From positions 620,001 through 684,000 of the forward strand of contig NZ_CP024047.1 in NCBI RefSeq assembly GCF_003430825.1: a DNA stretch of 64,000 nt, read 5' to 3'. Made by a program: the position numbers and the translations under genes. How positions within the stretch are numbered: position 1 is the first letter of the stretch; each line of letters opens with the position of its first letter. The DNA comes from Natrarchaeobaculum sulfurireducens. GTDB taxonomy: Archaea > Halobacteriota > Halobacteria > Halobacteriales > Natrialbaceae. Below, in pieces: positions 1 to 64,000 of the stretch. The notes under the pieces are model-generated. The model searched no databases. It was not told where the DNA came from and saw nothing but the letters and a program-made list of their open reading frames with translations.

Positions 1-282
1 GTCGAGGGGGTTTTCGCCCCGCAAGAAGGGAGCCATTCGCTCGATGAGTTCGGGCGCACCGGCACCCCAGTAGGCTTCGCCCGTCCCGACGATACCCGCG
101 TCGGTGTAGACACGCACGAGCGTCCAGGGGAAGTTGCCGTCGACCATCGTCGTCTGGACGTCGGTGATCTCGACGTCGCGGCTGCCCCCACGCTCGCGGG
201 TGACGTTCATCGTCTCCGCCGAGAGGTCCCGCATGGTGTACTCGGCGTTCGGATCGTGGAGTTGTGTGTAATCGATACCCAT
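1..282 (-). CDS. Enolase-superfamily sugar-acid dehydratase, N-terminal part (gluconate/xylonate dehydratase type)
   Basis: Only the first 94 codons are in the window; the gene runs off the left edge. The visible part has the start of a mandelate racemase/muconate lactonizing N-terminal domain, with the stretch DVEITDVQTTMVDGNFPWTL leading into the first beta sheet. Members of this family dehydrate aldonic acids such as gluconate or xylonate to 2-keto-3-deoxy acids. The next two genes on the same strand, glucose dehydrogenase and KDPG aldolase, fit a gluconate dehydratase of the haloarchaeal Entner-Doudoroff route. The substrate cannot be fixed without the catalytic domain. The ATG at 282 lies just behind an AT-rich promoter with an inverted repeat. 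Confidence 0.8.
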   Translation of the reverse strand, partial: MGIDYTQLHDPNAEYTMRDLSAETMNVTRERGGSRDVEITDVQTTMVDGNFPWTLVRVYTDAGIVGTGEAYWGAGAPELIERMAPFLRGENPLD

Positions 283-292
283 AGGTAAAATT

Positions 293-314
293 AATTACAC
301 CAAAGGTAGTAATT
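293..314 (-). promoter_or_regulatory. Inverted repeat over the promoter of the sugar-acid dehydratase
   Basis: The arms AATTACACC (293-301) and GGTAGTAATT (305-314) are inverted copies around AAA, with one extra base in the right arm. They cover the position, 11 to 32 bases ahead of the ATG at 282, where the TATA element of a leaderless gene would lie. A similar TTACTAC sequence occurs at 1505-1514 ahead of glucose dehydrogenase. A shared sugar-regulator operator is possible but is inference. Confidence 0.35.
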
Positions 315-393
315 GTTTTCATCCATCGGAAGCGCTAGACGACGCTCGGACGCCCCGAGTGTGTGGTGTCAAGCAGCGACGGTGGGACATCCG

Positions 394-1461
394 TTAGATG
401 CCGTCGAACTCGACGGCCGTCTTGATAACTCCATCGGCGGTGTCGAACGCCGCCTCAGCGTCTTCGAGGCCGTAGACACCCGTGACGAGGGCGTCGGTGA
501 ACCACGCCGGAAGCTGTGACAAGGTGTCGATGGCCGACTCGAAGTGGCCTCGATGGGAGTTGACGGTGCCGACCAGTGCCTTGTTGTGTAAGACGAGCTC
601 CCGGTGGAGTCGTCCCCCATCGACCTCGAACGTCCAGGGTTCGGGAACACCGAGCAGCACACCGACGCCGTTGGGTGCGAGGGCGTCGACCGTCTCGACG
701 GCGTGTTTCGCATAGCCCGTCGCCTCGTAGACGAAGTCGACCGGTTCGTACGTGTCGGGAATCTCGGGAACCGGCGTTTCTCGGGAATCGACGTACGTTG
801 CGCCCAGCTCTTCGATCAGATCGATTGTCGGGTCCGGGCGATCCCTGCGGCCCAGACAGTACGTCCGTTCGACGTCGAATACCGTCTCGAGCATCGCCAA
901 CGTGAGCAGGCCGAGCGAACCGTTGCCCAGGACGAGCGCCGACTCGAGTTCCCACTCGAACGCCGACCGGGAGGCGACGGCGTGTTCGATGGCTTTCTCG
1001 GTGATACTGATCGGCTCGACGAGAAACCCAAGCGGTGCGAGTTCTTCGGGGATTGGAACGAGAGACTCGGCAGGGCTGGTGATGTATTCGGCCATGAAGC
1101 CGTGTGCACCGACGATGCCGCGCTCGACGTATTCGCCGTCCGGAGCCATGTCGGGTTCGCCGCGGTCGAAATACGCATTGGTCCCGTTGGGCGGTCGCCG
1201 GACCGTCGGGACCACGTACTGACCATCCTCGAGATCGGTGCCGTTCGGGTCTTCGACGACGCCGACCGCTTCATGGCCGAGAACGAGTCGATCCGAACCG
1301 ACGGGGACGTCGCCGTGGTGGCCCGCAATGACTTCGTGATCGGTTCCGTCGACACCGACTCGTAGCGTCCGAACGAGAGCCTCGCCCGGCCCCGGTTCCG
1401 GTCGAGGGATGTCGATCACCGTGGGCGTTCCCGCCCCCGGTTCGACGGCGATCGCTTTCAT
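394..1461 (-). CDS. gdh: Glucose 1-dehydrogenase, zinc-dependent MDR family
   Basis: This 355-residue protein oxidises glucose to gluconolactone with NAD(P), the first step of the haloarchaeal semi-phosphorylative Entner-Doudoroff pathway. From the chosen ATG, Asp38 (GVDGT) and His63-Glu64 (LGHEAVG) fall at the zinc-site positions known for the Haloferax mediterranei enzyme. A Rossmann segment with VLGNGSLGLL follows near residue 190. Length and sequence match haloarchaeal Gdh closely. Starting at MKAIAV (1461) agrees with the family; an ATG at 1482 would add seven residues and has a TATA-like TTTACTAC at leaderless spacing. It lies 111 bp behind the dehydratase start and 177 bp ahead of the aldolase stop, so each may have its own promoter. 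Confidence 0.93.
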   Translation of the reverse strand: MKAIAVEPGAGTPTVIDIPRPEPGPGEALVRTLRVGVDGTDHEVIAGHHGDVPVGSDRLVLGHEAVGVVEDPNGTDLEDGQYVVPTVRRPPNGTNAYFDRGEPDMAPDGEYVERGIVGAHGFMAEYITSPAESLVPIPEELAPLGFLVEPISITEKAIEHAVASRSAFEWELESALVLGNGSLGLLTLAMLETVFDVERTYCLGRRDRPDPTIDLIEELGATYVDSRETPVPEIPDTYEPVDFVYEATGYAKHAVETVDALAPNGVGVLLGVPEPWTFEVDGGRLHRELVLHNKALVGTVNSHRGHFESAIDTLSQLPAWFTDALVTGVYGLEDAEAAFDTADGVIKTAVEFDGI

Positions 1462-1638
1462 ACTGACGGGAACGCAGCCCATGGCTAAAAGATTTACCCA
1501 TGTTGTAGTAAATTATTGAGTGACGCTCGACTGACAACCAGTACTTATCTCCTGGGTGGCACGTTTCCAAGGACGGCGAGAACTCATGCTCCACCCAGAA
1601 CTGACTCAGGCGACCGAATCGCGACGGTGTCGACAGCG

Positions 1639-2289
1639 TTACTCGGCTCGAGCGTCGGTGACGGCCTCGACGAACGCCGCGGCAGTTTCGCGGACGCGGT
1701 CCATGTCACCGTCGTCGATCGCGTCGTAATCGACGAGCGCGCTACCTGCACCGACGGCGACGGCCCCGGCCTCGAGGTACTCACCCACGTTGTCGGCGTC
1801 CACGCCGCCGGTGGGGATGACGTCGATGTCGCCGAGCGGTCCCCGGATCGCGCTGATGTGATTCGGTCCGACGGTTCCCGCTGGAAACAGTTTCAGGACG
1901 TCTGCCCCGGCTTCCATCGCGGTTACCGCCTCCGTCGGTGTCAGAACACCTGGCGCTGCAAGCACCCGCTGTCGGTTGCACGTTTCGATCACCTCACACG
2001 ACGTATGCGGCGAGACGACGAACTGTGCGCCCGCGTCGATCGCGGCCCGCGCGGTCGTCGCGTCGAGAACCGTCCCCGCGCCAACGACCGCCTCAGTCCC
2101 CTCGAGTTCACGGTCGATGGCCGCGATCTTTTCGATCGCCCGTGTTCCGTCGGCTGTGACCTCCAGGGCGTCGACGCCGGCGTCGTGGATCGCCCGTGCA
2201 ACTGGAACGACGTCGTCTTCGTCTACGCCGCGAAGCACCGCGATTACCCCGCTTTCGACGATTCGATCGCGAACCAGACTCGTTGACAT
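1639..2289 (-). CDS. 2-keto-3-deoxy-(6-phospho)gluconate aldolase, class I (KDPG aldolase family)
   Basis: This is a 216-residue single-domain TIM-barrel aldolase that cleaves KDPG to pyruvate and glyceraldehyde-3-phosphate. The Schiff-base lysine is Lys133 in ADVLKLFPAG, and the acid/base glutamate is Glu43 in DALEVT; both positions agree with the bacterial Eda family. The glycine-rich phosphate site IPTGGV is present. The start MSTSLVRDRI at 2289 is chosen over an upstream TTG. With glucose dehydrogenase and the dehydratase next door, it completes the oxidative branch of sugar breakdown. Whether it prefers the phosphorylated or free acid cannot be read from the sequence. Confidence 0.88.
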   Translation of the reverse strand: MSTSLVRDRIVESGVIAVLRGVDEDDVVPVARAIHDAGVDALEVTADGTRAIEKIAAIDRELEGTEAVVGAGTVLDATTARAAIDAGAQFVVSPHTSCEVIETCNRQRVLAAPGVLTPTEAVTAMEAGADVLKLFPAGTVGPNHISAIRGPLGDIDVIPTGGVDADNVGEYLEAGAVAVGAGSALVDYDAIDDGDMDRVRETAAAFVEAVTDARAE

Positions 2290-2408
2290 ACTGGCTCGGC
2301 GTTCGAGCCCTGCGTTCAAGAGCGTTGTCTACTTAGGAAAGCAAAACTCACTTCCGAGTAATTTTATTTGAAAATAGTCAGCGAAAGTGAACGAAATGGT
2401 GAACGGCT

Positions 2409-3314
2409 TCACTCGAGCGAGCGCTGGAGTTCGTCCGGGACGTCCGCGACTGGCGTCTCGAGGATTCGGCTGGCATCCAAAGTGATCCGTTTTTCGATCG
2501 TGCGACGTTCGATCGCCGCGGGGCCAACCGCGAGTTCGATCCCAGTGACGCCGTCGTCTCGGGTCGAGCAACCGAGCACCGTGACGGGGCCGATTTCGCG
2601 CGTGTTCCGTACGTGCGTGCCGCCACAGGCGGTGACGTCCCACGGCTCTTGTGAGCCGTTTCCACCCGAGACGGTGACGGTCGCACCGTTGCCAAACCCC
2701 GGGCGTGAGCCGCTTCCGGTGTCGTTTTCACCCCTGATTGTCACGAGCCTGACCCGTCCATTCGCAAGCGCATCTTCGTCGATCGCCTCGCTGAACGCGA
2801 CCTCTTCGCGGTTGCGAGCTTCAGCTGCCGGCACGTCGTCCCACGAGACCCGCCTCGATTCCCAGACGACGCGGCTGACGCGCTCGTCGAGTTCGAGCAG
2901 GATTTCGTCATCGATCGTCGTCGACGTCTCGAGGTCGATTCGGACCCGCCGTTCGTCGATGTCGATTCCCGCGTAGTCGAGATTCTCGAGGAGCCGTCGA
3001 GCGGCTCCATAGAGGACGTGACTCGCGGTGTGTGCCCGCATGCAGTACATCCGGAACGACCAGTCGATCGAACACAGCACGCGATGGCCCACCTTGAACG
3101 ACGGCTCTTCGGCGAGAGAGTGAACTGGTTCGCCGGCTTCGAACCGGACGTCGGTGACGTCGACGCCGCCAATCGCGCCGTGGTCAGCCGGCTGTCCACC
3201 GCGCTCGCCGTAGAAGTAACTGGACTCGAGCCAGACGCGCCGTCCGTCGATCGCCGTCACTTCGGTCTCGAATCGCGTGACGTACGGCTCTGTTGCTGCC
3301 CGTTGCCCGATCAT
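2409..3314 (-). CDS. AlaX-type alanyl-tRNA editing protein
   Basis: This 301-residue protein is a stand-alone relative of the AlaRS editing domain, which hydrolyses mischarged Ser- or Gly-tRNA(Ala). The zinc ligands are visible: His95 and His99 in AHTASHVL, and Cys230 and His234 in CGGTHV. An N-terminal beta-barrel carries GERGGQPADHG. A Gly/Ser-rich stretch at about residues 193-225 sits directly before the second zinc motif and looks like an insertion. The start at 3314 (MIGQRAATEP) aligns with the family; the frame is open for 25 more codons upstream. The next gene upstream, MBF1-like, ends at 3390. Confidence 0.88.
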   Translation of the reverse strand: MIGQRAATEPYVTRFETEVTAIDGRRVWLESSYFYGERGGQPADHGAIGGVDVTDVRFEAGEPVHSLAEEPSFKVGHRVLCSIDWSFRMYCMRAHTASHVLYGAARRLLENLDYAGIDIDERRVRIDLETSTTIDDEILLELDERVSRVVWESRRVSWDDVPAAEARNREEVAFSEAIDEDALANGRVRLVTIRGENDTGSGSRPGFGNGATVTVSGGNGSQEPWDVTACGGTHVRNTREIGPVTVLGCSTRDDGVTGIELAVGPAAIERRTIEKRITLDASRILETPVADVPDELQRSLE

Positions 3315-3389
3315 CGATTGAGGTCTCTCGGCAGCCACTAAAAGTCTGCTCGCCGCTGCCGGATTTCGCTGTCGTGCGTCGTCGCCCAC

Positions 3390-3917
3390 TTACTCCGCGA
3401 GCGTTACGTCGAGGCGGTCCTCGAGGGCCTCGATCAGTCCGCCACCGATCCCCGCCTGCGTGGCTCTGCCCTGTTCGACGGCGAGAACCTCCTGCTCGCG
3501 GATGCCGAGTTCCTCGGCGAGTTCCTCGCGCTGGAGGCCCGCCTCCTGGCGTGCCTCGACGACGACGTCGCCGTACTCCGAGACGAGATACGGAAGCGGA
3601 TCGTCGTCGTAGTTCGTCCCCTCGGCTTCCCAGTGTTCGGAGTCACCGTCCCAGACCGGGTTCGCCTTCGCGACGTTCTGTGCTGCTTTCTTCTTTCGGC
3701 GCTGTTCGTCGTCCAGGCCGGGTTCGTCGTCCTGGGAGCTTCGTTTCCCCCGGTCGGGGCCGGACTTCCGGCTGTCGTCGTGTGGCGCACAGTCCGGACA
3801 GACCTCGAGCTCGGCACCCGCGACGGACGCGAGCTCGAGCCGGTTGCTTTCGGCACCACAGAGTTCGCAGTTCGTCCCGCCACCTCCGGCGGACGACCCC
3901 GTCGAATACTTAGCCAT
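3390..3917 (-). CDS. Multiprotein bridging factor 1-like protein: zinc ribbon plus Cro-type HTH
   Basis: This 175-residue protein begins with MAKYSTGSS. Two CxxC pairs (CELC, CPDC) at about residues 17-44 form a zinc ribbon. A basic linker with RRKKKAAQ follows, then a helix-turn-helix at about 120-175 containing QREELAEELGIREQEVLAVE. This order is that of archaeal MBF1, a transcription/translation-linked factor. The ATG at 3917 is taken because the longer frame to 4169 would read back through the tRNA gene. The tRNA-Leu lies upstream on the other strand, so the two genes diverge. Confidence 0.85.
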   Translation of the reverse strand: MAKYSTGSSAGGGGTNCELCGAESNRLELASVAGAELEVCPDCAPHDDSRKSGPDRGKRSSQDDEPGLDDEQRRKKKAAQNVAKANPVWDGDSEHWEAEGTNYDDDPLPYLVSEYGDVVVEARQEAGLQREELAEELGIREQEVLAVEQGRATQAGIGGGLIEALEDRLDVTLAE

Positions 3918-4060
3918 GGTAGCCTTTGGCAACTGACGCATTTCAACTCTCCGTTCTACCCAGTCCCGTGTGACCTGGGTGCAGACACCGACGGAAAAGA
4001 AAGGGCTTTTGTAACCCCGATGGGTACGGTTGAGTGCGGAAAGACAGAAAGAGACTGCGA

Positions 4061-4142
<82 letters not shown>

Positions 4143-4145
<3 letters not shown>

Positions 4146-4178
4146 TCGCATGGGCGGAAAACCCGCCACTTACGATGC
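4143..4178 (+). terminator. Hairpin in the tRNA-Leu trailer
   Basis: GGCGG and CCGCC pair around AAAAC at about 4152-4167. An outer pair GCATCG (4143-4148) and CGATGC (4173-4178) overlaps the 3' end of the tRNA. It may help termination or 3' processing, but no T run follows, so the role is uncertain. Confidence 0.35.
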
Positions 4179-4311
4179 AGGTGATCTCCCTTCGTGGACA
4201 TCACCCACGCATAACTTCTACGAAAACCACATTCCAAGAGCGACCGCTCGGCATTGGTCGACGCCCTAACGGGCGAGACGACGTCGTCGTCGAGCACCTC
4301 GATGCCCGTGA

Positions 4312-4953
4312 GTGTCCGCCGCAGATATCACCGATGGAGGGAAATCTGGAGACAGTAACGGCTTTCCCGCGCCGGTCGAACCTCGAGATATGGAGTACGT
4401 TCCTCGAGAACGCGTCGGTCCGCTAACGGCAATCTTGAGCGTCGTATCGCTCGTGATCGTTTTCGCGGCCGCAGGTGGGCAGATCCCCCAGTCTGCGGTG
4501 CCGGGCGCGCCTGCGTGGATGCTCGATCTGATTCCGCACCTGAACGTTGCGATCAGCGTGGCAGCCATCGCGACGATCACACTGGGGTGGCGTGCGATTC
4601 GCCGCGGTGAGGTCGAGCGCCACCGTATCGCGATGATCGCCTCGTTTGGGCTGTTCGCGGCGTTCCTCGTGTTCTATCTCTACCGGCTGATCGCGATGGG
4701 TGGACCCCAGCCATTTCCTGGTCCGGACGCGATCTACCAGTTCGTCTATCTGCCGCTGCTCGCCGTCCACATCTTCCTCGCGGTCGTCTGCGTCCCGCTG
4801 GTGTACTACGTGATCTTGCTGGCGTTTGCCCACCCCATCGAGGAGCTGCGTCGGACGAGCCACGCTCGCTTTGGCCGGCTCGCTGCGAGCCTCTGGCTGA
4901 TCTCGTTTACGCTGGGAATCGCCGTCTACGTGCTGTTGTACGTCGTCTACTGA
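4312..4953 (+). CDS. DUF420 family membrane protein
   Basis: This protein of up to 213 residues has about five transmembrane helices (near residues 37-57, 72-92, 105-127, 145-170 and 188-212). The loops carry histidines (LIPHLN, VHIFLA, FAHP) typical of DUF420. That family sits near heme-copper oxidase genes in many archaea and bacteria and is suspected to help assemble the oxidase; here no oxidase gene is adjacent. The long form uses a GTG at 4312. An ATG at 4390 (MEYVPRERVG) would give a 187-residue protein starting close to the first helix and is equally possible. It converges with the small membrane protein that ends at 4991. Confidence 0.85.
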   Translation: MSAADITDGGKSGDSNGFPAPVEPRDMEYVPRERVGPLTAILSVVSLVIVFAAAGGQIPQSAVPGAPAWMLDLIPHLNVAISVAAIATITLGWRAIRRGEVERHRIAMIASFGLFAAFLVFYLYRLIAMGGPQPFPGPDAIYQFVYLPLLAVHIFLAVVCVPLVYYVILLAFAHPIEELRRTSHARFGRLAASLWLISFTLGIAVYVLLYVVY

Positions 4954-4990
4954 GGACCGCACGGTCGCACGTTGTGTCCGCCAACAGGGA

Positions 4991-5149
4991 TCAAAACCCC
5001 ATGAATACGAACACGACGAGAAAGAATACGAGCCCGAATAGCGCGGTCACTCCCATCCAGACGGCGACGACGATAGCTGCCTCCCGACCGGTCATGTCGT
5101 CGCCCTCGAGGAAGTCGCCGACATCGGAGAGCGTTTTGCGGAGGTCCAT
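4991..5149 (-). CDS. Small single-span membrane protein, function unknown
   Basis: This 52-residue protein starts MDLRKTLSDVGDFLEGDD and has one strong hydrophobic helix at about residues 25-50 (VAVWMGVTALFGLVFFLVVF). The short N-terminal part would lie in the cytoplasm. The ATG at 5149 is preferred because the upstream extension is rich in uncommon codons. It sits 37 bp from the end of the convergent DUF420 gene; no partner is obvious. I do not recognise a named family. Confidence 0.6.
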   Translation of the reverse strand: MDLRKTLSDVGDFLEGDDMTGREAAIVVAVWMGVTALFGLVFFLVVFVFMGF

Positions 5150-5431
5150 GGTCGTGTGAACGGGCCGACACAAAATGAATGTATGCGATCGAGCCGTCGG
5201 AACCGACCGGGCCTTGGTGGAAACGATAGCAACCACGGCGGCGTTAAACGGGGGCGAACCGACCGGAGCGTCTCGAGCACGTCGGCCTGTTGGACGTCAG
5301 CGCTGGTTCACTCGAGACACGGTTGTGGTTGGACGGGTCAGCACATCGGTACCAGACGGGGTTCGATGAGTTCTCCGGTGAGCGCACGCACGGGACCTTC
5401 GCTCACCGATACCCAGTCATCGCTTTCCGTA

Positions 5432-6943
5432 TCAGTCGTCTGCGTGGAGCGTCTTTCCGCCGAGATCGGGGCGAGTCACGTCCCGGTCGGTCGCTTCACC
5501 GTCGATGTCGAATGGGTATTCGCCGGTGACACACCCGAGACAGAGATCGATTCGCTCCGTGCCGAGAACCTCGGCAATCGCCTCCGTCGAGAGGTAAGCG
5601 AGACTGTCCGCGTCGATCGTCTCGCGGATTTCGTCGGTCGTCTTGTCCGAGGCGATCAGTTCCTCGCGGGTGGCCATGTCGATGCCCATGTAACAGGGAG
5701 CGACGATCTCCGGTGCGCCGATCCGGACGTGGACCTCTTCAGCCCCACAGTCTTTGAGCAGCTGGACGAGCTGGGTCGAGGTGGTGCCGCGGACGATGCT
5801 GTCGTCGATGACGGTGACGGTCTTGCCCTCGATCGTGGACTTGATCGGGTTGAGCTTCAACCGAACGGCGCGTTCACGCTCGTCCTGCGTCGGCATGATG
5901 AACGTGCGGCCGACGTAGCGGTTTTTCATCAACCCCTCTGCGAACTCGACGCCGTCGTCGTTTTCGGCTCGAGACTCGCCGTCAGCCGTCGTCTCTGACG
6001 CTGCATCAGCGTACCCGGAGGCGAACGCTCGACCCGAGTCGGGAACCGGCATCACGACGTCCGTTTCGACGCCGCTTTCCTCCCAGAGCTTGCGACCGAG
6101 ACTACGACGGGCCTCGTAGACGAGCGTCTCGTCGACGATACTGTCCGGGCGCGCGAAGTAGACGTGCTCGAAGAAACAATGGGCCGTCTGTTCGCGCTCG
6201 AGCAACTGATACGAGTCGAATCCGTCGCCATCTGCCTGCAAGACGACCAGTTCGCCCGGTCGAACGTCGCGGACGAGTTCACCGTCGAGCGTGTCGATCG
6301 CCGCCGATTCGGACGCGAGCATGTAGCCGTCCTCGAGCTCACCGATACAAAGCGGGCGATTGCCGACCGGATCGCGGACGCCGATGACGGTGTCGTCGTG
6401 ACAGATCGTCAGCGCGTACGAGCCGTGGATGCGCTGCATCGTGCGCTTGACCGCGCGTACGAGATCCTCCTCGAGCAGGTTGCGTGCGAGATCGTGGGCG
6501 ATAACCTCGGTGTCGCCGTCGCTGGTAAAGGCGTGACCGAGTGCAGCGAGTTCTTCGCGAATCTCGTCGGCGTTGACGAGGTTACCGTTGTGGCTCAACC
6601 CGAGTGAGCCGCTTTTGAACGAGACGGAAAACGGCTGTGCACACGAGGAGTCGACGGAACCGGCAGTCGGATACCGGACGTGACCGATCCCGGCCCCGCC
6701 CTTGAGGACGTCGAGGTCGCCCTCCTCGAACGCCTCCCCGACGAGTCCCATCTCGACGTGGCTGTGTTGCTGGAACCCGTCGTGAGTGACGATCCCGGCA
6801 GACTCCTGGCCGCGATGCTGGAGTGCATAGAGCGCGTAATACAACGGTCGTGCCGCCTCTCGACCGTCCAGTGAGACGCCGACGACGCCACACTTTTCGG
6901 TCATCCCTGTTCGCCGGGGAGTCTCGCCCCGCCCATCAGTCAT
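5432..6943 (-). CDS. purF: Amidophosphoribosyltransferase (PurF)
   Basis: This enzyme makes 5-phosphoribosylamine from PRPP and glutamine, the committed step of purine synthesis. An N-terminal class II glutamine amidotransferase domain begins at the nucleophile Cys in TEKCGVVGV, and LQHRGQESAG is also present. A C-terminal PRTase domain carries the PRPP loop TVIDDSIVRGTTS. The start at 6943 leaves an 18-residue peptide before the catalytic Cys, which would have to be cleaved off; an ATG at 6904 would leave only four residues. No other purine gene is adjacent. A long AT-rich region lies upstream. Confidence 0.95.
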   Translation of the reverse strand: MTDGRGETPRRTGMTEKCGVVGVSLDGREAARPLYYALYALQHRGQESAGIVTHDGFQQHSHVEMGLVGEAFEEGDLDVLKGGAGIGHVRYPTAGSVDSSCAQPFSVSFKSGSLGLSHNGNLVNADEIREELAALGHAFTSDGDTEVIAHDLARNLLEEDLVRAVKRTMQRIHGSYALTICHDDTVIGVRDPVGNRPLCIGELEDGYMLASESAAIDTLDGELVRDVRPGELVVLQADGDGFDSYQLLEREQTAHCFFEHVYFARPDSIVDETLVYEARRSLGRKLWEESGVETDVVMPVPDSGRAFASGYADAASETTADGESRAENDDGVEFAEGLMKNRYVGRTFIMPTQDERERAVRLKLNPIKSTIEGKTVTVIDDSIVRGTTSTQLVQLLKDCGAEEVHVRIGAPEIVAPCYMGIDMATREELIASDKTTDEIRETIDADSLAYLSTEAIAEVLGTERIDLCLGCVTGEYPFDIDGEATDRDVTRPDLGGKTLHADD

Positions 6944-7643
6944 GGGAGTCAGTAGAGCGCCGAGTCGATAAAAATCCCCGTGTTTGTGCTTTCTCATCCG
7001 GCACGAGACGTAAAATATGTGCACGTTCTTGAATAGCTATGGGTGGTCGTAGCGCTCCCGTACACGGCCTCGAGTACCGACTTGAGCACACGGCGACCGA
7101 CGGACGCGATAGCGAGTGTGCCGGGTGCCGGTCGTATCGGACCAGCGTGGGTTCCGGATGCACGCGCGAGGAATCCCTCGGTCGAGACTATGTATTGCTA
7201 TATAGCGACAGTCTGGTGTTAACGACGCTTTAGACGGCCTTGACAGGTCTGGGAAATCACTCTGGTCAAAGATATGTGCTTTCCAGCGAAATATATTCTA
7301 AAATTATTTACATACATTGCGATGTTCATAGAAACAACAGTAGTACAAAGCCACGAAGAATCAATCCGGTTGCGGCCGTTTCGAGACACAATAGCTGCCA
7401 AGGGCTGCGTTAAAGCCATTAAAGCGCACCTGTCTGTTTTGATCGAATCGCCGTCGAACGACACTTCGCCCGAGGTGCTGGCGAATATTCGGCAAAGACG
7501 AGTCAGAGCTTAGCTATATAGTATACTACTTAGACAGGTATTGACAGGTCGTGCCGTCTTCGAGGTGAACAGTCGCAGCGTGTGCGTTCGAGTGGCACAC
7601 GGCGGGGCCGTCCTCACGAGATGTCTTCGTCCGAGCCACCTCG
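6944..7643. other. AT-rich intergenic stretch between purF and the MaoC gene
   Basis: No gene is supported here. The part from about 7186 to 7560 is clearly richer in A and T than its surroundings. Ctatatag-containing sequences near 7190-7205 and 7510-7526 are rough inverted copies of each other. The phrase TTGACAGGTC occurs twice in direct orientation (7239-7248 and 7540-7549). Open frames of 79 and 81 codons inside have poor codon use. It may be the scar of a lost mobile element. Confidence 0.35.
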
Positions 7644-8111
7644 TTACGATTCCGAACGTTTGACGACGAAGAACTTCATATCGCCCTGGAACACCACAGT
7701 CTCATCTTGGGTCGTCACCGTCGTGTCGAAGACGACGAGGCCGACGTCATCGCGACTCTCGAGCACCCGTTTCTCGGCGACTTCGACTTCGAGCGAGATC
7801 GTATCGCCGATGAAGACCGGGTTGGGAAGGTCCATCGCGTTCATCCCCAGGAACGCGTAGGCCGTTCGCTCGAGGACGCCGATCCGCATGAGCATCCCGA
7901 TCGCCTGGACGAAGGTCATCGGACCGTGGACGATGCGTTCGCCGAAGTCGCGCTCTCGAGCGAACTGCTCGTTTGCGTGGAGTTCGTTCCAGTCGCTGCT
8001 GATCGAAGCGTACATCACCACGTCCGTTTCGGTCATCGTTCTGCCGGGCGATTCGAACACCTGGCCGACCTCGAACTCCTCGAAGGAGTGTGGCTCGTAA
8101 CTGTATGCCAT
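7644..8111 (-). CDS. MaoC-like (R)-specific enoyl-CoA hydratase / dehydratase
   Basis: This 155-residue hot-dog-fold protein adds water to trans-2-enoyl-CoA in the R-hydratase family. The hydratase-2 motif is recognisable in SSDWNELHANEQFAR followed by FGERIVHGPMT, giving the Asp and His that activate water. It diverges from the acyl-CoA dehydrogenase at 8224 with a 112-bp gap, so the two may share a control region. Together they would provide two steps of beta-oxidation or of (R)-hydroxyacyl-CoA supply. Stereochemistry and chain length are inferred from the family. Confidence 0.87.
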   Translation of the reverse strand: MAYSYEPHSFEEFEVGQVFESPGRTMTETDVVMYASISSDWNELHANEQFARERDFGERIVHGPMTFVQAIGMLMRIGVLERTAYAFLGMNAMDLPNPVFIGDTISLEVEVAEKRVLESRDDVGLVVFDTTVTTQDETVVFQGDMKFFVVKRSES

Positions 8112-8223
8112 GTCCCCTGTCTATTCGAGCGATCACATATACCTTGGTACGAACCGCCAGTTGGCACGCCATCCCCAGTCACAGAGAGGAACATCTATAG
8201 GATCACCGGACGAATCTCGGCGT

Positions 8224-9366
8224 ATGGACTTCCAACTCACAGACGAGCAGCGACAGATCGCCGAGATGGTCAGCGATTTCGTCGACGAAGAGATCGTCCC
8301 GGTGGCCGAGGAGATCGACAAAGAAGACGAGTTCCCACACGACCTCGTCGACGAACTCGCCGAACTCGGCCTGATGGGGATGCCGTTCCCCGAAGAGTAC
8401 GGCGGGGCCGGTCTCGACTACCACGCGTACCCGGCCGCCCTCGAGGAGATCTCTCGCGGCTCCGGCGGCCTCGGAACGATCGTCGCCGCCCACATTTCGC
8501 TCGCCGGCAACATGGTCTATGCGTTCGGGGACGAAACCCAGAAAGAAGAATACCTTACGCCACTGGCAGAGGGCACTGACATCGGCGCGTTCGCTCTCTC
8601 GGAAGCCAGCGCCGGTAGTGACGTCCCCTCGATGGTGACGACGGCCGAGAAAGACGGCGACGGCTACCTGATCAACGGCGAGAAGCTCTGGATCTCGAAC
8701 GGCTCGGTCGCAGACACCGTCACGGTGTTCGCCAAAACCGACCCCGATGCCGGCAACAAAGGCATCTCGTCGTTTATCGTCCGTCCCGACGAGGACGACG
8801 GGTTCATCGTGGAGGGTACTGAGGACAAACTCGGCGACAAGGGTTGTCCGACCGCCGAACTCCGCTTTGACGACCTGTGGGTGCCCGAAGATCGCCTGCT
8901 CGGCGAGGAAGGTGACGGCTTCGTCCAGGCACTGAAGACGTTAAACGGGGGTCGCATCACCATCGCTGCCCGTTCGGTCGGTATCGCCCAGGCCGCACTT
9001 GACGAAGCCGTCTCGTACGCCAACGAGCGCGAACAGTTCGGTCAGTCCATCGGCGAATTCCAGGCAATTCAGCACAAACTCGCGGACATGGATACGAAAA
9101 CGCGTGCTGCACGGCTGCTCATGCACTCTGCGGCGGACAAGAAGATTCGCGGCGAGAACTTCATCAAGGAGGCTGCACAGGCGAAACTGTACGCCAGCGA
9201 GGTCTCACGCGAAGTCGCAAACGAGGGGATCCAGATCCACGGTGGCTACGGCTACACCAAAGACTTCCCGGCCGAGCGGTTCTACCGCGACGCCAAACTC
9301 AACGAGATCTACGAGGGAACCAGCGAAGTGTTGCGAAACACGATCGCCGCACAACTGCTGAACTGA
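8224..9366 (+). CDS. Acyl-CoA dehydrogenase
   Basis: This 380-residue FAD enzyme oxidises acyl-CoA to 2-enoyl-CoA and would pass electrons to an ETF. The family signature AFALSEASAGSD lies near residue 123. The catalytic base is probably Glu364 in IYEGTSEV, the position used by short/medium-chain enzymes. The start MDFQLTDEQR (8224) is chosen; the frame is open upstream, but this is the conserved beginning. A second member of the family, on the other strand at 23.1-24.2 kb, has the same catalytic motif. Convergent with meaB, which ends at 9424. Confidence 0.92.
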   Translation: MDFQLTDEQRQIAEMVSDFVDEEIVPVAEEIDKEDEFPHDLVDELAELGLMGMPFPEEYGGAGLDYHAYPAALEEISRGSGGLGTIVAAHISLAGNMVYAFGDETQKEEYLTPLAEGTDIGAFALSEASAGSDVPSMVTTAEKDGDGYLINGEKLWISNGSVADTVTVFAKTDPDAGNKGISSFIVRPDEDDGFIVEGTEDKLGDKGCPTAELRFDDLWVPEDRLLGEEGDGFVQALKTLNGGRITIAARSVGIAQAALDEAVSYANEREQFGQSIGEFQAIQHKLADMDTKTRAARLLMHSAADKKIRGENFIKEAAQAKLYASEVSREVANEGIQIHGGYGYTKDFPAERFYRDAKLNEIYEGTSEVLRNTIAAQLLN

Positions 9367-9423
9367 CGACGCAGTCGAACGGTGTCGGCCACAGAGACGG
9401 TTACATCGCCTTTTTCGCGTCGA

Positions 9424-10506
9424 TCAGTTGGGTTGGCCGTCGTTCCCAACAGTTGCCCGGCCCTCCGCTCGTAACTCGCCGAGACACGTCTCGAACGGCT
9501 CGAGAACCTCGTCGGCGATCGTGTACGGGTCGCTCTCTTTTGCCACGACGGCGTCGACGTACGCCTCGAGTCCGCCACGGGCCTCGAGTTCGTCGGCGAG
9601 GAGTTCCGCGGTGTCTTCACGCAGCAGCGTTCGGATCTCCTCGGCGTACCGCTTCCGGGCCGAATTCTGGAGTTCGCCCGTCTCGGCCAGCCACGAGACG
9701 TGGTCGTCGAACGTCTCGAGCAGGTCGTCGACGCCCGCCGCGTCGGTGGCCACCGTCTCGACGATCGGCGGCGTCCAGTCGTCTTCGCCCGTGCCGTCGA
9801 GGTCGAGGTCGTAGTCGGCCATCGCGTCGGGGCCGTGGTGGCCCGTATCCGGCGCGTCGCTCGCCACCATAATCATCTCCCGGAGCTCTGTGACCGTCAT
9901 GTCGGCGCCGTCTTTGTCGGCTTTGTTCACGACGAAGACGTCGGCGATCTCGAGGATACCGGCTTTGAGCATCTGGATGTCGTCGCCCGATCCCGGCGGA
10001 ACGAGCACCGCGACCGTGTCGGCGGTTTTGACGATGTCGATCTCGTTCTGGCCGGCGCCGACCGTCTCGATGATGATCTTGTCCTTGCCGAACGCATCGA
10101 GCGCACGGACGGCGTCGGTCGTCGCCGTCGAGAGGCCGCCGAGCGAGCCACGGGCGGACATCGACCGGAAGAAGACGTCCATATCGCCGACGTTCGATGC
10201 CATCCGGATCCGGTCGCCGAGAACGGCACCGCCGGTAAACGGCGAAGAGGGGTCGATCGCGATAACGCCGACGGTGTGGCCCCGATCACGGTAGGTCTTC
10301 GCGAGCTTGTCGACGAGCGTCGACTTGCCGGCTCCGGGCGAGCCGGTGATCCCGATGACGTCCGCATCGCCAGTGTGGGCGTGGAGTTGCGAGACCAGAT
10401 CTCGATAGCCCGGCGAGTGGTTCTCGATCTTCGAGATGACACGGGCGAGCGCCCGGTGTTTGCCCTCGAGCAGTTCGGTGAGTAGTCGTTCGTCGTCGTC
10501 GGTCAT
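9424..10506 (-). CDS. meaB: Methylmalonyl-CoA mutase-associated GTPase (MeaB/ArgK family)
   Basis: This 360-residue G3E-type P-loop GTPase loads and protects the B12 cofactor of methylmalonyl-CoA mutase. The Walker A motif GSPGAGKST is at about residues 55-63; IAIDPSSPF and the GTP-binding NKAD are also present. The C-terminal part is helical and acidic, as in MeaB dimers. Its start overlaps the stop of the mutase small subunit by four bases, so the two are translationally coupled, which fits the chaperone role. Earlier databases call this family ArgK; that function is not supported here. Confidence 0.93.
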   Translation of the reverse strand: MTDDDERLLTELLEGKHRALARVISKIENHSPGYRDLVSQLHAHTGDADVIGITGSPGAGKSTLVDKLAKTYRDRGHTVGVIAIDPSSPFTGGAVLGDRIRMASNVGDMDVFFRSMSARGSLGGLSTATTDAVRALDAFGKDKIIIETVGAGQNEIDIVKTADTVAVLVPPGSGDDIQMLKAGILEIADVFVVNKADKDGADMTVTELREMIMVASDAPDTGHHGPDAMADYDLDLDGTGEDDWTPPIVETVATDAAGVDDLLETFDDHVSWLAETGELQNSARKRYAEEIRTLLREDTAELLADELEARGGLEAYVDAVVAKESDPYTIADEVLEPFETCLGELRAEGRATVGNDGQPN

Positions 10507-10919
10507 CGTTCTGGGGCGTTCTCACGGACGAATTCGACGATGTCTTCGATCGACGTTCCGGGGCCGAAGATTTCGGCGACCCCCTGTTCTTCCAGCCCAG
10601 GGCGGTCCTCCTCGGGAATAACACCACCGACCAGCACGAGCGTGTCGTCTTTGGCGTCGTACTCCTCGAGGCCGTCCATGATCTTGGGGACCAGGGTGTC
10701 GTGGGCGCCCGAGAGGATGGAGATACCCAGCACGTCGACGTCCTCCTGAACCGAAGCCTGAACGATTTCGTCGGGTGCCTTATGAAGCCCGGAGTAGATC
10801 ACTTCGAAGCCGGCATCGCGGAACGCCCGCGCGATGACATGAGCGCCACGGTCGTGGCCATCGAGTCCGACTTTTGCGACCATACAACGAATTGTCCGTT
10901 GGGTGTCCTCACGACTCAT
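10503..10919 (-). CDS. Methylmalonyl-CoA mutase small (cobalamin-binding) subunit
   Basis: This 138-residue protein is a free-standing B12-binding domain. Asp20, His22 and Gly25 form the DxHxxG motif (DGHDRG), whose His ligates cobalt in the base-off mode. The SxL segment (SILSGAHD) and GG segment (VLVGGVIP) follow in the expected order. It would pair with the large subunit encoded at 11643-13343; together they interconvert methylmalonyl-CoA and succinyl-CoA, the last step of propionate entry into the TCA cycle. A GNAT gene on the opposite strand separates the two subunits. An internal ATG at 10883 is an alternative start. Confidence 0.93.
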   Translation of the reverse strand: MSREDTQRTIRCMVAKVGLDGHDRGAHVIARAFRDAGFEVIYSGLHKAPDEIVQASVQEDVDVLGISILSGAHDTLVPKIMDGLEEYDAKDDTLVLVGGVIPEEDRPGLEEQGVAEIFGPGTSIEDIVEFVRENAPER

Positions 10920-11045
10920 GACTCAGGATTTTCGCGGGCACCCATGACTCTAACGGAACGTCCGGACGGCTGAATAGACGAGTCGTCGACAGCGACCGAT
11001 CCTGCTCGAGGAAACAATTACTGCCACGTAGGTCAATGATACCAC

Positions 11046-11543
11046 ATGGCAGTACGCGACGCAACCACCGACGACGTCGACGCGATCCGAGAGGTCGCAG
11101 AACGCTCCTGGACGGCGGACTATCCTGACATCCTGAGCCGAGAGTCGATCCAGGAGGGTCTCGATGACTGGTACGCAGACCGACGGATCGAAGATTCGAT
11201 CATCTGGTCGCGTGCGCTCATGCTCGTCGTCGAACGCGACGAAGGGATCGTCGGCTTCGCTCACGCGACCTGGGACGTCGACGAGACGGACGGAAACATC
11301 CTGCGCGTCTACGTCGACCCCGACCACCGCGGTGTGGGAATCGGCTCCGACCTGCTCGAGGCGACGCGCGATCGACTGTTCGACATCGGCGTCGAACGGA
11401 TCAAGGCGATGGTCCTCGAGAAAAACGACCTCGGGAACGCCTTTTACCGGGGGTTCGGCTTCGAGAAAACCGACACACAGCAGATCCAGATCGGAAGAGA
11501 AAGCTACGTCGAGTGTACGTACACGCTCGATCGAGAGGGATAG
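11046..11543 (+). CDS. GNAT family N-acetyltransferase
   Basis: This 165-residue protein moves an acetyl group from acetyl-CoA to an unknown amine. The acetyl-CoA loop is visible in VDPDHRGVGIGSDLLEATRD, followed by the typical NALGNAF-like segment KNDLGNAFYRGFGFEKT. It begins with MAVRDATTDDVDAI. It lies between the two mutase subunit genes but on the other strand, diverging from the small subunit and convergent with the large one. Substrate unknown; a link to mutase or to protein acetylation is only a thought. Confidence 0.85.
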   Translation: MAVRDATTDDVDAIREVAERSWTADYPDILSRESIQEGLDDWYADRRIEDSIIWSRALMLVVERDEGIVGFAHATWDVDETDGNILRVYVDPDHRGVGIGSDLLEATRDRLFDIGVERIKAMVLEKNDLGNAFYRGFGFEKTDTQQIQIGRESYVECTYTLDREG

Positions 11544-11642
11544 CGGTAACCGGCCTCCGGATAGGTCGTGTGTCGTCGGCCGGAGACGCGTTCTGCAGTC
11601 GTATCGGTCGTCGACGAGTAAGGCGGAACGGCGGGGCGTCGG

Positions 11643-13343
11643 TCAGACGGGGCTGATCTCCTCGCGGTAGGCACCGTGGTGATCTTCGAAGATCTGCATG
11701 ATCTCGCCCATCGTCGCGTACGCTTTCACCGCGTCGATGATGTACGGCATGACGTTTTCTTCGGACTCGATGGCCGCAGAGAGCGCCTCGAGCGTCGCGT
11801 CGACGTCCTCGTCGTCTCGGTCGGCTTTGACCGACTCGAGTCTGTTCAGCTGGCGGTCGCGGGTCGTCTCGTCGATGTGGAGGATCTCCGGCGAGGTGTC
11901 CTCCTCGATGGTGTACTCGTTGACGCCGACGACCACTTCCTCGCCGCGTTCGACGCGTTGTTGATACTCGTAGCTGGATTCTTGAATCTCGCGGTGGTAG
12001 TAGCCCTGGTCGATTCCCTCGAGAACGCCGTCGCGGACGGAACCGTCGCCCATCTCCTTGATCTCCTCGAGGTAGCCCATGATCTCGGCTTCCATCTCAT
12101 TGGTCAGCGTCTCGATCGCGAAGCTGCCGCCCATCGGGTCGACGATGTCGGCTGCGCCGGACTCTTCGGCGATGATCTGTTGGGTGCGTAAGGCGACGCG
12201 GACAGCCTTCTCACTGGGCAGCGCGAGCGCCTCGTCGAAGCTGTTGGTGTGCAGCGACTGCGTGCCGCCAAGGACGCCCGCCAGCGCCTGGATCGTGACG
12301 CGGACGATGTTGTTGAGCGGTTGCTGGGCAGTCAGCGACTGGCCGGCCGTCTGGGTGTGGAACTTGAGCCGCTTGGATTCGGACCGTTCGGCTCCGTACC
12401 ACTCTTCCATCACGTGGGCGTAGATGCGACGTGACGCACGGAACTTCGCGATCTCCTCGAAGATCGAGTTGTGTGAGTTGAAGAAAAACGAGAGCAACGG
12501 CCCGAACTCGTCGACGTCGAGCCCGCGGTCGATGCTGTCTTCGACGTAGGCGAAACCGTCGGCGAGGGTGAACGCCGCTTCCTGGGCGGCCGTCGATCCC
12601 GCCTCACGGATGTGATAGCCCGAGATGGAGACCGGGTGGAACTTCGGCGTCTCGTCGACGGCGAACTCGATGGTGTCGGTGACGACTTTGAGCGACGGCT
12701 CCGGCGGGACGACCCACTCCTTCTGTGCGATGAACTCCTTTAACATGTCGTTCTGGAGCGTCCCCCTGATTTTGTCGCGTGGAACACCTTGCTGGTCGGC
12801 GAGAGCGACGTACATCGCATAGATGACGGCGGCGGAGGGATTGATCGTAAACGACGTCGACACTTCACCGATGTCGATGCCGTCGAACAGGATCTCCATG
12901 TCGGCCAGCGTATCGACGGCGACCCCTTCTTTTCCGACTTCGCCCTCGCTCATCGGATGATCGGAGTCGAGTCCCATCAGGGAGGGCATGTCGAACGCCG
13001 TCGAGAGACCGGTCTGACCCTGGTCGATCAGGTAGTGGAATCGCTCGTTGGTCTCTTCTGCGGTCCCGAAGCCGGCGAACTGGCGCATCGTCCAGGTCCG
13101 CCCACGATACATCGTCGGGTACGGGCCTCTGGTGTACGGTGGTTCACCGGGAAAGCCGAGCTCCTCCTCGAAATCGAGATCGGCGATGTCCTCCGGGGTG
13201 TAGAGCCGGTCAACCTCGAGATTCGAGACCGTCGCGAATCGATCCTGACGTTCGCCGTGGCGCTCGAGGATCGGCTCGAGCGATTCCGTCTCCCACTGCT
13301 CCCGTTGCTCACGGATATCCGCCAGCTCTTGCTCGTCAAACAT
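11643..13343 (-). CDS. Methylmalonyl-CoA mutase large (substrate-binding) subunit
   Basis: This 566-residue TIM-barrel subunit binds methylmalonyl-CoA. Family features are PYTRGPYPTMYRGRTWTMRQ near residue 75, TFTINPSAAVIYAMYVA-like helices, the segment RIYAHVMEEWYGA and FHTQTAGQSLTAQQP. The barrel is complete, and the B12 domain is a separate protein (10503-10919), the usual archaeal arrangement. An alternative is another acyl-CoA mutase such as isobutyryl-CoA mutase, but MeaB and the surrounding genes favour methylmalonyl-CoA. The ATG at 13343 starts MFDEQELADI. A TATA-like CTTTAG lies about 25-30 bases upstream. Confidence 0.92.
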   Translation of the reverse strand: MFDEQELADIREQREQWETESLEPILERHGERQDRFATVSNLEVDRLYTPEDIADLDFEEELGFPGEPPYTRGPYPTMYRGRTWTMRQFAGFGTAEETNERFHYLIDQGQTGLSTAFDMPSLMGLDSDHPMSEGEVGKEGVAVDTLADMEILFDGIDIGEVSTSFTINPSAAVIYAMYVALADQQGVPRDKIRGTLQNDMLKEFIAQKEWVVPPEPSLKVVTDTIEFAVDETPKFHPVSISGYHIREAGSTAAQEAAFTLADGFAYVEDSIDRGLDVDEFGPLLSFFFNSHNSIFEEIAKFRASRRIYAHVMEEWYGAERSESKRLKFHTQTAGQSLTAQQPLNNIVRVTIQALAGVLGGTQSLHTNSFDEALALPSEKAVRVALRTQQIIAEESGAADIVDPMGGSFAIETLTNEMEAEIMGYLEEIKEMGDGSVRDGVLEGIDQGYYHREIQESSYEYQQRVERGEEVVVGVNEYTIEEDTSPEILHIDETTRDRQLNRLESVKADRDDEDVDATLEALSAAIESEENVMPYIIDAVKAYATMGEIMQIFEDHHGAYREEISPV

Positions 13344-13411
13344 TAGTATGATTATCTATGCCAGGATTCTAAAGTCTTGTTATTGCCACCCGGATAATTG
13401 ATCACGTATGA

Positions 13412-13618
13412 TTGGCCGGGCGTGTGTACACCGGGCTCGAGCGCCTCATCGGACCGAAACTGGCAGTCTACCGGCTGGATTGGAACGAACGGTTGGCCCG
13501 CTGGACCGGGAGAGACAGCCGGACCGGGAGCGGACCGGACACCGCGAGACGGCCGCCGAGTTTCGTCGTCGAGACACCTGTTGATACCCGCCGAGTGGTA
13601 GATATCCACAATCATTAA
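13412..13618 (+). CDS. Doubtful small ORF, function unknown
   Basis: A 68-codon frame (TTG start at 13412, or GTG at 13421) has better codon use in its first half than the other frames here and reads GLERLIGPKLAVYRLDWNER, with an Arg-rich middle. It fills the gap between the mutase gene and the first uspA gene. I know no relative. The low-complexity second half and the lack of an ATG make it weak. Confidence 0.2.
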   Translation: MAGRVYTGLERLIGPKLAVYRLDWNERLARWTGRDSRTGSGPDTARRPPSFVVETPVDTRRVVDIHNH

Positions 13619-13642
13619 GTACCAACCAGGCGAGAATTACGT

Positions 13643-14074
13643 ATGCACACGTTTTTATTACCGATCGACGAGAGCGAAACTCGTGCAGAACGGGCGGCAA
13701 ACACCGTTCTCGAGCTTCCCGGCAGCACCGAGGAGAAAGCCGTACTGTTGTTGAACGTCTCCGAGTCAACGAAACAGCCCTGGCTCCAGGAGTTCGAAGC
13801 CCAGCGAGCGGACGGAGCCTCGGAACCGTCACTTCCCGACAGCACGAACGCGGCCTATCAGCTCCTCGAGGAGGCGGGCGTCGCCGTCGAAACCCGTCTT
13901 GAAGAAGGTGACGTCACCGAATGCATTCTCGAGGTCGCCGACGACGTCGACGCCGACAGCATCATCATGAGTGGACGACAGAAGAGCGCAACCGGGAAGG
14001 TCCTGTTCGGGAGCATTACCCAGTCCGTCTTGCTCAACACGGACCGGCCTGTGACCGTCCTGATGAGCGACTGA
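13643..14074 (+). CDS. Universal stress protein (UspA family), first of a tandem pair
   Basis: This 143-residue single Usp domain starts MHTFLLPIDESETRAERAAN. The ATP-binding loop is recognisable near the C terminus in TGKVLFGSITQSV, with a Ser/Thr-rich end. The second copy at 14224 is clearly paralogous, with the same opening pattern. A TATA-like TTAAGTA at about 13614-13620 sits 23-29 bases before the ATG, so the mRNA is probably leaderless. Usp genes often lie next to carboxylate symporters in haloarchaea, as here; a role in tuning the transporter is inference. Confidence 0.88.
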   Translation: MHTFLLPIDESETRAERAANTVLELPGSTEEKAVLLLNVSESTKQPWLQEFEAQRADGASEPSLPDSTNAAYQLLEEAGVAVETRLEEGDVTECILEVADDVDADSIIMSGRQKSATGKVLFGSITQSVLLNTDRPVTVLMSD

Positions 14075-14223
14075 CCGTCGGGTTCGACTCGCCAGCTACG
14101 CAGGTCTTTTCGACGACGCTCCGTGCAGAGTGTACCAGTTGAGTCGACTCCAGAGCGTTGCTGTTCCGGACGGTCACCCGAGGCTGAATAAACCATATCC
14201 CCGATGACAAGGTAGATGGTACC

Positions 14224-14658
14224 ATGTATACAGCACTGGTGCCAGTCGACGAGAGCGAAACGCGAGCGAGGCGAGCAGCGAACGTCGTTACGTCGTTACC
14301 CGGTAAAAGCGACGAACTCAACGTCGTCTTGCTGAGCGTCTCCGAGAAGAAACAACAGCCCTGGTTCACCGAAGCAGAGATCAACACGACGGAGGGGCAG
14401 CCGGATCAGTCCGTCGCACCGGAAAGCGTGGACGTCGCCTACGAGATCCTCGAGAACCACGGTGCCTCGGTCGAGAAGCGATACGAGTACGGCGATCCCC
14501 CAAAACGCATTCTCGCGGTCGCCGAGGAGATCGTCGCCGACGTCATCGTGATGTGTAGCCGGCGCCAGAGTCCGACCGGGAAAGCGTTGTTCGGAAGCGT
14601 CACCCAGTCGGTGATGCTCGAGAGTCAGCGCCCGATCGTGTTGTTGATGGACGAGTGA
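14224..14658 (+). CDS. Universal stress protein (UspA family), second of a tandem pair
   Basis: This 144-residue Usp domain is a paralogue of the preceding gene: both open with VDESETRA and carry TGKALFGSVTQSV-type ATP loops. The 149-bp spacer contains its own TATA-like TGAATAAACC (about 14184-14193), so it may be expressed separately. The middle of the protein (KKQQPWFTEAEI) differs most from the first copy. It converges with the small membrane protein gene ending at 14751. Confidence 0.88.
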   Translation: MYTALVPVDESETRARRAANVVTSLPGKSDELNVVLLSVSEKKQQPWFTEAEINTTEGQPDQSVAPESVDVAYEILENHGASVEKRYEYGDPPKRILAVAEEIVADVIVMCSRRQSPTGKALFGSVTQSVMLESQRPIVLLMDE

Positions 14659-14750
14659 GGACGGGACCTCGCGTCTCGAGGTCGCCCGCGAATCGGTGTC
14701 GAACAAGGGACGAACCGGCCACGGCGGACAGTTGCGACCAGCGGCCGCAG

Positions 14751-14915
14751 TCAGTCGGCCTTGTGGTACTCGTAGTAGCTGAACACGGCCAGCATGATCC
14801 AGCCAATCGCGATCACGCCGGTGATCCGGTTCTCGTTCGAGACGGCGAGTGCGGCCGTTCCGATACCGATGAGTAGCCAGAGGGCGGTCCCGAGCAGTGT
14901 TCCGAAGAGTTTCAT
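14751..14915 (-). CDS. Small two-span membrane protein next to the symporter
   Basis: This 54-residue protein starts MKLFGTLLGTALWLLIGIG and has two hydrophobic stretches (about residues 5-23 and 31-47) ending in YYEYHKAD. It lies 16 bp behind the sodium symporter stop on the same strand, so it is likely the third gene of the operon small subunit - symporter - small protein. Codon use fits a real gene. The family is unknown to me; an accessory subunit of the transporter is a guess from position. Confidence 0.6.
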   Translation of the reverse strand: MKLFGTLLGTALWLLIGIGTAALAVSNENRITGVIAIGWIMLAVFSYYEYHKAD

Positions 14916-14931
14916 AAGTTGAACTCCCCGA

Positions 14932-16608
14932 TTACCAGGGCTGGATGCCCCACCAGAGGATCGGGAGCATCAACAGTGCCAGGATGATAAGTGGCATAGC
15001 ACTCGTAAAGCGTTCGACGTCGTCGTCGGGGTAGCCGTGCATCTCGTTGATCAAAGCACGGTTAGACTCGGGGTCGACACCGAGAGAGTCGATGCGCTCG
15101 GCGACGAGCGAGACGACGATGAACGTCAGCATCGACAGCGGGAACGCGATCATGATCGCGTCGATCCCGAGGTCGGCCGTCAGTCCCTCACCACCAGCGC
15201 CGATCCCACCAAACGCGTGCGGCGAAAGGACGATGACGGTGACGAAACCGACGATACTCGACGCGATCGCCCCGTAGCGGTTCACGCGGGCCGACCAGAC
15301 GCCAAGAACGATCACGGGCGTGATCGCGGCGGCACTGATCGCAAACGCCCACAGGATACTGACGACGAGGAACGCTGGCGGGTTCAGCGCGATGAGCGCG
15401 ATGACGAGTCCGGCACCGATGACGGACGCGTAGCCGAACTGCGTCTTACGGTCTTCCGTGATCTCGAGTTCGAACGCCTCGATGACGTCGTTGGCGACGG
15501 CGGCACTGATCGCGAGCATGTGGCCGCTGACGGTCGAGAGACCGCCTGCAACGGCACCGGCGACCACGTAGCCAGTGATCGTATCGCCACCGAACGCGAA
15601 GTTCAGGTAGAAGATCATCTTGTCGAAGTCGGCCTCGTCGACCGTGTCGATAAGCCCCTCCTGGGTGAGCCACATGACGCCCGCGAACGCGACGGCGTAG
15701 ACGGTCGCGAACATCAGGGCACTGACGGCGACGAACCAGAACACCGTCTTTCGGCCAGCCTCGACGTCACGGCTGGTGAAGATGCGCTGTGCGAGGTGGG
15801 GCATCCCGATCGGCCCCAGTGCCATCGCCAGGAACATCGCGAAGTACCAGCGGGTGTCGAACGTCATGTCGAAGAAGCCGGGCTGGGCGGCCTCCATCTC
15901 CGGGACGAGGTCACCGTAGCCAAGCGGCGGGAAGAACCAGCCAGTCGATCCGAGCTGGTTGAGCACCAGCATCATCGGGAAGAACGCTGCCGTTAGCATG
16001 AGCCAGAACTGCAGTGCGGAGTTGTACGAAACACCCCACATTCCGGATATGACGACGTATCCGGTGACGAGCGCCGCGATGACGAACAGCGAGAGAGTGT
16101 AATCCCACCCGAAGAGGATCTCCGCGATCTGTGCGAGACCGATGAACTGGCCGAGCGCATACATCAACATCACGAAGACGATGAGCAGCGCCATCACGAC
16201 GGACATCGAGTTGCCATACCGGTCCTTACAGAACGTCGCTGGCGTGTACGATCCCAGCCGACGGAGCGTCTGTCCGTAGAGGATGACGATCAGCGGGATC
16301 GACAGCAGGAAGTTCGTCCACATCGCGAGAAACGGGATCTGGACCTGCACCATCAGAGCGATGACACCCATAAACGTCGCTAAACTCTCCCACGTCGCCG
16401 AGATCGCCGAGCCGTTGACGAACGGGCCGATCGTCCTGCCAGCGACCATGTAGTCGTCGGTCCCCTGGATCCGCTTTTTCATCACGTAGCTGATCGCATA
16501 GTACGCGACGAAGGTGATCGCGATGAAAAACAGCGGGGCCAACAACGTATCGAACGTCGTCTGGAACGGATAGTCCTCTGCAGGCGCTACCTCGAGCGGA
16601 CTAATCAT
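14932..16608 (-). CDS. Sodium:solute symporter (SSS family), probably carboxylate uptake
   Basis: This 558-residue membrane protein has about 13 helices. The SSS hallmarks are the N-terminal DDYMVAGRTIGPFVNGSAISA region, the fold around TYTPATFCKDRYG-like sequence, and the sodium-site helix with GGLSTVSGHMLAISAAVAND. The closest functional group is the ActP-type acetate/propionate/pyruvate permeases. A start at ATG 16608 (MISPLEVAPAEDY) overlaps the upstream small gene by eight bases; a GTG at 16617 is an alternative. Position among acyl-CoA genes suggests it imports the acid that they degrade. Substrate not proven. Confidence 0.9.
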   Translation of the reverse strand: MISPLEVAPAEDYPFQTTFDTLLAPLFFIAITFVAYYAISYVMKKRIQGTDDYMVAGRTIGPFVNGSAISATWESLATFMGVIALMVQVQIPFLAMWTNFLLSIPLIVILYGQTLRRLGSYTPATFCKDRYGNSMSVVMALLIVFVMLMYALGQFIGLAQIAEILFGWDYTLSLFVIAALVTGYVVISGMWGVSYNSALQFWLMLTAAFFPMMLVLNQLGSTGWFFPPLGYGDLVPEMEAAQPGFFDMTFDTRWYFAMFLAMALGPIGMPHLAQRIFTSRDVEAGRKTVFWFVAVSALMFATVYAVAFAGVMWLTQEGLIDTVDEADFDKMIFYLNFAFGGDTITGYVVAGAVAGGLSTVSGHMLAISAAVANDVIEAFELEITEDRKTQFGYASVIGAGLVIALIALNPPAFLVVSILWAFAISAAAITPVIVLGVWSARVNRYGAIASSIVGFVTVIVLSPHAFGGIGAGGEGLTADLGIDAIMIAFPLSMLTFIVVSLVAERIDSLGVDPESNRALINEMHGYPDDDVERFTSAMPLIILALLMLPILWWGIQPW

Positions 16609-16897
16609 CGCTATCACCTGCCTCGGCGACTTCCGCCGGAGCCGCCTCTCCTGCGGCGGCTTTCATCTGTGCTTTCTCGTCCATGATCGAACTGGTGACG
16701 TACCGGTAGTACCCCCAGTACAGGACGAACATCGTTGCTGGTCCACCCGCAACCAGCCAGAAGTAATGAAACGGGAACCCGAGGACTCTGAAGTCGGGCG
16801 TCCCGAACATCGTGAACCAGATACCCCCGTGTATGACGGCAGAGAGCGCCAGAAACGCACCTACCGTTGCCAATGCCTCTTTGGTATGCGTCTGCAT
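16601..16897 (-). CDS. Small membrane partner of the sodium:solute symporter (DUF4212/DUF3311-like)
   Basis: This 98-residue protein has two hydrophobic helices (about 8-30 and 42-66). The segment LGFPFHYFWLVAGGP matches the style of small proteins that precede SSS transporters. The C-terminal tail is Ala/Glu-rich. It overlaps the symporter start by eight bases, implying coupled translation. ATG at 16897 (MQTHTKEALA) is preferred over GTG at 16906. AT-rich promoter DNA lies upstream at 16910-16980. Confidence 0.75.
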   Translation of the reverse strand: MQTHTKEALATVGAFLALSAVIHGGIWFTMFGTPDFRVLGFPFHYFWLVAGGPATMFVLYWGYYRYVTSSIMDEKAQMKAAAGEAAPAEVAEAGDSDD

Positions 16898-17265
16898 ATA
16901 GGCCACATCTTATTCCGGCTATTAAATAATTATGGGAGTTACCTCGAGAAGATCATTATATAATTCCAAACACATATATACGGCCTAGAGTAGATTTCGT
17001 GAGGGAACATAGTAACAACTGCACCGAGTCACACACTGATCGCCGATCCGTCTGGCGGGCAGGTACGCACTGACGTGCAGCGGCTACTATCGCTGACGAC
17101 GGCTGTACAGAAACGCAGCCACATCGTCGACGCCAGTCAGCCCCCGTCTTCGACGAGTCGGGAGCTATCGACACACTGGCCAGAGACGAATTACGCCCAC
17201 ACTCGCTGTGAGACGATCACTCGCATGACAACACGTTTGTACGCTTCCGACGATGGGGCAAACGA
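16898..17265. other. Divergent intergenic region between the symporter operon and the enoyl-CoA hydratase
   Basis: This stretch holds AT-rich promoter DNA for the symporter operon (about 16910-16985), then dispersed-repeat copy A (17009-17090), then about 175 bases without any feature I can support. Short open frames here are shadows of the repeat. Confidence 0.5.
17009..17090 (+). repeat. Dispersed hairpin element, copy A
   Basis: This 82-bp element shares the blocks AACTGCACCGAG, CACACTGATCGCCGATC, CTGGCGGGCAGGT and TGACGTGCAG with copies at 38.5, 42.8, 50.0 and 61.9 kb. Its ends, TAGTAACAACTGCAC and the inverse of GTGCAGCGGCTACTA, pair with each other. It lies between divergent genes, 176 bp ahead of the enoyl-CoA hydratase. 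Confidence 0.88.
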
Positions 17266-18042
17266 ATGCAACGAAAAACAATTAGCATCGAGACCGACGA
17301 GCACGTCGGGTTCCTCAGGCTCGAGCGGCCCGACTCGATGAACACGTTCACGTCGGAACTGGCCATCGAACTCGACGAAGCCCTGACCACGCTCGAGGAC
17401 GACGACGACGTTCGAGCGATCGTCGTCTCCGGGGCCGGAGACGCTTTTTCGATGGGGATCGACGTAACCGAACACGATACACACGATTCCGAGGCTGCGT
17501 ACGAACAGTGGGTCGCGCGCATGGAAACGCCGTTTACAACCATCGCAAAGATGGGAACGCCGGTTATCACAGCGGCACACGGCTATGCCGTCGCGAACGG
17601 ACTGGGGCTCGTCGCCGCTGCGGATCTCGCCGTCGCCGCCGAGGGGACGCAGTTCGGTGCGACTGCGCCAAAAGTCGGACTCTTCTGTATGGGTCCTGCA
17701 GTACCGTTGATGCGGTCAGTGACCGAGAAGCGCTGTCTCGAGTTGCTGTTGACCGGCGAACTCATCGACGCCGATACCGCACTCGAGTGGGGAATCCTCA
17801 ACCGCGTCGTCCCTGCGGGCGAACACATAAACGCTGCCGTCGAGCTCGCGAGTGCGATTACCGACAAGAGTCCAACTGCCGTTCAACTGGGCAAACAGGC
17901 TTACTACGAGATGGCGAACATGCCGTATCGTACGGCGCTCGAGTACTCGAACGAGCGGTTTGCGGCCGTCTGTGCGACGTCGGACGCGGCGGAGGGGATC
18001 GATGCGTTCCTCTCGGGTCGCGAGCCAGAGTGGGAGACGTGA
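17266..18042 (+). CDS. Enoyl-CoA hydratase/isomerase (crotonase family)
   Basis: This 258-residue crotonase-fold protein begins MQRKTISIETDEHVGFLRLE. The oxyanion-hole segment GAGDAFSMGIDVTEH is near residue 62, and the second one lies around AAHGYAVANGLGLVAAADLA. At the usual catalytic-Glu positions (about 113 and 133) the sequence reads TAAHGYAV and GTQFGATAPKVGLF, so the exact reaction (hydration, isomerisation or hydrolysis) is unclear. It is followed 130 bp later by an acyl-CoA synthetase on the same strand, which suggests a shared pathway. Confidence 0.85.
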   Translation: MQRKTISIETDEHVGFLRLERPDSMNTFTSELAIELDEALTTLEDDDDVRAIVVSGAGDAFSMGIDVTEHDTHDSEAAYEQWVARMETPFTTIAKMGTPVITAAHGYAVANGLGLVAAADLAVAAEGTQFGATAPKVGLFCMGPAVPLMRSVTEKRCLELLLTGELIDADTALEWGILNRVVPAGEHINAAVELASAITDKSPTAVQLGKQAYYEMANMPYRTALEYSNERFAAVCATSDAAEGIDAFLSGREPEWET

Positions 18043-18172
18043 CGGTCCGGTCACTCCTACCCACCTTCATGTCACTCGGTATCGACTTGCTGTCGGTATG
18101 TGTCTTCCGTAACCAGGAGAATAGAACATGTACAACAAAACATTAAAGCGGCAATAAAATGATTTGGGAGAT

Positions 18173-19807
18173 ATGGGTGTAGATTACGACAGCGAAGTTG
18201 AGGAGTTCGAATGGGGGATCCCAGAGTCGTACACAGTTACGTCGACTGTCGAGTCACACGCCGAGGCGTTCGGCGACCGCGTCGCCGTCCACTTCCTCGA
18301 CGATGACGGGGTCCGAACGGAGCGTACATACAGCGACATCCGCGACGACAAGAACCGATTCGCAAACGGCCTCGAGGAACTCGGCGTCGGCAAAGGCGAC
18401 CGTGTCATGCACTTGTTCCCGCGTCACCCGGAGGCGTTCGCGATTCAGCTCGGTGCGCTCTCGACGGGCGCACTGTTGGTCCCCTGTTCGTCGATGCTGC
18501 GGGCAAAAGACATCGAGTTCCGCTCGAACGACTGTGAGGCGACGACGATCGTCGTCCACGAATCGCTCACGGACATGGTCGAGCCGGTCATCGACGAGAC
18601 GCCACTCGAGCGCGTGATCGTCCTCGACGGCGATGAGAGTGATCTCGAAGACGACAGCTGGATGACCTACGAGTCGGTCAGTGAGGGGGAGCCGACCGAG
18701 TACGACGGTCCCGACCTCTCTGCTGAGGACCCGATGTCGATCAACTACACCAGCGGTACGACCGGTCAGCCAAAGCCAGTATTGCACAAACACCGCTGGC
18801 AGTACTGTTTCAACCAAATCAACGCGCCATACTGGTGGGGGATCGACGAAGACACGGACCTCGAAGACGAGTTGCTGTGGGCAACGACAGGGACTGGCTG
18901 GGCGAAGTGGTTCTGGAGCCCGGTCGGGGTCGGCATCACGACGGGTGCCACCCAGCTCATCTACGACGGCGACTTCGAGGTCGAGACGTTCCTCGAGATC
19001 ATGGAAGACGAAGGCGTCACGAAGCTCTGTGCCGTCCCCACGCAGTATCGGATGTTCGCAAACGCCGACCTCGAGGAGTACGACGTCCAGCTCAACGACA
19101 CGCTTTCAGCAGGCGAACCGCTCAACCGCGAGCCGATCGAGCGCATCCAGGACGCCTGGGGTGTCACGCCACGGGACGGGTACGGGCAGACCGAGACGGT
19201 CGCGCTCGTGACCAACTACCCGGGCATCGACGTCGAGATCGGCAGCATGGGCAAGCCGACGCCGGGAGTCGGTGCCACCATTATCGAAGTAGACGAAGAA
19301 AAAGAGGTCGAGCCGGGTGAAATCGGCGAAATCGCCGTTCCGGTCGACTCGCCGGCCATCTTCGACGGGTACTTCGAGAAACCAGAACTCGACGAGCAGA
19401 AACTCTCCGGCGAGTACTACCGCACCGGCGACCTCGCCTCGCGTGATGAGGACGGCTACTTCTTCTTCGAAGGCCGCGCCGACGACATCATCATCTCCTC
19501 TGGCTACCGTATCGGCCCGTTCGAGGTCGAAGACGCGCTGGTCACTCACGACGCGGTCGCCGAAGCAGCCGCCGTCGACAGCCCACACGACGAACGCGGC
19601 AGCGTCGTCAAGGCCTACGTCATTCTCAACGAGGGCTACGACGGCAGTGACGAACTCAAAGACGAGCTTCAGGAGTTCATGAAAGAACAGACGGCACCCT
19701 ACAAGTATCCGCGCCGGATCGAGTTCGTCGACGAACTCCCCAAAACCTCGAGTGGCAAGATCCGCCGCGTCGAACTGCGCCAGCAAGAACAAGAAAAGCA
19801 CGACTAA
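18173..19807 (+). CDS. Acyl-CoA synthetase, AMP-forming (medium-chain/ACSM-like)
   Basis: This 544-residue ANL-superfamily enzyme activates a carboxylate to its CoA ester with ATP. The P-loop-like motif INYTSGTTGQPKPV lies near residue 197, GYGQTETV near 335 and YRTGDLASRDEDGYFFF near 418. The catalytic Lys is in TSSGKIRR near the C terminus. ATG at 18173 (MGVDYDSEVE) is preferred to a TTG nine bases upstream. Being next to hydratase, thiolase and dehydrogenase genes, it likely feeds beta-oxidation. Substrate length is inferred from resemblance only. Confidence 0.9.
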   Translation: MGVDYDSEVEEFEWGIPESYTVTSTVESHAEAFGDRVAVHFLDDDGVRTERTYSDIRDDKNRFANGLEELGVGKGDRVMHLFPRHPEAFAIQLGALSTGALLVPCSSMLRAKDIEFRSNDCEATTIVVHESLTDMVEPVIDETPLERVIVLDGDESDLEDDSWMTYESVSEGEPTEYDGPDLSAEDPMSINYTSGTTGQPKPVLHKHRWQYCFNQINAPYWWGIDEDTDLEDELLWATTGTGWAKWFWSPVGVGITTGATQLIYDGDFEVETFLEIMEDEGVTKLCAVPTQYRMFANADLEEYDVQLNDTLSAGEPLNREPIERIQDAWGVTPRDGYGQTETVALVTNYPGIDVEIGSMGKPTPGVGATIIEVDEEKEVEPGEIGEIAVPVDSPAIFDGYFEKPELDEQKLSGEYYRTGDLASRDEDGYFFFEGRADDIIISSGYRIGPFEVEDALVTHDAVAEAAAVDSPHDERGSVVKAYVILNEGYDGSDELKDELQEFMKEQTAPYKYPRRIEFVDELPKTSSGKIRRVELRQQEQEKHD

Positions 19808-19944
19808 TCGGGGGCGCAGACCCGGTCTTACTTTTCGCGTCTTTCTCCACGGGACAGGGTGTCTCGGCTCGACTCGTTTAGATCCAAACTGTCGGGTGAT
19901 GCGTCGGGAAAATGAGTGAGCCGCTCGAAGAGAGCCAATGGCCG

Positions 19945-20361
19945 TCAGTCGTCGCCTCGTTCACGAACGCAGTCGCGAATCGCGTCCGGAAGCGGCGTCG
20001 ACTCGAATGCGTCGTCAACGAAGACGAACGACACCTCGCCGTCGGCGACGCGTTCGTCGTTCGAGAGTCGCGTGATCTCGAACGAGACCGAGAGTGACGA
20101 CGTGCCGACGTCGACGACGGACGTCTCGAGCGTTGCGGCGTCGCCGGCACGAAGCGGCGAGTAAAACGACGCCGACGCGTCGACCGCGGGGAGGAGATAG
20201 CCCGCCTTCCGGTAGGCTTCCATCGGGTGTTCGCCGTCGGCGGCCGGCCGGAAGTAGTCGTTCAGGCCCACGATCACGAAATGGAAGAATCGTGGATAGT
20301 AAATGAGCCCGCCGGCGTCCGTCTCACCCCAGTCGACGGTGATCTCGGTCTCGTGTGGCAT
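19945..20361 (-). CDS. Acyl-CoA thioesterase, 4-hydroxybenzoyl-CoA thioesterase family
   Basis: This 138-residue hot-dog-fold protein opens with TVDWGETDAGGLIYYPRFF, the family's catalytic Asp region (WGDTDxxGxxYY pattern). It would hydrolyse an acyl-CoA and set CoA free. It is the last gene of a tight operon after the thiolase and DUF35 genes; only three bases separate it from the DUF35 stop. A thioesterase here could drain a ketoacyl-CoA or free CoA under overload; this is inference. Confidence 0.86.
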   Translation of the reverse strand: MPHETEITVDWGETDAGGLIYYPRFFHFVIVGLNDYFRPAADGEHPMEAYRKAGYLLPAVDASASFYSPLRAGDAATLETSVVDVGTSSLSVSFEITRLSNDERVADGEVSFVFVDDAFESTPLPDAIRDCVRERGDD

Positions 20362-20364
20362 CGA

Positions 20365-20751
20365 TCAGGCGACGCGGAACGTGATCGTTCGCTCGCCCGT
20401 CGTCGCGTTCGACTCGATGCCGACGGACACCGACTGACCGATCTCGACCTCGTCCGGGTCGATGTCCGCGACGATTCCGGTCAGGCGAACCGCACCGAAC
20501 GAGACGATCGCGGTGACGTAGGGAGCGTCGTCGTCGAACTGCGGTGTGGGGACGGCGACGGTCGTGTGGGTGACGATCTCGCCGGTCTCCGGCAACGGCC
20601 GTTCGGTCAACTCGCGGTCGCCACAGTGTGGACAGACCTGCCGCGGCGGGAGCAACCCGTGGCCGTTCGAACACTCGTCGTAGTAGCCCTCGTCCTCCTC
20701 GAGTGCGTCGAGGAAGTCGTCGTACTCGCCGTTGCGGACGGTGTCGCTCAT
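20365..20751 (-). CDS. DUF35 OB-fold protein with zinc ribbon, thiolase partner
   Basis: This 128-residue protein has an N-terminal helix, a rubredoxin-like zinc part (YDECSNGHGLLPPRQVCPHCG) and an OB fold. One expected Cys of the first zinc pair appears to be replaced, leaving Cys, His and a CPHC pair. In archaea DUF35 proteins form a complex with thiolases and help pass CoA intermediates. The gene overlaps the thiolase stop by four bases, which supports such a complex. No HMG-CoA synthase gene is adjacent. Confidence 0.87.
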   Translation of the reverse strand: MSDTVRNGEYDDFLDALEEDEGYYDECSNGHGLLPPRQVCPHCGDRELTERPLPETGEIVTHTTVAVPTPQFDDDAPYVTAIVSFGAVRLTGIVADIDPDEVEIGQSVSVGIESNATTGERTITFRVA

Positions 20752-21914
20752 TCGATCACCTCCAGGACGTGGACGGTCGCACTGGCGACGGTGCCACCCG
20801 CGTTGTGGGCGACGCCGACGGTCGCGTCCGGCACGTCGTCGGCCCGGGGATGTGATCCCTCGAGCAGGTTCGCGATGGCGAGGACCTGGGCCGCGCCGGT
20901 CGCGCCGACGGGGTGGCCCTTCGCTTTCAGGCCGCCCGAGAGGTTGACCGGAACCGAGCCGTCTCGAGTCGTCTCGCCGCGGCGTGCTGCACCGATCCCC
21001 TCGCCGTAGCTGAAGAGGCCGAGACCCTCGAGGGCGAGCACTTCGGCGATCGTAAAGCAGTCGTGGACCTCGACGACGTCGACGTCGTCGGGGCCGATTC
21101 TCGCTTCTTCGTAGGCCTGCTCGGCGGCATCGCGCGTCGCCGGGGTCTTCGCGAGGGACGCACGGTCTTGCAGCGCCATCGTGTCGCCCCCGTGGCCGGA
21201 GCCCGTAACGGCGACCGACGCCTCGAGACCGTGCTCTGCGGCGTACTCCGGCGAGGTCAATACGAGCGCGGCCGCACCGTCGCTGATCGGACAGGCGTCG
21301 TAGAGACCGAGCGGAGCCGCTACCTCGGGAGCGCCAAGCGCGTCCTCGACCGTAATCTCGCGCTGAAGGTGAGCGTGGTCGTTGACCAGTGCGTGTTCGT
21401 GGTTCTTCACGGCGATGTGGGCGAGGTCTTCGCGGTCGCCGCCGAACGCCTCGAAGTAGGCCCGCGCCATCAGCGCGTAAGCCGCCGGGAACGTGATCCC
21501 GGCGCGGATCTCGTAGAGGTCGTCGGCCGCACGTGCCAACCCGTCGGTCGCACCGGCCGTACCCATATTATTCATCCGCTCCATGCCGCCGGCAACGACG
21601 ACGTCCGACTCGCCGCTTCTGACTGCTCGGACGGCGTCGCGAACCGCAACTCCGGCCGAGGCACAAGCGCTCTCGACGCGTCGCGACGGGGCTGTCGTCC
21701 CGAGCGCCTCCGCGGCGATCGGTCCCTGGTGACCCTGATTTTCTGCGAGCGTCCCGACGAAGTTGCCGTAGAACACCTCGTCGACGTCATCCGGTTCGAG
21801 TCCGGCGTCCTCGAGTGCATCGAGTCCAGCCGAAGCGAACAGCTCTCGACCCGTTCGCTCTCCGAGATTTCCGAACGGCGTCATCCCAGAGCCCGCGAGA
21901 ATTGCCTTCGTCAT
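20748..21914 (-). CDS. Thiolase family protein (acetyl-CoA C-acyltransferase, archaeal/SCP2 type)
   Basis: This 388-residue condensing enzyme has its nucleophilic Cys at about residue 84 (ESACASAG). A catalytic His lies in KGHPVGATGAA. At the C terminus the usual CxG of bacterial thiolases is replaced by AHNAGG, the pattern of archaeal and SCP2-type thiolases that pair with DUF35. It starts at 21914, 127 bp from the divergent 3-hydroxyacyl-CoA dehydrogenase, so one control region may serve both. It would cleave 3-ketoacyl-CoA or make acetoacetyl-CoA. Confidence 0.92.
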   Translation of the reverse strand: MTKAILAGSGMTPFGNLGERTGRELFASAGLDALEDAGLEPDDVDEVFYGNFVGTLAENQGHQGPIAAEALGTTAPSRRVESACASAGVAVRDAVRAVRSGESDVVVAGGMERMNNMGTAGATDGLARAADDLYEIRAGITFPAAYALMARAYFEAFGGDREDLAHIAVKNHEHALVNDHAHLQREITVEDALGAPEVAAPLGLYDACPISDGAAALVLTSPEYAAEHGLEASVAVTGSGHGGDTMALQDRASLAKTPATRDAAEQAYEEARIGPDDVDVVEVHDCFTIAEVLALEGLGLFSYGEGIGAARRGETTRDGSVPVNLSGGLKAKGHPVGATGAAQVLAIANLLEGSHPRADDVPDATVGVAHNAGGTVASATVHVLEVIE

Positions 21915-22041
21915 TGTTTACCACGCGACGATTGGGCAGGCTCGATTATAGGTGTAACGAAGCGAGTCGTCCGTCAGCACGATCGGGCAGCGTTTTACCG
22001 AGTCGGCACGCTTAATACGTTGGTTGCGCCAGCCACAGGTG

Positions 22042-22896
22042 ATGAACCTCGAGACGATAGACCGTGTCGGCGTCGTCGGCGCTGGCACCATGGGAAGTGG
22101 TATCGCACAAGTCGCTGCGACCCACGGTTACGACGTGGTCGTCCGTGACATCGAAGCAGAGTTCGTCGAGCGCGGCCTCGAGACGATCGAGGACAGTCTC
22201 GGCCGACTCGGCGAGAAAGGGGCACTCCCGGACGACCCGGATTCGATCCGGGACCGAATCGAGGGAACGACCGACCTCGAGACGCTCGCCGACTGCGATA
22301 TCGTCGTCGAGGCAGCCGTCGAGAACCTCGAGATCAAGAAGGACGTGTTCGCGGACCTCGACGAGATTACCGGCGACGAGGCGGTCCTGGCGACGAACAC
22401 CAGCACGCTCTCGATCACCTCGATTGCGGCCGCGACCGACCGACCCGAGCAGGTGGTCGGCCTCCACTACATGAATCCCGTTCCGATCATGGAGGGCGTC
22501 GAAATCGTCGTCGGCGAGAAGACGGACGCCGAGGTCGTCTCGCTGGCCCACGAGTTCGCCGAAGATATGGGGAAGACGACCTGGGAGGCAGACGACAAGC
22601 CCGGCTTCGTCACGAACCGCATCCTGATGCCCTGGATCAACGAGGGGATCCGCGCCTACGACGAGGGCGTCGCCTCCAGGGAGGACATCGACGCGGGGAT
22701 GGAACTCGGCACGAACGTCCCGATGGGGCCGCTGACGCTCGCCGATCACATCGGCCTCGACGTCTGTCTGCACGCCTCCGAGACGCTGTTCGAAGAACTC
22801 GGCGACCGGTATAAGCCGGCGTACCTTCTCAAGCGAAAAGTCGAAGCCGACGAACTCGGGAAAAAGACCGGCAACGGATTCTACGAGTACGACTAG
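22042..22896 (+). CDS. 3-Hydroxyacyl-CoA dehydrogenase
   Basis: This 284-residue NAD enzyme oxidises 3-hydroxyacyl-CoA to 3-ketoacyl-CoA. The Rossmann motif VGAGTMGSGIA is at about residues 12-22. The catalytic His is His142 in GLHYMNPVPIMEGVEIV. The length is that of the stand-alone HBD/PaaH type, without a fused hydratase domain. ATG at 22042 (MNLETIDRV) is chosen over a TTG at 22024. It is divergent from the thiolase operon, giving two consecutive beta-oxidation steps from one intergenic region. Confidence 0.93.
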   Translation: MNLETIDRVGVVGAGTMGSGIAQVAATHGYDVVVRDIEAEFVERGLETIEDSLGRLGEKGALPDDPDSIRDRIEGTTDLETLADCDIVVEAAVENLEIKKDVFADLDEITGDEAVLATNTSTLSITSIAAATDRPEQVVGLHYMNPVPIMEGVEIVVGEKTDAEVVSLAHEFAEDMGKTTWEADDKPGFVTNRILMPWINEGIRAYDEGVASREDIDAGMELGTNVPMGPLTLADHIGLDVCLHASETLFEELGDRYKPAYLLKRKVEADELGKKTGNGFYEYD

Positions 22897-23053
22897 CCGG
22901 TCTGCAATCGGACCTGGTCGGCCCTCGGTTTCGGCTCGTTGGCGGGACCCTCGAACTACTGCGTCCGACCGCACAAAGACGACAGTGAGCGCGACAGGAA
23001 CGGCCGACTGCTCGAATCAACGATCGAGACGGACTCGAGGCCGACTCGAGTCG

Positions 23054-24178
23054 TTACGCTTTGAGATGGCGGGCGATGATCTTCTTCTGGATCTCCGATG
23101 TCCCTTCGTAGATCGTGGTGATCTTCGCGTCTCGGTAGTAGCGTTCGACGTCGAAGTCCTTGGTGTAGCCGTAGCCGCCGTGGACCTGGACGGCCTCGCT
23201 GGCCACGTCGACGGCGGTTTCGCTGGCGAAGTATTTCGCCATCGCCGCGGACATGGGGTCGACGCCGTCTTCGTTCTTGCGTGCAGCATCGCGAGTGAGC
23301 AGGCGGGCCGCCTGGACGTCGGTCTGCATGTCCGCGAGTTTCTGTCCGATCGCCTGGTGTTCGACGATCGGCTGGCCGAACTGTTCGCGTTCGTTGGCGT
23401 AGGAGACGGCGGCATCTAGAGCCGCCTGAGCGACGCCGACGGCCTGGCTCGCGATAGCGACCCGGCCACCGGTCAGGATCGAGAAGGCGGCTTTGAGCCC
23501 GTCGCCGACCTCGGTCAGACGGTTTTCGGCCGGGATGCGGACGTCCTCGAAGATGAGCGTCGTCGTGTCGCTCGCCCGAAGGCCCAGTTTGTCCTCTTTC
23601 TTGCCGACCTCGAGTCCGTCTGCGTCTGTGGGGACGAGGAACTGGGTGACGGTGTTCGGGTCGTCACGGTCGGTCTTTGCGAAGAGGATCACGACACCGG
23701 CGCGTTCGCCGTTGGTGATCCATTGCTTCTTGCCGTTGATGACGTACTCGTCGCCCTCGAGTCGGGCCTCCGTGGACATCTCGGCGGGGTTCGAGCCGGC
23801 GTGGGGTTCCGAGAGCGCGAACGCGCCGACTGGCCGCCCCGTCGCCATCTCGGGGAGCCACGCTTCTTTGTGTTCTTCGGTGCCGAACTGGCGGATACAC
23901 GAGGTGGCGAGACAGTGGACCGATAGCGCGGTGGCGACGGCGAGATGGCCGACCGCGAGCTCCTCGTTGACGATGCTGTAGGTGACTTCGTCGACGTCGA
24001 GGCCGCCGTACTCCTCGGGAACGGTCATCCCGGTGAACTCGAGGTCGGCCAATCCGTCCCAGACGTCTTCTGGGAACGACTGTGCCTCGTCGGCTTCGCG
24101 GACGTCCTCGGCCACTTCGTTCTCGACGAACTGCCGTAAGGTGTCACGGATGAGTTCCTGTTCGCTCGTAAGCTCCAT
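23054..24178 (-). CDS. Acyl-CoA dehydrogenase
   Basis: This 374-residue FAD enzyme starts MELTSEQELIRDTLRQFVEN. It carries AFALSEPHAGSNP near residue 118 and QAVGVAQAALDAAV near 243. The likely catalytic base is Glu358 in IYEGTSEIQKK. The EIQ form resembles short-chain or branched-chain acyl-CoA dehydrogenases. It converges with the 3-hydroxyacyl-CoA dehydrogenase and diverges from the CoA-transferase at 24293. Chain-length preference cannot be read off. Confidence 0.92.
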   Translation of the reverse strand: MELTSEQELIRDTLRQFVENEVAEDVREADEAQSFPEDVWDGLADLEFTGMTVPEEYGGLDVDEVTYSIVNEELAVGHLAVATALSVHCLATSCIRQFGTEEHKEAWLPEMATGRPVGAFALSEPHAGSNPAEMSTEARLEGDEYVINGKKQWITNGERAGVVILFAKTDRDDPNTVTQFLVPTDADGLEVGKKEDKLGLRASDTTTLIFEDVRIPAENRLTEVGDGLKAAFSILTGGRVAIASQAVGVAQAALDAAVSYANEREQFGQPIVEHQAIGQKLADMQTDVQAARLLTRDAARKNEDGVDPMSAAMAKYFASETAVDVASEAVQVHGGYGYTKDFDVERYYRDAKITTIYEGTSEIQKKIIARHLKA

Positions 24179-24292
24179 ACGAACGCATTCGTCGGTGGGC
24201 TACTAAATCGTGCGATTCGATCACGTTCGGTAGCGTCCAGATTCGCTCACGAACGATAGCTACATATGGTCGTTACCGAGAGATGAGCATGT

Positions 24293-25855
24293 ATGACAGC
24301 CGTCCAGTCTAGAGACGCGGCTCTCGATCGTATCGGCGACGGTGACACCGTCGGTATCGGCGGCTTCGTCGCCGTCGGAATTCCCGAACACCTCCTCGAG
24401 GGGCTCGGCGAACGGTACGCCGAGCGTGGCTCGCCGGGCGATCTGACGCTGTATCACCCTGCTGCCGAAGGCGACCGACAGGGTCGTGGGCTCTCACATC
24501 TCGTTCAGGACGGGATGCTCGAGCGGACGATCGCCAGCCACTGGGGGTTCACGCCGGACCTGATGGAGTGGATCGTCGAGGGCGAGATCGAGGCGTATAA
24601 CCTCCCGTTCGGCGTGATGGATCACCTGTTGCGCGATACGGCCGCGGGCAAACCGGGGACGATCACGCACGTCGGGCTGGGCACCTTCGCCGATCCGCGC
24701 CAGGAGGGGGCGAAAGCAAACGACGTGACTGACGAGGACATCGTCGAACTCGTGACGCTCGACGGAGAGGAGTACCTGTTCTATCACTCGGTTCCGATCG
24801 ATGTCGCGATCCTCCGTGGCACGACGGCCGACGAGAACGGCAACGTTACGATGGAGCGTGAGGCACTCGAGTCGAACGTCCTGGCGATGGCCCAGGCCGC
24901 CCACAACTCCGGCGGGACCGTCATCGTCCAGGTCGAACGCGTCACCGAGACGGGAACGCTCGACCCCAGAGAGGTCGTGATCCCCGGCGTGCTCGTCGAC
25001 GCGGTCGTCGAAGCGCCAGCCTCCCACCACCCGCAGACGTACGCCGAACCGTACAGCCCCGCGTACTCGGGTGAGATCAGACCGCCAGCCGACGACGGCT
25101 CGAGCGAGGCCGCCGAACTGGACGTCCGGAAGATAATCGCTCGCCGAGCGGCGATGGAACTGTCGCCGGACTCGGTGATCAACCTGGGCGTCGGCGTCCC
25201 CGAGCGCATCCCCGAGGTCGCAGCCGAAGGTGGCATCAGCGACGAGATTACCCAGACCGTCGAGTCCGGGCCAGTGGGGGGCTCCGCCTCCGGCGGAATT
25301 AGCTTCGGGACGGCGACCGGACACGAAGCGCTGGTCTCGTCGACCCAGCAGTTCGACTTCTACGACGGCGGCGGCCTCGACTTCGGCTTCCTCGGGATGG
25401 CCCAGATCGACGCCGAGGGCAACGTCAACGTCAGTCGCTTCGGCTCGCAACTGCCAGGCTGCGGCGGCTTCATCAACATTACCCAGAACGCCGAGCAGGT
25501 CGTCTTCTGTGGGACGCTCACGACCGGCGACTTCGATATCTCGGCGGGCGACGGCGAGCTGTCGATCGACCGCGACGGCGACATGCCGAAGTTCCGTGAG
25601 TCGGTCGAGCAGATCACCTTCAGCGGCGAGTACGCCCGTCGGATCGACCAGCCGGTCACGTACGTCACCGAACGTGCAGTCTTCGAACTGCGCGAGGAAG
25701 GGCTGACGCTGACCGAGATCGCCCCCGGCGTCGACCTCGAGGCCGACGTGCTCGAGAAGCTCGAATGTGTGCCGGCCGTCGCCGACGATGTCGCCGAGAT
25801 GGACGCCCGTCTGTTCGACGCCGACCCGTTCGATCTCACCCACGCAGTCAACTGA
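24293..25855 (+). CDS. Acetate/propionate CoA-transferase, fused two-domain type
   Basis: This 520-residue family I CoA-transferase contains both halves (alpha-like 1-270, beta-like 275-520) in one chain. Gly-rich GIGGFVAVGIPEHL opens the first half. The catalytic glutamate is probably Glu324 in TQTVESGPVGG, the site that forms the glutamyl-CoA intermediate. GFLGMAQIDAEGNVNVS and the oxyanion-type GCGGFINI follow. It would move CoA between acetate, propionate or a ketoacid, activating substrate without ATP. It diverges from an acyl-CoA dehydrogenase and precedes an enoyl-CoA hydratase. Confidence 0.9.
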   Translation: MTAVQSRDAALDRIGDGDTVGIGGFVAVGIPEHLLEGLGERYAERGSPGDLTLYHPAAEGDRQGRGLSHLVQDGMLERTIASHWGFTPDLMEWIVEGEIEAYNLPFGVMDHLLRDTAAGKPGTITHVGLGTFADPRQEGAKANDVTDEDIVELVTLDGEEYLFYHSVPIDVAILRGTTADENGNVTMEREALESNVLAMAQAAHNSGGTVIVQVERVTETGTLDPREVVIPGVLVDAVVEAPASHHPQTYAEPYSPAYSGEIRPPADDGSSEAAELDVRKIIARRAAMELSPDSVINLGVGVPERIPEVAAEGGISDEITQTVESGPVGGSASGGISFGTATGHEALVSSTQQFDFYDGGGLDFGFLGMAQIDAEGNVNVSRFGSQLPGCGGFINITQNAEQVVFCGTLTTGDFDISAGDGELSIDRDGDMPKFRESVEQITFSGEYARRIDQPVTYVTERAVFELREEGLTLTEIAPGVDLEADVLEKLECVPAVADDVAEMDARLFDADPFDLTHAVN

Positions 25856-26012
25856 ATCGACTCGGAATACGTCGTTCGGTTCGATCTGCCGATATCGTTT
25901 TCCCGATACTTTTCACACGTCCGCGTCGCAGCAAGCACAGCAAACTGACGACGGCTCGAGGCGGATGGCCGACGATAGCATTAACCGACCCCGCTGCGAA
26001 TCGACGATTGGT

Positions 26013-26801
26013 ATGGACGAGTACGAGAACCTGACCGTCGAATACGACGACGCAGTTGCGACGGTGACGTTCGACAGCACCGCCGGCCGAAACGCGTTGC
26101 ACATGGACTTCGCGAACGAACTGGTCGACGTCGCGACGACCCTGGGCGAAGACCCCGATACGCGATGTATCGTCCTCACGCACGAGGGGAACTTCTTCGG
26201 TGCCGGAGCCGACCTCGCTGAACTGTCCGGAGACGCGAGTGACGCTCCCGTGCTTCGACAGCTTGCTGGCCGGGCTCACGAAGCGATCGTGCAGTTCCAC
26301 CAGACGGAGACGCCGGTCGTGGGCGGCGTCAACGGGATCGCCGCCGGGATCGGGTTCAGTCTTGCGCTGATGCCGGATCTGCTCGTCCTCGGCGAGGACG
26401 CGACACTGAAGTTCGCCTACCCCGGCGTCGGACTGACCGGCGACGGCGGCGCGACGTTCTTCCTCCCGCGGCTGGTCGGCCTGCGGACCGCGAAAGACAT
26501 CGTCCTTCGGGACGAGCCCATCGGCCCCGACGAAGCGGTCGAAATCGGTCTGGCCAGCGAGTCGGTGCCGACCGAGGCGTTCGACGACCGGCTCCATGAC
26601 CTCGCGAGTGACCTGGCTGCCGGCCCAACACACGCACTCGGCACTGCGAGTCGACTCCTGACAGAGAGTTACGATCGCGGACTCGAGTCCCAGCTCGCAG
26701 CGGAAGTGGACGCTATCGCCGGTGGCGCACACACCGAAGACTACGAACGCGGACTCGCCGCGTTCTTCGGTGACGACGACCCCGAATTCGTCGGCCGATA
26801 G
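26013..26801 (+). CDS. Enoyl-CoA hydratase/isomerase (crotonase family)
   Basis: This 262-residue protein opens with MDEYENLTVEYDDAVATVTF. The oxyanion-hole motif HEGNFFGAGADLAEL is near residue 57, and GGVNGIAAGIGFSLALMPDL near 105 forms the second. It belongs to the PaaG/isomerase-like branch, judged by FAYPGVGLTGDGGATFFLPR. ATG at 26013 is preferred; the open frame extends far upstream without a good start. It sits 157 bp after the CoA-transferase. It is the second crotonase-type gene in this district. Confidence 0.88.
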   Translation: MDEYENLTVEYDDAVATVTFDSTAGRNALHMDFANELVDVATTLGEDPDTRCIVLTHEGNFFGAGADLAELSGDASDAPVLRQLAGRAHEAIVQFHQTETPVVGGVNGIAAGIGFSLALMPDLLVLGEDATLKFAYPGVGLTGDGGATFFLPRLVGLRTAKDIVLRDEPIGPDEAVEIGLASESVPTEAFDDRLHDLASDLAAGPTHALGTASRLLTESYDRGLESQLAAEVDAIAGGAHTEDYERGLAAFFGDDDPEFVGR

Positions 26802-26927
26802 GATCGACTGTCCCGTCCCCTCGAGCCACGAACCACAGCTCCCGTCCAACCCGCCGGGCGATGACGGGATCGTCGGCTGGGCGCTCGAGCAGGATGATTT
26901 ATCAGCAAGAATACCGAAGCGATAGCT

Positions 26928-27908
26928 ATGCATCTTGGATTAGTCGTCCCACGAACCGGTTCGCACGATCCGACCGACCTCGCTGTCGACGCCGAGGGAC
27001 TGGGCTACGATTCGGTCTGGCTGGGCGAGCTCTGGGGGACGAGTTCGGTCGTCAAGCTCACCGAGATCGCCACACAAACGGAAGACGTCACCGTCGGGAC
27101 GGCGATCGTGAACGTCTTCTCGCGGACGCCAGCCGTCCTCGCGATGACGGCTGCGACGATCGATCAGGTTTCCGACGGCCGTGCCGTCCTCGGCGTCGGA
27201 ACGAGTACGCCAACGGCCATCGAGAACGTCCACGGCATGCCTTTCGACCAGCCAGTCCGTCGGTCCCACGAGACGCTCGAGATCGTCTCGAACATCCTGA
27301 CCGGCGACGAACGAGTCGATTACGACGGCGAACTCCTGAGCGTCGACGGCGTACCGCCGCTGGGCCGAGACGTACCGCTCTATCACGCCGCACTCGGCCC
27401 GGCGAACCGCCGCGTCGTCGGCCGGCTCTGTGACGGCTGGATCCCCCACAACGTCCCCTTCTCGGAACTCGATGAGGCGTTCGAGGTCGTCGCCACGGCG
27501 GCTCGAGAGGCCGGCCGTGATCCGGACGGGATCACCATCGCGCCGTACGTCCCAGCAGCCGTCAGCGAGGACGAAGCCGAGGCCTACGACGCCATCCGCG
27601 GCCACGTCGCCTACTACGTTGGCAGCGGCGAGGGCTACCGGCGCGCCGTTGGCACCGTATTCCCGGACCGAGCGGATGAGGTCGCCGACGCATGGCAGGC
27701 TGGCGAGCGTGCCGAGGCGACCGACCTCGTGACCGACGAGATGGTCGAGGAACTCGGCGTCGCCGGCACGCCGGCGGTTGCTCGCGACCGACTCGAGAAC
27801 CTGGTCGCAGAGACGGCGATCGATCGTCCGCTCATCACGATCCCGGAGCAGGCGGCCGACGATCTGGCTGTCGGGACGATCGAGGCACTCGCCCCGGAGG
27901 GCGACTGA
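26928..27908 (+). CDS. LLM-class (F420-dependent) oxidoreductase
   Basis: This 326-residue luciferase-like TIM barrel resembles methylenetetrahydromethanopterin reductase. MHLGLVVPRTGSHDPTDLAVDAEGLGYDSVWLGE is the usual start of the barrel (quoted in part: GYDSVWLGELW), with TIDQVSDGRAVLGVG near residue 80. Haloarchaea make F420, so F420 is the likely cofactor. The substrate is unknown; it stands last in a + strand run after the hydratase and converges with the IclR gene at 27942. Confidence 0.85.
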   Translation: MHLGLVVPRTGSHDPTDLAVDAEGLGYDSVWLGELWGTSSVVKLTEIATQTEDVTVGTAIVNVFSRTPAVLAMTAATIDQVSDGRAVLGVGTSTPTAIENVHGMPFDQPVRRSHETLEIVSNILTGDERVDYDGELLSVDGVPPLGRDVPLYHAALGPANRRVVGRLCDGWIPHNVPFSELDEAFEVVATAAREAGRDPDGITIAPYVPAAVSEDEAEAYDAIRGHVAYYVGSGEGYRRAVGTVFPDRADEVADAWQAGERAEATDLVTDEMVEELGVAGTPAVARDRLENLVAETAIDRPLITIPEQAADDLAVGTIEALAPEGD

Positions 27909-27941
27909 GCTGCCGGTCAGTAACAGATACCGCGGTGTGTA

Positions 27942-28694
27942 TCAGACGTAGTCTAAGTTCACCTGGGTGACGTTTGCGGCGCGCTTGACGAGATCGGCGA
28001 TCTCCTGTTGACGCTCGTCGTCGAGCCGGCTCTGTGGGCCACAGACACAGATCGCGCCGCGAACCCGATCGCTCTTGTCCATGACCGGTGCCGCAATACA
28101 GACCATTCCGGCGATGCGTTCTCCCTCGTCGATCGAGTACCCCTGTTGCTCGACCGTCTCGAGCTGCTCGAAGAGGCGATCCGGATCGGTCACCGTCTTC
28201 GAGGTGACGGCGGCGAGCCCGCGTCGGTCGATGATCGACTCGACTTGCTCACTGGACATCTGTGCGAGCATGGCTTTCCCGGGTGCCGTGGCGTGCAACG
28301 GCATTCGCGCACCCGGGTACGCGAACAGGTTGATCGCGTCGGGACCCTCCTGGACGGCGAGGATCACCGCCTCGTCGTTCTCCGCAACGAACAGCGTCGC
28401 GTGTTCGCCGCTCTCCGTGGCAACGGTCTCGAGTTCGTCGTTCGCCGCTTTAAAGATCTCCAGTCGGTGTCGGTGCCGATTGCCGACCTCCAGAAATCGC
28501 GTGGTAATCTGGTACGACGTGTCTTCTTTTTTCACGTAGCCCGTCATCACGAGCGCCTGTAGGTAGTCGTGGACGGTACTAACGGGCAGATCCACCCGCT
28601 CTGCCATCTCGGACACGCCAGCACCACCGCTTTCGGTAAGCTCGTCGATGATGATGAATGCCCGTTCGATCGACCGGTTTGGCGTCTCCGTCAT
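27942..28694 (-). CDS. IclR family transcriptional regulator
   Basis: This 250-residue regulator has an N-terminal winged HTH (about 10-65: SGGAGVSEMAERVDLPVSTVHDYLQAL) and a C-terminal effector domain (about 80-250) with YPGARMPLHATAPGKAMLA, the small-acid binding region. IclR proteins control catabolic genes in response to carboxylates or sugars. It stands at the end of the acyl-CoA district and faces away from it, so it is a candidate controller of those genes. Its own promoter carries a repeated TTCCGG that may be its operator. Confidence 0.9.
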   Translation of the reverse strand: MTETPNRSIERAFIIIDELTESGGAGVSEMAERVDLPVSTVHDYLQALVMTGYVKKEDTSYQITTRFLEVGNRHRHRLEIFKAANDELETVATESGEHATLFVAENDEAVILAVQEGPDAINLFAYPGARMPLHATAPGKAMLAQMSSEQVESIIDRRGLAAVTSKTVTDPDRLFEQLETVEQQGYSIDEGERIAGMVCIAAPVMDKSDRVRGAICVCGPQSRLDDERQQEIADLVKRAANVTQVNLDYV

Positions 28695-28720
28695 GAGTGG
28701 AGAGTTTAGACGAACGCCCC

Positions 28721-28754
28721 AATAAACTTTCGACTATTCCGGAATATTTTCCGG
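28721..28754 (-). promoter_or_regulatory. TATA box and likely operator of the IclR gene
   Basis: On the minus strand TTTATT (28721-28726) lies 27-32 bases ahead of the ATG at 28694, a leaderless arrangement. Directly upstream, TTCCGGAATATTTTCCGG (28737-28754) contains two TTCCGG repeats ten to twelve bases apart, one of them in the palindrome TTCCGGAA. Auto-control by the IclR protein is inferred. Confidence 0.5.
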
Positions 28755-29764
28755 CAATCTCACTGGAACTTGTCCAACTGGTGTTTAATTCAGTCGGCGA
28801 TTTCGGTGCCACTCGGAACCGATGGTACACTCGGGTGACCACCGCAATCTCGGCCGGTATCTCACCGACACTGTAAAACAGCAGCCTCGAGGCCCCTAAT
28901 CGAAGGCTACCGGACGGACAAGTAGCTGAGCCGGACGAAACGCCCCCACTGCCGATCCGTCGAGTCGGATTTGCTCGAGTGCTCACGGAAGATCGTCCGT
29001 TCGATAAACCTGTCATCGTATGTGAAAAATTCGGATCGGTACCACAGTTGCATCCGACATGGTCGGAACAGTCTATCCGCACATATTTATAATGTTGGTT
29101 AGGGTTGCGACCGTATACTGCTCGTAGCCACGCAAATCGCCGTTTCAGATGAATCGTACCCGATCCGGAACGGCCGGGCCGTTTTCCGAAAACTACTGCG
29201 ATAGGAAGACGCAACTGTGAGTTTGCATTTACAGAGGTACAGACGTAATTCACTCCTGCGTGGGAGTTCCGCGTAGAGAACCCGTCCCAACGCACCTGCC
29301 CGAATGTCGAATAATGTATGTCTTTGAAAACTTGTACCTATTTTTGTATTTTCTACCATGCACAATATTAACAATACTATCGAGGAGATATCTACAGACG
29401 GCTGAAAAGTCAGAACACGGGCCACAAGCAGACATAATAGGCTATATACCGCCCGAGAGTCAGCCAATACACCGGATTGTTTAGAGATTACTGAATTGAC
29501 CACGGAATCCTCGCCTGACAATGTTTCGACCTTATAGTGTCAGGACCCCACTTTCAGGCAGCCGGATTTGAGTGCTGTGGAACACACCCACTAGAGATCA
29601 GCATCGCCAATATTGTTTTACTTTACCAATAGTGTACACACTATATCTACTATTATTAGATACATGCTATAACACTCAAATAAACAGTTTGGCTGCTACC
29701 GGTAGACTCACTGATATACGTCACAGGTGTGTATGGCGGTGTCGTCGACGACCAGATCGAACAC
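28755..29764. other. AT-rich stretch of about 1 kb without a supported gene
   Basis: I find no credible coding frame. The base composition is visibly poorer in G and C than the flanks from about 29020 on. It holds a strong TATA-like sequence (29083-29093), an inverted repeat CCTGACA/TGTCAGG (29514-29520 and 29538-29544) and a 16-bp near-palindrome ATAGTGT-AC-ACACTAT (29629-29644). It could be the control region of a gene that has been lost, or a decayed mobile element. Confidence 0.5.
29083..29093 (+). promoter_or_regulatory. Orphan TATA-like sequence
   Basis: ATATTTATAAT is a near-ideal haloarchaeal TATA element, but no gene begins within the next 600 bases on the + strand. A transcript from here would be non-coding or the remains of a lost gene's mRNA. 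Confidence 0.3.
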
Positions 29765-30559
29765 TCAATCGGAGTCGATCGCGTCTACCTCGAGCAGTGT
29801 CGCATCGGCCAGGTAGTCGTCGATGACCGTATCGGCCCAGGCCCGGACGTCGGGATCAGCCGTATCGACCGATGCCCGGAGGATGCCCTGTTCGTCGCGC
29901 AAGAGCAAGTAGACGACGTCGTCGACGGTCATGACGGCGAGTGGGACCTCCGCAACCACGCCGACCGTCGCCTCCTCGGCCTCGAGGAGTGTCTCGAGCC
30001 GACGCCGAAGGTCCGGTTCGTCCGCGAGCGCGTCGATGGCAGGGCGGGAGAAGACGCCGGTAAACGACTGGTCGTTCGCTGCCGTCCGCTCTTCGACCAC
30101 CGTGAGCGTCTGTTCGTTAAACGCGTGGGAGACGGTTCGAACCGAGTCGGCGTCCCCGAGCAACTCGAGCAGTCGTTGCAGCGGAGCGTTCGGTCGCGTT
30201 CGACTCGGAGTGGTGATCGTCGCGTGGGCGAGTCGCCGGACGTCGAACGTCAGTGCGTCTACAGGGAGGTACGAGACGATGTTTCGGAGTTTTCGTTCGG
30301 CATCGACGATCTCTAACAGGTCGGTAAACCCCGCAGCAACGAGTTTGCCCGTCGCCGTCGCCGTATACTCGCTCCCCTCTCGAACGATCCACGACCGGTC
30401 CCCGAAATCGCCGAGAATGCGACCCAACGTCGCCTGGGAAGCGCCAGTTTCTCGGGCGAGTTCCGCGCGAGTGTACCGCTCCGCAGCGAGTAACTCGAGC
30501 ACTTCGACGCGGTTCGACGAGAGGGCGAGGAACTCGATTTCTTCGAGTGCCGATTCCAT
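29765..30559 (-). CDS. HTH transcriptional regulator with C-terminal sensor domain (FilR1/DUF1724-like)
   Basis: This 264-residue protein has a winged HTH at about residues 5-75 (SSNRVEVLELLAAERYTRAE, ASQATLGRILGDF) and a C-terminal domain of about 150 residues with SRPAIDALADEPDLRRRLE and EVPLAVMTVDDVVYLLL. That architecture matches the archaeal regulators with a METHTR-type or DUF1724 output domain. Target unknown; it lies beside an AT-rich geneless stretch on one side and an EamA exporter, divergently placed, on the other. Confidence 0.82.
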   Translation of the reverse strand: MESALEEIEFLALSSNRVEVLELLAAERYTRAELARETGASQATLGRILGDFGDRSWIVREGSEYTATATGKLVAAGFTDLLEIVDAERKLRNIVSYLPVDALTFDVRRLAHATITTPSRTRPNAPLQRLLELLGDADSVRTVSHAFNEQTLTVVEERTAANDQSFTGVFSRPAIDALADEPDLRRRLETLLEAEEATVGVVAEVPLAVMTVDDVVYLLLRDEQGILRASVDTADPDVRAWADTVIDDYLADATLLEVDAIDSD

Positions 30560-30796
30560 AGATCACCGTTGGGCCGTCGACACAAAAGCTTTCGCACCAT
30601 GAAATTATTTCACGCCGCGAAAACACGGCTCGTGCTGTCGTCATTTCTCCCCATCGACCCGCTTTCTTCTGTCGAAACGATTTCTGGACGAAACTATATG
30701 CGAACGGAGGATACGTGATTGTATGACCATTTCGGAAATATACCTTTTGACCTCCTGTCGCTCCGTCCGCACGGTGGACGTTCGTGAGGTGAGTGT

Positions 30797-31780
30797 GTGA
30801 TCGACCGACGAACGCTCTCGCTGTTCGCACTCTCGAGTCTCTTCTTCGGGGGAACGTTCGTCGCCGCCAAGGCGGGTCTCGAGTACTTCCCGCCACTGCT
30901 GTTCGTCGCGCTACGGTTCGACGTGGCAGCGCTCGTCCTCGTCGGCTACGTCGCGCTCACCTCCACGCGCGACGAGTTGCTTCCCTCGAGCCGCGGTGAT
31001 GTCGTGGGAATCGTCGCGACGGGCGTCCTCGTGATCGGATTAGCGAACGCACTCCTGTTCGTCGGCCAGCAGTACGCGACCAGCGCGGTGGGGGCAATCG
31101 TCTTTAGCCTCGTCCCGATTCTGACCCCCGTCTTCGCCGCCGTTTTCCTCACTTCCGAGCGCCTCTCGGCCCGCGGCGTCGTCGGGATGGTCCTCGCACT
31201 CGTCGGCGTTGGACTCGTGGTTAGCCCCGATCCTTCGGCGATGGTCGGCGGGGACGCCCTCGGGCGGGCGATTCTCTTCGGCGGAGCCGTCAGCGCCGCC
31301 TTCGGTGCCGTGCTCATCCGGCGATCGAATCCTACGCTCTCGAGTACGGTACGTATCGCCTGGGGGCTGCCGCTGGCCGCCGCGCTGTCCCACGGCCTCT
31401 CGTTTGCGGCAGGTGAGTCGACCGCGGCTATCTCCTGGACGACGGAGGCGATCCTCGCACTCGCGTACGTCAGCCTCATCGCAGGCGTTCTGGCGTACGT
31501 CGCGTACTTTGCCCTGCTGGATTCGACCGGCGCGATCCGGGCGAATCTGGTGTTCTATGTCGTCCCGGTCGTCTCGACGATCGGCGGGGCCGCGTTGCTC
31601 GGCGAGTCGATTACGACGGCCGCCATCGTTGGCTTCCTGACGATCTTCGCCGGGTTCGCCATCATCGGCAGCGAGTCAGTCGACCTCGCCTCGAGACTGC
31701 CGACGGTCGGTGCGAGTTCCTCGGGACCGAACGAGTCGCCAGCCAGCACCGAGGAACCGCGGGGCTACCGGTCGGATTGA
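30797..31780 (+). CDS. EamA/DMT superfamily transporter
   Basis: This 327-residue membrane protein shows ten helices in two EamA repeats (about 5-140 and 150-290). FGGTFVAAKAGLEYFPPLLF in helix 1 and the end-of-repeat motif VSLIAGVLAYVAYFALLDS are typical. It probably exports amino acids or other small metabolites. A GTG at 30797 starts MIDRRTLSLF. The C-terminal tail is Ser/Glu-rich and cytosolic. Its last 16 bases overlap the end of the convergent HAD gene. The AT-rich spacer of 237 bp before it separates it from the divergent HTH regulator. Confidence 0.9.
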   Translation: MIDRRTLSLFALSSLFFGGTFVAAKAGLEYFPPLLFVALRFDVAALVLVGYVALTSTRDELLPSSRGDVVGIVATGVLVIGLANALLFVGQQYATSAVGAIVFSLVPILTPVFAAVFLTSERLSARGVVGMVLALVGVGLVVSPDPSAMVGGDALGRAILFGGAVSAAFGAVLIRRSNPTLSSTVRIAWGLPLAAALSHGLSFAAGESTAAISWTTEAILALAYVSLIAGVLAYVAYFALLDSTGAIRANLVFYVVPVVSTIGGAALLGESITTAAIVGFLTIFAGFAIIGSESVDLASRLPTVGASSSGPNESPASTEEPRGYRSD

Positions 31781-32451
31781 CCGGACGCGAAAAGAGGCTT
31801 TGAGGCAGTCAGATCGTCGAACGAGCGAACACGGTAGTCACCGAGGACGCAGCGGCCGCGTCGGTCGTGGCCGACGCGTTCGACGTGGATAGCATCGATA
31901 CCGGCGTTCCAGGCTGCGCCCACGTCGTTCGCACCGTCGCCGGCGAGCACACCCTGGTGGCCGTTGTAGCCAACGCCGAGATCGGCCATGACCTGTTGGA
32001 CGGGATCAGGGTCGGGTTTCCAGCCCGTCTCGTGGGTACAACACAGCCGCGAGTCGAACCAGTCACGGATACCGACGTTGTCGAGGACCGGTTCACAGAG
32101 GAATTCCTGACAGTGCGTCACGAGCCCGACCGGCACGTCGAGATCAGCGACGAACGCGGCGTCCTCGTGGAGGTAGGTCTGTTCGGCCCGGACCAGTGGG
32201 TCCTCTTCTTCGTGGAACGCCTCCCAGAACGTCGTCGGATCGATTCCCCACTCGAGTAGCTGGTGATCTCGCGAGCCAGTCAGGCCGCTCCAGATGATGT
32301 CCGCCTCGCGGTCGCTGAACTCGCGGCCGAGGCGGTCGCCGACCCGGTCGAACACCTCTCGAGTGTACGACCACTCGACGTCGACGAGCGTTCCGTCCAG
32401 ATCGAGCAACCAGAAGTCGTATTCGGCTCGGGGGTCGGCCACGGAATTCAT
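31765..32451 (-). CDS. HAD-superfamily hydrolase
   Basis: This 228-residue phosphatase-like protein has motif I LLDLDGTLVDV near residue 15 (both Asp present), motif II VGLVTHCQEF near 107, and motif IV GVLAGDGANDVGAA near 170. A helical cap follows motif I, placing it with phosphoglycolate-phosphatase-like subclass I enzymes. The substrate is unknown. It overlaps the convergent EamA gene by 16 bases. It is encoded just upstream of the NAD kinase fusion on the same strand (191-bp gap). Confidence 0.87.
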   Translation of the reverse strand: MNSVADPRAEYDFWLLDLDGTLVDVEWSYTREVFDRVGDRLGREFSDREADIIWSGLTGSRDHQLLEWGIDPTTFWEAFHEEEDPLVRAEQTYLHEDAAFVADLDVPVGLVTHCQEFLCEPVLDNVGIRDWFDSRLCCTHETGWKPDPDPVQQVMADLGVGYNGHQGVLAGDGANDVGAAWNAGIDAIHVERVGHDRRGRCVLGDYRVRSFDDLTASKPLFASGQSDR

Positions 32452-32608
32452 CGGGACGGGTTTCTATGAGTTTCTGGAGTATATGTTTGTTGCTGGAGTT
32501 CGTGGTCGACAACTCACGAACGATCCGGTGTGCGCCCGGTACCGACGTCCAGCAGCCCGTTTCATACTATCAGACAGAAGTCAGTGAAGAGCGTTCGCCG
32601 AACAGGGA

Positions 32609-32647
32609 CGGTGAATTTTCACACTCGTTCTGCCCGACAGTATCAAT
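32609..32647 (+). repeat. Fragment of the dispersed element's left flank
   Basis: CGGTGAATTTTCACACTCG and the following TCTGCCCGACAG match, with few differences, the sequence directly ahead of copy D (49920-49952). The core hairpin is missing here. It ends at the stop codon of the NAD kinase fusion, in the opposite orientation to that gene. Confidence 0.6.
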
Positions 32648-34358
32648 CATCAGTCACGTCAGCCAGTCCAGCGTCCTCCTGCTCTAGATGCTCGAGCAAC
32701 GCGGGATGGAGCGGACCGTTCGAGCCGAGCAGCCCTTTTCGGCCCTCCGCGTCGAACTCGACGGTGTAGGGGTCGCCGGTCTCGTCGGTCACCGTCGCGC
32801 CGGCGGTGCGGGCGATGACGACGCCAGCGGCGACGTCCCAGGGGTGAGTGTCGTACTCCCAGACGGCGTCGGCGCTCCCGCTCGCGAGATAACAGAGGTT
32901 CAACGCGGCGGAGCCGAGTCGACGGACGCCGCGAGCGGCCTCGTAGTAGTGGGCCAGAAACGAGCCGTCCGGATCGTACCCAGAGAGGAGCATGCTCTCG
33001 TCCAGCGCGTCGCGGTCGGTAGTCTCGATTCGAGCCTCACCCTCGTAGGCCGCCTCGCCGGCGATGGCGTGGAACATTTCGTCGGTTTCGGGGACGTGGA
33101 CGACACCCACGACGGGCACGTCGTCGTCAAGCAGCGCGATCGAAACCGAGTAGTTCGGGTTACCGTGGGCGAAGTTTCCGGTTCCGTCGAGCGGATCGAT
33201 CACCCACGTGTACTCGCTGTCGCCCTCGACGTACTCGCTTTCCTCCGAGACGATGTTGTGGTCTTCGAACTCGTTCTGGACAACGGTCTTGATGATGTGA
33301 TCGGCCTGGTGGTCGGCTTCGGTGACGATGTCCGATTTATCGGTTTTGTACTCGACGGACTCGATCTGGCCGTGGAGCTCTCGAAGCGGTTCGCCGGCGC
33401 TTCTGGCCGCCTCGATGGCGATGTCGCGCGCTCGCTCGACGACGTTCGGTTCGCGTTCGGTCACGGGCTGTGGTCCGTCGAGTAGTTCGGTCGGGCCGGG
33501 ATCGTCGACCTCGCGGGCCCCCCAGCCGAGTTTGTCGGTGATCGCCGTAAAGAACGGATCGTCGTAGCTCGTTCGGACCACGTGTGCGCGCTGGTCGGCC
33601 CCGGTCAGCTCGATCACACTTCGCTCGCTCAGGACAGTGTGGGTCCGACCACCGTCGACGAGGATGCTCGCGGTGCCACGGGTCACGATCTGGAGTTCCG
33701 TCGTCGGCGCGACGACCAGCGGCCGGATTCCCATCCGGTGGGTGTGCAGCGGGACGATCTGGAGCGTGTGATTGTTCACCGGGTAGTGAACCGGCCCCTC
33801 CGCCGATAACGAGATGCCGGTCGAACCGGTCGGCGTCGACACCGCGAGCCCGGTCCCTTCGAACTCACCGACGTACTCACCGTCGGCAAACACCTCGAGT
33901 TGGGTTACCTTCCGATCGATCGGGTTCTCCGGCGGGACGTGCTGGATCATCACGTCGTTGATCCCGGTCGCTCGTAGCCCCGTCGCCTCGATACGGATCT
34001 GCTGGCGACTGTCGACGGTTGCCCGTCCCCGGAGGACCTCGTCTAGGGCATCCTCGAGGTGTTCGATCTCCACGCGGGCCAGAAACGAGAGCGTACCTGC
34101 GTTCACACCGAGCAGCGGAATGCCCCGGGGAGCGAACGTCTTGATTCCCTCGAGGAACGTGCCGTCGCCACCGATCGTTACGCCGAGAGTCGCCCGGCTC
34201 TCCGTGTAGACGTCGCCGACGTCGTCACCGACGCCGACAGCTGAAAAGCTGATGCCGCGACTCTCAGCCCACGTCCGCAGTCGTTCCAGCGGTTCGTCGC
34301 TGTCCGGGCTCGCAATCGCGATGATCTCGTCGGTCGTCGCCAGTCGTCGCCCGTGCAT
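32643..34358 (-). CDS. Fusion of NAD kinase (N-terminal) and inositol-phosphatase-like domain (C-terminal)
   Basis: This 571-residue protein joins two enzymes. Residues about 1-280 are an NAD kinase with VTIGGDGTFLEG, GTLSFLARV and TGSTGISLSAEGP. Residues about 310-571 are an IMPase/FBPase-like phosphatase with EESEYVEG and the metal-binding DPLDGTGNF, then YDTHPWDVAAG. As I recall, the known two-domain enzyme MJ0917 has the opposite order and makes and dephosphorylates NADP. The pair here suggests one protein that controls NADP level, or one that acts on inositol phosphates. The ATG at 34358 is chosen; one at 34388 adds ten residues. Confidence 0.9.
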   Translation of the reverse strand: MHGRRLATTDEIIAIASPDSDEPLERLRTWAESRGISFSAVGVGDDVGDVYTESRATLGVTIGGDGTFLEGIKTFAPRGIPLLGVNAGTLSFLARVEIEHLEDALDEVLRGRATVDSRQQIRIEATGLRATGINDVMIQHVPPENPIDRKVTQLEVFADGEYVGEFEGTGLAVSTPTGSTGISLSAEGPVHYPVNNHTLQIVPLHTHRMGIRPLVVAPTTELQIVTRGTASILVDGGRTHTVLSERSVIELTGADQRAHVVRTSYDDPFFTAITDKLGWGAREVDDPGPTELLDGPQPVTEREPNVVERARDIAIEAARSAGEPLRELHGQIESVEYKTDKSDIVTEADHQADHIIKTVVQNEFEDHNIVSEESEYVEGDSEYTWVIDPLDGTGNFAHGNPNYSVSIALLDDDVPVVGVVHVPETDEMFHAIAGEAAYEGEARIETTDRDALDESMLLSGYDPDGSFLAHYYEAARGVRRLGSAALNLCYLASGSADAVWEYDTHPWDVAAGVVIARTAGATVTDETGDPYTVEFDAEGRKGLLGSNGPLHPALLEHLEQEDAGLADVTDD

Positions 34359-34481
34359 CGTAGCCGTACAGCGGGTCGCCGGACACATAGCTCCTTCTCA
34401 GTCGAGCCCCCCAATCGACTCGAGTCGCGAGCCGGACCCGGCAGCGAAACGACTGTATGCCAGCGGGCTGTCGGTCAGCGT

Positions 34482-34931
34482 ATGACAGTCCTCGACATCG
34501 CACGCGAAGTCGTCGTCACGGAGTCCGTAGAGACGTCCATCGCGGACGTCGTGCGAACGATGCAACGCGAAACCGTCGGGAGCGTCGTGGTCGTCGACGA
34601 CGGCGATCCGGTCGGGCTCGTCACCGACCGCGACCTCGCGATGGTGGTCTTAGACGAGCGCGTCGACGTCGAGGAGACGCCCATCATGGAGGTCGTCCCC
34701 GACCAGTTGGTCACCGTCGACGCGGACGCCGGCGTCTACGAACTGGTGGCACTGCTCTCGGAAAAGGGGTTGCGCCGCGTCCCTGTCGTCGACAACGGCG
34801 ACCTCGTTGGCATCGTCTCGCTCAGCGACGTGGTCGTGCTCCTCGGCATGGAACTCCAGCACGTTGCGAACGCGATCCGGACGACGGCACCCGCCTACGA
34901 GCGACCGGTGACCACGTTCGACGACGACTGA
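34482..34931 (+). CDS. CBS-domain pair protein
   Basis: This 149-residue protein consists of two CBS motifs (about 10-60 and 70-125) with GSVVVVDDGDPVGLVTDRDLA and RVPVVDNGDLVGIVSLSDVVV as the paired ends of the nucleotide cleft. Stand-alone CBS proteins sense AMP, ATP or SAM and regulate a partner. ATG at 34482 (MTVLDIAREV) is preferred to an upstream in-frame start inside the divergent NAD kinase promoter. The divergent neighbour handles NAD(P), which makes an adenosine ligand plausible, but this is inference. Confidence 0.9.
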   Translation: MTVLDIAREVVVTESVETSIADVVRTMQRETVGSVVVVDDGDPVGLVTDRDLAMVVLDERVDVEETPIMEVVPDQLVTVDADAGVYELVALLSEKGLRRVPVVDNGDLVGIVSLSDVVVLLGMELQHVANAIRTTAPAYERPVTTFDDD

Positions 34932-34959
34932 TCGGGCGCTCGAACCGTCGGTAGGTCGT

Positions 34960-35361
34960 CTACGTCCCGTCCTCTGGATCGTCGGCCGAACGGACGTGAA
35001 CGCTCGAGCCGAGATACTTCGAGAAGGCTTCGTCAACGGTGTCGGCGTTGAATGCCTCGAGGTCGCCGGCGACCGCGGCTTTCAGCGCGTCGACGTACGC
35101 CTCGTCAGCCCGTAGCTCGCGAAAGGAGGCGGATTCGACTGGCACACCGAGCCACTCCGCGATGAGCTTGCGGACGTATGCGTCGTCTGCGGCCTCACCG
35201 CGCCAGAGGGTGTCACGGAAGAACAGCCACCCCTCGGTGCCCGGCTCGGGTGCCTCTCGAAAGAGCGTAACCGTCGTCTCGGCGCTCGAGGGCTCGATCG
35301 AGACCGCTTCGTGTTCCGGCTCGAGTCGGATCCGGGCACGAAAGGCATAGTGTCCCTCCAT
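34960..35361 (-). CDS. LWR-salt protein (haloarchaeal conserved protein)
   Basis: This 133-residue protein has the hallmark WLFFRDTLWRGEAADDAYVR that gives the family its name. The N-terminal half is beta-rich and acidic; the rest is helical. No function is known. It lies 13 bp behind the pterin carbinolamine dehydratase gene on the same strand, so the two are probably one operon. The ATG at 35361 (MEGHYAFRARI) fits the family; the frame reaches back to 35394 inside the upstream gene. Confidence 0.82.
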   Translation of the reverse strand: MEGHYAFRARIRLEPEHEAVSIEPSSAETTVTLFREAPEPGTEGWLFFRDTLWRGEAADDAYVRKLIAEWLGVPVESASFRELRADEAYVDALKAAVAGDLEAFNADTVDEAFSKYLGSSVHVRSADDPEDGT

Positions 35362-35374
35362 CGCGAGTCGTCGA

Positions 35375-35665
35375 TCAGCCCTCGCGTCCGTCACGCTCGG
35401 ACTCGAGCAGTTCGGCCATCTCGAGGTCGGCGTCGGTGATGCCGCCTTCCTCGTGGGAGGTGAGTCGAATCTCGACTTCCTTGTACCGGATGATCAGTTC
35501 CGGGTGATGAAACTGCGACTCGGCGATTTCACCGACCATCTGGGCGAAGTTGACGCCGTGAAGGTACTCGTCGAACTCGTAGACCCGAACGATCTCATCG
35601 TCCTCGCGGGACCACGCGGCTGGAAGGCGCGCGTCGATATCGTCGTCTGAGAGTAACTCGCTCAT
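35375..35665 (-). CDS. Pterin-4a-carbinolamine dehydratase
   Basis: This 96-residue protein belongs to the PCD/DCoH family, which dehydrates 4a-hydroxytetrahydropterin. The active-site run with paired histidines, QFHHPELIIRYKEVEIRLTS followed by GGITDADLEMA, is complete. Haloarchaea lack a classic aromatic hydroxylase system here, so the role may lie in another pterin or in molybdopterin metabolism. It is the first gene of a short operon with the LWR-salt gene. Confidence 0.92.
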   Translation of the reverse strand: MSELLSDDDIDARLPAAWSREDDEIVRVYEFDEYLHGVNFAQMVGEIAESQFHHPELIIRYKEVEIRLTSHEEGGITDADLEMAELLESERDGREG

Positions 35666-35827
35666 GGCCGGTCGAACGGTGGCGGTTCAAATAATGGTTG
35701 TGCCGTGGCGGAACCGCTCGTCGACGCCGTTGGGCTCGACTGGCTGGGAGGGACCGCACGCGAGAGAATCGCACGACTTTCTCACGCAGGGTAACCGTTG
35801 ACCGCTCACAAACCCTCAGATGGGACG

Positions 35828-36187
35828 ATGACCACGACACGACCCTCTCGGTTCGAACTGGACCCCCCAGGATCAGTTTCGTTGCGATCCGCTTTTTTCG
35901 CGCTGTGGGCGATCGACCTCGTCGCCGCGACGCTCTTTTTCCTCGTCCCGTACGCGAACGAACTCAATCCCGTCACGGTCCTGCTCTACGACCTGTTCGG
36001 ACTGCCGGGCGTCGCGCTCGCCGCCGTCGGCTACGCCGGCATCGTCGTTACGATCGGTCACTACCTCTCAGAGCCGCTCGACCGGCTATTCGTCGCGGCG
36101 GTCGTCGCACTCTACGTCGTGTTCGTGATCAATAACGTGATACTGCTGGTCTTTCGAGTCGCACCGATAACTCTCGTGACGATGTGA
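35828..36187 (+). CDS. Membrane protein of unknown function, three to four helices
   Basis: This 119-residue protein starts MTTTRPSRFELDPPGS and has hydrophobic stretches at about residues 18-40, 47-73 and 88-115. No charged active site or known domain is visible. The ATG at 35828 is preferred over a TTG at 35798. It converges with hemA, which ends at 36225. Many haloarchaea have such small orphan membrane proteins; I do not recognise a family. Confidence 0.7.
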   Translation: MTTTRPSRFELDPPGSVSLRSAFFALWAIDLVAATLFFLVPYANELNPVTVLLYDLFGLPGVALAAVGYAGIVVTIGHYLSEPLDRLFVAAVVALYVVFVINNVILLVFRVAPITLVTM

Positions 36188-36224
36188 GACGTCTCGGCCG
36201 CAGGATCGACCGTCCAGTCTGAAC

Positions 36225-37565
36225 TCAATCGTCGTCGGGTAGTTGCAGCTGCAGATTGGACTGTGTCCCCTCGTCGGCCGACGGGTAAAACGGCTCGTCA
36301 AGATCCGGATCGAACAGCTGTAACGCGGTGTTGATCGTGCTCCAATCGTCTTCTGCAGCCGCCTCACGGAGACTCTTGGTCGGTGGCGCAAGCAGCTGGT
36401 TGACCAGCGCGTCGGCCATCGACTCGACGACGTCGCGTTGGTCGTCGGAAAATCCATCTCCCTCGAGCCGGGAGAGTGCCGTTTGCAGTTCCCGCTGTTT
36501 GATTCGCTCAGCAGAGCCGTACATCGCGGCGATCACCTCGTCGGCCCGAGCCCGTTTGTACTGATCACAGAGTAGCTCGAACTCGAAGTCGATCATCTGC
36601 TCGACTTCGCGGGCGGCGTCGGCGCGCTGTTCGCGAGTCTCTTCGGTGATCGTCTCGAGGTCGTCTAAGTCGTAGACGACGACCGACGACAGCGAGTCGG
36701 CTTCCGGTGAGACGTCACGTGGCTGACCGAGATCGACGACGACCTGTTCTGTGTCGTCCGCGGTCGACTGGTCCGACCCACCGTCGGCCGCGAAGTGAGA
36801 CGGGCCAAGAACCGGTTCCTCGCTGCCAGTCGCAGCGACGATGACTTCCGCACGGCTCGTGACCATCGAGAGTGCCTCGAGCGGGACGGTGTCGGCGTCG
36901 ACCTCGAGGTCCGTCACGAGGTGTTCTGCGTGGGAGACGGTGCGATTCGCGACGAGCAATTCGTCGACGTCAGCGTCGGCGAGACTGCGGGCTGCGAGTC
37001 GACCCATTTCGCCGGCGCCGACGACGAGTGCGGTTGCCCCCTCGACCTCGACTTCGGCTCTCGCGAGTCGGGTCGCCGCAGAGCCGAGCGAGACGACACC
37101 CTCGTTGATCTCCGTCTCAGTTCGGGCACGCTCACCGACGTGAATCGCCTTCGTTACGGCGGCCTCGAGCATGTCGCCGATGCCGCCGACGCTGCGGGCG
37201 TCCTCGTAGGCCGTCCGGACCTGGCCGATGATCTGGTCTTCGCCCAGCACGACCGACTCGAGACCCGAAGCGACCCGCAAGAGGTGACGCAGGCTCTCGT
37301 CGTGGTCAGTGACGACGAGGGCGTCGTCGTCGGTCGAGTGGAAAAAGGCCTCGAGTGCGACTCGGCCGACGGAGCTGTCCGGTGCAACGACGTAACACTC
37401 GACGCGGTTGCACGTCGAGAGGACGTACGCTTCTTCGATTCCGGAGACCGAAAGCAGTTTTTCGACACCGGCGGCTTGGCTGTCCGGGCTCGCCGCCGCG
37501 AGATCGTCGACACTCCCCGAGTCGTGTGTCACGCGCGCAGCGGTCACGACACCCGACGATCTCAC
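36225..37565 (-). CDS. hemA: Glutamyl-tRNA reductase (HemA)
   Basis: This 446-residue enzyme reduces Glu-tRNA(Glu) to glutamate-1-semialdehyde, the first step of tetrapyrrole synthesis. The catalytic Cys52 is in VLSTCNRVECY. An NADPH Rossmann domain (about 165-310) carries LVVGAGEMGRLAARSL, and a C-terminal helical dimerisation domain follows. The protein starts MRSSGVVTAARVTHD. Its start overlaps the stop of the siroheme-type dehydrogenase by four bases, so both come from one mRNA. Confidence 0.96.
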   Translation of the reverse strand: MRSSGVVTAARVTHDSGSVDDLAAASPDSQAAGVEKLLSVSGIEEAYVLSTCNRVECYVVAPDSSVGRVALEAFFHSTDDDALVVTDHDESLRHLLRVASGLESVVLGEDQIIGQVRTAYEDARSVGGIGDMLEAAVTKAIHVGERARTETEINEGVVSLGSAATRLARAEVEVEGATALVVGAGEMGRLAARSLADADVDELLVANRTVSHAEHLVTDLEVDADTVPLEALSMVTSRAEVIVAATGSEEPVLGPSHFAADGGSDQSTADDTEQVVVDLGQPRDVSPEADSLSSVVVYDLDDLETITEETREQRADAAREVEQMIDFEFELLCDQYKRARADEVIAAMYGSAERIKQRELQTALSRLEGDGFSDDQRDVVESMADALVNQLLAPPTKSLREAAAEDDWSTINTALQLFDPDLDEPFYPSADEGTQSNLQLQLPDDD

Positions 37566-38218
37566 GCCGCACCACCCCCGGTAGACGGATCGTCCCCCAG
37601 CACGTCCTCGATCACTTGTCGCCTGTTAGTAGCACCGCTACGTAAAGCTGTCCAAATCTCCGATGAACTGGCGACGTCGTCGACGAGTTTTCGCCGACGC
37701 GACGGCGGGACGTCACGGGACTTGAGCGTCGCCCGGAGGTCGGCACAGACGGCAGCCATCTCGTCGGCTCCAGCGAGCGTCGTCTCGAGTTCCTGCCGGA
37801 GATGTTTGCTCAGCGCCGGTGCCTGCCCGCCAGTCGAGACGGACACGACGACGGGGCCTTCCCGGACTGTCGCCGGAACGACGACGCTCCCCGCGTCCCG
37901 CCCGCCGGCTTGATCCGCGCGGTTGACGAGGACGCCACGCGCTCGAGCGGCGTCAGCGACAGTCTCGTTGGTCGATTCGTCGTCCGTCGCAGCGACGACC
38001 AGTGCGGGCTCGGTGCGCTCGAGCCAGTCAGCCACGGCGTCGGGACCGGGTGCTGCCCGGACGAGCGACGCGGAACCGAACGATCGGTCGACAAAGTCAG
38101 GACTAACGACGAGCACCTCGGCCTCCCGGTCGAACCGTCGGGCTTTCCGAGCGCCGACGGGACCGCCGCCGAAGACGAGTACCGTTTCATCGGTAAAATC
38201 GTGCACCAGTGGAATCAT
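37562..38218 (-). CDS. Precorrin-2 dehydrogenase / sirohydrochlorin ferrochelatase-like (CysG N-terminal type)
   Basis: This 218-residue protein opens with MIPLVHDFTDETVLVFGGGPVGARK (quoted in part: VLVFGGGPVGARKARRF), the NAD site of Met8/CysG-N. It then has VAATDDESTNETVADAARA and VNRADQAGG. It oxidises precorrin-2 to sirohydrochlorin on the way to siroheme and archaeal heme. It lacks the methyltransferase domain of full CysG. The start ATG overlaps the stop of a 67-codon upstream ORF, and an intriguing 200-base leader precedes it. Confidence 0.9.
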   Translation of the reverse strand: MIPLVHDFTDETVLVFGGGPVGARKARRFDREAEVLVVSPDFVDRSFGSASLVRAAPGPDAVADWLERTEPALVVAATDDESTNETVADAARARGVLVNRADQAGGRDAGSVVVPATVREGPVVVSVSTGGQAPALSKHLRQELETTLAGADEMAAVCADLRATLKSRDVPPSRRRKLVDDVASSSEIWTALRSGATNRRQVIEDVLGDDPSTGGGAA

Positions 38219-38418
38219 GGAAGGATGTGGGTCCGAACTGTGCGTCGAGTCGGTCGAGACGTCGGCTCGGCGGCCGAACTGGCAGTCGACTCGGGGTGAG
38301 AGACGCGACCGCCGGGCAGTCGAACTGCAAGCCCACCGCTTCGCGCGAGTGCAGGACGTCGCCAAGCGTCAGCCACGAGCACCCGAACTCGGTTCCGAGA
38401 GGCGACGTCCGTGCGCAT
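38215..38418 (-). ncRNA. Candidate structured RNA or leader of the siroheme-hemA operon
   Basis: A TATA box TTTATATG (38441-38448) would start transcription near 38418. The next 200 bases hold a perfect 10-bp stem, GGCGACGTCC (38401-38410) with GGACGTCGCC (38354-38363), around 37 bases, followed by a second weaker hairpin (about 38303-38345). A stem of 9-10 bp with an inner pocket is like archaeal H/ACA guide RNA, but I could not find a clear ACA box or target. Against RNA: a 67-codon frame starts exactly at 38418 and overlaps the next start as ATGA, though its third-position G+C is only about 60%, near background. Confidence 0.4.
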
Positions 38419-38440
38419 ACCCGGAGGTCAGCATGCCCAG

Positions 38441-38448
38441 CATATAAA
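38441..38448 (-). promoter_or_regulatory. TATA box ahead of the siroheme-hemA leader
   Basis: TTTATATG on the minus strand is centred 27 bases before an ATG at 38418 and about 225 bases before the dehydrogenase start. It is the only good TATA element upstream of this operon. Confidence 0.55.
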
Positions 38449-38545
38449 CGGACCGCACGTTCCGAGCCGCTGGGAGTGAGAGGGGCCACAGTCAGTCCGG
38501 AACGCACGAAAAGCAGTGGCTAGCAACCGTCGGCTCGCAGCACCG

Positions 38546-38628
38546 ATAGTAGCGACTGCACGTCGGTGCGCACCTGCCCGCCAGCCGGATCGACGATCAG
38601 TGTGCACATCGGTGCAGGTGTTCCTACA
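38546..38628 (-). repeat. Dispersed hairpin element, copy B
   Basis: In reverse orientation it reads ACCTGCACCGATGTGCACAC, CTGATCGTCGATCCGGCTGG, CGGGCAGGTGCGCAC and GACGTGCAGTCGCTACTAT. It is the most diverged full copy, but several changes keep pairing in the nested stem (TGTGCAC with GTGCGCA). It starts 18 bases behind the stop of the gene at 38646, in the same sense. Confidence 0.85.
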
Positions 38629-38645
38629 TCGACAGACGGAGATGG

Positions 38646-39050
38646 TCAGTTGCCTTCGACGCCGGTTACCTCGAAGCCGAGGTCGCGGACGTCCTCGAGG
38701 ATCGCCTCGTGGTCGGCGCTTGCTTCGTAGTAGATAACGATGTGAAACGCCCCCTCGCGAAGCAGTTGCTGGCACTCCCAGACGAACTCTTCGTCTTCGA
38801 GGGTGAGTCCCTGATGCTGATTCGAGGAGAACTGCGGGTCGTCGTTGCCCGAGTGGACGTAGCAGTCTTTGGGGTCGAACCCGGCGTGTTCGGCGACGAT
38901 ATCGCCGATATCGATCGTCGCCTGCATCATCTTGACGTCTTCTTGGCCGTCGTACTCGGTGTGGACGATTGCGCCGTTGAGTTCGATCTCGCCGGGTTCG
39001 AGCAACGCCTTGGTTCGCTGATAGAGGTCCTCGTCGATCACGTTAGCCAT
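38646..39050 (-). CDS. Conserved haloarchaeal protein (DUF5778-like), function unknown
   Basis: This 134-residue acidic protein starts MANVIDEDLYQRTKALLEPG. It is a compact alpha/beta protein with no signal or membrane part. Visible features are HTEYDGQEDVKMMQATIDIG in the middle and the C-terminal HIVIYYEASADHEAILED strand-helix, like a small ACT-type fold. I believe it belongs to a haloarchaeal family of unknown function. It diverges from uppS across 206 bp. Confidence 0.78.
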   Translation of the reverse strand: MANVIDEDLYQRTKALLEPGEIELNGAIVHTEYDGQEDVKMMQATIDIGDIVAEHAGFDPKDCYVHSGNDDPQFSSNQHQGLTLEDEEFVWECQQLLREGAFHIVIYYEASADHEAILEDVRDLGFEVTGVEGN

Positions 39051-39256
39051 TGTGCGAACCGAGACGGGCCGGACTCATAGCCGTCACGATTCCACCGAAC
39101 GCTCGAGCCGTCGTATGGCGGGCACACCTTTGCTCTCGGGGTGTGACTCGACGGACTGGCCGACCGACGTGTCCAGGTGCATCGTCGTTGTGATGCGTTT
39201 CACTGACGGAGAGTCACACACAAGACACATAGTCGTCGGTGTCGTCCCATCGACCG

Positions 39257-40216
39257 ATGAAGCGGTGGTTTCGACGGCGCGTCGACGCAGTTTACGAGGA
39301 CGTTCTCTCGAGAGAGGTCTCCGGTGCGCCGACCCACGTCGCGGTGATCCAAGACGGCAACCGTCGGTACGCTCGTCGAACGGGCGGTAACGCTCCAGAC
39401 GGCCACCGTGCAGGGGCCGAAACGACCGAGCGCGTCCTCGAGTGGTGCCAGGAAATCGGCGTCGAAGAGCTCACGCTGTATGCGTTTTCGACGGAGAACT
39501 TCGACCGACCTGACGAGGAGAACGAAGCGCTGTTCGACCTCCTCTGTGAGAAACTCCGGGAGTTCGCCGACGCAGACCGCGTCCAGGAAAACGGCGTCGG
39601 CATCCGCGCGATCGGCGAGATCGAACGGCTCCCCGATCGCGTCCAGGAGGCCGTTTCCTACGCCGAAGCGCGCACTCGAGACCACGAGCAGTTCGTCCTC
39701 AACATCGCACTCGCATACGGCGGCCGCTCGCGACTGCTCGAGGCGGCTCGTGACGTCACTGCGGCGGTCGAAGACGGCGATCTCGAGGTCGAGGAGATCG
39801 ACGTCAAGACGATCGAACGGCAACTGTACGATCAACCGGTCCGTGACGTGGACCTGATCATCCGGACGGGCGGTGACGAACGGACCTCGAACTTCCTGCC
39901 CTGGCACGCAAACGGCAACGAGGCCGCGGTCTTTTTCTGTACGCCGTACTGGCCCGAGTTCTCCAAAGCCGACTTCCTGCGAGGCATTCGGACGTACGAA
40001 CACCGCGAGGAGTCCTGGCGACGCACCCGTGCTCGTCGCGCTATGGCGTTGCTCGGTGCGCTCGGAGACGCAGACTTACCCGAAGCCCGTTCGGTGGTCG
40101 ATCGATTTCGCGACTCGCTGCCCACTGGCGAACGCTCCGCGCTCGACGACCTCGAGAAGCGCGAGCGGCCGGGCGACACCGACGGCGTCGACGCTGGCGG
40201 TCAGGCGGCGGATTGA
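39257..40216 (+). CDS. uppS: cis-Prenyltransferase (polyprenyl diphosphate synthase), catalytic-type subunit
   Basis: This 319-residue protein extends isoprenoid diphosphates with cis bonds, making the lipid carrier for glycans. The catalytic site is intact: Asp33 in HVAVIQDGNRRYARR. RTGGDERTSNFLPWHANGNE replaces the usual C-terminal IPP-site sequence, and no RxG motif is found at the end, which instead has an Arg-rich tail of about 50 residues. ATG at 39257 is chosen. It converges, with a 24-bp gap, on a second family member that has the complementary features. Confidence 0.9.
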   Translation: MKRWFRRRVDAVYEDVLSREVSGAPTHVAVIQDGNRRYARRTGGNAPDGHRAGAETTERVLEWCQEIGVEELTLYAFSTENFDRPDEENEALFDLLCEKLREFADADRVQENGVGIRAIGEIERLPDRVQEAVSYAEARTRDHEQFVLNIALAYGGRSRLLEAARDVTAAVEDGDLEVEEIDVKTIERQLYDQPVRDVDLIIRTGGDERTSNFLPWHANGNEAAVFFCTPYWPEFSKADFLRGIRTYEHREESWRRTRARRAMALLGALGDADLPEARSVVDRFRDSLPTGERSALDDLEKRERPGDTDGVDAGGQAAD

Positions 40217-40240
40217 ACCCAGCGTCGGGGACGTAATCAG

Positions 40241-40846
40241 CTACCGACCGAACCGCCGCGAACGATTACAGTACTCCCGGACGGCTCGCAGGAAGTCCCG
40301 TTTGCGAAAATCCCGCCAGTTGACGTCCGTAAAGTAGAGTTCGGAGTAGACGGACTGCCAGATCATGAAATCGGAGAGTCGTTCGGCACCCGTCTTGATG
40401 ACGAGGTCGGGTTCGGCCGGAAAGACGAGGTGGTCTTCGACGCGCTCGGCGTCGATTTCCTCGGCCTCGAGCGTGCCGTCGTCGACGCACTCGGCGAGGG
40501 TCCGGACGGCGCTCGTGAACTCGTGTTTGCCGCCGAGCCCGATCCCGATCCGGATAGGGGCATCCGCTCGCGTCCGATCGTCGGGGCCGCGAACAGCGAC
40601 CGCTCGTGGTGCGTCGATCGACTCGAGTTCCCGTCGGAGCGGGGGTACGGCCCCGGCGTCGAGAACGCTCACGTAGACGGTGACTCTGGAGGCGTACTCG
40701 ACGGCCCACTCGAAGAAATCGGTGAGCGTCTCGTAGGCGCCGCGCTCTAGGAGGTCGCGTTCGGTGATGACGAGGGCGACGTGATCGGGCGGCTCGGCCT
40801 CGTGGCGACGGATGCGACGCGCGAGGTACCGTTCGTACAATCCCAC
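40241..40846 (-). CDS. cis-Prenyltransferase-like protein without the DGNRR motif (possible NgBR-type subunit)
   Basis: This 201-residue protein has the fold of UppS, but the catalytic region reads HVALVITERDLLERG, so the Asp-Gly-Asn-Arg-Arg is lost. The second half is well kept: DLVIKTGAERLSDFMIWQSV, then YSELYFTDVNWRDF, and the chain ends in RSRRFGR, an RxG motif. This is the pattern of the non-catalytic subunit in heteromeric cis-prenyltransferases. The GTG at 40846 (MGLYERYLARR) is chosen; the open frame continues upstream without support. Confidence 0.85.
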   Translation of the reverse strand: MGLYERYLARRIRRHEAEPPDHVALVITERDLLERGAYETLTDFFEWAVEYASRVTVYVSVLDAGAVPPLRRELESIDAPRAVAVRGPDDRTRADAPIRIGIGLGGKHEFTSAVRTLAECVDDGTLEAEEIDAERVEDHLVFPAEPDLVIKTGAERLSDFMIWQSVYSELYFTDVNWRDFRKRDFLRAVREYCNRSRRFGR

Positions 40847-40884
40847 GGAGGCGGATACTTCATCGTGTCCTATACAGGTTACGG

Positions 40885-40930
40885 GTGTGTGCACTCGATG
40901 CAGCGTGTGTACACTCGATGCAGCGTGTGC
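40885..40930. repeat. Tandem 20-bp repeat in a divergent promoter
   Basis: GTGTGTGCACTCGATGCAGC (40885-40904) is followed by a copy with one change (40905-40924) and a third partial start GTGTGC. It lies 39 bp upstream of the GTG start of the cis-prenyltransferase-like gene and 98 bp ahead of the DUF92 gene. It may be a regulator site or slippage product. Confidence 0.75.
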
Positions 40931-41027
40931 GCGTGACGACGGGAGAAGACACGCTGAGGCCGGTGAAACCGACGCCGGACGTGGTTCGGGAACCTTCAAG
41001 TGATCGCCACAGAAAGAGACCCGTATC

Positions 41028-42359
41028 GTGACACAACCTGTTCGGCGAGCCGCCGTTTTTGCGGCCCTCTGTACGCTCTCGCTCGCCGTTCCGCTGTTCG
41101 GCCCGGTGGTCGGAGCCACGGTAGCGACGGTGGCGCTCGTGGGTGCGTTCGCCGTCACCGACGGGCCGCTGTTCGAGCTGCTCGCGTATCCTGGCGATTA
41201 CGAGGACCGACGACTCTACGGGCTAATCACGTTCGTGCTCGCCGGGGTCGCCCTCGGGCTCGTCGCGGTCGCCGGCTCGCTGTCGATCGCGATCTTCGTT
41301 GGGACCGTATTGCTGGTCGGCTACGGCAACCTCGCCGAACAGCTCGTCCGATCGGTGACCGACGACGACGTCCTCGTCGTGACGGGGTTCTGTCTGGCAG
41401 CGACGGCTGCCGCCGTCGCCGGACAGGTCGTGACGCTCTGGCTCGCAAACGGAGTCGTCGGCGCGGCGCTTCCCTCCGTGCTCTTTCTCGCCGCCAGCGG
41501 CGCGCTGCTCGCCGCGCTCCTCCGGGACGTGTTGTTGCTGTATGACGATCCGATCGTCATGCTTTCGGTTGGCCTTCTGTTGTGGCTGCTCGCGGAACTC
41601 GAGCCCGCGATCGGGGCGACGGAGATCGCACTCGCACTCGCCGTGACCGTCGCGCTCGGATACGCCTCCTACGCGCTTGGAACGGCGTCTGTCGCCGGAA
41701 TGCTGACCGGCGTCTTGCTCGGACTGGTGACGATCGTCCTGGGTGGCTACGGCTGGTTCGTCGTCCTCATCGCCTTCTTCGCCATCGGTGGTCTCTCGAC
41801 GAAGTTCCGGTACGACCGCAAAGAAGAACTCGGCGTCGCCGAGGACAACGACGGCGCTCGGGGCAGCGGGAACGTCCTCGGCAACGCCGCCGTCGCGCTC
41901 GCGGCCGTTCTGGGCTATGCCGCGAGTTCGGCGACGCTCCTCCCCGGAGATCCCGACCCCGCACTGTTTTTGTTCGCGTTCGCCGGCTCCGTCTCGACCG
42001 CGATGAGCGACACCCTCTCGAGCGAGATCGGGAGTATCTTCGAGACGCCGCGTCTCATCACGACGCTCGAACCGGTCGAACCCGGCACCGACGGCGGCGT
42101 CACCTGGCAGGGCGGACTTGCCGGGCTGGTCGGTGGCGCTATCGTCGCCGCCATCTCCTATGCGCTCTTTCCCGAGGTGGACGCGCTCGGCGCGACGATC
42201 ATCGTTGCCGCGGGTTTCGTCGGGATGATCGTCGATAGCATACTCGGGGCGACGCTCGAGGGATCGCTGCTCGGAAATCAGGGCGTGAACTTCCTCGCGA
42301 CCCTTTCGGGCGCGCTCGTCTGTGCGCTACTCGTCTTGTCGTCCGCTATTCTGGGCTGA
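41028..42359 (+). CDS. DUF92 family membrane protein (VTE6/phytyl-phosphate-kinase related)
   Basis: This 443-residue membrane protein has about ten to twelve helices. The DUF92 part is the C-terminal two thirds, with GGLSTKFRYDRKEELGVAED and the conserved AGSVSTAMSDTLSSEIGSIF. The plant member VTE6 is a phytyl-phosphate kinase, so a CTP-dependent isoprenyl-phosphate kinase is a fair guess. The N-terminal third (about six helices) is extra. The GTG at 41028 starts MTQPVRRAAV. It neighbours two cis-prenyltransferase genes, which supports an isoprenoid role. Confidence 0.85.
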   Translation: MTQPVRRAAVFAALCTLSLAVPLFGPVVGATVATVALVGAFAVTDGPLFELLAYPGDYEDRRLYGLITFVLAGVALGLVAVAGSLSIAIFVGTVLLVGYGNLAEQLVRSVTDDDVLVVTGFCLAATAAAVAGQVVTLWLANGVVGAALPSVLFLAASGALLAALLRDVLLLYDDPIVMLSVGLLLWLLAELEPAIGATEIALALAVTVALGYASYALGTASVAGMLTGVLLGLVTIVLGGYGWFVVLIAFFAIGGLSTKFRYDRKEELGVAEDNDGARGSGNVLGNAAVALAAVLGYAASSATLLPGDPDPALFLFAFAGSVSTAMSDTLSSEIGSIFETPRLITTLEPVEPGTDGGVTWQGGLAGLVGGAIVAAISYALFPEVDALGATIIVAAGFVGMIVDSILGATLEGSLLGNQGVNFLATLSGALVCALLVLSSAILG

Positions 42360-42453
42360 ACGCAAGTTGCTAAAGCGCGAGGGTCTGCGCCTGTGCATCC
42401 CATAAGGCCCGAGCGTCACGCCACGACCAACGCCACCGCGACCACCGGAACGA

Positions 42454-42654
42454 TCAGTCGTCAGACGGCGGGGCAACGGCGTCTCGAGTCGTTCGCGAAC
42501 GGTCGTCGGAACTGTCGTCGGTTCGCGGACCGCCGAGGGTTTCGAGCGGATCCGCCGTCCGCCACTGATGATACCCGGCGACGTTCGTTGCTCCGAACAT
42601 GACGATCACCCACAGAACGAGCAGTACGAGGGCGACCGATGGTGGGGGAGACAT
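42454..42654 (-). CDS. Small single-span membrane protein, function unknown
   Basis: This 66-residue protein starts MSPPPSVALVLLVLWVIVMF and has one helix at about residues 6-25. The rest is a polar, Asp/Arg-rich tail, YHQWRTADPLETLGGPRTDD onward. ATG at 42654 is preferred to an upstream non-ATG start at 42675. Not recognised. Convergent with DUF92. Confidence 0.55.
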   Translation of the reverse strand: MSPPPSVALVLLVLWVIVMFGATNVAGYHQWRTADPLETLGGPRTDDSSDDRSRTTRDAVAPPSDD

Positions 42655-43017
42655 TACAACTGTACTCGAGGACAATCAGTTATCAACACGTCGGTTAGAC
42701 GCCACTGTGTGCAAGTAATTCACGCCAGATGTACACGTCCGCACAACAATTCCGCGATAAATAGTGATGGTTCGCAGTCGGTAGTGGACCACCCAAACGT
42801 GCAGGCCGGACGGACGACTACAGTACCAACTGCACCGAGTTACACACTGATCGCCGATCCGGCTGGCGGGCAGGTGCGCACTGACGTGCAGTGACTACTA
42901 TAGCGCATGATCGCCACTCGAGTGCAGTTCGATCCTCGAACACTGCGCGTGCGACTCGAGCATTGGGCTTTGAGTCCGTCCGACGGCGACTTCAGTCTGA
43001 CGGCACGAAATCGCGAC
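42655..43017. other. Intergenic stretch between the small membrane protein gene and dnaG
   Basis: It contains dispersed-repeat copy C (42820-42902). The rest, 42655-42819 and 42903-43017, shows no supported gene. Short open frames on the + strand run through the repeat. Confidence 0.5.
42820..42902 (+). repeat. Dispersed hairpin element, copy C
   Basis: This 83-bp copy has CAGTACCAACTGCACCGAG, CACACTGATCGCCGATCCGG, CTGGCGGGCAGGTGCGCAC and TGACGTGCAGTGACTACTA. It lies 116 bp behind the dnaG stop, opposite to dnaG. Confidence 0.88.
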
Positions 43018-44415
43018 CTACCGATCAACAGGGGCCGTCTCGGCGATTTCGGTGATCGCGTAGACTCGTGGCTCGGTCGGTCGCTTGGTGAACTGGCCGA
43101 GCGTGCGGGCGACGATCCGTTCGACGCCGACGTCTGCGGCCAGATCGAGCAACCGCTGGCTCACGATTCCGTCCAGTACGACCGTGATCGGTGGCTCTGC
43201 TGTCGACTCGAGCGCCTCGAAGGCGTCGCTGGCGTCGGTTTCGTCGATGATCTCGGCGTCGGCGTCGAGAAAGCGAACGCGGTCGGTCCCCTCCCTGATG
43301 ACGGCGGAGGCATGATCGTACACCGACGTCGATTCGGCCGGTTCGGACTCCGCTCGAGTGGCTGTCGTTTCGTCGTCCGTCACGTCCGGACTGGCGCTCG
43401 CGGCGGATTCCACCGTTGGGGACGACTCGGGATCGGCCGTGGCGACGGAGGGGCGTTCCCGTCCGGGATCGGTGGCCCCCTCCCCCTCCTCCTCCTCCTC
43501 CTCCTCCTCCTCCTCGCGTTCGGATGTCTCGAGCGGTGTAGCGCCAGTCCGAACGGGTGCGGGCGTGGCACTGCCGTCGGTCGCGGCGACGGCCTCACGG
43601 GGTTCGTTGAGTCCGGAGACGGTGTCGTAGGGGACCTTGTTTCGCAATGCGGCGAACACCTGGTGATGGTCGAGTTCCTCGACGGACTCACCGGCGGGTG
43701 CGAACGCGACGTAATCGACGTCACCGACCTGTGAGAGTTCCTCGAGGATGAGGTCCCCACCGCGGTCGCCGTCGAGAAACGCCGTGACCGTGCGGTGACG
43801 GGTCAGTTCGGCAACCGCGTCGGGGACGTTCGTCCCTTCGACGGCGATGCCGTTTTTGATGCCGTATTTGAGCAGCGTGAGGACGTCAGACCGACCCTCG
43901 ACCACGATGATCGCGTCGCTGTCGGTCACCCGCGGACCGGCGGGCAGGCCCTCGTATTCGGTGATGTCTTCGACGCGGACGTGTTCGCGGACCTCCGCTA
44001 AGATCTCCTCGGAGGACATGACGCTGTCGTCGAAGCCCGTCCGGAGGAGTTCTTTCGCCCGTTCGACGACTTCCTTGCGTTTTGCCGCCCGGACGTCTTC
44101 GATCTCGGTGACGTCGAGGTCGGCACGACAGGGGCCGACGCGGGAGATCGTCTCGAGCGACGCCGCGAGTGTCGCCGTCTCGACCTTATCGAGGCTGGTA
44201 GCGATGGTGACGTGGCCGTGTGATTGGCCCTTGGTGCTGGTTATTTCGACGTCGATACGCCCGACTTTCTGTGACTGGCGGAGATCGCGGAGGTCGAGTT
44301 CGTCGCCGAGTAGTCCTTCGGTCTGGCCGAAGATTGCGCCGACGACGTCGCTCCGCTCGACGACCCCGTCAGCCGTAACGTCCGCGTGAATGAGGTATTT
44401 CGAAGTGTCTTCCAT
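43018..44415 (-). CDS. dnaG: Archaeal DnaG primase-like protein (TOPRIM)
   Basis: This 465-residue protein opens with MEDTSKYLIHADVTADGVVE. The TOPRIM core lies at about 165-260 with DAIIVVEGRSDVLTLLKYGI and TAFLDGDRGGDLI, giving the metal-binding Glu and Asp-x-Asp. Archaeal DnaG is found with the RNA exosome and may also prime DNA. An unusually long acidic linker at about 290-380 includes a run of ten or more Glu from a GAG repeat. A C-terminal folded part ends the protein. It is monocistronic here. Confidence 0.94.
   Translation of the reverse strand: MEDTSKYLIHADVTADGVVERSDVVGAIFGQTEGLLGDELDLRDLRQSQKVGRIDVEITSTKGQSHGHVTIATSLDKVETATLAASLETISRVGPCRADLDVTEIEDVRAAKRKEVVERAKELLRTGFDDSVMSSEEILAEVREHVRVEDITEYEGLPAGPRVTDSDAIIVVEGRSDVLTLLKYGIKNGIAVEGTNVPDAVAELTRHRTVTAFLDGDRGGDLILEELSQVGDVDYVAFAPAGESVEELDHHQVFAALRNKVPYDTVSGLNEPREAVAATDGSATPAPVRTGATPLETSEREEEEEEEEEEGEGATDPGRERPSVATADPESSPTVESAASASPDVTDDETTATRAESEPAESTSVYDHASAVIREGTDRVRFLDADAEIIDETDASDAFEALESTAEPPITVVLDGIVSQRLLDLAADVGVERIVARTLGQFTKRPTEPRVYAITEIAETAPVDR
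43485..43514. repeat. (CTC/GAG)n microsatellite inside dnaG
   Basis: About ten CTC units in a row encode the Glu run of the DnaG linker. Because the unit is three bases, length changes keep the frame. It should vary between strains. Confidence 0.85.
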
Positions 44416-44544
44416 TGGAGATCTGTCCCGGGAAGGGACCCGGTGACGCGGGAGTCGCGTACGGAAACCGGTTTATGTAGGAATTGGGTCGTGACGGGCA
44501 AATAGCTGTTGACCTGTAGAAGACCAGCGGAGACGTACGGCAAT

Positions 44545-44594
44545 GGTCAGTACGCCGGCCGATACCACCAGCACAGTCCCGGTCAGTACGCCGG
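44545..44594. repeat. Duplicated 3' end of the membrane-anchored HTH gene
   Basis: GGTCAGTACGCCGG occurs at 44545-44558 and 44581-44594, 36 bases apart. Each copy encodes the C-terminal residues RPAY plus a stop on the minus strand, in the same frame. The outer copy is a spare terminus behind the real stop at 44583. Confidence 0.7.
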
Positions 44595-45440
44595 GCGAGA
44601 CCAGTACCAGTACGCCGTCACGGCAAGGAGGACGACCAGACCGCCGAGGAAAAAGAGCAATCCCGGCGGAACGGTCGAGAAGACGGCTTCCGCCGCTTCG
44701 ACGCCGCCGTCTGCGATGGCGTCCGGCTCGACCTCGTCGGCCACCGGTTCGGCGTCTAATTCGTCTTCCGCTGGCGGTTCCCCGGCGTCTTCTTCGGGCG
44801 TGTCGTCGTCCGGTGCGTCGTCTTCGACTACGTCCGTCTCGGGTTCGTCCGCGGCTTCGTCGTCCGGCTCGGTCGCATCGTCGCCGGTCTCCGCGATACC
44901 GACATCCTCGTCGGCGTCATCCGGTTCGTCCGCGACGTCCCGCTCGAGTTCGTCACCCGGCGGCGGGGCGGCGTCTTCGGTCCCCGCGGGGACGCCGGGC
45001 TCGAACCAGCGTGTGAGGCCGTACTGGACCATGAGGCTCCCGCCAGCGAGTGCGCCGATGGCCCCGATCAGCCGCGAGATAGCTGCTTTCAGTTGCGAGG
45101 CCGTCGACTCGTCGCTGGTGACGATCAACGGGCCATCGGTCGTCGCGTAGACGCTCATCTCGTTGCCACGCGATGAGTACCAGGTGTCGACGACCTCGAC
45201 GAGCCCGGCGTCCTCGAGTTTCTCGAGATGATACCGGACGTTCTGGATCGAAGAGTCGATGGCGTCGGCGACGTCGCTCGGCGTGCCGGGTTCGTCGTCG
45301 AGGCGGGCGTAGATCCGTCGTGCCGTCGTCGAAGAGAGCGCGCCGAAAACGGCGTCGGCGTCCTCTCCTTCGAGGTCGACGACGCGCGGGGCCCCGTCCT
45401 TGGAGGGCGTCTCGGACCGGAAGGGGAACAGACGGGCCAT
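44583..45440 (-). CDS. Membrane-anchored ArsR-type HTH protein
   Basis: This 285-residue protein has an N-terminal winged HTH (about 25-100; STTARRIYARLDDEPGTPSD, SSIQNVRYHLEKLEDAGLV), a short hydrophobic part near 120-140, a very acidic linker (about 145-250), and a C-terminal helix PPGLLFFLGGLVVLLAVTAY. The DNA-binding domain would face the cytoplasm next to the membrane. Ligand and targets are unknown. ATG at 45440. It diverges from the symporter operon at 45600 across 159 bp, which may be its target. Confidence 0.83.
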   Translation of the reverse strand: MARLFPFRSETPSKDGAPRVVDLEGEDADAVFGALSSTTARRIYARLDDEPGTPSDVADAIDSSIQNVRYHLEKLEDAGLVEVVDTWYSSRGNEMSVYATTDGPLIVTSDESTASQLKAAISRLIGAIGALAGGSLMVQYGLTRWFEPGVPAGTEDAAPPPGDELERDVADEPDDADEDVGIAETGDDATEPDDEAADEPETDVVEDDAPDDDTPEEDAGEPPAEDELDAEPVADEVEPDAIADGGVEAAEAVFSTVPPGLLFFLGGLVVLLAVTAYWYWSRPAY

Positions 45441-45599
45441 GTCGTCGGATGTTCTTACTCGTTTGCAGAGAGGTATACGCTTTTTCCTACGTGAAAAGCC
45501 GATTTTAGCTACCGAAAATCGATCGAGGCCTTCGAGGCGGCGGTGCTGCGGGACGGGGGTGAGCCCGACCCAGCGCGTGTCGAAAGAAAGGCATTACTC

Positions 45600-45890
45600 A
45601 TGTCGGTGCCGACGACGAGTATGCAACGGCTCGAGCGGTGGGGGTGGCTCGTCGTCGCGCTCGTGCTCTGTACGTTCGCCATACCCTGGTTCCTGTGGGG
45701 AGATAGCACGGTCGTGGCGGGGTTCCCGCTGTGGCTCTGGTGGCACGTCGGCTGGATGGTGGTCGTCTCGGTGGTCTTCTGGGTGTTCACGCGACGAGCC
45801 TGGGGAATCGGGATCGAACCCGATGGCGCGGCGTCGAGAAGCGAGACGCGGGGTCCCGACGACGCTCGAGAGGCGGGTGATCATCGGTGA
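45600..45890 (+). CDS. DUF3311 small membrane subunit of a sodium:solute symporter
   Basis: This 96-residue protein has two helices (about 13-35 and 40-68) with WHVGWMVVVSVVFWVFTRRA. DUF3311 proteins usually precede SSS transporters, as here: its stop overlaps the symporter start by four bases (GTGA). ATG at 45600 is chosen; ATG at 45621 is possible. Confidence 0.82.
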   Translation: MSVPTTSMQRLERWGWLVVALVLCTFAIPWFLWGDSTVVAGFPLWLWWHVGWMVVVSVVFWVFTRRAWGIGIEPDGAASRSETRGPDDAREAGDHR

Positions 45891-47356
45891 GCGTCGCGGT
45901 TCAGTTGGGGATCATCGTCGGGTATTTGTTCATCGCGTTGCTCATCGGCGTTCTCGCCTACCGGGTGGCCGAACGCACCGCGGAGGACTTCTACCTCGCC
46001 AGTCGGACTTTCGGGACGGTCGTCCTGTTGTTTACGACGTTCGCGACGCTGCTGTCTGCGTTTACGTTCTTCGCGGGCCCGAACGTCGCCTACGCCGAGG
46101 GGCCGGAGTGGGTGCTCGTGATGGGGCTGATGGACGGGATCATCTTCGCGATCCTCTGGTATCTGATCGGCTACAAGCAGTGGCTACTCGGCCAGCAACA
46201 CGAGTACGTCACCCTCGGGGAGATGCTCGGCGACCGGTTCGCCTCGAGGCGACTCCGGGGACTGGTCGCGGGGGTCAGCCTGTTGTGGCTCTTTCCGTAC
46301 GTCATGCTCCAGCAGGTCGGCGCTGGCACTGCACTCGAGGCGCTAACCGAGGGTGCCGTCCCATACGCCGTCGGGGCCGGGCTGATTACGCTGTTCATGA
46401 TCCTCTACGTCGTCGTCGCCGGAATGCGTGGAATCGCCTGGACCGACACCCTCCAGGGAGCGTTCATGCTCGTGACGACCTGGCTCGCGATGGTGTGGGT
46501 GCTTGCCGTCGTCGGCGGGCCGAGCGTAGCCACGGGGGCGCTCGAGGCCGAAGCCGCCCACCACCTCGCGCTGGGCAGTGACCATTACACGCCCCAGTGG
46601 ATGCTCTCGACGGCGATCACGATCGGCTTCGGCGTGGCGATGTTCCCACAGGTGAACCAGCGGTTTTTCGCGGCGGGTTCGAGGACGGTACTGAAGCGGT
46701 CGTTCGCCCTCTGGCCGATCCTCTGTGTCCTGCTGTTCGTGCCGTCGTTCATGCTCGGTGCGTGGGCTCGCGGCCTCGACGTCAGTATCGCCGAGGGCGA
46801 AAACGTCCTCCCCGCGATGCTCGCCGAGTTCACGCCCACCTGGTTCGCCGCACTCGTCATCGCCGGTGCGATGGCGGCGATGATGTCCTCGTCGGACTCG
46901 ATGCTGCTGTCAGGGTCGTCGTATTTCACCCGCGACCTCTACCGGCCGTACCTCGAGATGGACCTCTCGGAGCGCCGTGAGGACCTGATCGCCCGCGTCG
47001 GCGTCGTGCTCTTCGCGACGGGCGCGTTCGTCGCCAGCCTCTACAACCCCGCAACGCTGTTCGAACTCGGCGATGCGGCGTTCAGCGGCTTCGCCCAGCT
47101 CGCCTTGCCAGTGCTCGTCGCCCTCTACTGGCGCCGAACGACGCGGGCCGGGATCACCGCCGGAATCGCGGTGAGCCAGGTGTTTTACCTCTCGAGTCTG
47201 TTTACGGCCGTCGTTCCGAGCACGTACGGCGGCTGGACGGCCGGTCTCGTTGGAATGGGGGTCGGCCTGCTCGTCACCGTGGTCGTCTCGTTAGTCACCT
47301 CGCCTGCGGCCGACGAACGACGAGCCATCTACTTCGAGGGGCTGCGAGCCGACTGA
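45887..47356 (+). CDS. Sodium:solute symporter (SSS family)
   Basis: This 489-residue membrane protein has about 13 helices, starting from a GTG with MSVAVQLGIIVGYLFIALLI. Typical SSS stretches are EDFYLASRTFGTVVLLFTTF, VVVAGMRGIAWTDTLQGAFM and the sodium site AGAMAAMMSSSDSMLLSGSS. It resembles PanF/PutP-like transporters more than ActP. With its DUF3311 partner it forms a two-gene operon. The substrate is unknown. The divergent membrane HTH regulator may control it. Confidence 0.88.
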   Translation: MSVAVQLGIIVGYLFIALLIGVLAYRVAERTAEDFYLASRTFGTVVLLFTTFATLLSAFTFFAGPNVAYAEGPEWVLVMGLMDGIIFAILWYLIGYKQWLLGQQHEYVTLGEMLGDRFASRRLRGLVAGVSLLWLFPYVMLQQVGAGTALEALTEGAVPYAVGAGLITLFMILYVVVAGMRGIAWTDTLQGAFMLVTTWLAMVWVLAVVGGPSVATGALEAEAAHHLALGSDHYTPQWMLSTAITIGFGVAMFPQVNQRFFAAGSRTVLKRSFALWPILCVLLFVPSFMLGAWARGLDVSIAEGENVLPAMLAEFTPTWFAALVIAGAMAAMMSSSDSMLLSGSSYFTRDLYRPYLEMDLSERREDLIARVGVVLFATGAFVASLYNPATLFELGDAAFSGFAQLALPVLVALYWRRTTRAGITAGIAVSQVFYLSSLFTAVVPSTYGGWTAGLVGMGVGLLVTVVVSLVTSPAADERRAIYFEGLRAD

Positions 47357-47420
47357 GACCGGTTTTACGCGACGACGAGAACCGCCAGACCGATGCCCGT
47401 CGAGGGCGTAGAGAACGGTA

Positions 47421-48071
47421 ATGGCCGTCGATCTCCCCGACGAATTCGCCGACTCGTGGCGTGCGATGACGACGTTGACAGACGAGCGGAGCGTCTTCGT
47501 CCTCTCGATCGCCGCCGAGACGACCGTCTATGGGCCTGTGTCGGTGACGGCTCCGACGGTCGTCGATGCCGACCTCCCCCTTCGATCGCTGTTCGTCGTC
47601 GACGTGACCGTCTCCCCGCCGCTGCCGACCGTCGGGGTGACGCCAACCGGCGTGCTCTCGATGGCCGCCGTGCAGGCGAAAAATCGGTTCGTCGATGCCG
47701 TCGAGGCGGAGGGACTGATCGTCGACGGCGTCCGGGATACCCTCGCGTTCGAGAGCCCGTCCGGCCCGCCGGGAAAGTGGTACGTCCTCGATGCCGCCTA
47801 CCCGCTCACAACCGATCGAGGCGACGGCCTCGAGCGGCTCGCCGCCGAAGCCCACGTCGTCGTCTGGCCGACCGAGACGAGCTTCGGCGTCGTCGGCGGG
47901 ACTCATCCGCTCGAGGCCGTCCCGTTCGAGCGCCAGTCGTCGGACCCGGACGTCGGATCCGGTTCGACCCCGGTCGGACTCGACGTCGATCCGGAACGGG
48001 ACCGCGAGCGGATCGCCCGACTCGCTCGAGCGATCGATGCAAGCGGGGACGACTCACCGGACCGAGAATAA
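47421..48071 (+). CDS. Conserved haloarchaeal protein, function unknown
   Basis: This 216-residue acidic protein starts MAVDLPDEFADSWRAMTTLT. The first 180 residues are a beta-rich fold with FVVDVTVSPPLPTVGVTPTG and KNRFVDAVEAEGLIVDGVRD; the end is a disordered acidic tail. No signal, membrane part or catalytic motif is evident. It starts 65 bp behind the symporter on the same strand and may share its mRNA. Confidence 0.68.
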   Translation: MAVDLPDEFADSWRAMTTLTDERSVFVLSIAAETTVYGPVSVTAPTVVDADLPLRSLFVVDVTVSPPLPTVGVTPTGVLSMAAVQAKNRFVDAVEAEGLIVDGVRDTLAFESPSGPPGKWYVLDAAYPLTTDRGDGLERLAAEAHVVVWPTETSFGVVGGTHPLEAVPFERQSSDPDVGSGSTPVGLDVDPERDRERIARLARAIDASGDDSPDRE

Positions 48072-48160
48072 GCCACGACGTACAGACCTGACGGCTCGCC
48101 GGTTTCGAGGGACCGTTTGGAAATCACCTATTACCCGATACAGTTATCAGTAACCACTTG

Positions 48161-49876
48161 ATGTCGGCGGGCATGGGAGAGCAACGGGATCCGGGCGAAC
48201 GCGATTCCCGTGGGCGTGCTTCGACCGAAGAACACAGCCGTTCGAGCGCCGACACCGACCCGATCGATGGGAGCCGAGAGGGAACGACGTCGTGTCAGTC
48301 GCCACCACCGGGCGTGCTCGAGCGGATCGACGATCCCGTTTACGCGCTCGATGCGGCCTATCGGCTGACGTATGCGAACGACGCCGCTCGCGAGCTGTTC
48401 GGGCTCGAAGCCGTGGCAACCGAAGGCGGAGACAGGGTCGGTGAGTGCGATCGGTCATCGACCGACCGGTTCGTCGATTCACCGTTCGACGCGGCCCACG
48501 AGCGCGCGCTCGAGCGGGGACGCTCCGAGACCGTCGAGGAGTTCTACGAGCCGACGAGTTCGTGGCTCGAAGCGATCGTCTACCCCTCGACGACGGGTGT
48601 AACCGTCCACGTGCGTGATGTGAGCGAGCGAGTCGGACCCGAGCGGACGCTCGAGCGCCAGCGCGAACGGCTCGCCGCTCTCGACCACGTCCACACCGTG
48701 GTGCGCGAGATCAATACCGCGATCGTCGACGGCTCGAGCCGGGAGGAACTCGAACGAGTCACGTGCCGGACACTCGCCGACTCGCCGTCCTACGAGTTCG
48801 CGTTCGTCGCCGAGGCAAGCGCCACGAGGGATACGATCTTGAATCGGGTCGAGGCAGGCGTCGAGGGCTACGTCGATGCGATCCCGCTCTCAGCAAGCGA
48901 GGACGAGCCAGCGGGCCGGGGTCCAGCCGGTCGGGCCATCCGGACCCAGACGGTTCAGGTCTCGACAGACGTCTGCAGCGACCCCGAGTTCGAGCCGTGG
49001 CACGATGACGCCCGCGAACACGGCTATCGCTCCGCGGCCGCGATCCCGATCGTCTACGACGGCTCGCTCTACGGCATTCTCGGCGTGACGAGCGCCCGAG
49101 TGAACGCGTTCACGAACGAAGAACGAGACGTTCTGGCGCAACTCGGCGAGACGCTCGGCCACGCCATCGCCGCTCTCGAGCGACGGCGCGTGTTGCTCGG
49201 CGAGTCGGTACTCGAGATCGAACTCGTCATTGACGACGCGACGGCGGTGTTCGACGGACCGGCGATGGAGGGCCAGTCCGTCCTGTTCGACCGCGTCGTC
49301 CGTCTCAGCGACGCGGAGTTCCTCGAGTACGGCACGACCGATCGGGAGACGTACCCGAGCGTCGAGGAACTCGTCGACTGCGTCCCCCACTGGAAGGACG
49401 TAACCGCCCTCGACGAATCGGGTGGCCGCGTCACGTTCGAGTTACAGATCAGCTCGCCGCCGATGTTCTCCGTTGTCGACGCCCACGACGGCTACGTCGA
49501 CGCCGCAGCCCTCCACGACGGCGATTATACGACGACGCTCCACCTGCCACCAGGAACGGACGTCAGGACAGTTCTCGAAGAGATCAGGGAGGTCTATCCA
49601 TCGGTGCGAACGCTGGCCCGGCGGCAGCGAAGTTTCGGACGCGCCTCTATCGGCCGTCTTTCGGAACGACTGATGGAGAAACTAACGCCACGACAACAGA
49701 CCGCGCTCGAAACCGCGTACGCGGCGGGCTACTTCGAGTGGCCTCGAACGAGTTCCGGCGAGGACGTCGCAGAAACGCTCGACGTTACGTCCGCCACCTT
49801 CCACGAACACCTCCGAGCCGCCCAACGCAAACTCCTCGAGTCGGTACTCGACGAGACGGACGAACTCGAGGCGTGA
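48161..49876 (+). CDS. PAS-GAF-HTH-10 regulator (bacterio-opsin activator family)
   Basis: This 571-residue cytosolic regulator has a Ser/Glu-rich N terminus, a PAS domain at about 45-150 (PPPGVLERIDDPVYALDAAY), a GAF domain at about 180-345 (PAGRAIRTQTVQVSTDVCSD), then the Bat-type N-domain and a C-terminal HTH-10 at about 505-560 (LTPRQQTALETAYAAGYFEW). Such proteins respond to redox, light or small ligands, but which is not known here. ATG at 48161 follows a TTG. Repeat copy D lies shortly behind the stop. Confidence 0.9.
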   Translation: MSAGMGEQRDPGERDSRGRASTEEHSRSSADTDPIDGSREGTTSCQSPPPGVLERIDDPVYALDAAYRLTYANDAARELFGLEAVATEGGDRVGECDRSSTDRFVDSPFDAAHERALERGRSETVEEFYEPTSSWLEAIVYPSTTGVTVHVRDVSERVGPERTLERQRERLAALDHVHTVVREINTAIVDGSSREELERVTCRTLADSPSYEFAFVAEASATRDTILNRVEAGVEGYVDAIPLSASEDEPAGRGPAGRAIRTQTVQVSTDVCSDPEFEPWHDDAREHGYRSAAAIPIVYDGSLYGILGVTSARVNAFTNEERDVLAQLGETLGHAIAALERRRVLLGESVLEIELVIDDATAVFDGPAMEGQSVLFDRVVRLSDAEFLEYGTTDRETYPSVEELVDCVPHWKDVTALDESGGRVTFELQISSPPMFSVVDAHDGYVDAAALHDGDYTTTLHLPPGTDVRTVLEEIREVYPSVRTLARRQRSFGRASIGRLSERLMEKLTPRQQTALETAYAAGYFEWPRTSSGEDVAETLDVTSATFHEHLRAAQRKLLESVLDETDELEA

Positions 49877-49952
49877 GACTGTCGAGCAGCAGTCGGTAAC
49901 GCGTATTCGCCGGCCGGGAGCGGTGACTTCTCACACTCGGTCTGTCCGGCAG

Positions 49953-50036
49953 AGAGTACCAACTGCACCGAGTTGCACACTGATCGCCGATTCGGCTGGC
50001 GAGCAGATGCGCACTGACGTGCGGTGGCCACTATAT
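49953..50036 (+). repeat. Dispersed hairpin element, copy D
   Basis: This 84-bp copy has GAGTACCAACTGCACCGAG, TTGCACACTGATCGCCGATT, CGGCTGGCGAGCAGATGCGC and ACTGACGTGCGGTGGCCACT. Its left flank (49920-49952) matches the fragment at 32609. It lies 77 bases behind the HTH-10 stop in the same sense and 109 bases before the next gene. Confidence 0.88.
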
Positions 50037-50114
50037 TCGGTCGCAGCCAGTCGTCCACGATCGACCGTTCACAACCGTCAGGCCCGCTCGATCGGCCGGT
50101 ATCGAGTCTGGTGG

Positions 50115-50122
50115 TTTTTATA
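50115..50122 (+). promoter_or_regulatory. TATA box of the HFX_2341-type regulator gene
   Basis: TTTTTATA ends 23 bases before the ATG at 50145, so the mRNA is expected to be leaderless. Confidence 0.6.
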
Positions 50123-50144
50123 CTCCGCGTTCGCTGGTTTGAGT

Positions 50145-51071
50145 ATGCAGACTCACATCGTCCCGGTCGGTTTCGACTACGACCGACTGATCGCGCCGCT
50201 GGTCCGCGATCAGGTCGACGTCGACCGCGTGATTCTCCTCGAGGGGGCCGTCGGGAGCGAGGCGAACGTCGAGTACTCCCGGAACCTCTCGCGAAAACTC
50301 GAGACGGACTTTCGGAACCTGCTAGGTGCCGAAACCGACCGGTTCGTCCTCGAAGATGTCTACGACTACGACGAGGCGTTCGAGCAGGCATTCGAACTCA
50401 TCACGGCCGAACTCGACGACGGAAACGAGGTCTGGGTCAACGTCGCCGCGATGCCCCGAACGGTCAGTTTCGCGTTCGCGACGGCCGCCCACTCGCTGAT
50501 GGTCGAACGCCAGGACGACCGCGAAGCCATCCACACCTACTACACCGCCCCGGAGAAGTACCTGGAGACCGAACTCGCCGAGGAGCTACGCGAGGGGATC
50601 GACCTGCTCGAGGCGTTGATCGACGGGTGGGACGCAACCGAGCCCGTCGAGACGGTCGTAGGCCGCGAGCGGATCGACGACCGACTCGAGAGCGTCCGGG
50701 AGTTGCTTGCGGAGTTCGACGAACGTGGAACAACGATCGGCGCGAAAGAGATCGATGGCGGCCACATCGTCGAACTCCCCGTCGCCTCCTTTTCGAACGT
50801 CAAACCGTTCGAAGAACTCATCCTCTACAAACTCGGCGAGGACGGCGAGTTCGATTCCGTCTCCGAACTGGCCGAATCGCTCGCCCGAGAGCTAAACGAG
50901 GAGTACACCGATAGCTTCCGTTCGAAGGTCATCTACACCGTCGACCGACTGGGACCCGGCGGCAAAGGCTACATCGAACGCGAAGAACACGGCAAGTCCT
51001 ATCGAACCCGTCTCTCCCGAATCGGCGAACTGTGGGTCAGAGCGCATTCGGACAGCGGCCTCGGCCACTGA
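50145..51071 (+). CDS. HFX_2341-type regulator (DUF6293): Rossmann-like sensor plus winged HTH
   Basis: This 308-residue protein starts MQTHIVPVGFDYDRLIAPLV. The first 150 residues are a Rossmann-like domain (DRVILLEG, EVWVNVAAMPRTVSFAFATA, AIHTYYTAPEKY) that resembles CARF ligand sensors. The C-terminal part (about 215-300) is a winged HTH (DSVSELAESLARELNEEYTD). CARF-like proteins often bind cyclic or other nucleotides, but no CRISPR gene is in this window. ATG at 50145 fits the TATA spacing. Convergent with the RND exporter. Confidence 0.83.
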   Translation: MQTHIVPVGFDYDRLIAPLVRDQVDVDRVILLEGAVGSEANVEYSRNLSRKLETDFRNLLGAETDRFVLEDVYDYDEAFEQAFELITAELDDGNEVWVNVAAMPRTVSFAFATAAHSLMVERQDDREAIHTYYTAPEKYLETELAEELREGIDLLEALIDGWDATEPVETVVGRERIDDRLESVRELLAEFDERGTTIGAKEIDGGHIVELPVASFSNVKPFEELILYKLGEDGEFDSVSELAESLARELNEEYTDSFRSKVIYTVDRLGPGGKGYIEREEHGKSYRTRLSRIGELWVRAHSDSGLGH

Positions 51072-51084
51072 TCCAGCAGTCAGT

Positions 51085-54000
51085 TCACTCGAGGCGATCG
51101 AGGACCCGTTCTCGGAGGACGAGCAGGCTAGGCAGGACCGTCAGACAGGCGACGAACGCGAAGATGATGCTCAGGCCGGTCACCAGCCCGAATCGCTGCA
51201 GCGGTGGGGCAAGCGCGAGAGCAAGCACGCCGAAGCCGGCCGCCGTCGTCGCGGCACTTCCGAGTAAGGCCCCACCGGTCCCCGTGATGGTCGACTCGAG
51301 GGCGGCCGTGATCCCGTCCTGTCGTTCCCGCTCGACCACGAACCGCTCGCCGAGGTGGATACTGTAGTCGACGCCCAGCCCGATCGCGAGGCTCGTGATG
51401 ACGGCCGTTTCGCTATTGAACGGCACGTCGAGCAGCGCCATCGCCCCGAGCAGCCAGGCCAGCGCAGCCACGACGGGCGCGAGCGTCACGAGCCCGAGCG
51501 TGAGCGCACGGTGTCGAACCCAGTAAAGCACCGTGAGAAAGCCCGCGATCACGACGAGCGTCACCGCGAACGCCTGAACCAGCGTCTCGAGTAAGGCGTC
51601 CTGGACGACGGCAGTCGTGACGGGACCACCGGTTGCGACGGCCGACACCGCCGCCTCGTCGCCGTCAGTCGCCGTCCCGCGCTCGAGCTGGCCGGCGAGT
51701 TCGCGGACGTCGTCGGCGACCGACTGAGCGGCGGCATCGCCCCGGACGCTGACGACGAGTCGGGCGGACTCGTACGCCCCCTCGTCCGTGCGTTCGAGGA
51801 CGGCTGCGGCCGCATCCTCGTCGACCTCGAACAGCAGGTCGTACAGCCCCTCGAGATCCTCGTCGGGGACGCCGTCGCCGGTCGTATCGCGGGCATCGAT
51901 GCCGTCGGCGACCGTCTCGTTGTCGGCGGCGACGTCCTCGAGGACGGTCAGCGGCCCGTCGACGGCGGCCGTCCCGTCGGAACGGGTGTCGATCGTGCCT
52001 TCCGTTGCCGTCACGGCGTCGTCGCCTCGAGCGTCCTCGATCGCAGAGAGCGTGGTCGGATCGGTCACGTCCCCGCGTATCAGAATCTCGGCTTGCGAAT
52101 CGGGGTCCTGGAAGTTGTCCGCGAGATACTCGGCGTCGTCGCTGATGGTGTAGGTGTCGGGCGCAAGCGGGCCGGGCAGCGACTGCGCCCACTCGGGGGC
52201 GTCCTCGGGCAGGAAATCGGCCTCGTTGAACTCGGTGTCGATGCCGGTCGCGCCATAGGCACCGCCGATCGCGAGCAGGAGGGCGACGGCGACGACCGCG
52301 AGCGGCGCACGACGGGCCAGCGCGACGCCGCCCCCGAGAGCGCGGTTGATCGGCCCCGGGGTTACGCCGAACGGCGGCTTCGCCCGGTCTCGACCGAAGC
52401 GGTTCTCGAGGACGCCGTCGACTTCGACCTTGAGCGCCGGGACGAAGATCCCGAAGGCGACGAACGTCGCGAGGATGCCGCCCGCGCTGAGGAGCGCGAA
52501 GTCCTGGATCGCCGGCAACGGGCTGACGACGTTCGAGAGGAAGCCGATCCCCGTCGAGAAGGTGGCCGCGGCGAGCGCCAGCACGACGCCGCCGATGCCC
52601 AGGGCCATCCCGGTTCGAACCCCCCGGACGACCGCGCGGTCGGCGTCCGCGGGGTCGCCCCCGTCCGCGCTGGCTCGAGCGGCTGCCGCGTCGTCGCCCG
52701 AGACGTCGAGCGTCCCGGCTCTGGCCTCCCGATAGCGCATGACGACGTGGAGAGCGTAGTCGATCGAGAGCCCGATCAGGAGGAAGGGGACGGCGATCAA
52801 CAGCTGACTCGTCGGGATCTCGAGCCAGCCCAGGAGGCCGGCGAGCCAGGCCATCACGACGCCGATCCCGGCCAGTCCGAGCAGGACGTCGACGACGTCC
52901 CGGTAGGTGATCGCGAGGATGCCGAGGACGAACACGAGCGCGACGGGCGTGATAATCGCGAAGCTGTCGCCGACGGCGCTCGCCGACGCCGCGTCGGTGA
53001 TTCCCTGCCCGAAGACGAAGCCGTCGTCGAACCGTTCCTCGAACAGCGACTCGACCTCGAGCTGGGCGTCGTAAGCCGCCTCCGGCTCGTCGTCCTCGCC
53101 GCTATCGTCGACCTGAAAGAGGAAGGTGATCCGGGCCTCGGCCTCGGTCTCGCCCGGGTCGTACTCCGCCGACAGAAATTCGGCCGCGTCGTCGCCGTCC
53201 GACGGGCCGGCCCAAACATCCGCGTCGGTCGCGTTCTCGTCGGTTCCGTCGTCGAGGACGTCCGCGAGCAGGTCCTCGAACGCCGCCTCGTCCATGTCCT
53301 CGAGCGCCTCGATCTGGTCGTCGAGCGACGGGCCAGCCTCGATCGTCTCCTCGAAGGCCTCCTGTTGTGCCTCGAGGTCCTCGAACGCTTCGCCAAGTTC
53401 CTCGAACTCCTCGGCGAGAACGCCCGCGGTGCCCGCCGCGTAAACGCCCTCGAGTGCGTCCTGGAGGTCCTCGTACTCCGGGACCGCCTCGGGGTCGTCG
53501 GTGGCTTGCTCGATTCCGAAGCTGGCGGCCTCGAGTTCGCGAACTTCCGTCACGGCGGCTTCATACTCGTCGGTCCCTTCGCCGTCGAGCTCGGCCGCGT
53601 CGGCCGTCTCCGCGACGACCGCGTCGACGTCGGCCTCGAGTTCGGCCGCAGCCGTGTCGACCCCGGAATCGTCCTCGAGGTCAGCCACCGCCGCCTCGCT
53701 CTCGGGAGTGTCCTCGTCGGTCGTCGCTGCCAGCTCCTCGTACTCGCGTTGGAGGTCACGGACCTCGTCGAGACCGTCCTCGAGCGCCTCGGTTCTGGCC
53801 TCGAGTTCGGCCTCACGCTCGCCGAGTTCCTCGCCGCGCTCGGAGAGCGCGTCGACTTCCCCCTGGGAAAACGCGGCAGTGGCGACGACGTTCTCGAGGC
53901 CGACGAAGCCGTCGTCGTCGATGGTGGCGTTCACCGACTCGTTCGCATAGACGTCCTGCTGGAAGGCGAGACTCTCGAGCAGCGACTCCCTGGTGAGGAC

Positions 54001-54249
54001 GTTACCGCCCTCCTCGCGGACGACGAGTTGACTGACGACGGCATCGTCCGTCTCGTAGGTCGCCTCGACGTACTCGAGGGCGGCCTGCGCTTCGGAGTCG
54101 GTTTCGAATTCGCCGATGCCGGCGTCTTCGGTCTCGTTGACGACGGCACCCGCACCGACGACGGCCGTGAGCACCAACAGCACGACGACGACGAGCTTGC
54201 TGTGGGCGACCAGCGCACCGGCGTATCTGTCGGCGAGGTTACCGTCCAT
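51085..54249 (-). CDS. RND superfamily exporter (MMPL type) with long coiled-coil domain
   Basis: This 1054-residue protein has 12 helices in two sets, first near residues 18-38 and 430-650, then 680-1050. Between helix 1 and 2 lies an outer domain of about 390 residues, much of it an acidic coiled coil (about 125-340: LSERGEELGEREAELEARTE). The second outer domain is smaller (about 705-905). The RND signatures GLSIDYALHVVMRYREA and GLGVDYSIHLGERFVVER appear once in each half. It likely moves lipids or other hydrophobic matter with the ion gradient. Cargo unknown. Confidence 0.9.
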   Translation of the reverse strand: MDGNLADRYAGALVAHSKLVVVVLLVLTAVVGAGAVVNETEDAGIGEFETDSEAQAALEYVEATYETDDAVVSQLVVREEGGNVLTRESLLESLAFQQDVYANESVNATIDDDGFVGLENVVATAAFSQGEVDALSERGEELGEREAELEARTEALEDGLDEVRDLQREYEELAATTDEDTPESEAAVADLEDDSGVDTAAAELEADVDAVVAETADAAELDGEGTDEYEAAVTEVRELEAASFGIEQATDDPEAVPEYEDLQDALEGVYAAGTAGVLAEEFEELGEAFEDLEAQQEAFEETIEAGPSLDDQIEALEDMDEAAFEDLLADVLDDGTDENATDADVWAGPSDGDDAAEFLSAEYDPGETEAEARITFLFQVDDSGEDDEPEAAYDAQLEVESLFEERFDDGFVFGQGITDAASASAVGDSFAIITPVALVFVLGILAITYRDVVDVLLGLAGIGVVMAWLAGLLGWLEIPTSQLLIAVPFLLIGLSIDYALHVVMRYREARAGTLDVSGDDAAAARASADGGDPADADRAVVRGVRTGMALGIGGVVLALAAATFSTGIGFLSNVVSPLPAIQDFALLSAGGILATFVAFGIFVPALKVEVDGVLENRFGRDRAKPPFGVTPGPINRALGGGVALARRAPLAVVAVALLLAIGGAYGATGIDTEFNEADFLPEDAPEWAQSLPGPLAPDTYTISDDAEYLADNFQDPDSQAEILIRGDVTDPTTLSAIEDARGDDAVTATEGTIDTRSDGTAAVDGPLTVLEDVAADNETVADGIDARDTTGDGVPDEDLEGLYDLLFEVDEDAAAAVLERTDEGAYESARLVVSVRGDAAAQSVADDVRELAGQLERGTATDGDEAAVSAVATGGPVTTAVVQDALLETLVQAFAVTLVVIAGFLTVLYWVRHRALTLGLVTLAPVVAALAWLLGAMALLDVPFNSETAVITSLAIGLGVDYSIHLGERFVVERERQDGITAALESTITGTGGALLGSAATTAAGFGVLALALAPPLQRFGLVTGLSIIFAFVACLTVLPSLLVLRERVLDRLE

Positions 54250-54710
54250 CGATACGGGCTCGTGAAGGGCGACACGGTGACAGTGGCTGCTGACTCATTG
54301 TGATGCGACACCAACACGACCACGAATAAGGCTTCTCCCAAACGGCGGCGAATGAGAGCGCTCGGGCCGGTTCACCGGCCTACGGCGGTCGACACCAGTG
54401 CCCGTGTCCGATTCCGGGGCCGAGTCCGTCGGGGCTCGAGCGGTGGCGGACGCGAAACGCATAACACGATTCCACGGAGTAAATGGATACATGACCGACG
54501 CCGTCGTGGCTACGGGCGACCGTGCCGCCGGGCCGTGCGACGCTGGTTCTGTAGGGGCTCCGTAGCCCCGTATTTCCCAACCCCGTTTCGACGGATGTAT
54601 TGTCACTGACCGAATTTCACCGAGCAACGGCCAGTATCAGCAATGGATTACCGATCACCGCGACACGACCGACCGACGTACCGACGACGCCCCTGCCGGG
54701 CGGTGAGAGC
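54250..54710. other. Region between the exporter and valS, with leader features
   Basis: On the minus strand CTTATTCG (about 54325-54333) may be the exporter's TATA box. On the + strand lie a 24-codon ORF (54491-54565) and a GC-rich hairpin (54554-54569), described separately. The rest up to the valS ATG shows no supported gene. Confidence 0.5.
54491..54569 (+). promoter_or_regulatory. Possible leader ORF and hairpin ahead of valS
   Basis: ATG at 54491 opens 24 codons, MTDAVVATGDRAAGPCDAG then SVGAP, with three Val codons. Its TAG (54563-54565) lies in the stem-loop GGGGCT-CCGT-AGCCCC (54554-54569). Downstream, TATTTCCC follows. This layout recalls attenuation leaders of aminoacyl-tRNA synthetase genes in bacteria. 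No such control is established for haloarchaea, so this is speculative. Confidence 0.3.
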
Positions 54711-57374
54711 ATGAGCACGGACGCCGACCAGAAACGCGACGAGGCGGGCCTCGAGGGCGGCTACGACCCCGACGAGGTCGAGTCGCGCTGGCAGGAGGCG
54801 TGGGTCGACGAAGAGATCTACGCCTACGAGAGCGATCCAGAACGCGATCCGAACACCGTTTACGCGATCGACACGCCGCCACCGACGGTCTCGGGGAGCC
54901 TGCACATGGGTCACCTCTACGGCCACACGCTCCAGGACTTCGCCGCGCGCTTCCAGCGGATGGCAAACGGCGACGTCCTCTTTCCCTTTGGCTACGACGA
55001 CAACGGAATCGCCTCCGAGCGACTGACCGAGAAAGAACTGGACATCCGCCATCAAGAGTACGAACGCCGGGAGTTCCAGGAACTGTGCCGGGAGGTCTGT
55101 TCGGAGTACGAAGCCGAGTTCACCGAGAAGATGCAGGATCTCGGCACCTCGATCGACTGGAACTCGACGTACAAGACGATCGAACCACGCGTTCAACGCA
55201 TCTCACAGCTCTCCTTTATCGATCTCTACGAGAACGGCCGCGAGTACCGCAAGAAGGCACCGGCGATCTGGTGTCCGGAATGTGAAACCGCCATCTCACA
55301 GGTCGAGATGGAAGACGACGAGCGCGGATCGCACTTCAACGACATCGCGTTCGAACTCGTCGGAGACGACGCCCCACGCGAGGAGTTCGTCATCTCGACG
55401 ACCCGTCCCGAACTCATCCCGGCCTGTGTCTCCGTCTTCGTCCACCCCGACGACGAGGACAATCAGGACCTCGTCGGCGAGACCGCCCGCATCCCGATCT
55501 TCGAACACGAGGTGCCGATCATCGAAGACGAGCGCGTCGACATGGAGAAAGGGACCGGGGTCGTCATGTGCTGTACCTTCGGCGACCAGAACGACATCGA
55601 GTGGTACCAGGCCCACGACCTGCCGCTGCGCGTCGCCATCGACGAGTCCGCGACGATGACCGACCTCGCTGGCCCGTACGAGGGGCAGTCTACCGAAGAG
55701 GCCCGCGAAGCGATCGTCGAAGACCTAGACGACGAAGGATACCTTCGAGATCGCTGGGAAATCACCCACGCCGTCGGCGTCCACGAACGCTGTGACACCC
55801 CCGTCGAGTACCGCGTCTCCAAACAGTGGTACGTCGAGGTCTTAGACCACAAGGAGGAGTATCTCGAGGCCGGCCGCGAGATGGAGTGGTACCCCGAGAA
55901 GATGTTTACGCGCTACAGACACTGGATCGAAGGCCTCGAGTGGGACTGGCTGATCTCGCGTCAGCGCGACTCGGGCATTCCGTTCCCGGTGTGGTACTGT
56001 CGCGACTGTGATCACGAGGTTCTCGCCCGAAAGGCGGATCTGCCGGTCGACCCCCTGAGCGACGACCCACCCGTGGACACCTGCCCCGAGTGTGGCAGCG
56101 ACGAGTTCGTCCCCGAAGAGGACGTCTTCGACACCTGGGCGACCTCCTCGCTCACCCCGCTGATCAACGCCGGCTGGGACTGGGACGAAGACGATGGGTT
56201 CACGATGGACAAGCCGGAACTCTACCCCTTCGATCTCCGGCCGCAGGGCCACGACATCATCTCGTTCTGGCTGTTCCACACCGTCATCAAGTGTTACGAG
56301 CACACCGGCGAGGTGCCGTTCGATGCGACGATGATCAACGGCCACGTCTTAGACGAGAACAGAGAGAAGATGTCCAAATCGCGTGGCAACGTCGTCGCCC
56401 CCGATCAAGTGCTTGCCGACTACCCCGTCGATGCCGTCCGTTTCTGGGCCGCCAGTGCGGCCGTCGGCGACGACTTCCCGTACCAGGAAAAGGACCTCCG
56501 GGCGGGCGAAAAGCTGCTTCGCAAGCTCTGGAACGCCTCGAAGCTCGTCGACACGCTCGCGCCCGCTGTGCCCGAGGAGCCGGACGACCTCGAGCCGATC
56601 GACCGCTGGCTGCTCGCCGAACTCGACGCCACTGTCGCGGAACTTACCGACCAACTCGAAGACTACGAGTTCGCAAAGGCCCGCGACCGCCTGCGAACGT
56701 TCTTCTGGAACACGTTCTGTGATGACTACTTAGAGATCGCAAAGACCCGCGAGGACAGTCCGTCGACGCAGTACACACTGCGGACGGCCCACCGGACGTT
56801 CCTCGAGCTGTGGGCACCGTTTTTACCACACATCACGGAGGAAATCTGGCAGGCCGTCTATGCGACCGACGGTGCGCTGGACCACTCGAGCATCCACACC
56901 CGCGAGTGGCCCACGCCGCAGGGCTACGAGGCCGACCTCGAGGCTGGCGAGACGGCGATAGAGGTCATCTCCGCGCTCCGTCGCTACAAGAGCGAACAAC
57001 AGTTGCCGCTGAACGCCGACCTCGAGGCCGTCTCGGTGTTCGGCCCCGTCGACGGCTTCGAGGACGCCATTCAGAACGTGATGCACGTCCAGGAGCTAAC
57101 GGTGCTCGAGGACGAACCCGAAATCGAGACGGCAGTCGCCTCGATCGACCTCGAGTACGCGACGCTCGGGCCGAAATTCGGCGCGAAAGTCGGCGAAATC
57201 GACGCCGGAATCGACAGCGGTGAGTACGAAATCGACGACGAAGCCAGCGTGCTCAGGGTCGCCGGCGAGGAACTCGAGGACGAGCTGTTCGACGTCGAAC
57301 TCGAGCGAACCTACTCGGGTGACGGCGAGATGATCGAAACCGAGTCGGCGGTCGTCATCCTCAAAGACGACTGA
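54711..57374 (+). CDS. valS: Valyl-tRNA synthetase
   Basis: This 887-residue class I synthetase attaches Val to tRNA(Val). The HIGH motif is HMGH at 65-68 (SGSLHMGHLYGH), and KMSKS is at 553-557. The editing (CP1) domain lies between about 200 and 380. A zinc-type insertion with CRDCDHEV and DTCPECGSD follows at about 425-465. The anticodon-binding helices come after 640, and a small C-terminal coiled-coil-like part ends it. ATG at 54711 (MSTDADQKRDEAG) is chosen; the frame is open 37 codons further upstream. Confidence 0.96.
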   Translation: MSTDADQKRDEAGLEGGYDPDEVESRWQEAWVDEEIYAYESDPERDPNTVYAIDTPPPTVSGSLHMGHLYGHTLQDFAARFQRMANGDVLFPFGYDDNGIASERLTEKELDIRHQEYERREFQELCREVCSEYEAEFTEKMQDLGTSIDWNSTYKTIEPRVQRISQLSFIDLYENGREYRKKAPAIWCPECETAISQVEMEDDERGSHFNDIAFELVGDDAPREEFVISTTRPELIPACVSVFVHPDDEDNQDLVGETARIPIFEHEVPIIEDERVDMEKGTGVVMCCTFGDQNDIEWYQAHDLPLRVAIDESATMTDLAGPYEGQSTEEAREAIVEDLDDEGYLRDRWEITHAVGVHERCDTPVEYRVSKQWYVEVLDHKEEYLEAGREMEWYPEKMFTRYRHWIEGLEWDWLISRQRDSGIPFPVWYCRDCDHEVLARKADLPVDPLSDDPPVDTCPECGSDEFVPEEDVFDTWATSSLTPLINAGWDWDEDDGFTMDKPELYPFDLRPQGHDIISFWLFHTVIKCYEHTGEVPFDATMINGHVLDENREKMSKSRGNVVAPDQVLADYPVDAVRFWAASAAVGDDFPYQEKDLRAGEKLLRKLWNASKLVDTLAPAVPEEPDDLEPIDRWLLAELDATVAELTDQLEDYEFAKARDRLRTFFWNTFCDDYLEIAKTREDSPSTQYTLRTAHRTFLELWAPFLPHITEEIWQAVYATDGALDHSSIHTREWPTPQGYEADLEAGETAIEVISALRRYKSEQQLPLNADLEAVSVFGPVDGFEDAIQNVMHVQELTVLEDEPEIETAVASIDLEYATLGPKFGAKVGEIDAGIDSGEYEIDDEASVLRVAGEELEDELFDVELERTYSGDGEMIETESAVVILKDD

Positions 57375-57583
57375 CAATCGTTCGACCGTGACAGGTCGGT
57401 CGATTGATTATTCTTCACCCGACAGTCAGGCGGACGAGACGCCACGAACGAGGCGACAGTCACGAACCACATCTCGTGAAAGAAAAGTTATAATTCGATG
57501 CGACGAGTTCCGTGCGTGCTCTGCTGAAGTCGTGTGTTGCCGATTCCGTCGCCAGTCGCCGTGTAAGCCGAGTACAGAGCACC

Positions 57584-57990
57584 ATGACGATCACAAGCAC
57601 GAACGTAGATTCTGCTGGTACCGCCGCCTGTCTCCCCACTGACACCGTCTTCGAGCTGTTACTCGATGAGCGGCGTCGAGACGCGATGGCCGTCCTCTCT
57701 CATCGGTCACGAGGGCTGTCACTCGACCACCTCATCGACCTGCTCGTCGCTCGAGCGGGAACGGGAGCGAACCGATGGCCAACGCGAGGAGATCGAACGC
57801 TCGTTCCGTCACACCCACTTCAGAAAGCTCGTCGACGCTGGCGTCGTCAGCTACGATTCGGAGACGGACACGATCGACCGCCGACGCGCGGCTCGTACAC
57901 TCGAGCCCTATCTGGAGCGCGCGGCCCGTGATTCGGTCGACGACTACCTCCCACTCGAGGGTGTTCGTGCGTGGGCTTCGATCTTTTTGA
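57584..57990 (+). pseudogene. Frameshifted HTH gene, DUF7344-like
   Basis: Two frames together make one protein. The first (ATG at 57584) gives DTVFELLLDERRRDAMAVLS and SLDHLIDLLVAR up to about 57755. The next frame continues with LERERERTDGQREEIERSFR, HTHFRKLVDAGVVSYDSETD and RTLEPYLERAARDSVDDYL. The slip lies in or near GCTCGAGCGGGAACGGGAGC. The downstream frame then runs on to 58118 into the convergent gene, so its natural stop also seems lost. This looks like a decayed member of the haloarchaeal DUF7344 family; a sequencing error is the alternative. Confidence 0.75.
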
Positions 57991-58645
57991 CCCGTGTGGC
58001 GAGTGCCAGAAAGCACGCGAGGAGCGTGAACGTCACTTCGCCGGCAGCGATGACGCCGAGTGCGTCCGCACCGAGGAACATCGGTTCGTCACGTGAGACT
58101 GGGATGGCCGTGTGGTGAGGCTCGCCGACGATGGGGATGAAGTAGTCGACGATCAGGTTGCTGGTGTACCAGACGACCGCGACGGCAACCCCCCAGACGG
58201 GAAAGTCGGTGATTCGGTGGAGGACGTACGCCTGGACGACCATCGCGAGGTGGCTCCAGAAGAGGAACTGGTACATCAGCGGATGCAGGTAGCTGTACTG
58301 TTCGGAGAAGACGAGCAAGGTGTAGGGCGTCCACAGGCCAAGGATGACGTTTCCGAAGAACGCGAGTGCGGTCAGCCACGGGAGTTCGTAGCCGAGTTTC
58401 CAGGCGGCGATCGCGAGCGCGATAAACAGCGTCGCCATCGGACTGTCGGGGACCCACGGCCACATCACTACGGGCGTCCGCGCGAACTGTGCCGAGTAGT
58501 ACCAGAAGCCAAACGCGGTCCCGACGAGGTTGATCGCGACGATCAGCCAGGCGAACCGAAGGCCGAACGCCTCGAGCGTCTTCGGCAGCGGGGCGAGATA
58601 CCGCGGGAGCGGATCACGGGCGGGAAGTCCGCTCGAGGATGCCAT
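57944..58645 (-). CDS. DUF1405 membrane protein
   Basis: This 233-residue protein has six or seven helices. DUF1405 marks are INLVGTAFGFWYYSAQF in the first helix and YQFLFWSHLAMVVQAYVLHR in the middle. Function unknown; relatives occur in Firmicutes and haloarchaea. ATG at 58645 (MASSSGLPARDPLPRYLAPL). Its end overlaps the remains of the convergent DUF7344 gene. Confidence 0.87.
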   Translation of the reverse strand: MASSSGLPARDPLPRYLAPLPKTLEAFGLRFAWLIVAINLVGTAFGFWYYSAQFARTPVVMWPWVPDSPMATLFIALAIAAWKLGYELPWLTALAFFGNVILGLWTPYTLLVFSEQYSYLHPLMYQFLFWSHLAMVVQAYVLHRITDFPVWGVAVAVVWYTSNLIVDYFIPIVGEPHHTAIPVSRDEPMFLGADALGVIAAGEVTFTLLACFLALATRVKKIEAHARTPSSGR

Positions 58646-58819
58646 TACGCCACGAAACGAACGCTGGCATCAAAACGATAGCGATGCTGACCGTTTCGGA
58701 CTGGCGACGCCGGGATCCGAGTGTCGATGTGCGTTTGCTCGAGGAGGTCATGCCCTCGAACGACGACGCTGACAGGCGTTGACAGGAAAAAAGACGCTCG
58801 AAAACGGAGTAGTAAGGTA

Positions 58820-60559
58820 TCAGTCGCCGCCGATCCCATCCGAGTTCGTCGTCGATCTCTGGGTGTCGACGGCTGCCGTTTCGACGGCGACGTCGTCGAT
58901 CTGGACGTCAGTAGCGGCCAACTCGGCGGACTCGTCGCGCTCGAGTTTGAATCGATCGAGCACGTCGTGGGTATCCTCGACGGTCAGGGTGAGCCCTTCG
59001 ACCGAGTCGGCGATGCCGTCCATCGCCGCGGACTGCTCTTCGACGCCTGCAGCGATCTGCTGGACGGAGGCGTGGAACTCCTCGCTGAGCGAGGAGGTTT
59101 CGTCGGCGATGACGGACACCGCCTGAACGTTCTTGGCTTGAGATTCGACGGTGTGGCTCACCTCTGCTGTACTCGTGCTGGTGTCTTCGATCGCCCGGTC
59201 GATTTCCTCGAGTCGCTCGACGACCGACTCGGCCGCATCGGCACCCTCGATGACGTCCTCGCTCATTTCGCCGATGCCGTCGACGACGGCAGTGGTTCGG
59301 TTTTGAACGTCCTCGATGATCCGCTCGATCTCGTCGGCGGACTCCTGGGACTCCTCGGCCAGGCTCTTGACCTCGTCTGCGACGACCGCAAAGCCGTTGC
59401 CCGTCGCGCCCGCATTTGCCGCCTCGATCGAGGCGTTGAGCGCCAGCAAGTTCGTCTGGTTTGCGATATCCGCGATGACGTCGACGATCTCGTTTACCCG
59501 ACCCACTTTGGACTCGAGGGCTTCGACGTCGTCGGTGATACGATCGGTCGATTCGACGGCGGTTCGGATCTCACCGACGGCAGCCCGCCCCTCGTCGCGG
59601 CCGTCGCGGGCGAGCGATGCCGCCTCGTCGGCGATCGTGTCGATCCCGTCCATCGTCGCCGTGACCTCTTCGATCGACGCCGACAGGTCAGAGACGCTCT
59701 CGGTTGCGTCGGTCGCCTTCACCGTCAGCTCGTCGGTCCCCTGGGCCAATCGTTCGCTCGAGGTGCCGATCTGCTGGATCGACGCGGCGACTTCCTCGCT
59801 GGTAGCGTGGAGGTCGTCACTGGTTTCGACTAACTGATCTGTGAGGGTTCGAACGGCGGCAATCACTTCCTGAAGGTTCTCGAACGCCGTCTCCAGATCG
59901 GCGGCCATTGCCCCGTACTCCTCGTACACGGCCTCGAGTTCGTCGAACTCGGCGTCGGGTTCGGGAATCGTCGGATCGACGGTGAGGTCTCCGGCCGCGA
60001 GGGCAGTCAGTGACGCCCGGAAGTCGTCGGCGACCTCGCGTTGATACGCCTCGAGTGCGTCGACCTGCTCGCGTTCACGGACCTCGTCGGTGACGTCGCG
60101 GACGAGTTCGAGGCCGCCGACGTACGAGCCGTCCTCGGTATGAAAGGGGACGGCGCTTCGGCGGACGACCCGTTTTTGCCCGTCAACGACGACCTGTTCT
60201 TCCGTGTCCCTGATCGCCTCGCCCGTCCGACGAGCCTCGGCGGTTAGCTCGTCGGCGTCGCCATCGAACAGCGACGTGAGCTGGTTCCCGTCGACCGCGT
60301 CTCCGTCACACTCGAAAAACACCTCGAGCCGGTCGTTGTGCGCTGATATCGACCCGTCGTCGTCGAGCAGCGCGACCGGCACGTCCATCGCGTCGATGAC
60401 GTATTCAATCAGTCGTTCTGTCCCTACGCCGTCGATCATCTCGAGCGCATCGATCGACTCGTCGCCGTGACCCCCCGTGGATTCACCAGCGGCCGACCCG
60501 GCTTTCGAATCGGAGTCGGTCTTCGTCCCGTCGCCACCCGTTCGGGATAGGTTGAACAT
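58820..60559 (-). CDS. Soluble methyl-accepting chemotaxis transducer with PAS domain
   Basis: This 579-residue protein has no membrane helix. After a Ser/Gly-rich start comes a PAS domain (about 45-160; [37 protein letters not shown]), a HAMP-like helical part (about 175-235), then a long MCP coiled coil with the signalling tip [20 protein letters not shown] near residue 375. It would sense a cytoplasmic signal, perhaps redox through a bound cofactor, and act on CheA/CheW. The ATG at 60559 ([10 protein letters not shown]) is preferred over a TTG at 60571. Confidence 0.93.
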
Positions 60560-60567
60560 CCGTACCG

Positions 60568-60597
60568 GCAACTAGTTGCTTGACTTCACTATTTATT
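60568..60597 (-). promoter_or_regulatory. Transducer promoter with perfect palindrome
   Basis: On the minus strand AATAAATAG (60589-60597) is a TATA box. GCAACTAGTTGC (60568-60579) is a perfect 12-bp palindrome just before the expected transcription start and could be bound by a repressor. Confidence 0.5.
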
Positions 60598-60751
60598 GTT
60601 GTGGCCTTGTATGCATTTCAACATCTGCTCGAGATATATGAACTAGTTTCAAGTTTATCGCCGGACGGATGTCCAGTACCTGTGAGCGGGAAAACACGTG
60701 ACAGGCACCGCCGATGCTACCCGAGAAGTACGAATGGAGTCGCTACGCAGT

Positions 60752-60867
60752 CTCTACAGTCGGCGTTGAAAGTCATTGCACTCTCGCTCGCGATTCAGCG
60801 GCCAGTACGGCGGATGCTGGCCGCTCGAGTGCGAACGATGAGCAAATCGGTTCAACGACTACTAGAG
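60752..60867. repeat. Hairpin element of a second type, single copy
   Basis: The ends CTCTACAGTCGGCGTTGAA and TTCAACGACTACTAGAG are inverted copies with small gaps. Inside, GCACTC pairs with GAGTGC (60778-60783, 60827-60832) and AGCGGCCAG with CTGGCCGCT (60797-60805, 60817-60825). The whole can fold into one long hairpin. It differs from the 83-bp family. A MITE-like element is likely. Confidence 0.6.
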
Positions 60868-60946
60868 GCGGTATCGAACCCCGGCTACGTCTCGTCATCT
60901 TCCTCAACAGACACGCGTAAGTACGCCCCGTCCTAACGCCCGTCAC

Positions 60947-61855
60947 ATGCCTGAAGACACGGATCTCGAGGAGCTACGACGCGGAACCGATCTCGTCAAG
61001 CGAGGGTTCGCCCGGATGCAGAAAGGCGGCGTCATCATGGACGTCGTCGACAAGGAGCAAGCCCGCATCGCCGAGGACGCCGGTGCAGTCGCCGTCATGG
61101 CGCTCGAGGCCGTGCCAGCGGACATCCGCAAACGCGGCGGCGTCGCCCGGATGGCCGACCCGGCCGACGTCGAAGAGATCGTCAACGAGGTCTCGATCCC
61201 GGTGATGGGTAAGTCCCGCATCGGCCACACGAAAGAGGCCCAGATCCTCGAGGCGATCGGCGTCGACATGATCGACGAGAGCGAGGTCCTGACGCCCGCC
61301 GACGACGCCTACCACATCGACAAGCGCGACTTTACGGCGCCGTTCGTCTGCGGCGCGCGCAACCTCGGCGAGGCCCTGCGACGGATCGAAGAAGGTGCGG
61401 CCATGATCCGCACCAAAGGTGAAGCGGGAACGGGTGACGTCAACCAGGCCGTCCACCACCAGCGAACGATCAAAGGCGAGATCCGCCGCCTCGAGGGAAT
61501 GAAACACGAAGAGCGCGAGGCGTACGCACGGGAGATCGAAGCACCGGCCGAACTGGTCCACGAGACCGCCGAGATGGGCCGACTTCCCGTCGTCAACTTC
61601 GCCGCCGGTGGCATCGCGACGCCCGCCGACGCCGCGCTCATGATGCACCACGAGTGTGACGGGATCTTCGTCGGCAGCGGCATCTTCGGCGCGGAAAACC
61701 CCGTCGAGATGGGCGAGGCGATCGTCGAGGCGACGAACAACTGGGACGATCCCGAACGACTCGCCGAGATCTCGAAGAACCTGGGCAAAGGCATGAAAGG
61801 CGACGCGAACGTCGACTTGCCTGAAGAGGAAAAACTCCAGGGACGCGGCGTCTGA
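60947..61855 (+). CDS. pdxS: Pyridoxal 5'-phosphate synthase, lyase subunit PdxS
   Basis: This 302-residue TIM-barrel enzyme makes PLP from ribose 5-phosphate, glyceraldehyde 3-phosphate and ammonia. The two catalytic lysines are seen: Lys89 in [11 protein letters not shown] and Lys157 in [24 protein letters not shown] and [11 protein letters not shown] close the phosphate site. The glutaminase partner PdxT is not in this window. Repeat copy E begins 20 bases behind the stop. Confidence 0.97.
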
Positions 61856-61875
61856 GACTGGCCACTGCATCGCTC

Positions 61876-61960
61876 TATAGTATCAACTGCACCGAGTTGC
61901 ACACTGATCGCCGATCAGTCTGGCGAGCAGGTGTGCACTGACGTACAGCGGTTTCTATAG
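61876..61960 (+). repeat. Dispersed hairpin element, copy E
   Basis: This 85-bp copy runs from TATAGTATCAACTGCACCGAG-like sequence to GCGGTTTCTATAG. Its nested stem is perfect (TGCACAC with GTGTGCA). It lies 21 bases behind the pdxS stop in the same sense. Confidence 0.88.
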
Positions 61961-61997
61961 GGGCCCAGACGAGGTCGAGTAGGGCCATCCGCCCCGA

Positions 61998-62005
61998 CAT
62001 AAAAG
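61998..62005 (+). promoter_or_regulatory. TATA-like box of the radical SAM gene
   Basis: CATAAAAG ends 52 bases before the ATG at 62057. A short leader with a pyrimidine tract (62029-62041) would follow. Confidence 0.35.
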
Positions 62006-62056
62006 AGAGGATATTACAGCAACCCTCTTTCTCCCCCCTCACTCGAAGTAGCTAGT

Positions 62057-63184
62057 ATGTCTAGCCATTCGACGAGCGACGGTCACCCGGGGCCACCTCG
62101 AGGGCGCCGGTACGACCGGACGCCGCTCGTGATCACCTGGGAGGTAACCCAGGCCTGTGCTCTGGCGTGTGACCACTGTCGCGCCGACGCGACGCCGGAT
62201 CGGGACCCGAACGAACTCACGACCGGGGAAGGCATCGACCTCTTCGAGCAGGTCGCCGACTTCGGCGATCGGCCACCGATGCTCGTCCTCTCCGGAGGCG
62301 ATCCCCTCGAGCGTCCCGACCTGTTCGAGTTGCTCGAAGGAGCGAGAGACACCGGGCTCGTCCCCTCGGTGACGCCAGCGACGACGCCGTCGCTCGACCG
62401 GGAAACGCTCGCAGCCCTCGCTGACGCCGGCGTCGGCCGCGTGGCAGTGAGTCTCGACGGAGCGACCGCAGAGCGCCACGACGCCTTCCGCGGCGAAACA
62501 GGTACGTTCGACACCGCACTCGAGGCCGCCAGCGCGGCCAGCGAGCTGGGGCTGTCGATCCAGGTCAACACGACCGTGACCGCGCGAACGGCCGCCGATC
62601 TCCCCGAAATCGCCGACCTGGTCGAGGAACTCGGCGCGGTCATGTGGGAGGTGTTCTTTCTGATCCCGGTTGGCCGCGGGGCCGAACTCGAGCAGCTCTC
62701 GCCACCGGAGGCCGCGAACGTCGCGGCGTGGCTGGCCGAGCGCTCGCGAGAGGCGCCGTACCGGATCATCACCGTCGAGGCGCCGTTTTTCCGGCGCGTC
62801 TCGAACGAACGCCGCCGGGCGCGCGGTGAGGAGCCCGCGACCGTCGGGACGACCGGCGCGGGCAACGGCTTCGTCTTCGTCAGTGCCACCGGCGAGGTCT
62901 ACCCCTCGGGGTTCATGCCGACGAGCGCCGGCAACGTCCGCGAGGAGTCGCTCGTCTCGATCTACCGCGACTCGCCGCTCATACAACGACTGCGCGACCG
63001 GACGGCGTTCGACGGCCCGTGTGGGGCCTGTCCAGCCGCAGAAACCTGCGGCGGGTCACGCTCGAGGGCGTTCGCGGCGACCGGCGAGCCGACGGGGAGC
63101 GATCCGCTCTGTCCGTGGGTGGCGACCGACCACGGGTTCGACGCCGACGAGATCGATCCGGACTGGGTGGGCCGGCTGGCGTGA
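62057..63184 (+). CDS. Radical SAM/SPASM-type protein, TIGR04053-like
   Basis: This 375-residue protein binds a [4Fe-4S] cluster through Cys34, Cys38 and Cys41 (TQACALACDHC), with SGGDPLERPD as the SAM-binding part. The C-terminal region has Cys residues in GPCGACPAAETCGG and PLCPW, as in SPASM/twitch domains that hold extra clusters. Related proteins act in peptide or heme-type cofactor modification, so the substrate is open. No small precursor peptide gene is seen next to it. It follows pdxS by 201 bp, with repeat copy E between. Confidence 0.85.
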   Translation: MSSHSTSDGHPGPPRGRRYDRTPLVITWEVTQACALACDHCRADATPDRDPNELTTGEGIDLFEQVADFGDRPPMLVLSGGDPLERPDLFELLEGARDTGLVPSVTPATTPSLDRETLAALADAGVGRVAVSLDGATAERHDAFRGETGTFDTALEAASAASELGLSIQVNTTVTARTAADLPEIADLVEELGAVMWEVFFLIPVGRGAELEQLSPPEAANVAAWLAERSREAPYRIITVEAPFFRRVSNERRRARGEEPATVGTTGAGNGFVFVSATGEVYPSGFMPTSAGNVREESLVSIYRDSPLIQRLRDRTAFDGPCGACPAAETCGGSRSRAFAATGEPTGSDPLCPWVATDHGFDADEIDPDWVGRLA

Positions 63185-63202
63185 CTCGAGGCGGAGAAAC
63201 GG

Positions 63203-63745
63203 TTAGCAGTCGACGAGTTCGGATTCCATCGTCTCGTCGACGGTGTCGTCCGTGACCAACACGGCCTGGGTCGACCGATTGCAGTCGATCCACTCGGGGT
63301 CGACCGCGACGGCTCCGTCGCTCGAGTCGGCCACGACCTCGACCGTGTAGGCGTCCGGCGCCTCGAGTCGAAACAGTGCGTACGCCGCGGGCGACAGCTC
63401 GGCGGTCATTTCGTAGAGCCCCTCGCCAGCGGAATCGAGGACGGTGAGCGTCACGTCGATCGGTGAGGCTGCCAGAATGACGACCTCGTGACTGTCGTCC
63501 GAGGACCCGATTCGAACCGCGTCGGCCGCAGTCACGTCGTCTGCGACCTCGAGATCCCACGTCGTCTCGTACAGGTGAACCGAGACGTCGCCGTCGTCGG
63601 GATCGTACTCCGTGACGGAGACGCCCCGTTCGCCCGCCGGCTCCAGATCGGCCGGGTCGTCCGTCGACTGAGACGGCACGGCACAGCCGGCAACGCTCAC
63701 GCTGGCCGACGCCACGAGCGTCGACAGGACGGCACGACGATTCAT
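63203..63745 (-). CDS. Secreted lipoprotein, function unknown
   Basis: This 180-residue protein has a lipoprotein signal MNRRAVLSTLVASASVSVAG followed by Cys21; the twin Arg at 3-4 suggests Tat export. The mature part is beta-rich and acidic (VHLYETTWDLEVADD, YALFRLEAPDAYTVEVVADS). The final residue is Cys. It would be anchored outside the cytoplasmic membrane. ATG at 63745 is chosen; the longer open frame has no signal at its start. It converges with the radical SAM gene. Confidence 0.72.
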   Translation of the reverse strand: MNRRAVLSTLVASASVSVAGCAVPSQSTDDPADLEPAGERGVSVTEYDPDDGDVSVHLYETTWDLEVADDVTAADAVRIGSSDDSHEVVILAASPIDVTLTVLDSAGEGLYEMTAELSPAAYALFRLEAPDAYTVEVVADSSDGAVAVDPEWIDCNRSTQAVLVTDDTVDETMESELVDC

Positions 63746-63840
63746 ACGGTCGATCGTTCCGTCGAACACAAGTGTTTTCTGGAGGATGACGTGACTCGAG
63801 CGCTGAAACGAGGGACGCACTCGAGTCTCGGCCACGGTGT

Positions 63841-64000
63841 TCACCCGACGAAAGTGACGACGAACAGAAAGCCGAGATACGCCACCAGCGCGCCAATCAC
63901 GAACGAGAGAACGATCGATGGAGCGACGAGCGCCCCGACGGCGATACCCACCAGTGAAAAGGCGATGGCGGCGGCCTGGACGAGCGACCGGTCCCAGTAG
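63841..64000 (-). CDS. Membrane protein, C-terminal part only
   Basis: The last 53 codons of a gene that enters from the right edge. They encode two hydrophobic stretches (AAAIAFSLVGIAVGALVAPS and VIGALVAYLGFLFVVTFVG) and a TGA at 63841. The helices suggest an integral membrane protein. Family cannot be judged from this part. Confidence 0.6.
   Translation of the reverse strand, partial: YWDRSLVQAAAIAFSLVGIAVGALVAPSIVLSFVIGALVAYLGFLFVVTFVG

Follow-up and report, generated by a model that had tools for sequence, protein, structure and literature searches.

A convergent pair of haloarchaeal cis-prenyltransferase genes as the probable two subunits of one enzyme

Two genes of the cis-prenyltransferase family (PF01255) face each other tail to tail in the window, the 64,000-nucleotide stretch of Natrarchaeobaculum sulfurireducens DNA analysed here, and this genome holds no other member of the family. 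The pair was placed at 39257-40846 by an earlier, sequence-only reading, and both the coordinates and the family assignment are correct. The locus raises the question of whether the plus-strand gene (A) and the minus-strand gene (B) encode two enzymes or, as that reading proposed by analogy with human DHDDS-NgBR, the two halves of one. Haloarchaeal N-glycosylation uses dolichol phosphate as its carrier (PMC3871713), and a search of the literature on haloarchaeal uppS genes returned nothing specific.

Division of the active site between the two proteins

The features of the locus are collected in Table 1. The product of gene A has 319 residues from the ATG at 39257, with a GTG at 39239 as a possible alternative start, and its stop codon ends at 40216. 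It matches PF01255 almost completely (230.1 bits, profile positions 1-216 of 219, cut-off 27) and exceeds the uppS equivalog cut-off of 109.55 bits.

Table 1. Coordinates of genes, motifs and neighbours at the locus, numbered within the window
Feature	Position	Strand	Basis or score
Gene A, cis-prenyltransferase, catalytic subunit candidate (DHDDS-like role)	39257..40216	+	PF01255 match, full catalytic set
DGNRR, residues A33-37, equivalents of DHDDS D34/R37/R38; putative Mg and allylic-diphosphate site S1	39353..39367	+	alignment
FSTENFDR, residues A77-84, equivalents of DHDDS E81/N82/R85	39485..39508	+	alignment
RTGGDERTS, IPP-phosphate site S2, equivalents of DHDDS R205/R211/S213, intact	39863..39889	+	alignment
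WHANGNEAAVFF, segment lengthened by two residues compared with UppS, DHDDS and B	39902..39937	+	alignment
C-terminal extension past the prenyltransferase domain, without RxG	40019..40213	+	end of PF01255 match
Gap between the convergent stop codons of A and B, 24 bp	40217..40240	.	sequence
Gene B, non-catalytic partner candidate (NgBR-like role)	40241..40846	-	PF01255 and profile match to NgBR/NUS1
RFGR then stop, RxG plus one terminal residue	40244..40255	-	end of sequence
TERDL at the DGNRR position, degenerate S1 site	40751..40765	-	alignment
DUF92 (PF01940) membrane protein, transcribed away from B; may work with the enzyme without being part of it	41028..42359	+	203.7 bits

Active-site residues were compared in an alignment that comprised 148 A and 98 B proteins, five sequences of MM_0014 type and two of bacterial type. 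Its columns were assigned to subunits from the structure of the human complex (PMC7573591). Residues corresponding to DHDDS D34, N36, R37, R38, E81, N82 and R85 are kept in 147-148 of the 148 A proteins. The site S1 motif is present in every full-length A protein (147-148/148) and in none of the 98 B proteins, and the E, N and R of STENFxR are invariant (148/148). The two arginines and the serine that contact the IPP phosphate are likewise each found in all 148, so the IPP region of A, described as atypical in the sequence-only reading, does not reflect a loss of IPP binding. That description was overstated; what stands of it is the two-residue insertion downstream, whose longer spacing occurs in 103 of 137 A proteins, with the short spacing in 31 of 137, mainly from family f13.

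The absence of a terminal RxG from A was also correctly read. The PF01255 match stops at residue 258 in the 325-aa frame of gene A, and RxG is missing from the domain end in 147/148 A proteins; the single RxG-like motif near the domain end looks incidental. In the extension beyond the domain, AlphaFold run on a single sequence predicts helices at 237-271, 277-287 and 290-303 with low confidence (pLDDT 43.9). The C-terminal helix-turn-helix of DHDDS, by comparison, mediates tetramer formation.

Gene B encodes 201 residues from a GTG at 40846 to a TAG at 40241-40243, and PF01255 matches its C-terminal half alone (91.6 bits, profile positions 115-219, cut-off 27). DGN is present in 0/98 B proteins, with an Asp at the position of DHDDS R37 in 90/98, and the GHxxG and FSTENFxR loops are both deleted in nearly all 98. 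As the sequence-only reading had it, the protein lacks DGNRR, retains SDFMIWQSVYSELYF and ends in RFGR. This ending is near-invariant, consisting of RxG plus exactly one residue in 96 of the 98 B proteins and KxG plus one in the other two. The same division of motifs recurs in 148 A and 98 B proteins across the phylum, far beyond what chance would give.

Homodimeric UppS of E. coli and similar species shares the fold family and catalytic set of A but combines DGNxR and RxG in a single chain. In the window they are divided over A and B, neither of which has both the catalytic Asp and RxG. Automatic annotation would nevertheless suggest two ordinary undecaprenyl diphosphate synthases with two chain lengths, and both proteins do exceed the PF01255 cut-off, A also the uppS equivalog cut-off. 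However, B falls below the latter (88 vs 109.55 bits) and lacks the catalytic Asp, both S1 arginines and two catalytic loops, which makes this reading extremely improbable. Two independent UppS enzymes were rejected because B no longer has the catalytic set.

Distribution and age of the pair

Co-occurrence was assessed in 296 genomes of the phylum that are at least 90% complete. Exactly two PF01255 genes were found in 277 and three to five in 16, so that two or more are present in 293 of the 294 genomes with any; the remainder comprises one genome with B alone and two with no PF01255 gene. A lone A gene was found in none of the 296, an outcome in keeping with the split-enzyme proposal, for which constant co-occurrence had been suggested as a check. 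In the window's own family all 125 genomes have PF01255 matches, with a single match in only one, which is 53% complete. Matches to the B profile span Halobacteria and methanogen families. A scan of genome contigs yielded only four B genes from named Methanosarcina and one unrelated chlamydial UppS.

In a quick maximum-likelihood tree A, B and the MM_0014-type proteins form clades with SH-aLRT support of 92, 99 and 100, respectively. The A and B clades both include Methanosarcina and, as each is a single clade, the split is older than the radiation of the phylum. This bears on the idea that B is a pseudogene decaying after a recent duplication of A. B is indeed shorter and has lost the catalytic motif, but the two clades are as old as the phylum, and B keeps an open reading frame and strong conservation in about 30 families, with a C-terminus that hardly varies. 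A pseudogene origin is refuted by this deep conservation, and we give it practically no credence.

Several genomes depart from the common pattern. Family f16 has no PF01255 match above the cut-off in any of five genomes (G131, G140, G423, G424 and G425), while DUF92 is kept in the two of them tested; the order shows an apparent loss of all cis-prenyltransferases, or else the assemblies are incomplete. Two A-type genes accompany one B-type gene in G392 (L128 and L129) and in G144 (L182 and L199), and a second B-type gene was not recognised for either among the sequences inspected. In one haloarchaeal assembly a 3.1-kb contig carries a UppS of bacterial type (L003, G090:C35), which is probably contamination.

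Wherever A and B share a locus they are convergent, with stop-to-stop distances from -54 (an overlap) to about 2,500 bp, and this layout extends to several methanogen families. The DUF92 family includes the plant phytyl-phosphate kinase VTE6. A DUF92 gene adjoins B in 28 of the 30 Halobacteria loci centred on B, and the same neighbourhood recurs in deeper lineages (L198, L202 and L204; G254, G125 and G250). DUF92 was not found beside B in Methanosarcina, where A and B themselves lie far apart on the chromosome. On the other side of the window's pair, upstream of A, lies a DUF5778 gene (38646-39050, minus strand).

Characterised relatives in humans and Methanosarcina mazei

NgBR-type partners in heteromeric cis-prenyltransferases include yeast Nus1 and plant Lew1. 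DHDDS, like A, supplies the Asp/Arg/Arg set and the IPP site, and NgBR, like B, ends in RxG plus one residue. What A lacks of the active site is present in B and vice versa, and the positions concerned are those that the human enzyme draws from DHDDS and NgBR. There, the NgBR RxG motif and terminal carboxylate (K293) extend into DHDDS, where the carboxylate of the RxG-K end binds R37 and R85; deletion of K293 or addition of one alanine lowers activity, and DHDDS alone, as a homodimer, is weakly active (PMC7573591). The likeness does not extend to the N-terminal membrane anchor of NgBR. No transmembrane anchor was found in B, with a maximum 19-residue hydropathy of 0.99 for the window's protein and at most 1.67 over all B proteins.

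By sequence, A is no nearer to DHDDS than to bacterial UppS. For B, a deep profile aligns with human NgBR/NUS1 chains over their full length, last residue to last (E 1e-10 to 1e-9), though bacterial UppS outscores NgBR against the same profile; a shallow profile of B failed to recover NgBR. Foldseek with the AlphaFold model of B (5-row alignment, pLDDT 54.7) recovered cis-prenyltransferases, with three NgBR chains among the top five, a result treated as weak given the low confidence of the model. The predicted A and B models are too low in confidence to judge an interface.

A closer counterpart comes from the same phylum. PMC8131916, citing 2019 work (its reference 13), reports that MM_0618 and MM_1083 of M. 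mazei assemble into a heteromeric cis-prenyltransferase with C45-50 products, and takes the two as the probable source of the glycosyl carrier lipid. Methanosarcina genomes contain one A gene, one B gene and, in some, a third PF01255 gene. In one of them (G408) the third gene differs from MM_0014 (PDB 7caq) by a single internal mismatch in the conserved 220 residues and otherwise only at the cloning end of the crystallised construct, which identifies this genome as M. mazei. As it has exactly three PF01255 genes, A, B and MM_0014, and MM_0618 and MM_1083 are the other two paralogues described in PMC8131916, these two must be the orthologues of the present pair, by elimination rather than by a match of locus tags. 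Distances along the chromosome make it probable that A corresponds to MM_0618 and B to MM_1083.

The M. mazei heteromer thus resembles the present pair in having one A-type and one B-type PF01255 gene, A with DGNRR and without RxG and B ending in RRYGK-stop. It differs in layout, since the Methanosarcina genes are far apart whereas those in the window converge with 24 bp between their stops, beside DUF92.

These relatives also bear on whether A could be a self-sufficient homodimer, with B a paralogue doing another job, for instance as a regulator that binds polyprenyl diphosphates. MM_0014, which ends in TLGG, is active as a homodimer without RxG and makes C25-40 chains and irregular products (PMC8131916). 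Together with the weak activity of DHDDS homodimers, this means that the absence of RxG does not in itself forbid activity of A alone. The versatile cis-prenyltransferases MM_0014 and MA1831 resemble A in family and in lacking RxG, but the MM_0014 type is homodimeric and forms a clade separate from A and B (support 100). Against a homodimeric A, the B tail of [R/K]xG plus one residue is kept in 98/98 proteins, just where the NgBR tail completes DHDDS; A never occurs alone in the phylum genomes sampled; and its M. mazei orthologue is reported to work in a heteromer (PMC8131916). We therefore regard a self-sufficient A as very unlikely.

The proposed enzyme and its meaning

It is highly probable that A and B together constitute a single heteromeric cis-prenyltransferase on the route to dolichol phosphate. 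The split enzyme of DHDDS-NgBR type in the sequence-only reading is very likely right, on the strength of the reciprocal residues, the phylum-wide co-occurrence, the ancient split and the reported heteromer of the M. mazei orthologues. A physical complex, a need for both subunits, and the length and role of the product in this organism are what we infer from these. A would use DGNRR and STENFxR to bind the allylic diphosphate and Mg, and R203/R209/S211 to bind IPP. B would be a catalytically dead homologue, inactive alone, whose RFGR tail, including its carboxylate, may cross the dimer interface and order or complete the active site of A. Together they would make a polyprenyl diphosphate, from which dolichol phosphate, the archaeal glycosyl-carrier lipid, is derived.

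A more speculative extension, which we hold to be doubtful, is that A, B and the divergent DUF92 gene form a glycosyl-carrier-lipid module ancestral to the whole phylum, with DUF92 acting on the phosphate group of the polyprenyl product. In that case the two-subunit design would go back far in archaea and might descend from the same event as the eukaryotic DHDDS-NgBR split.

The mechanism has precedents, since heteromers are known from eukaryotes and from M. mazei, and the present pair adds a haloarchaeal representative. What is new is the phylum-wide scope, the near-invariant B tail, the widespread convergent layout and the DUF92 neighbour, along with one order apparently without the cis-prenyltransferase family. 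The pair identifies the genes that most likely make the lipid carrier of haloarchaeal protein glycosylation, and reading them as two undecaprenyl diphosphate synthases would mislead, as one enzyme would be encoded by two genes. It also raises the question of whether the archaeal and eukaryotic splits had one origin or two. Mutations in human DHDDS-NgBR cause disease, and the phylum-wide pair would provide a soluble, anchor-free natural model of that enzyme.
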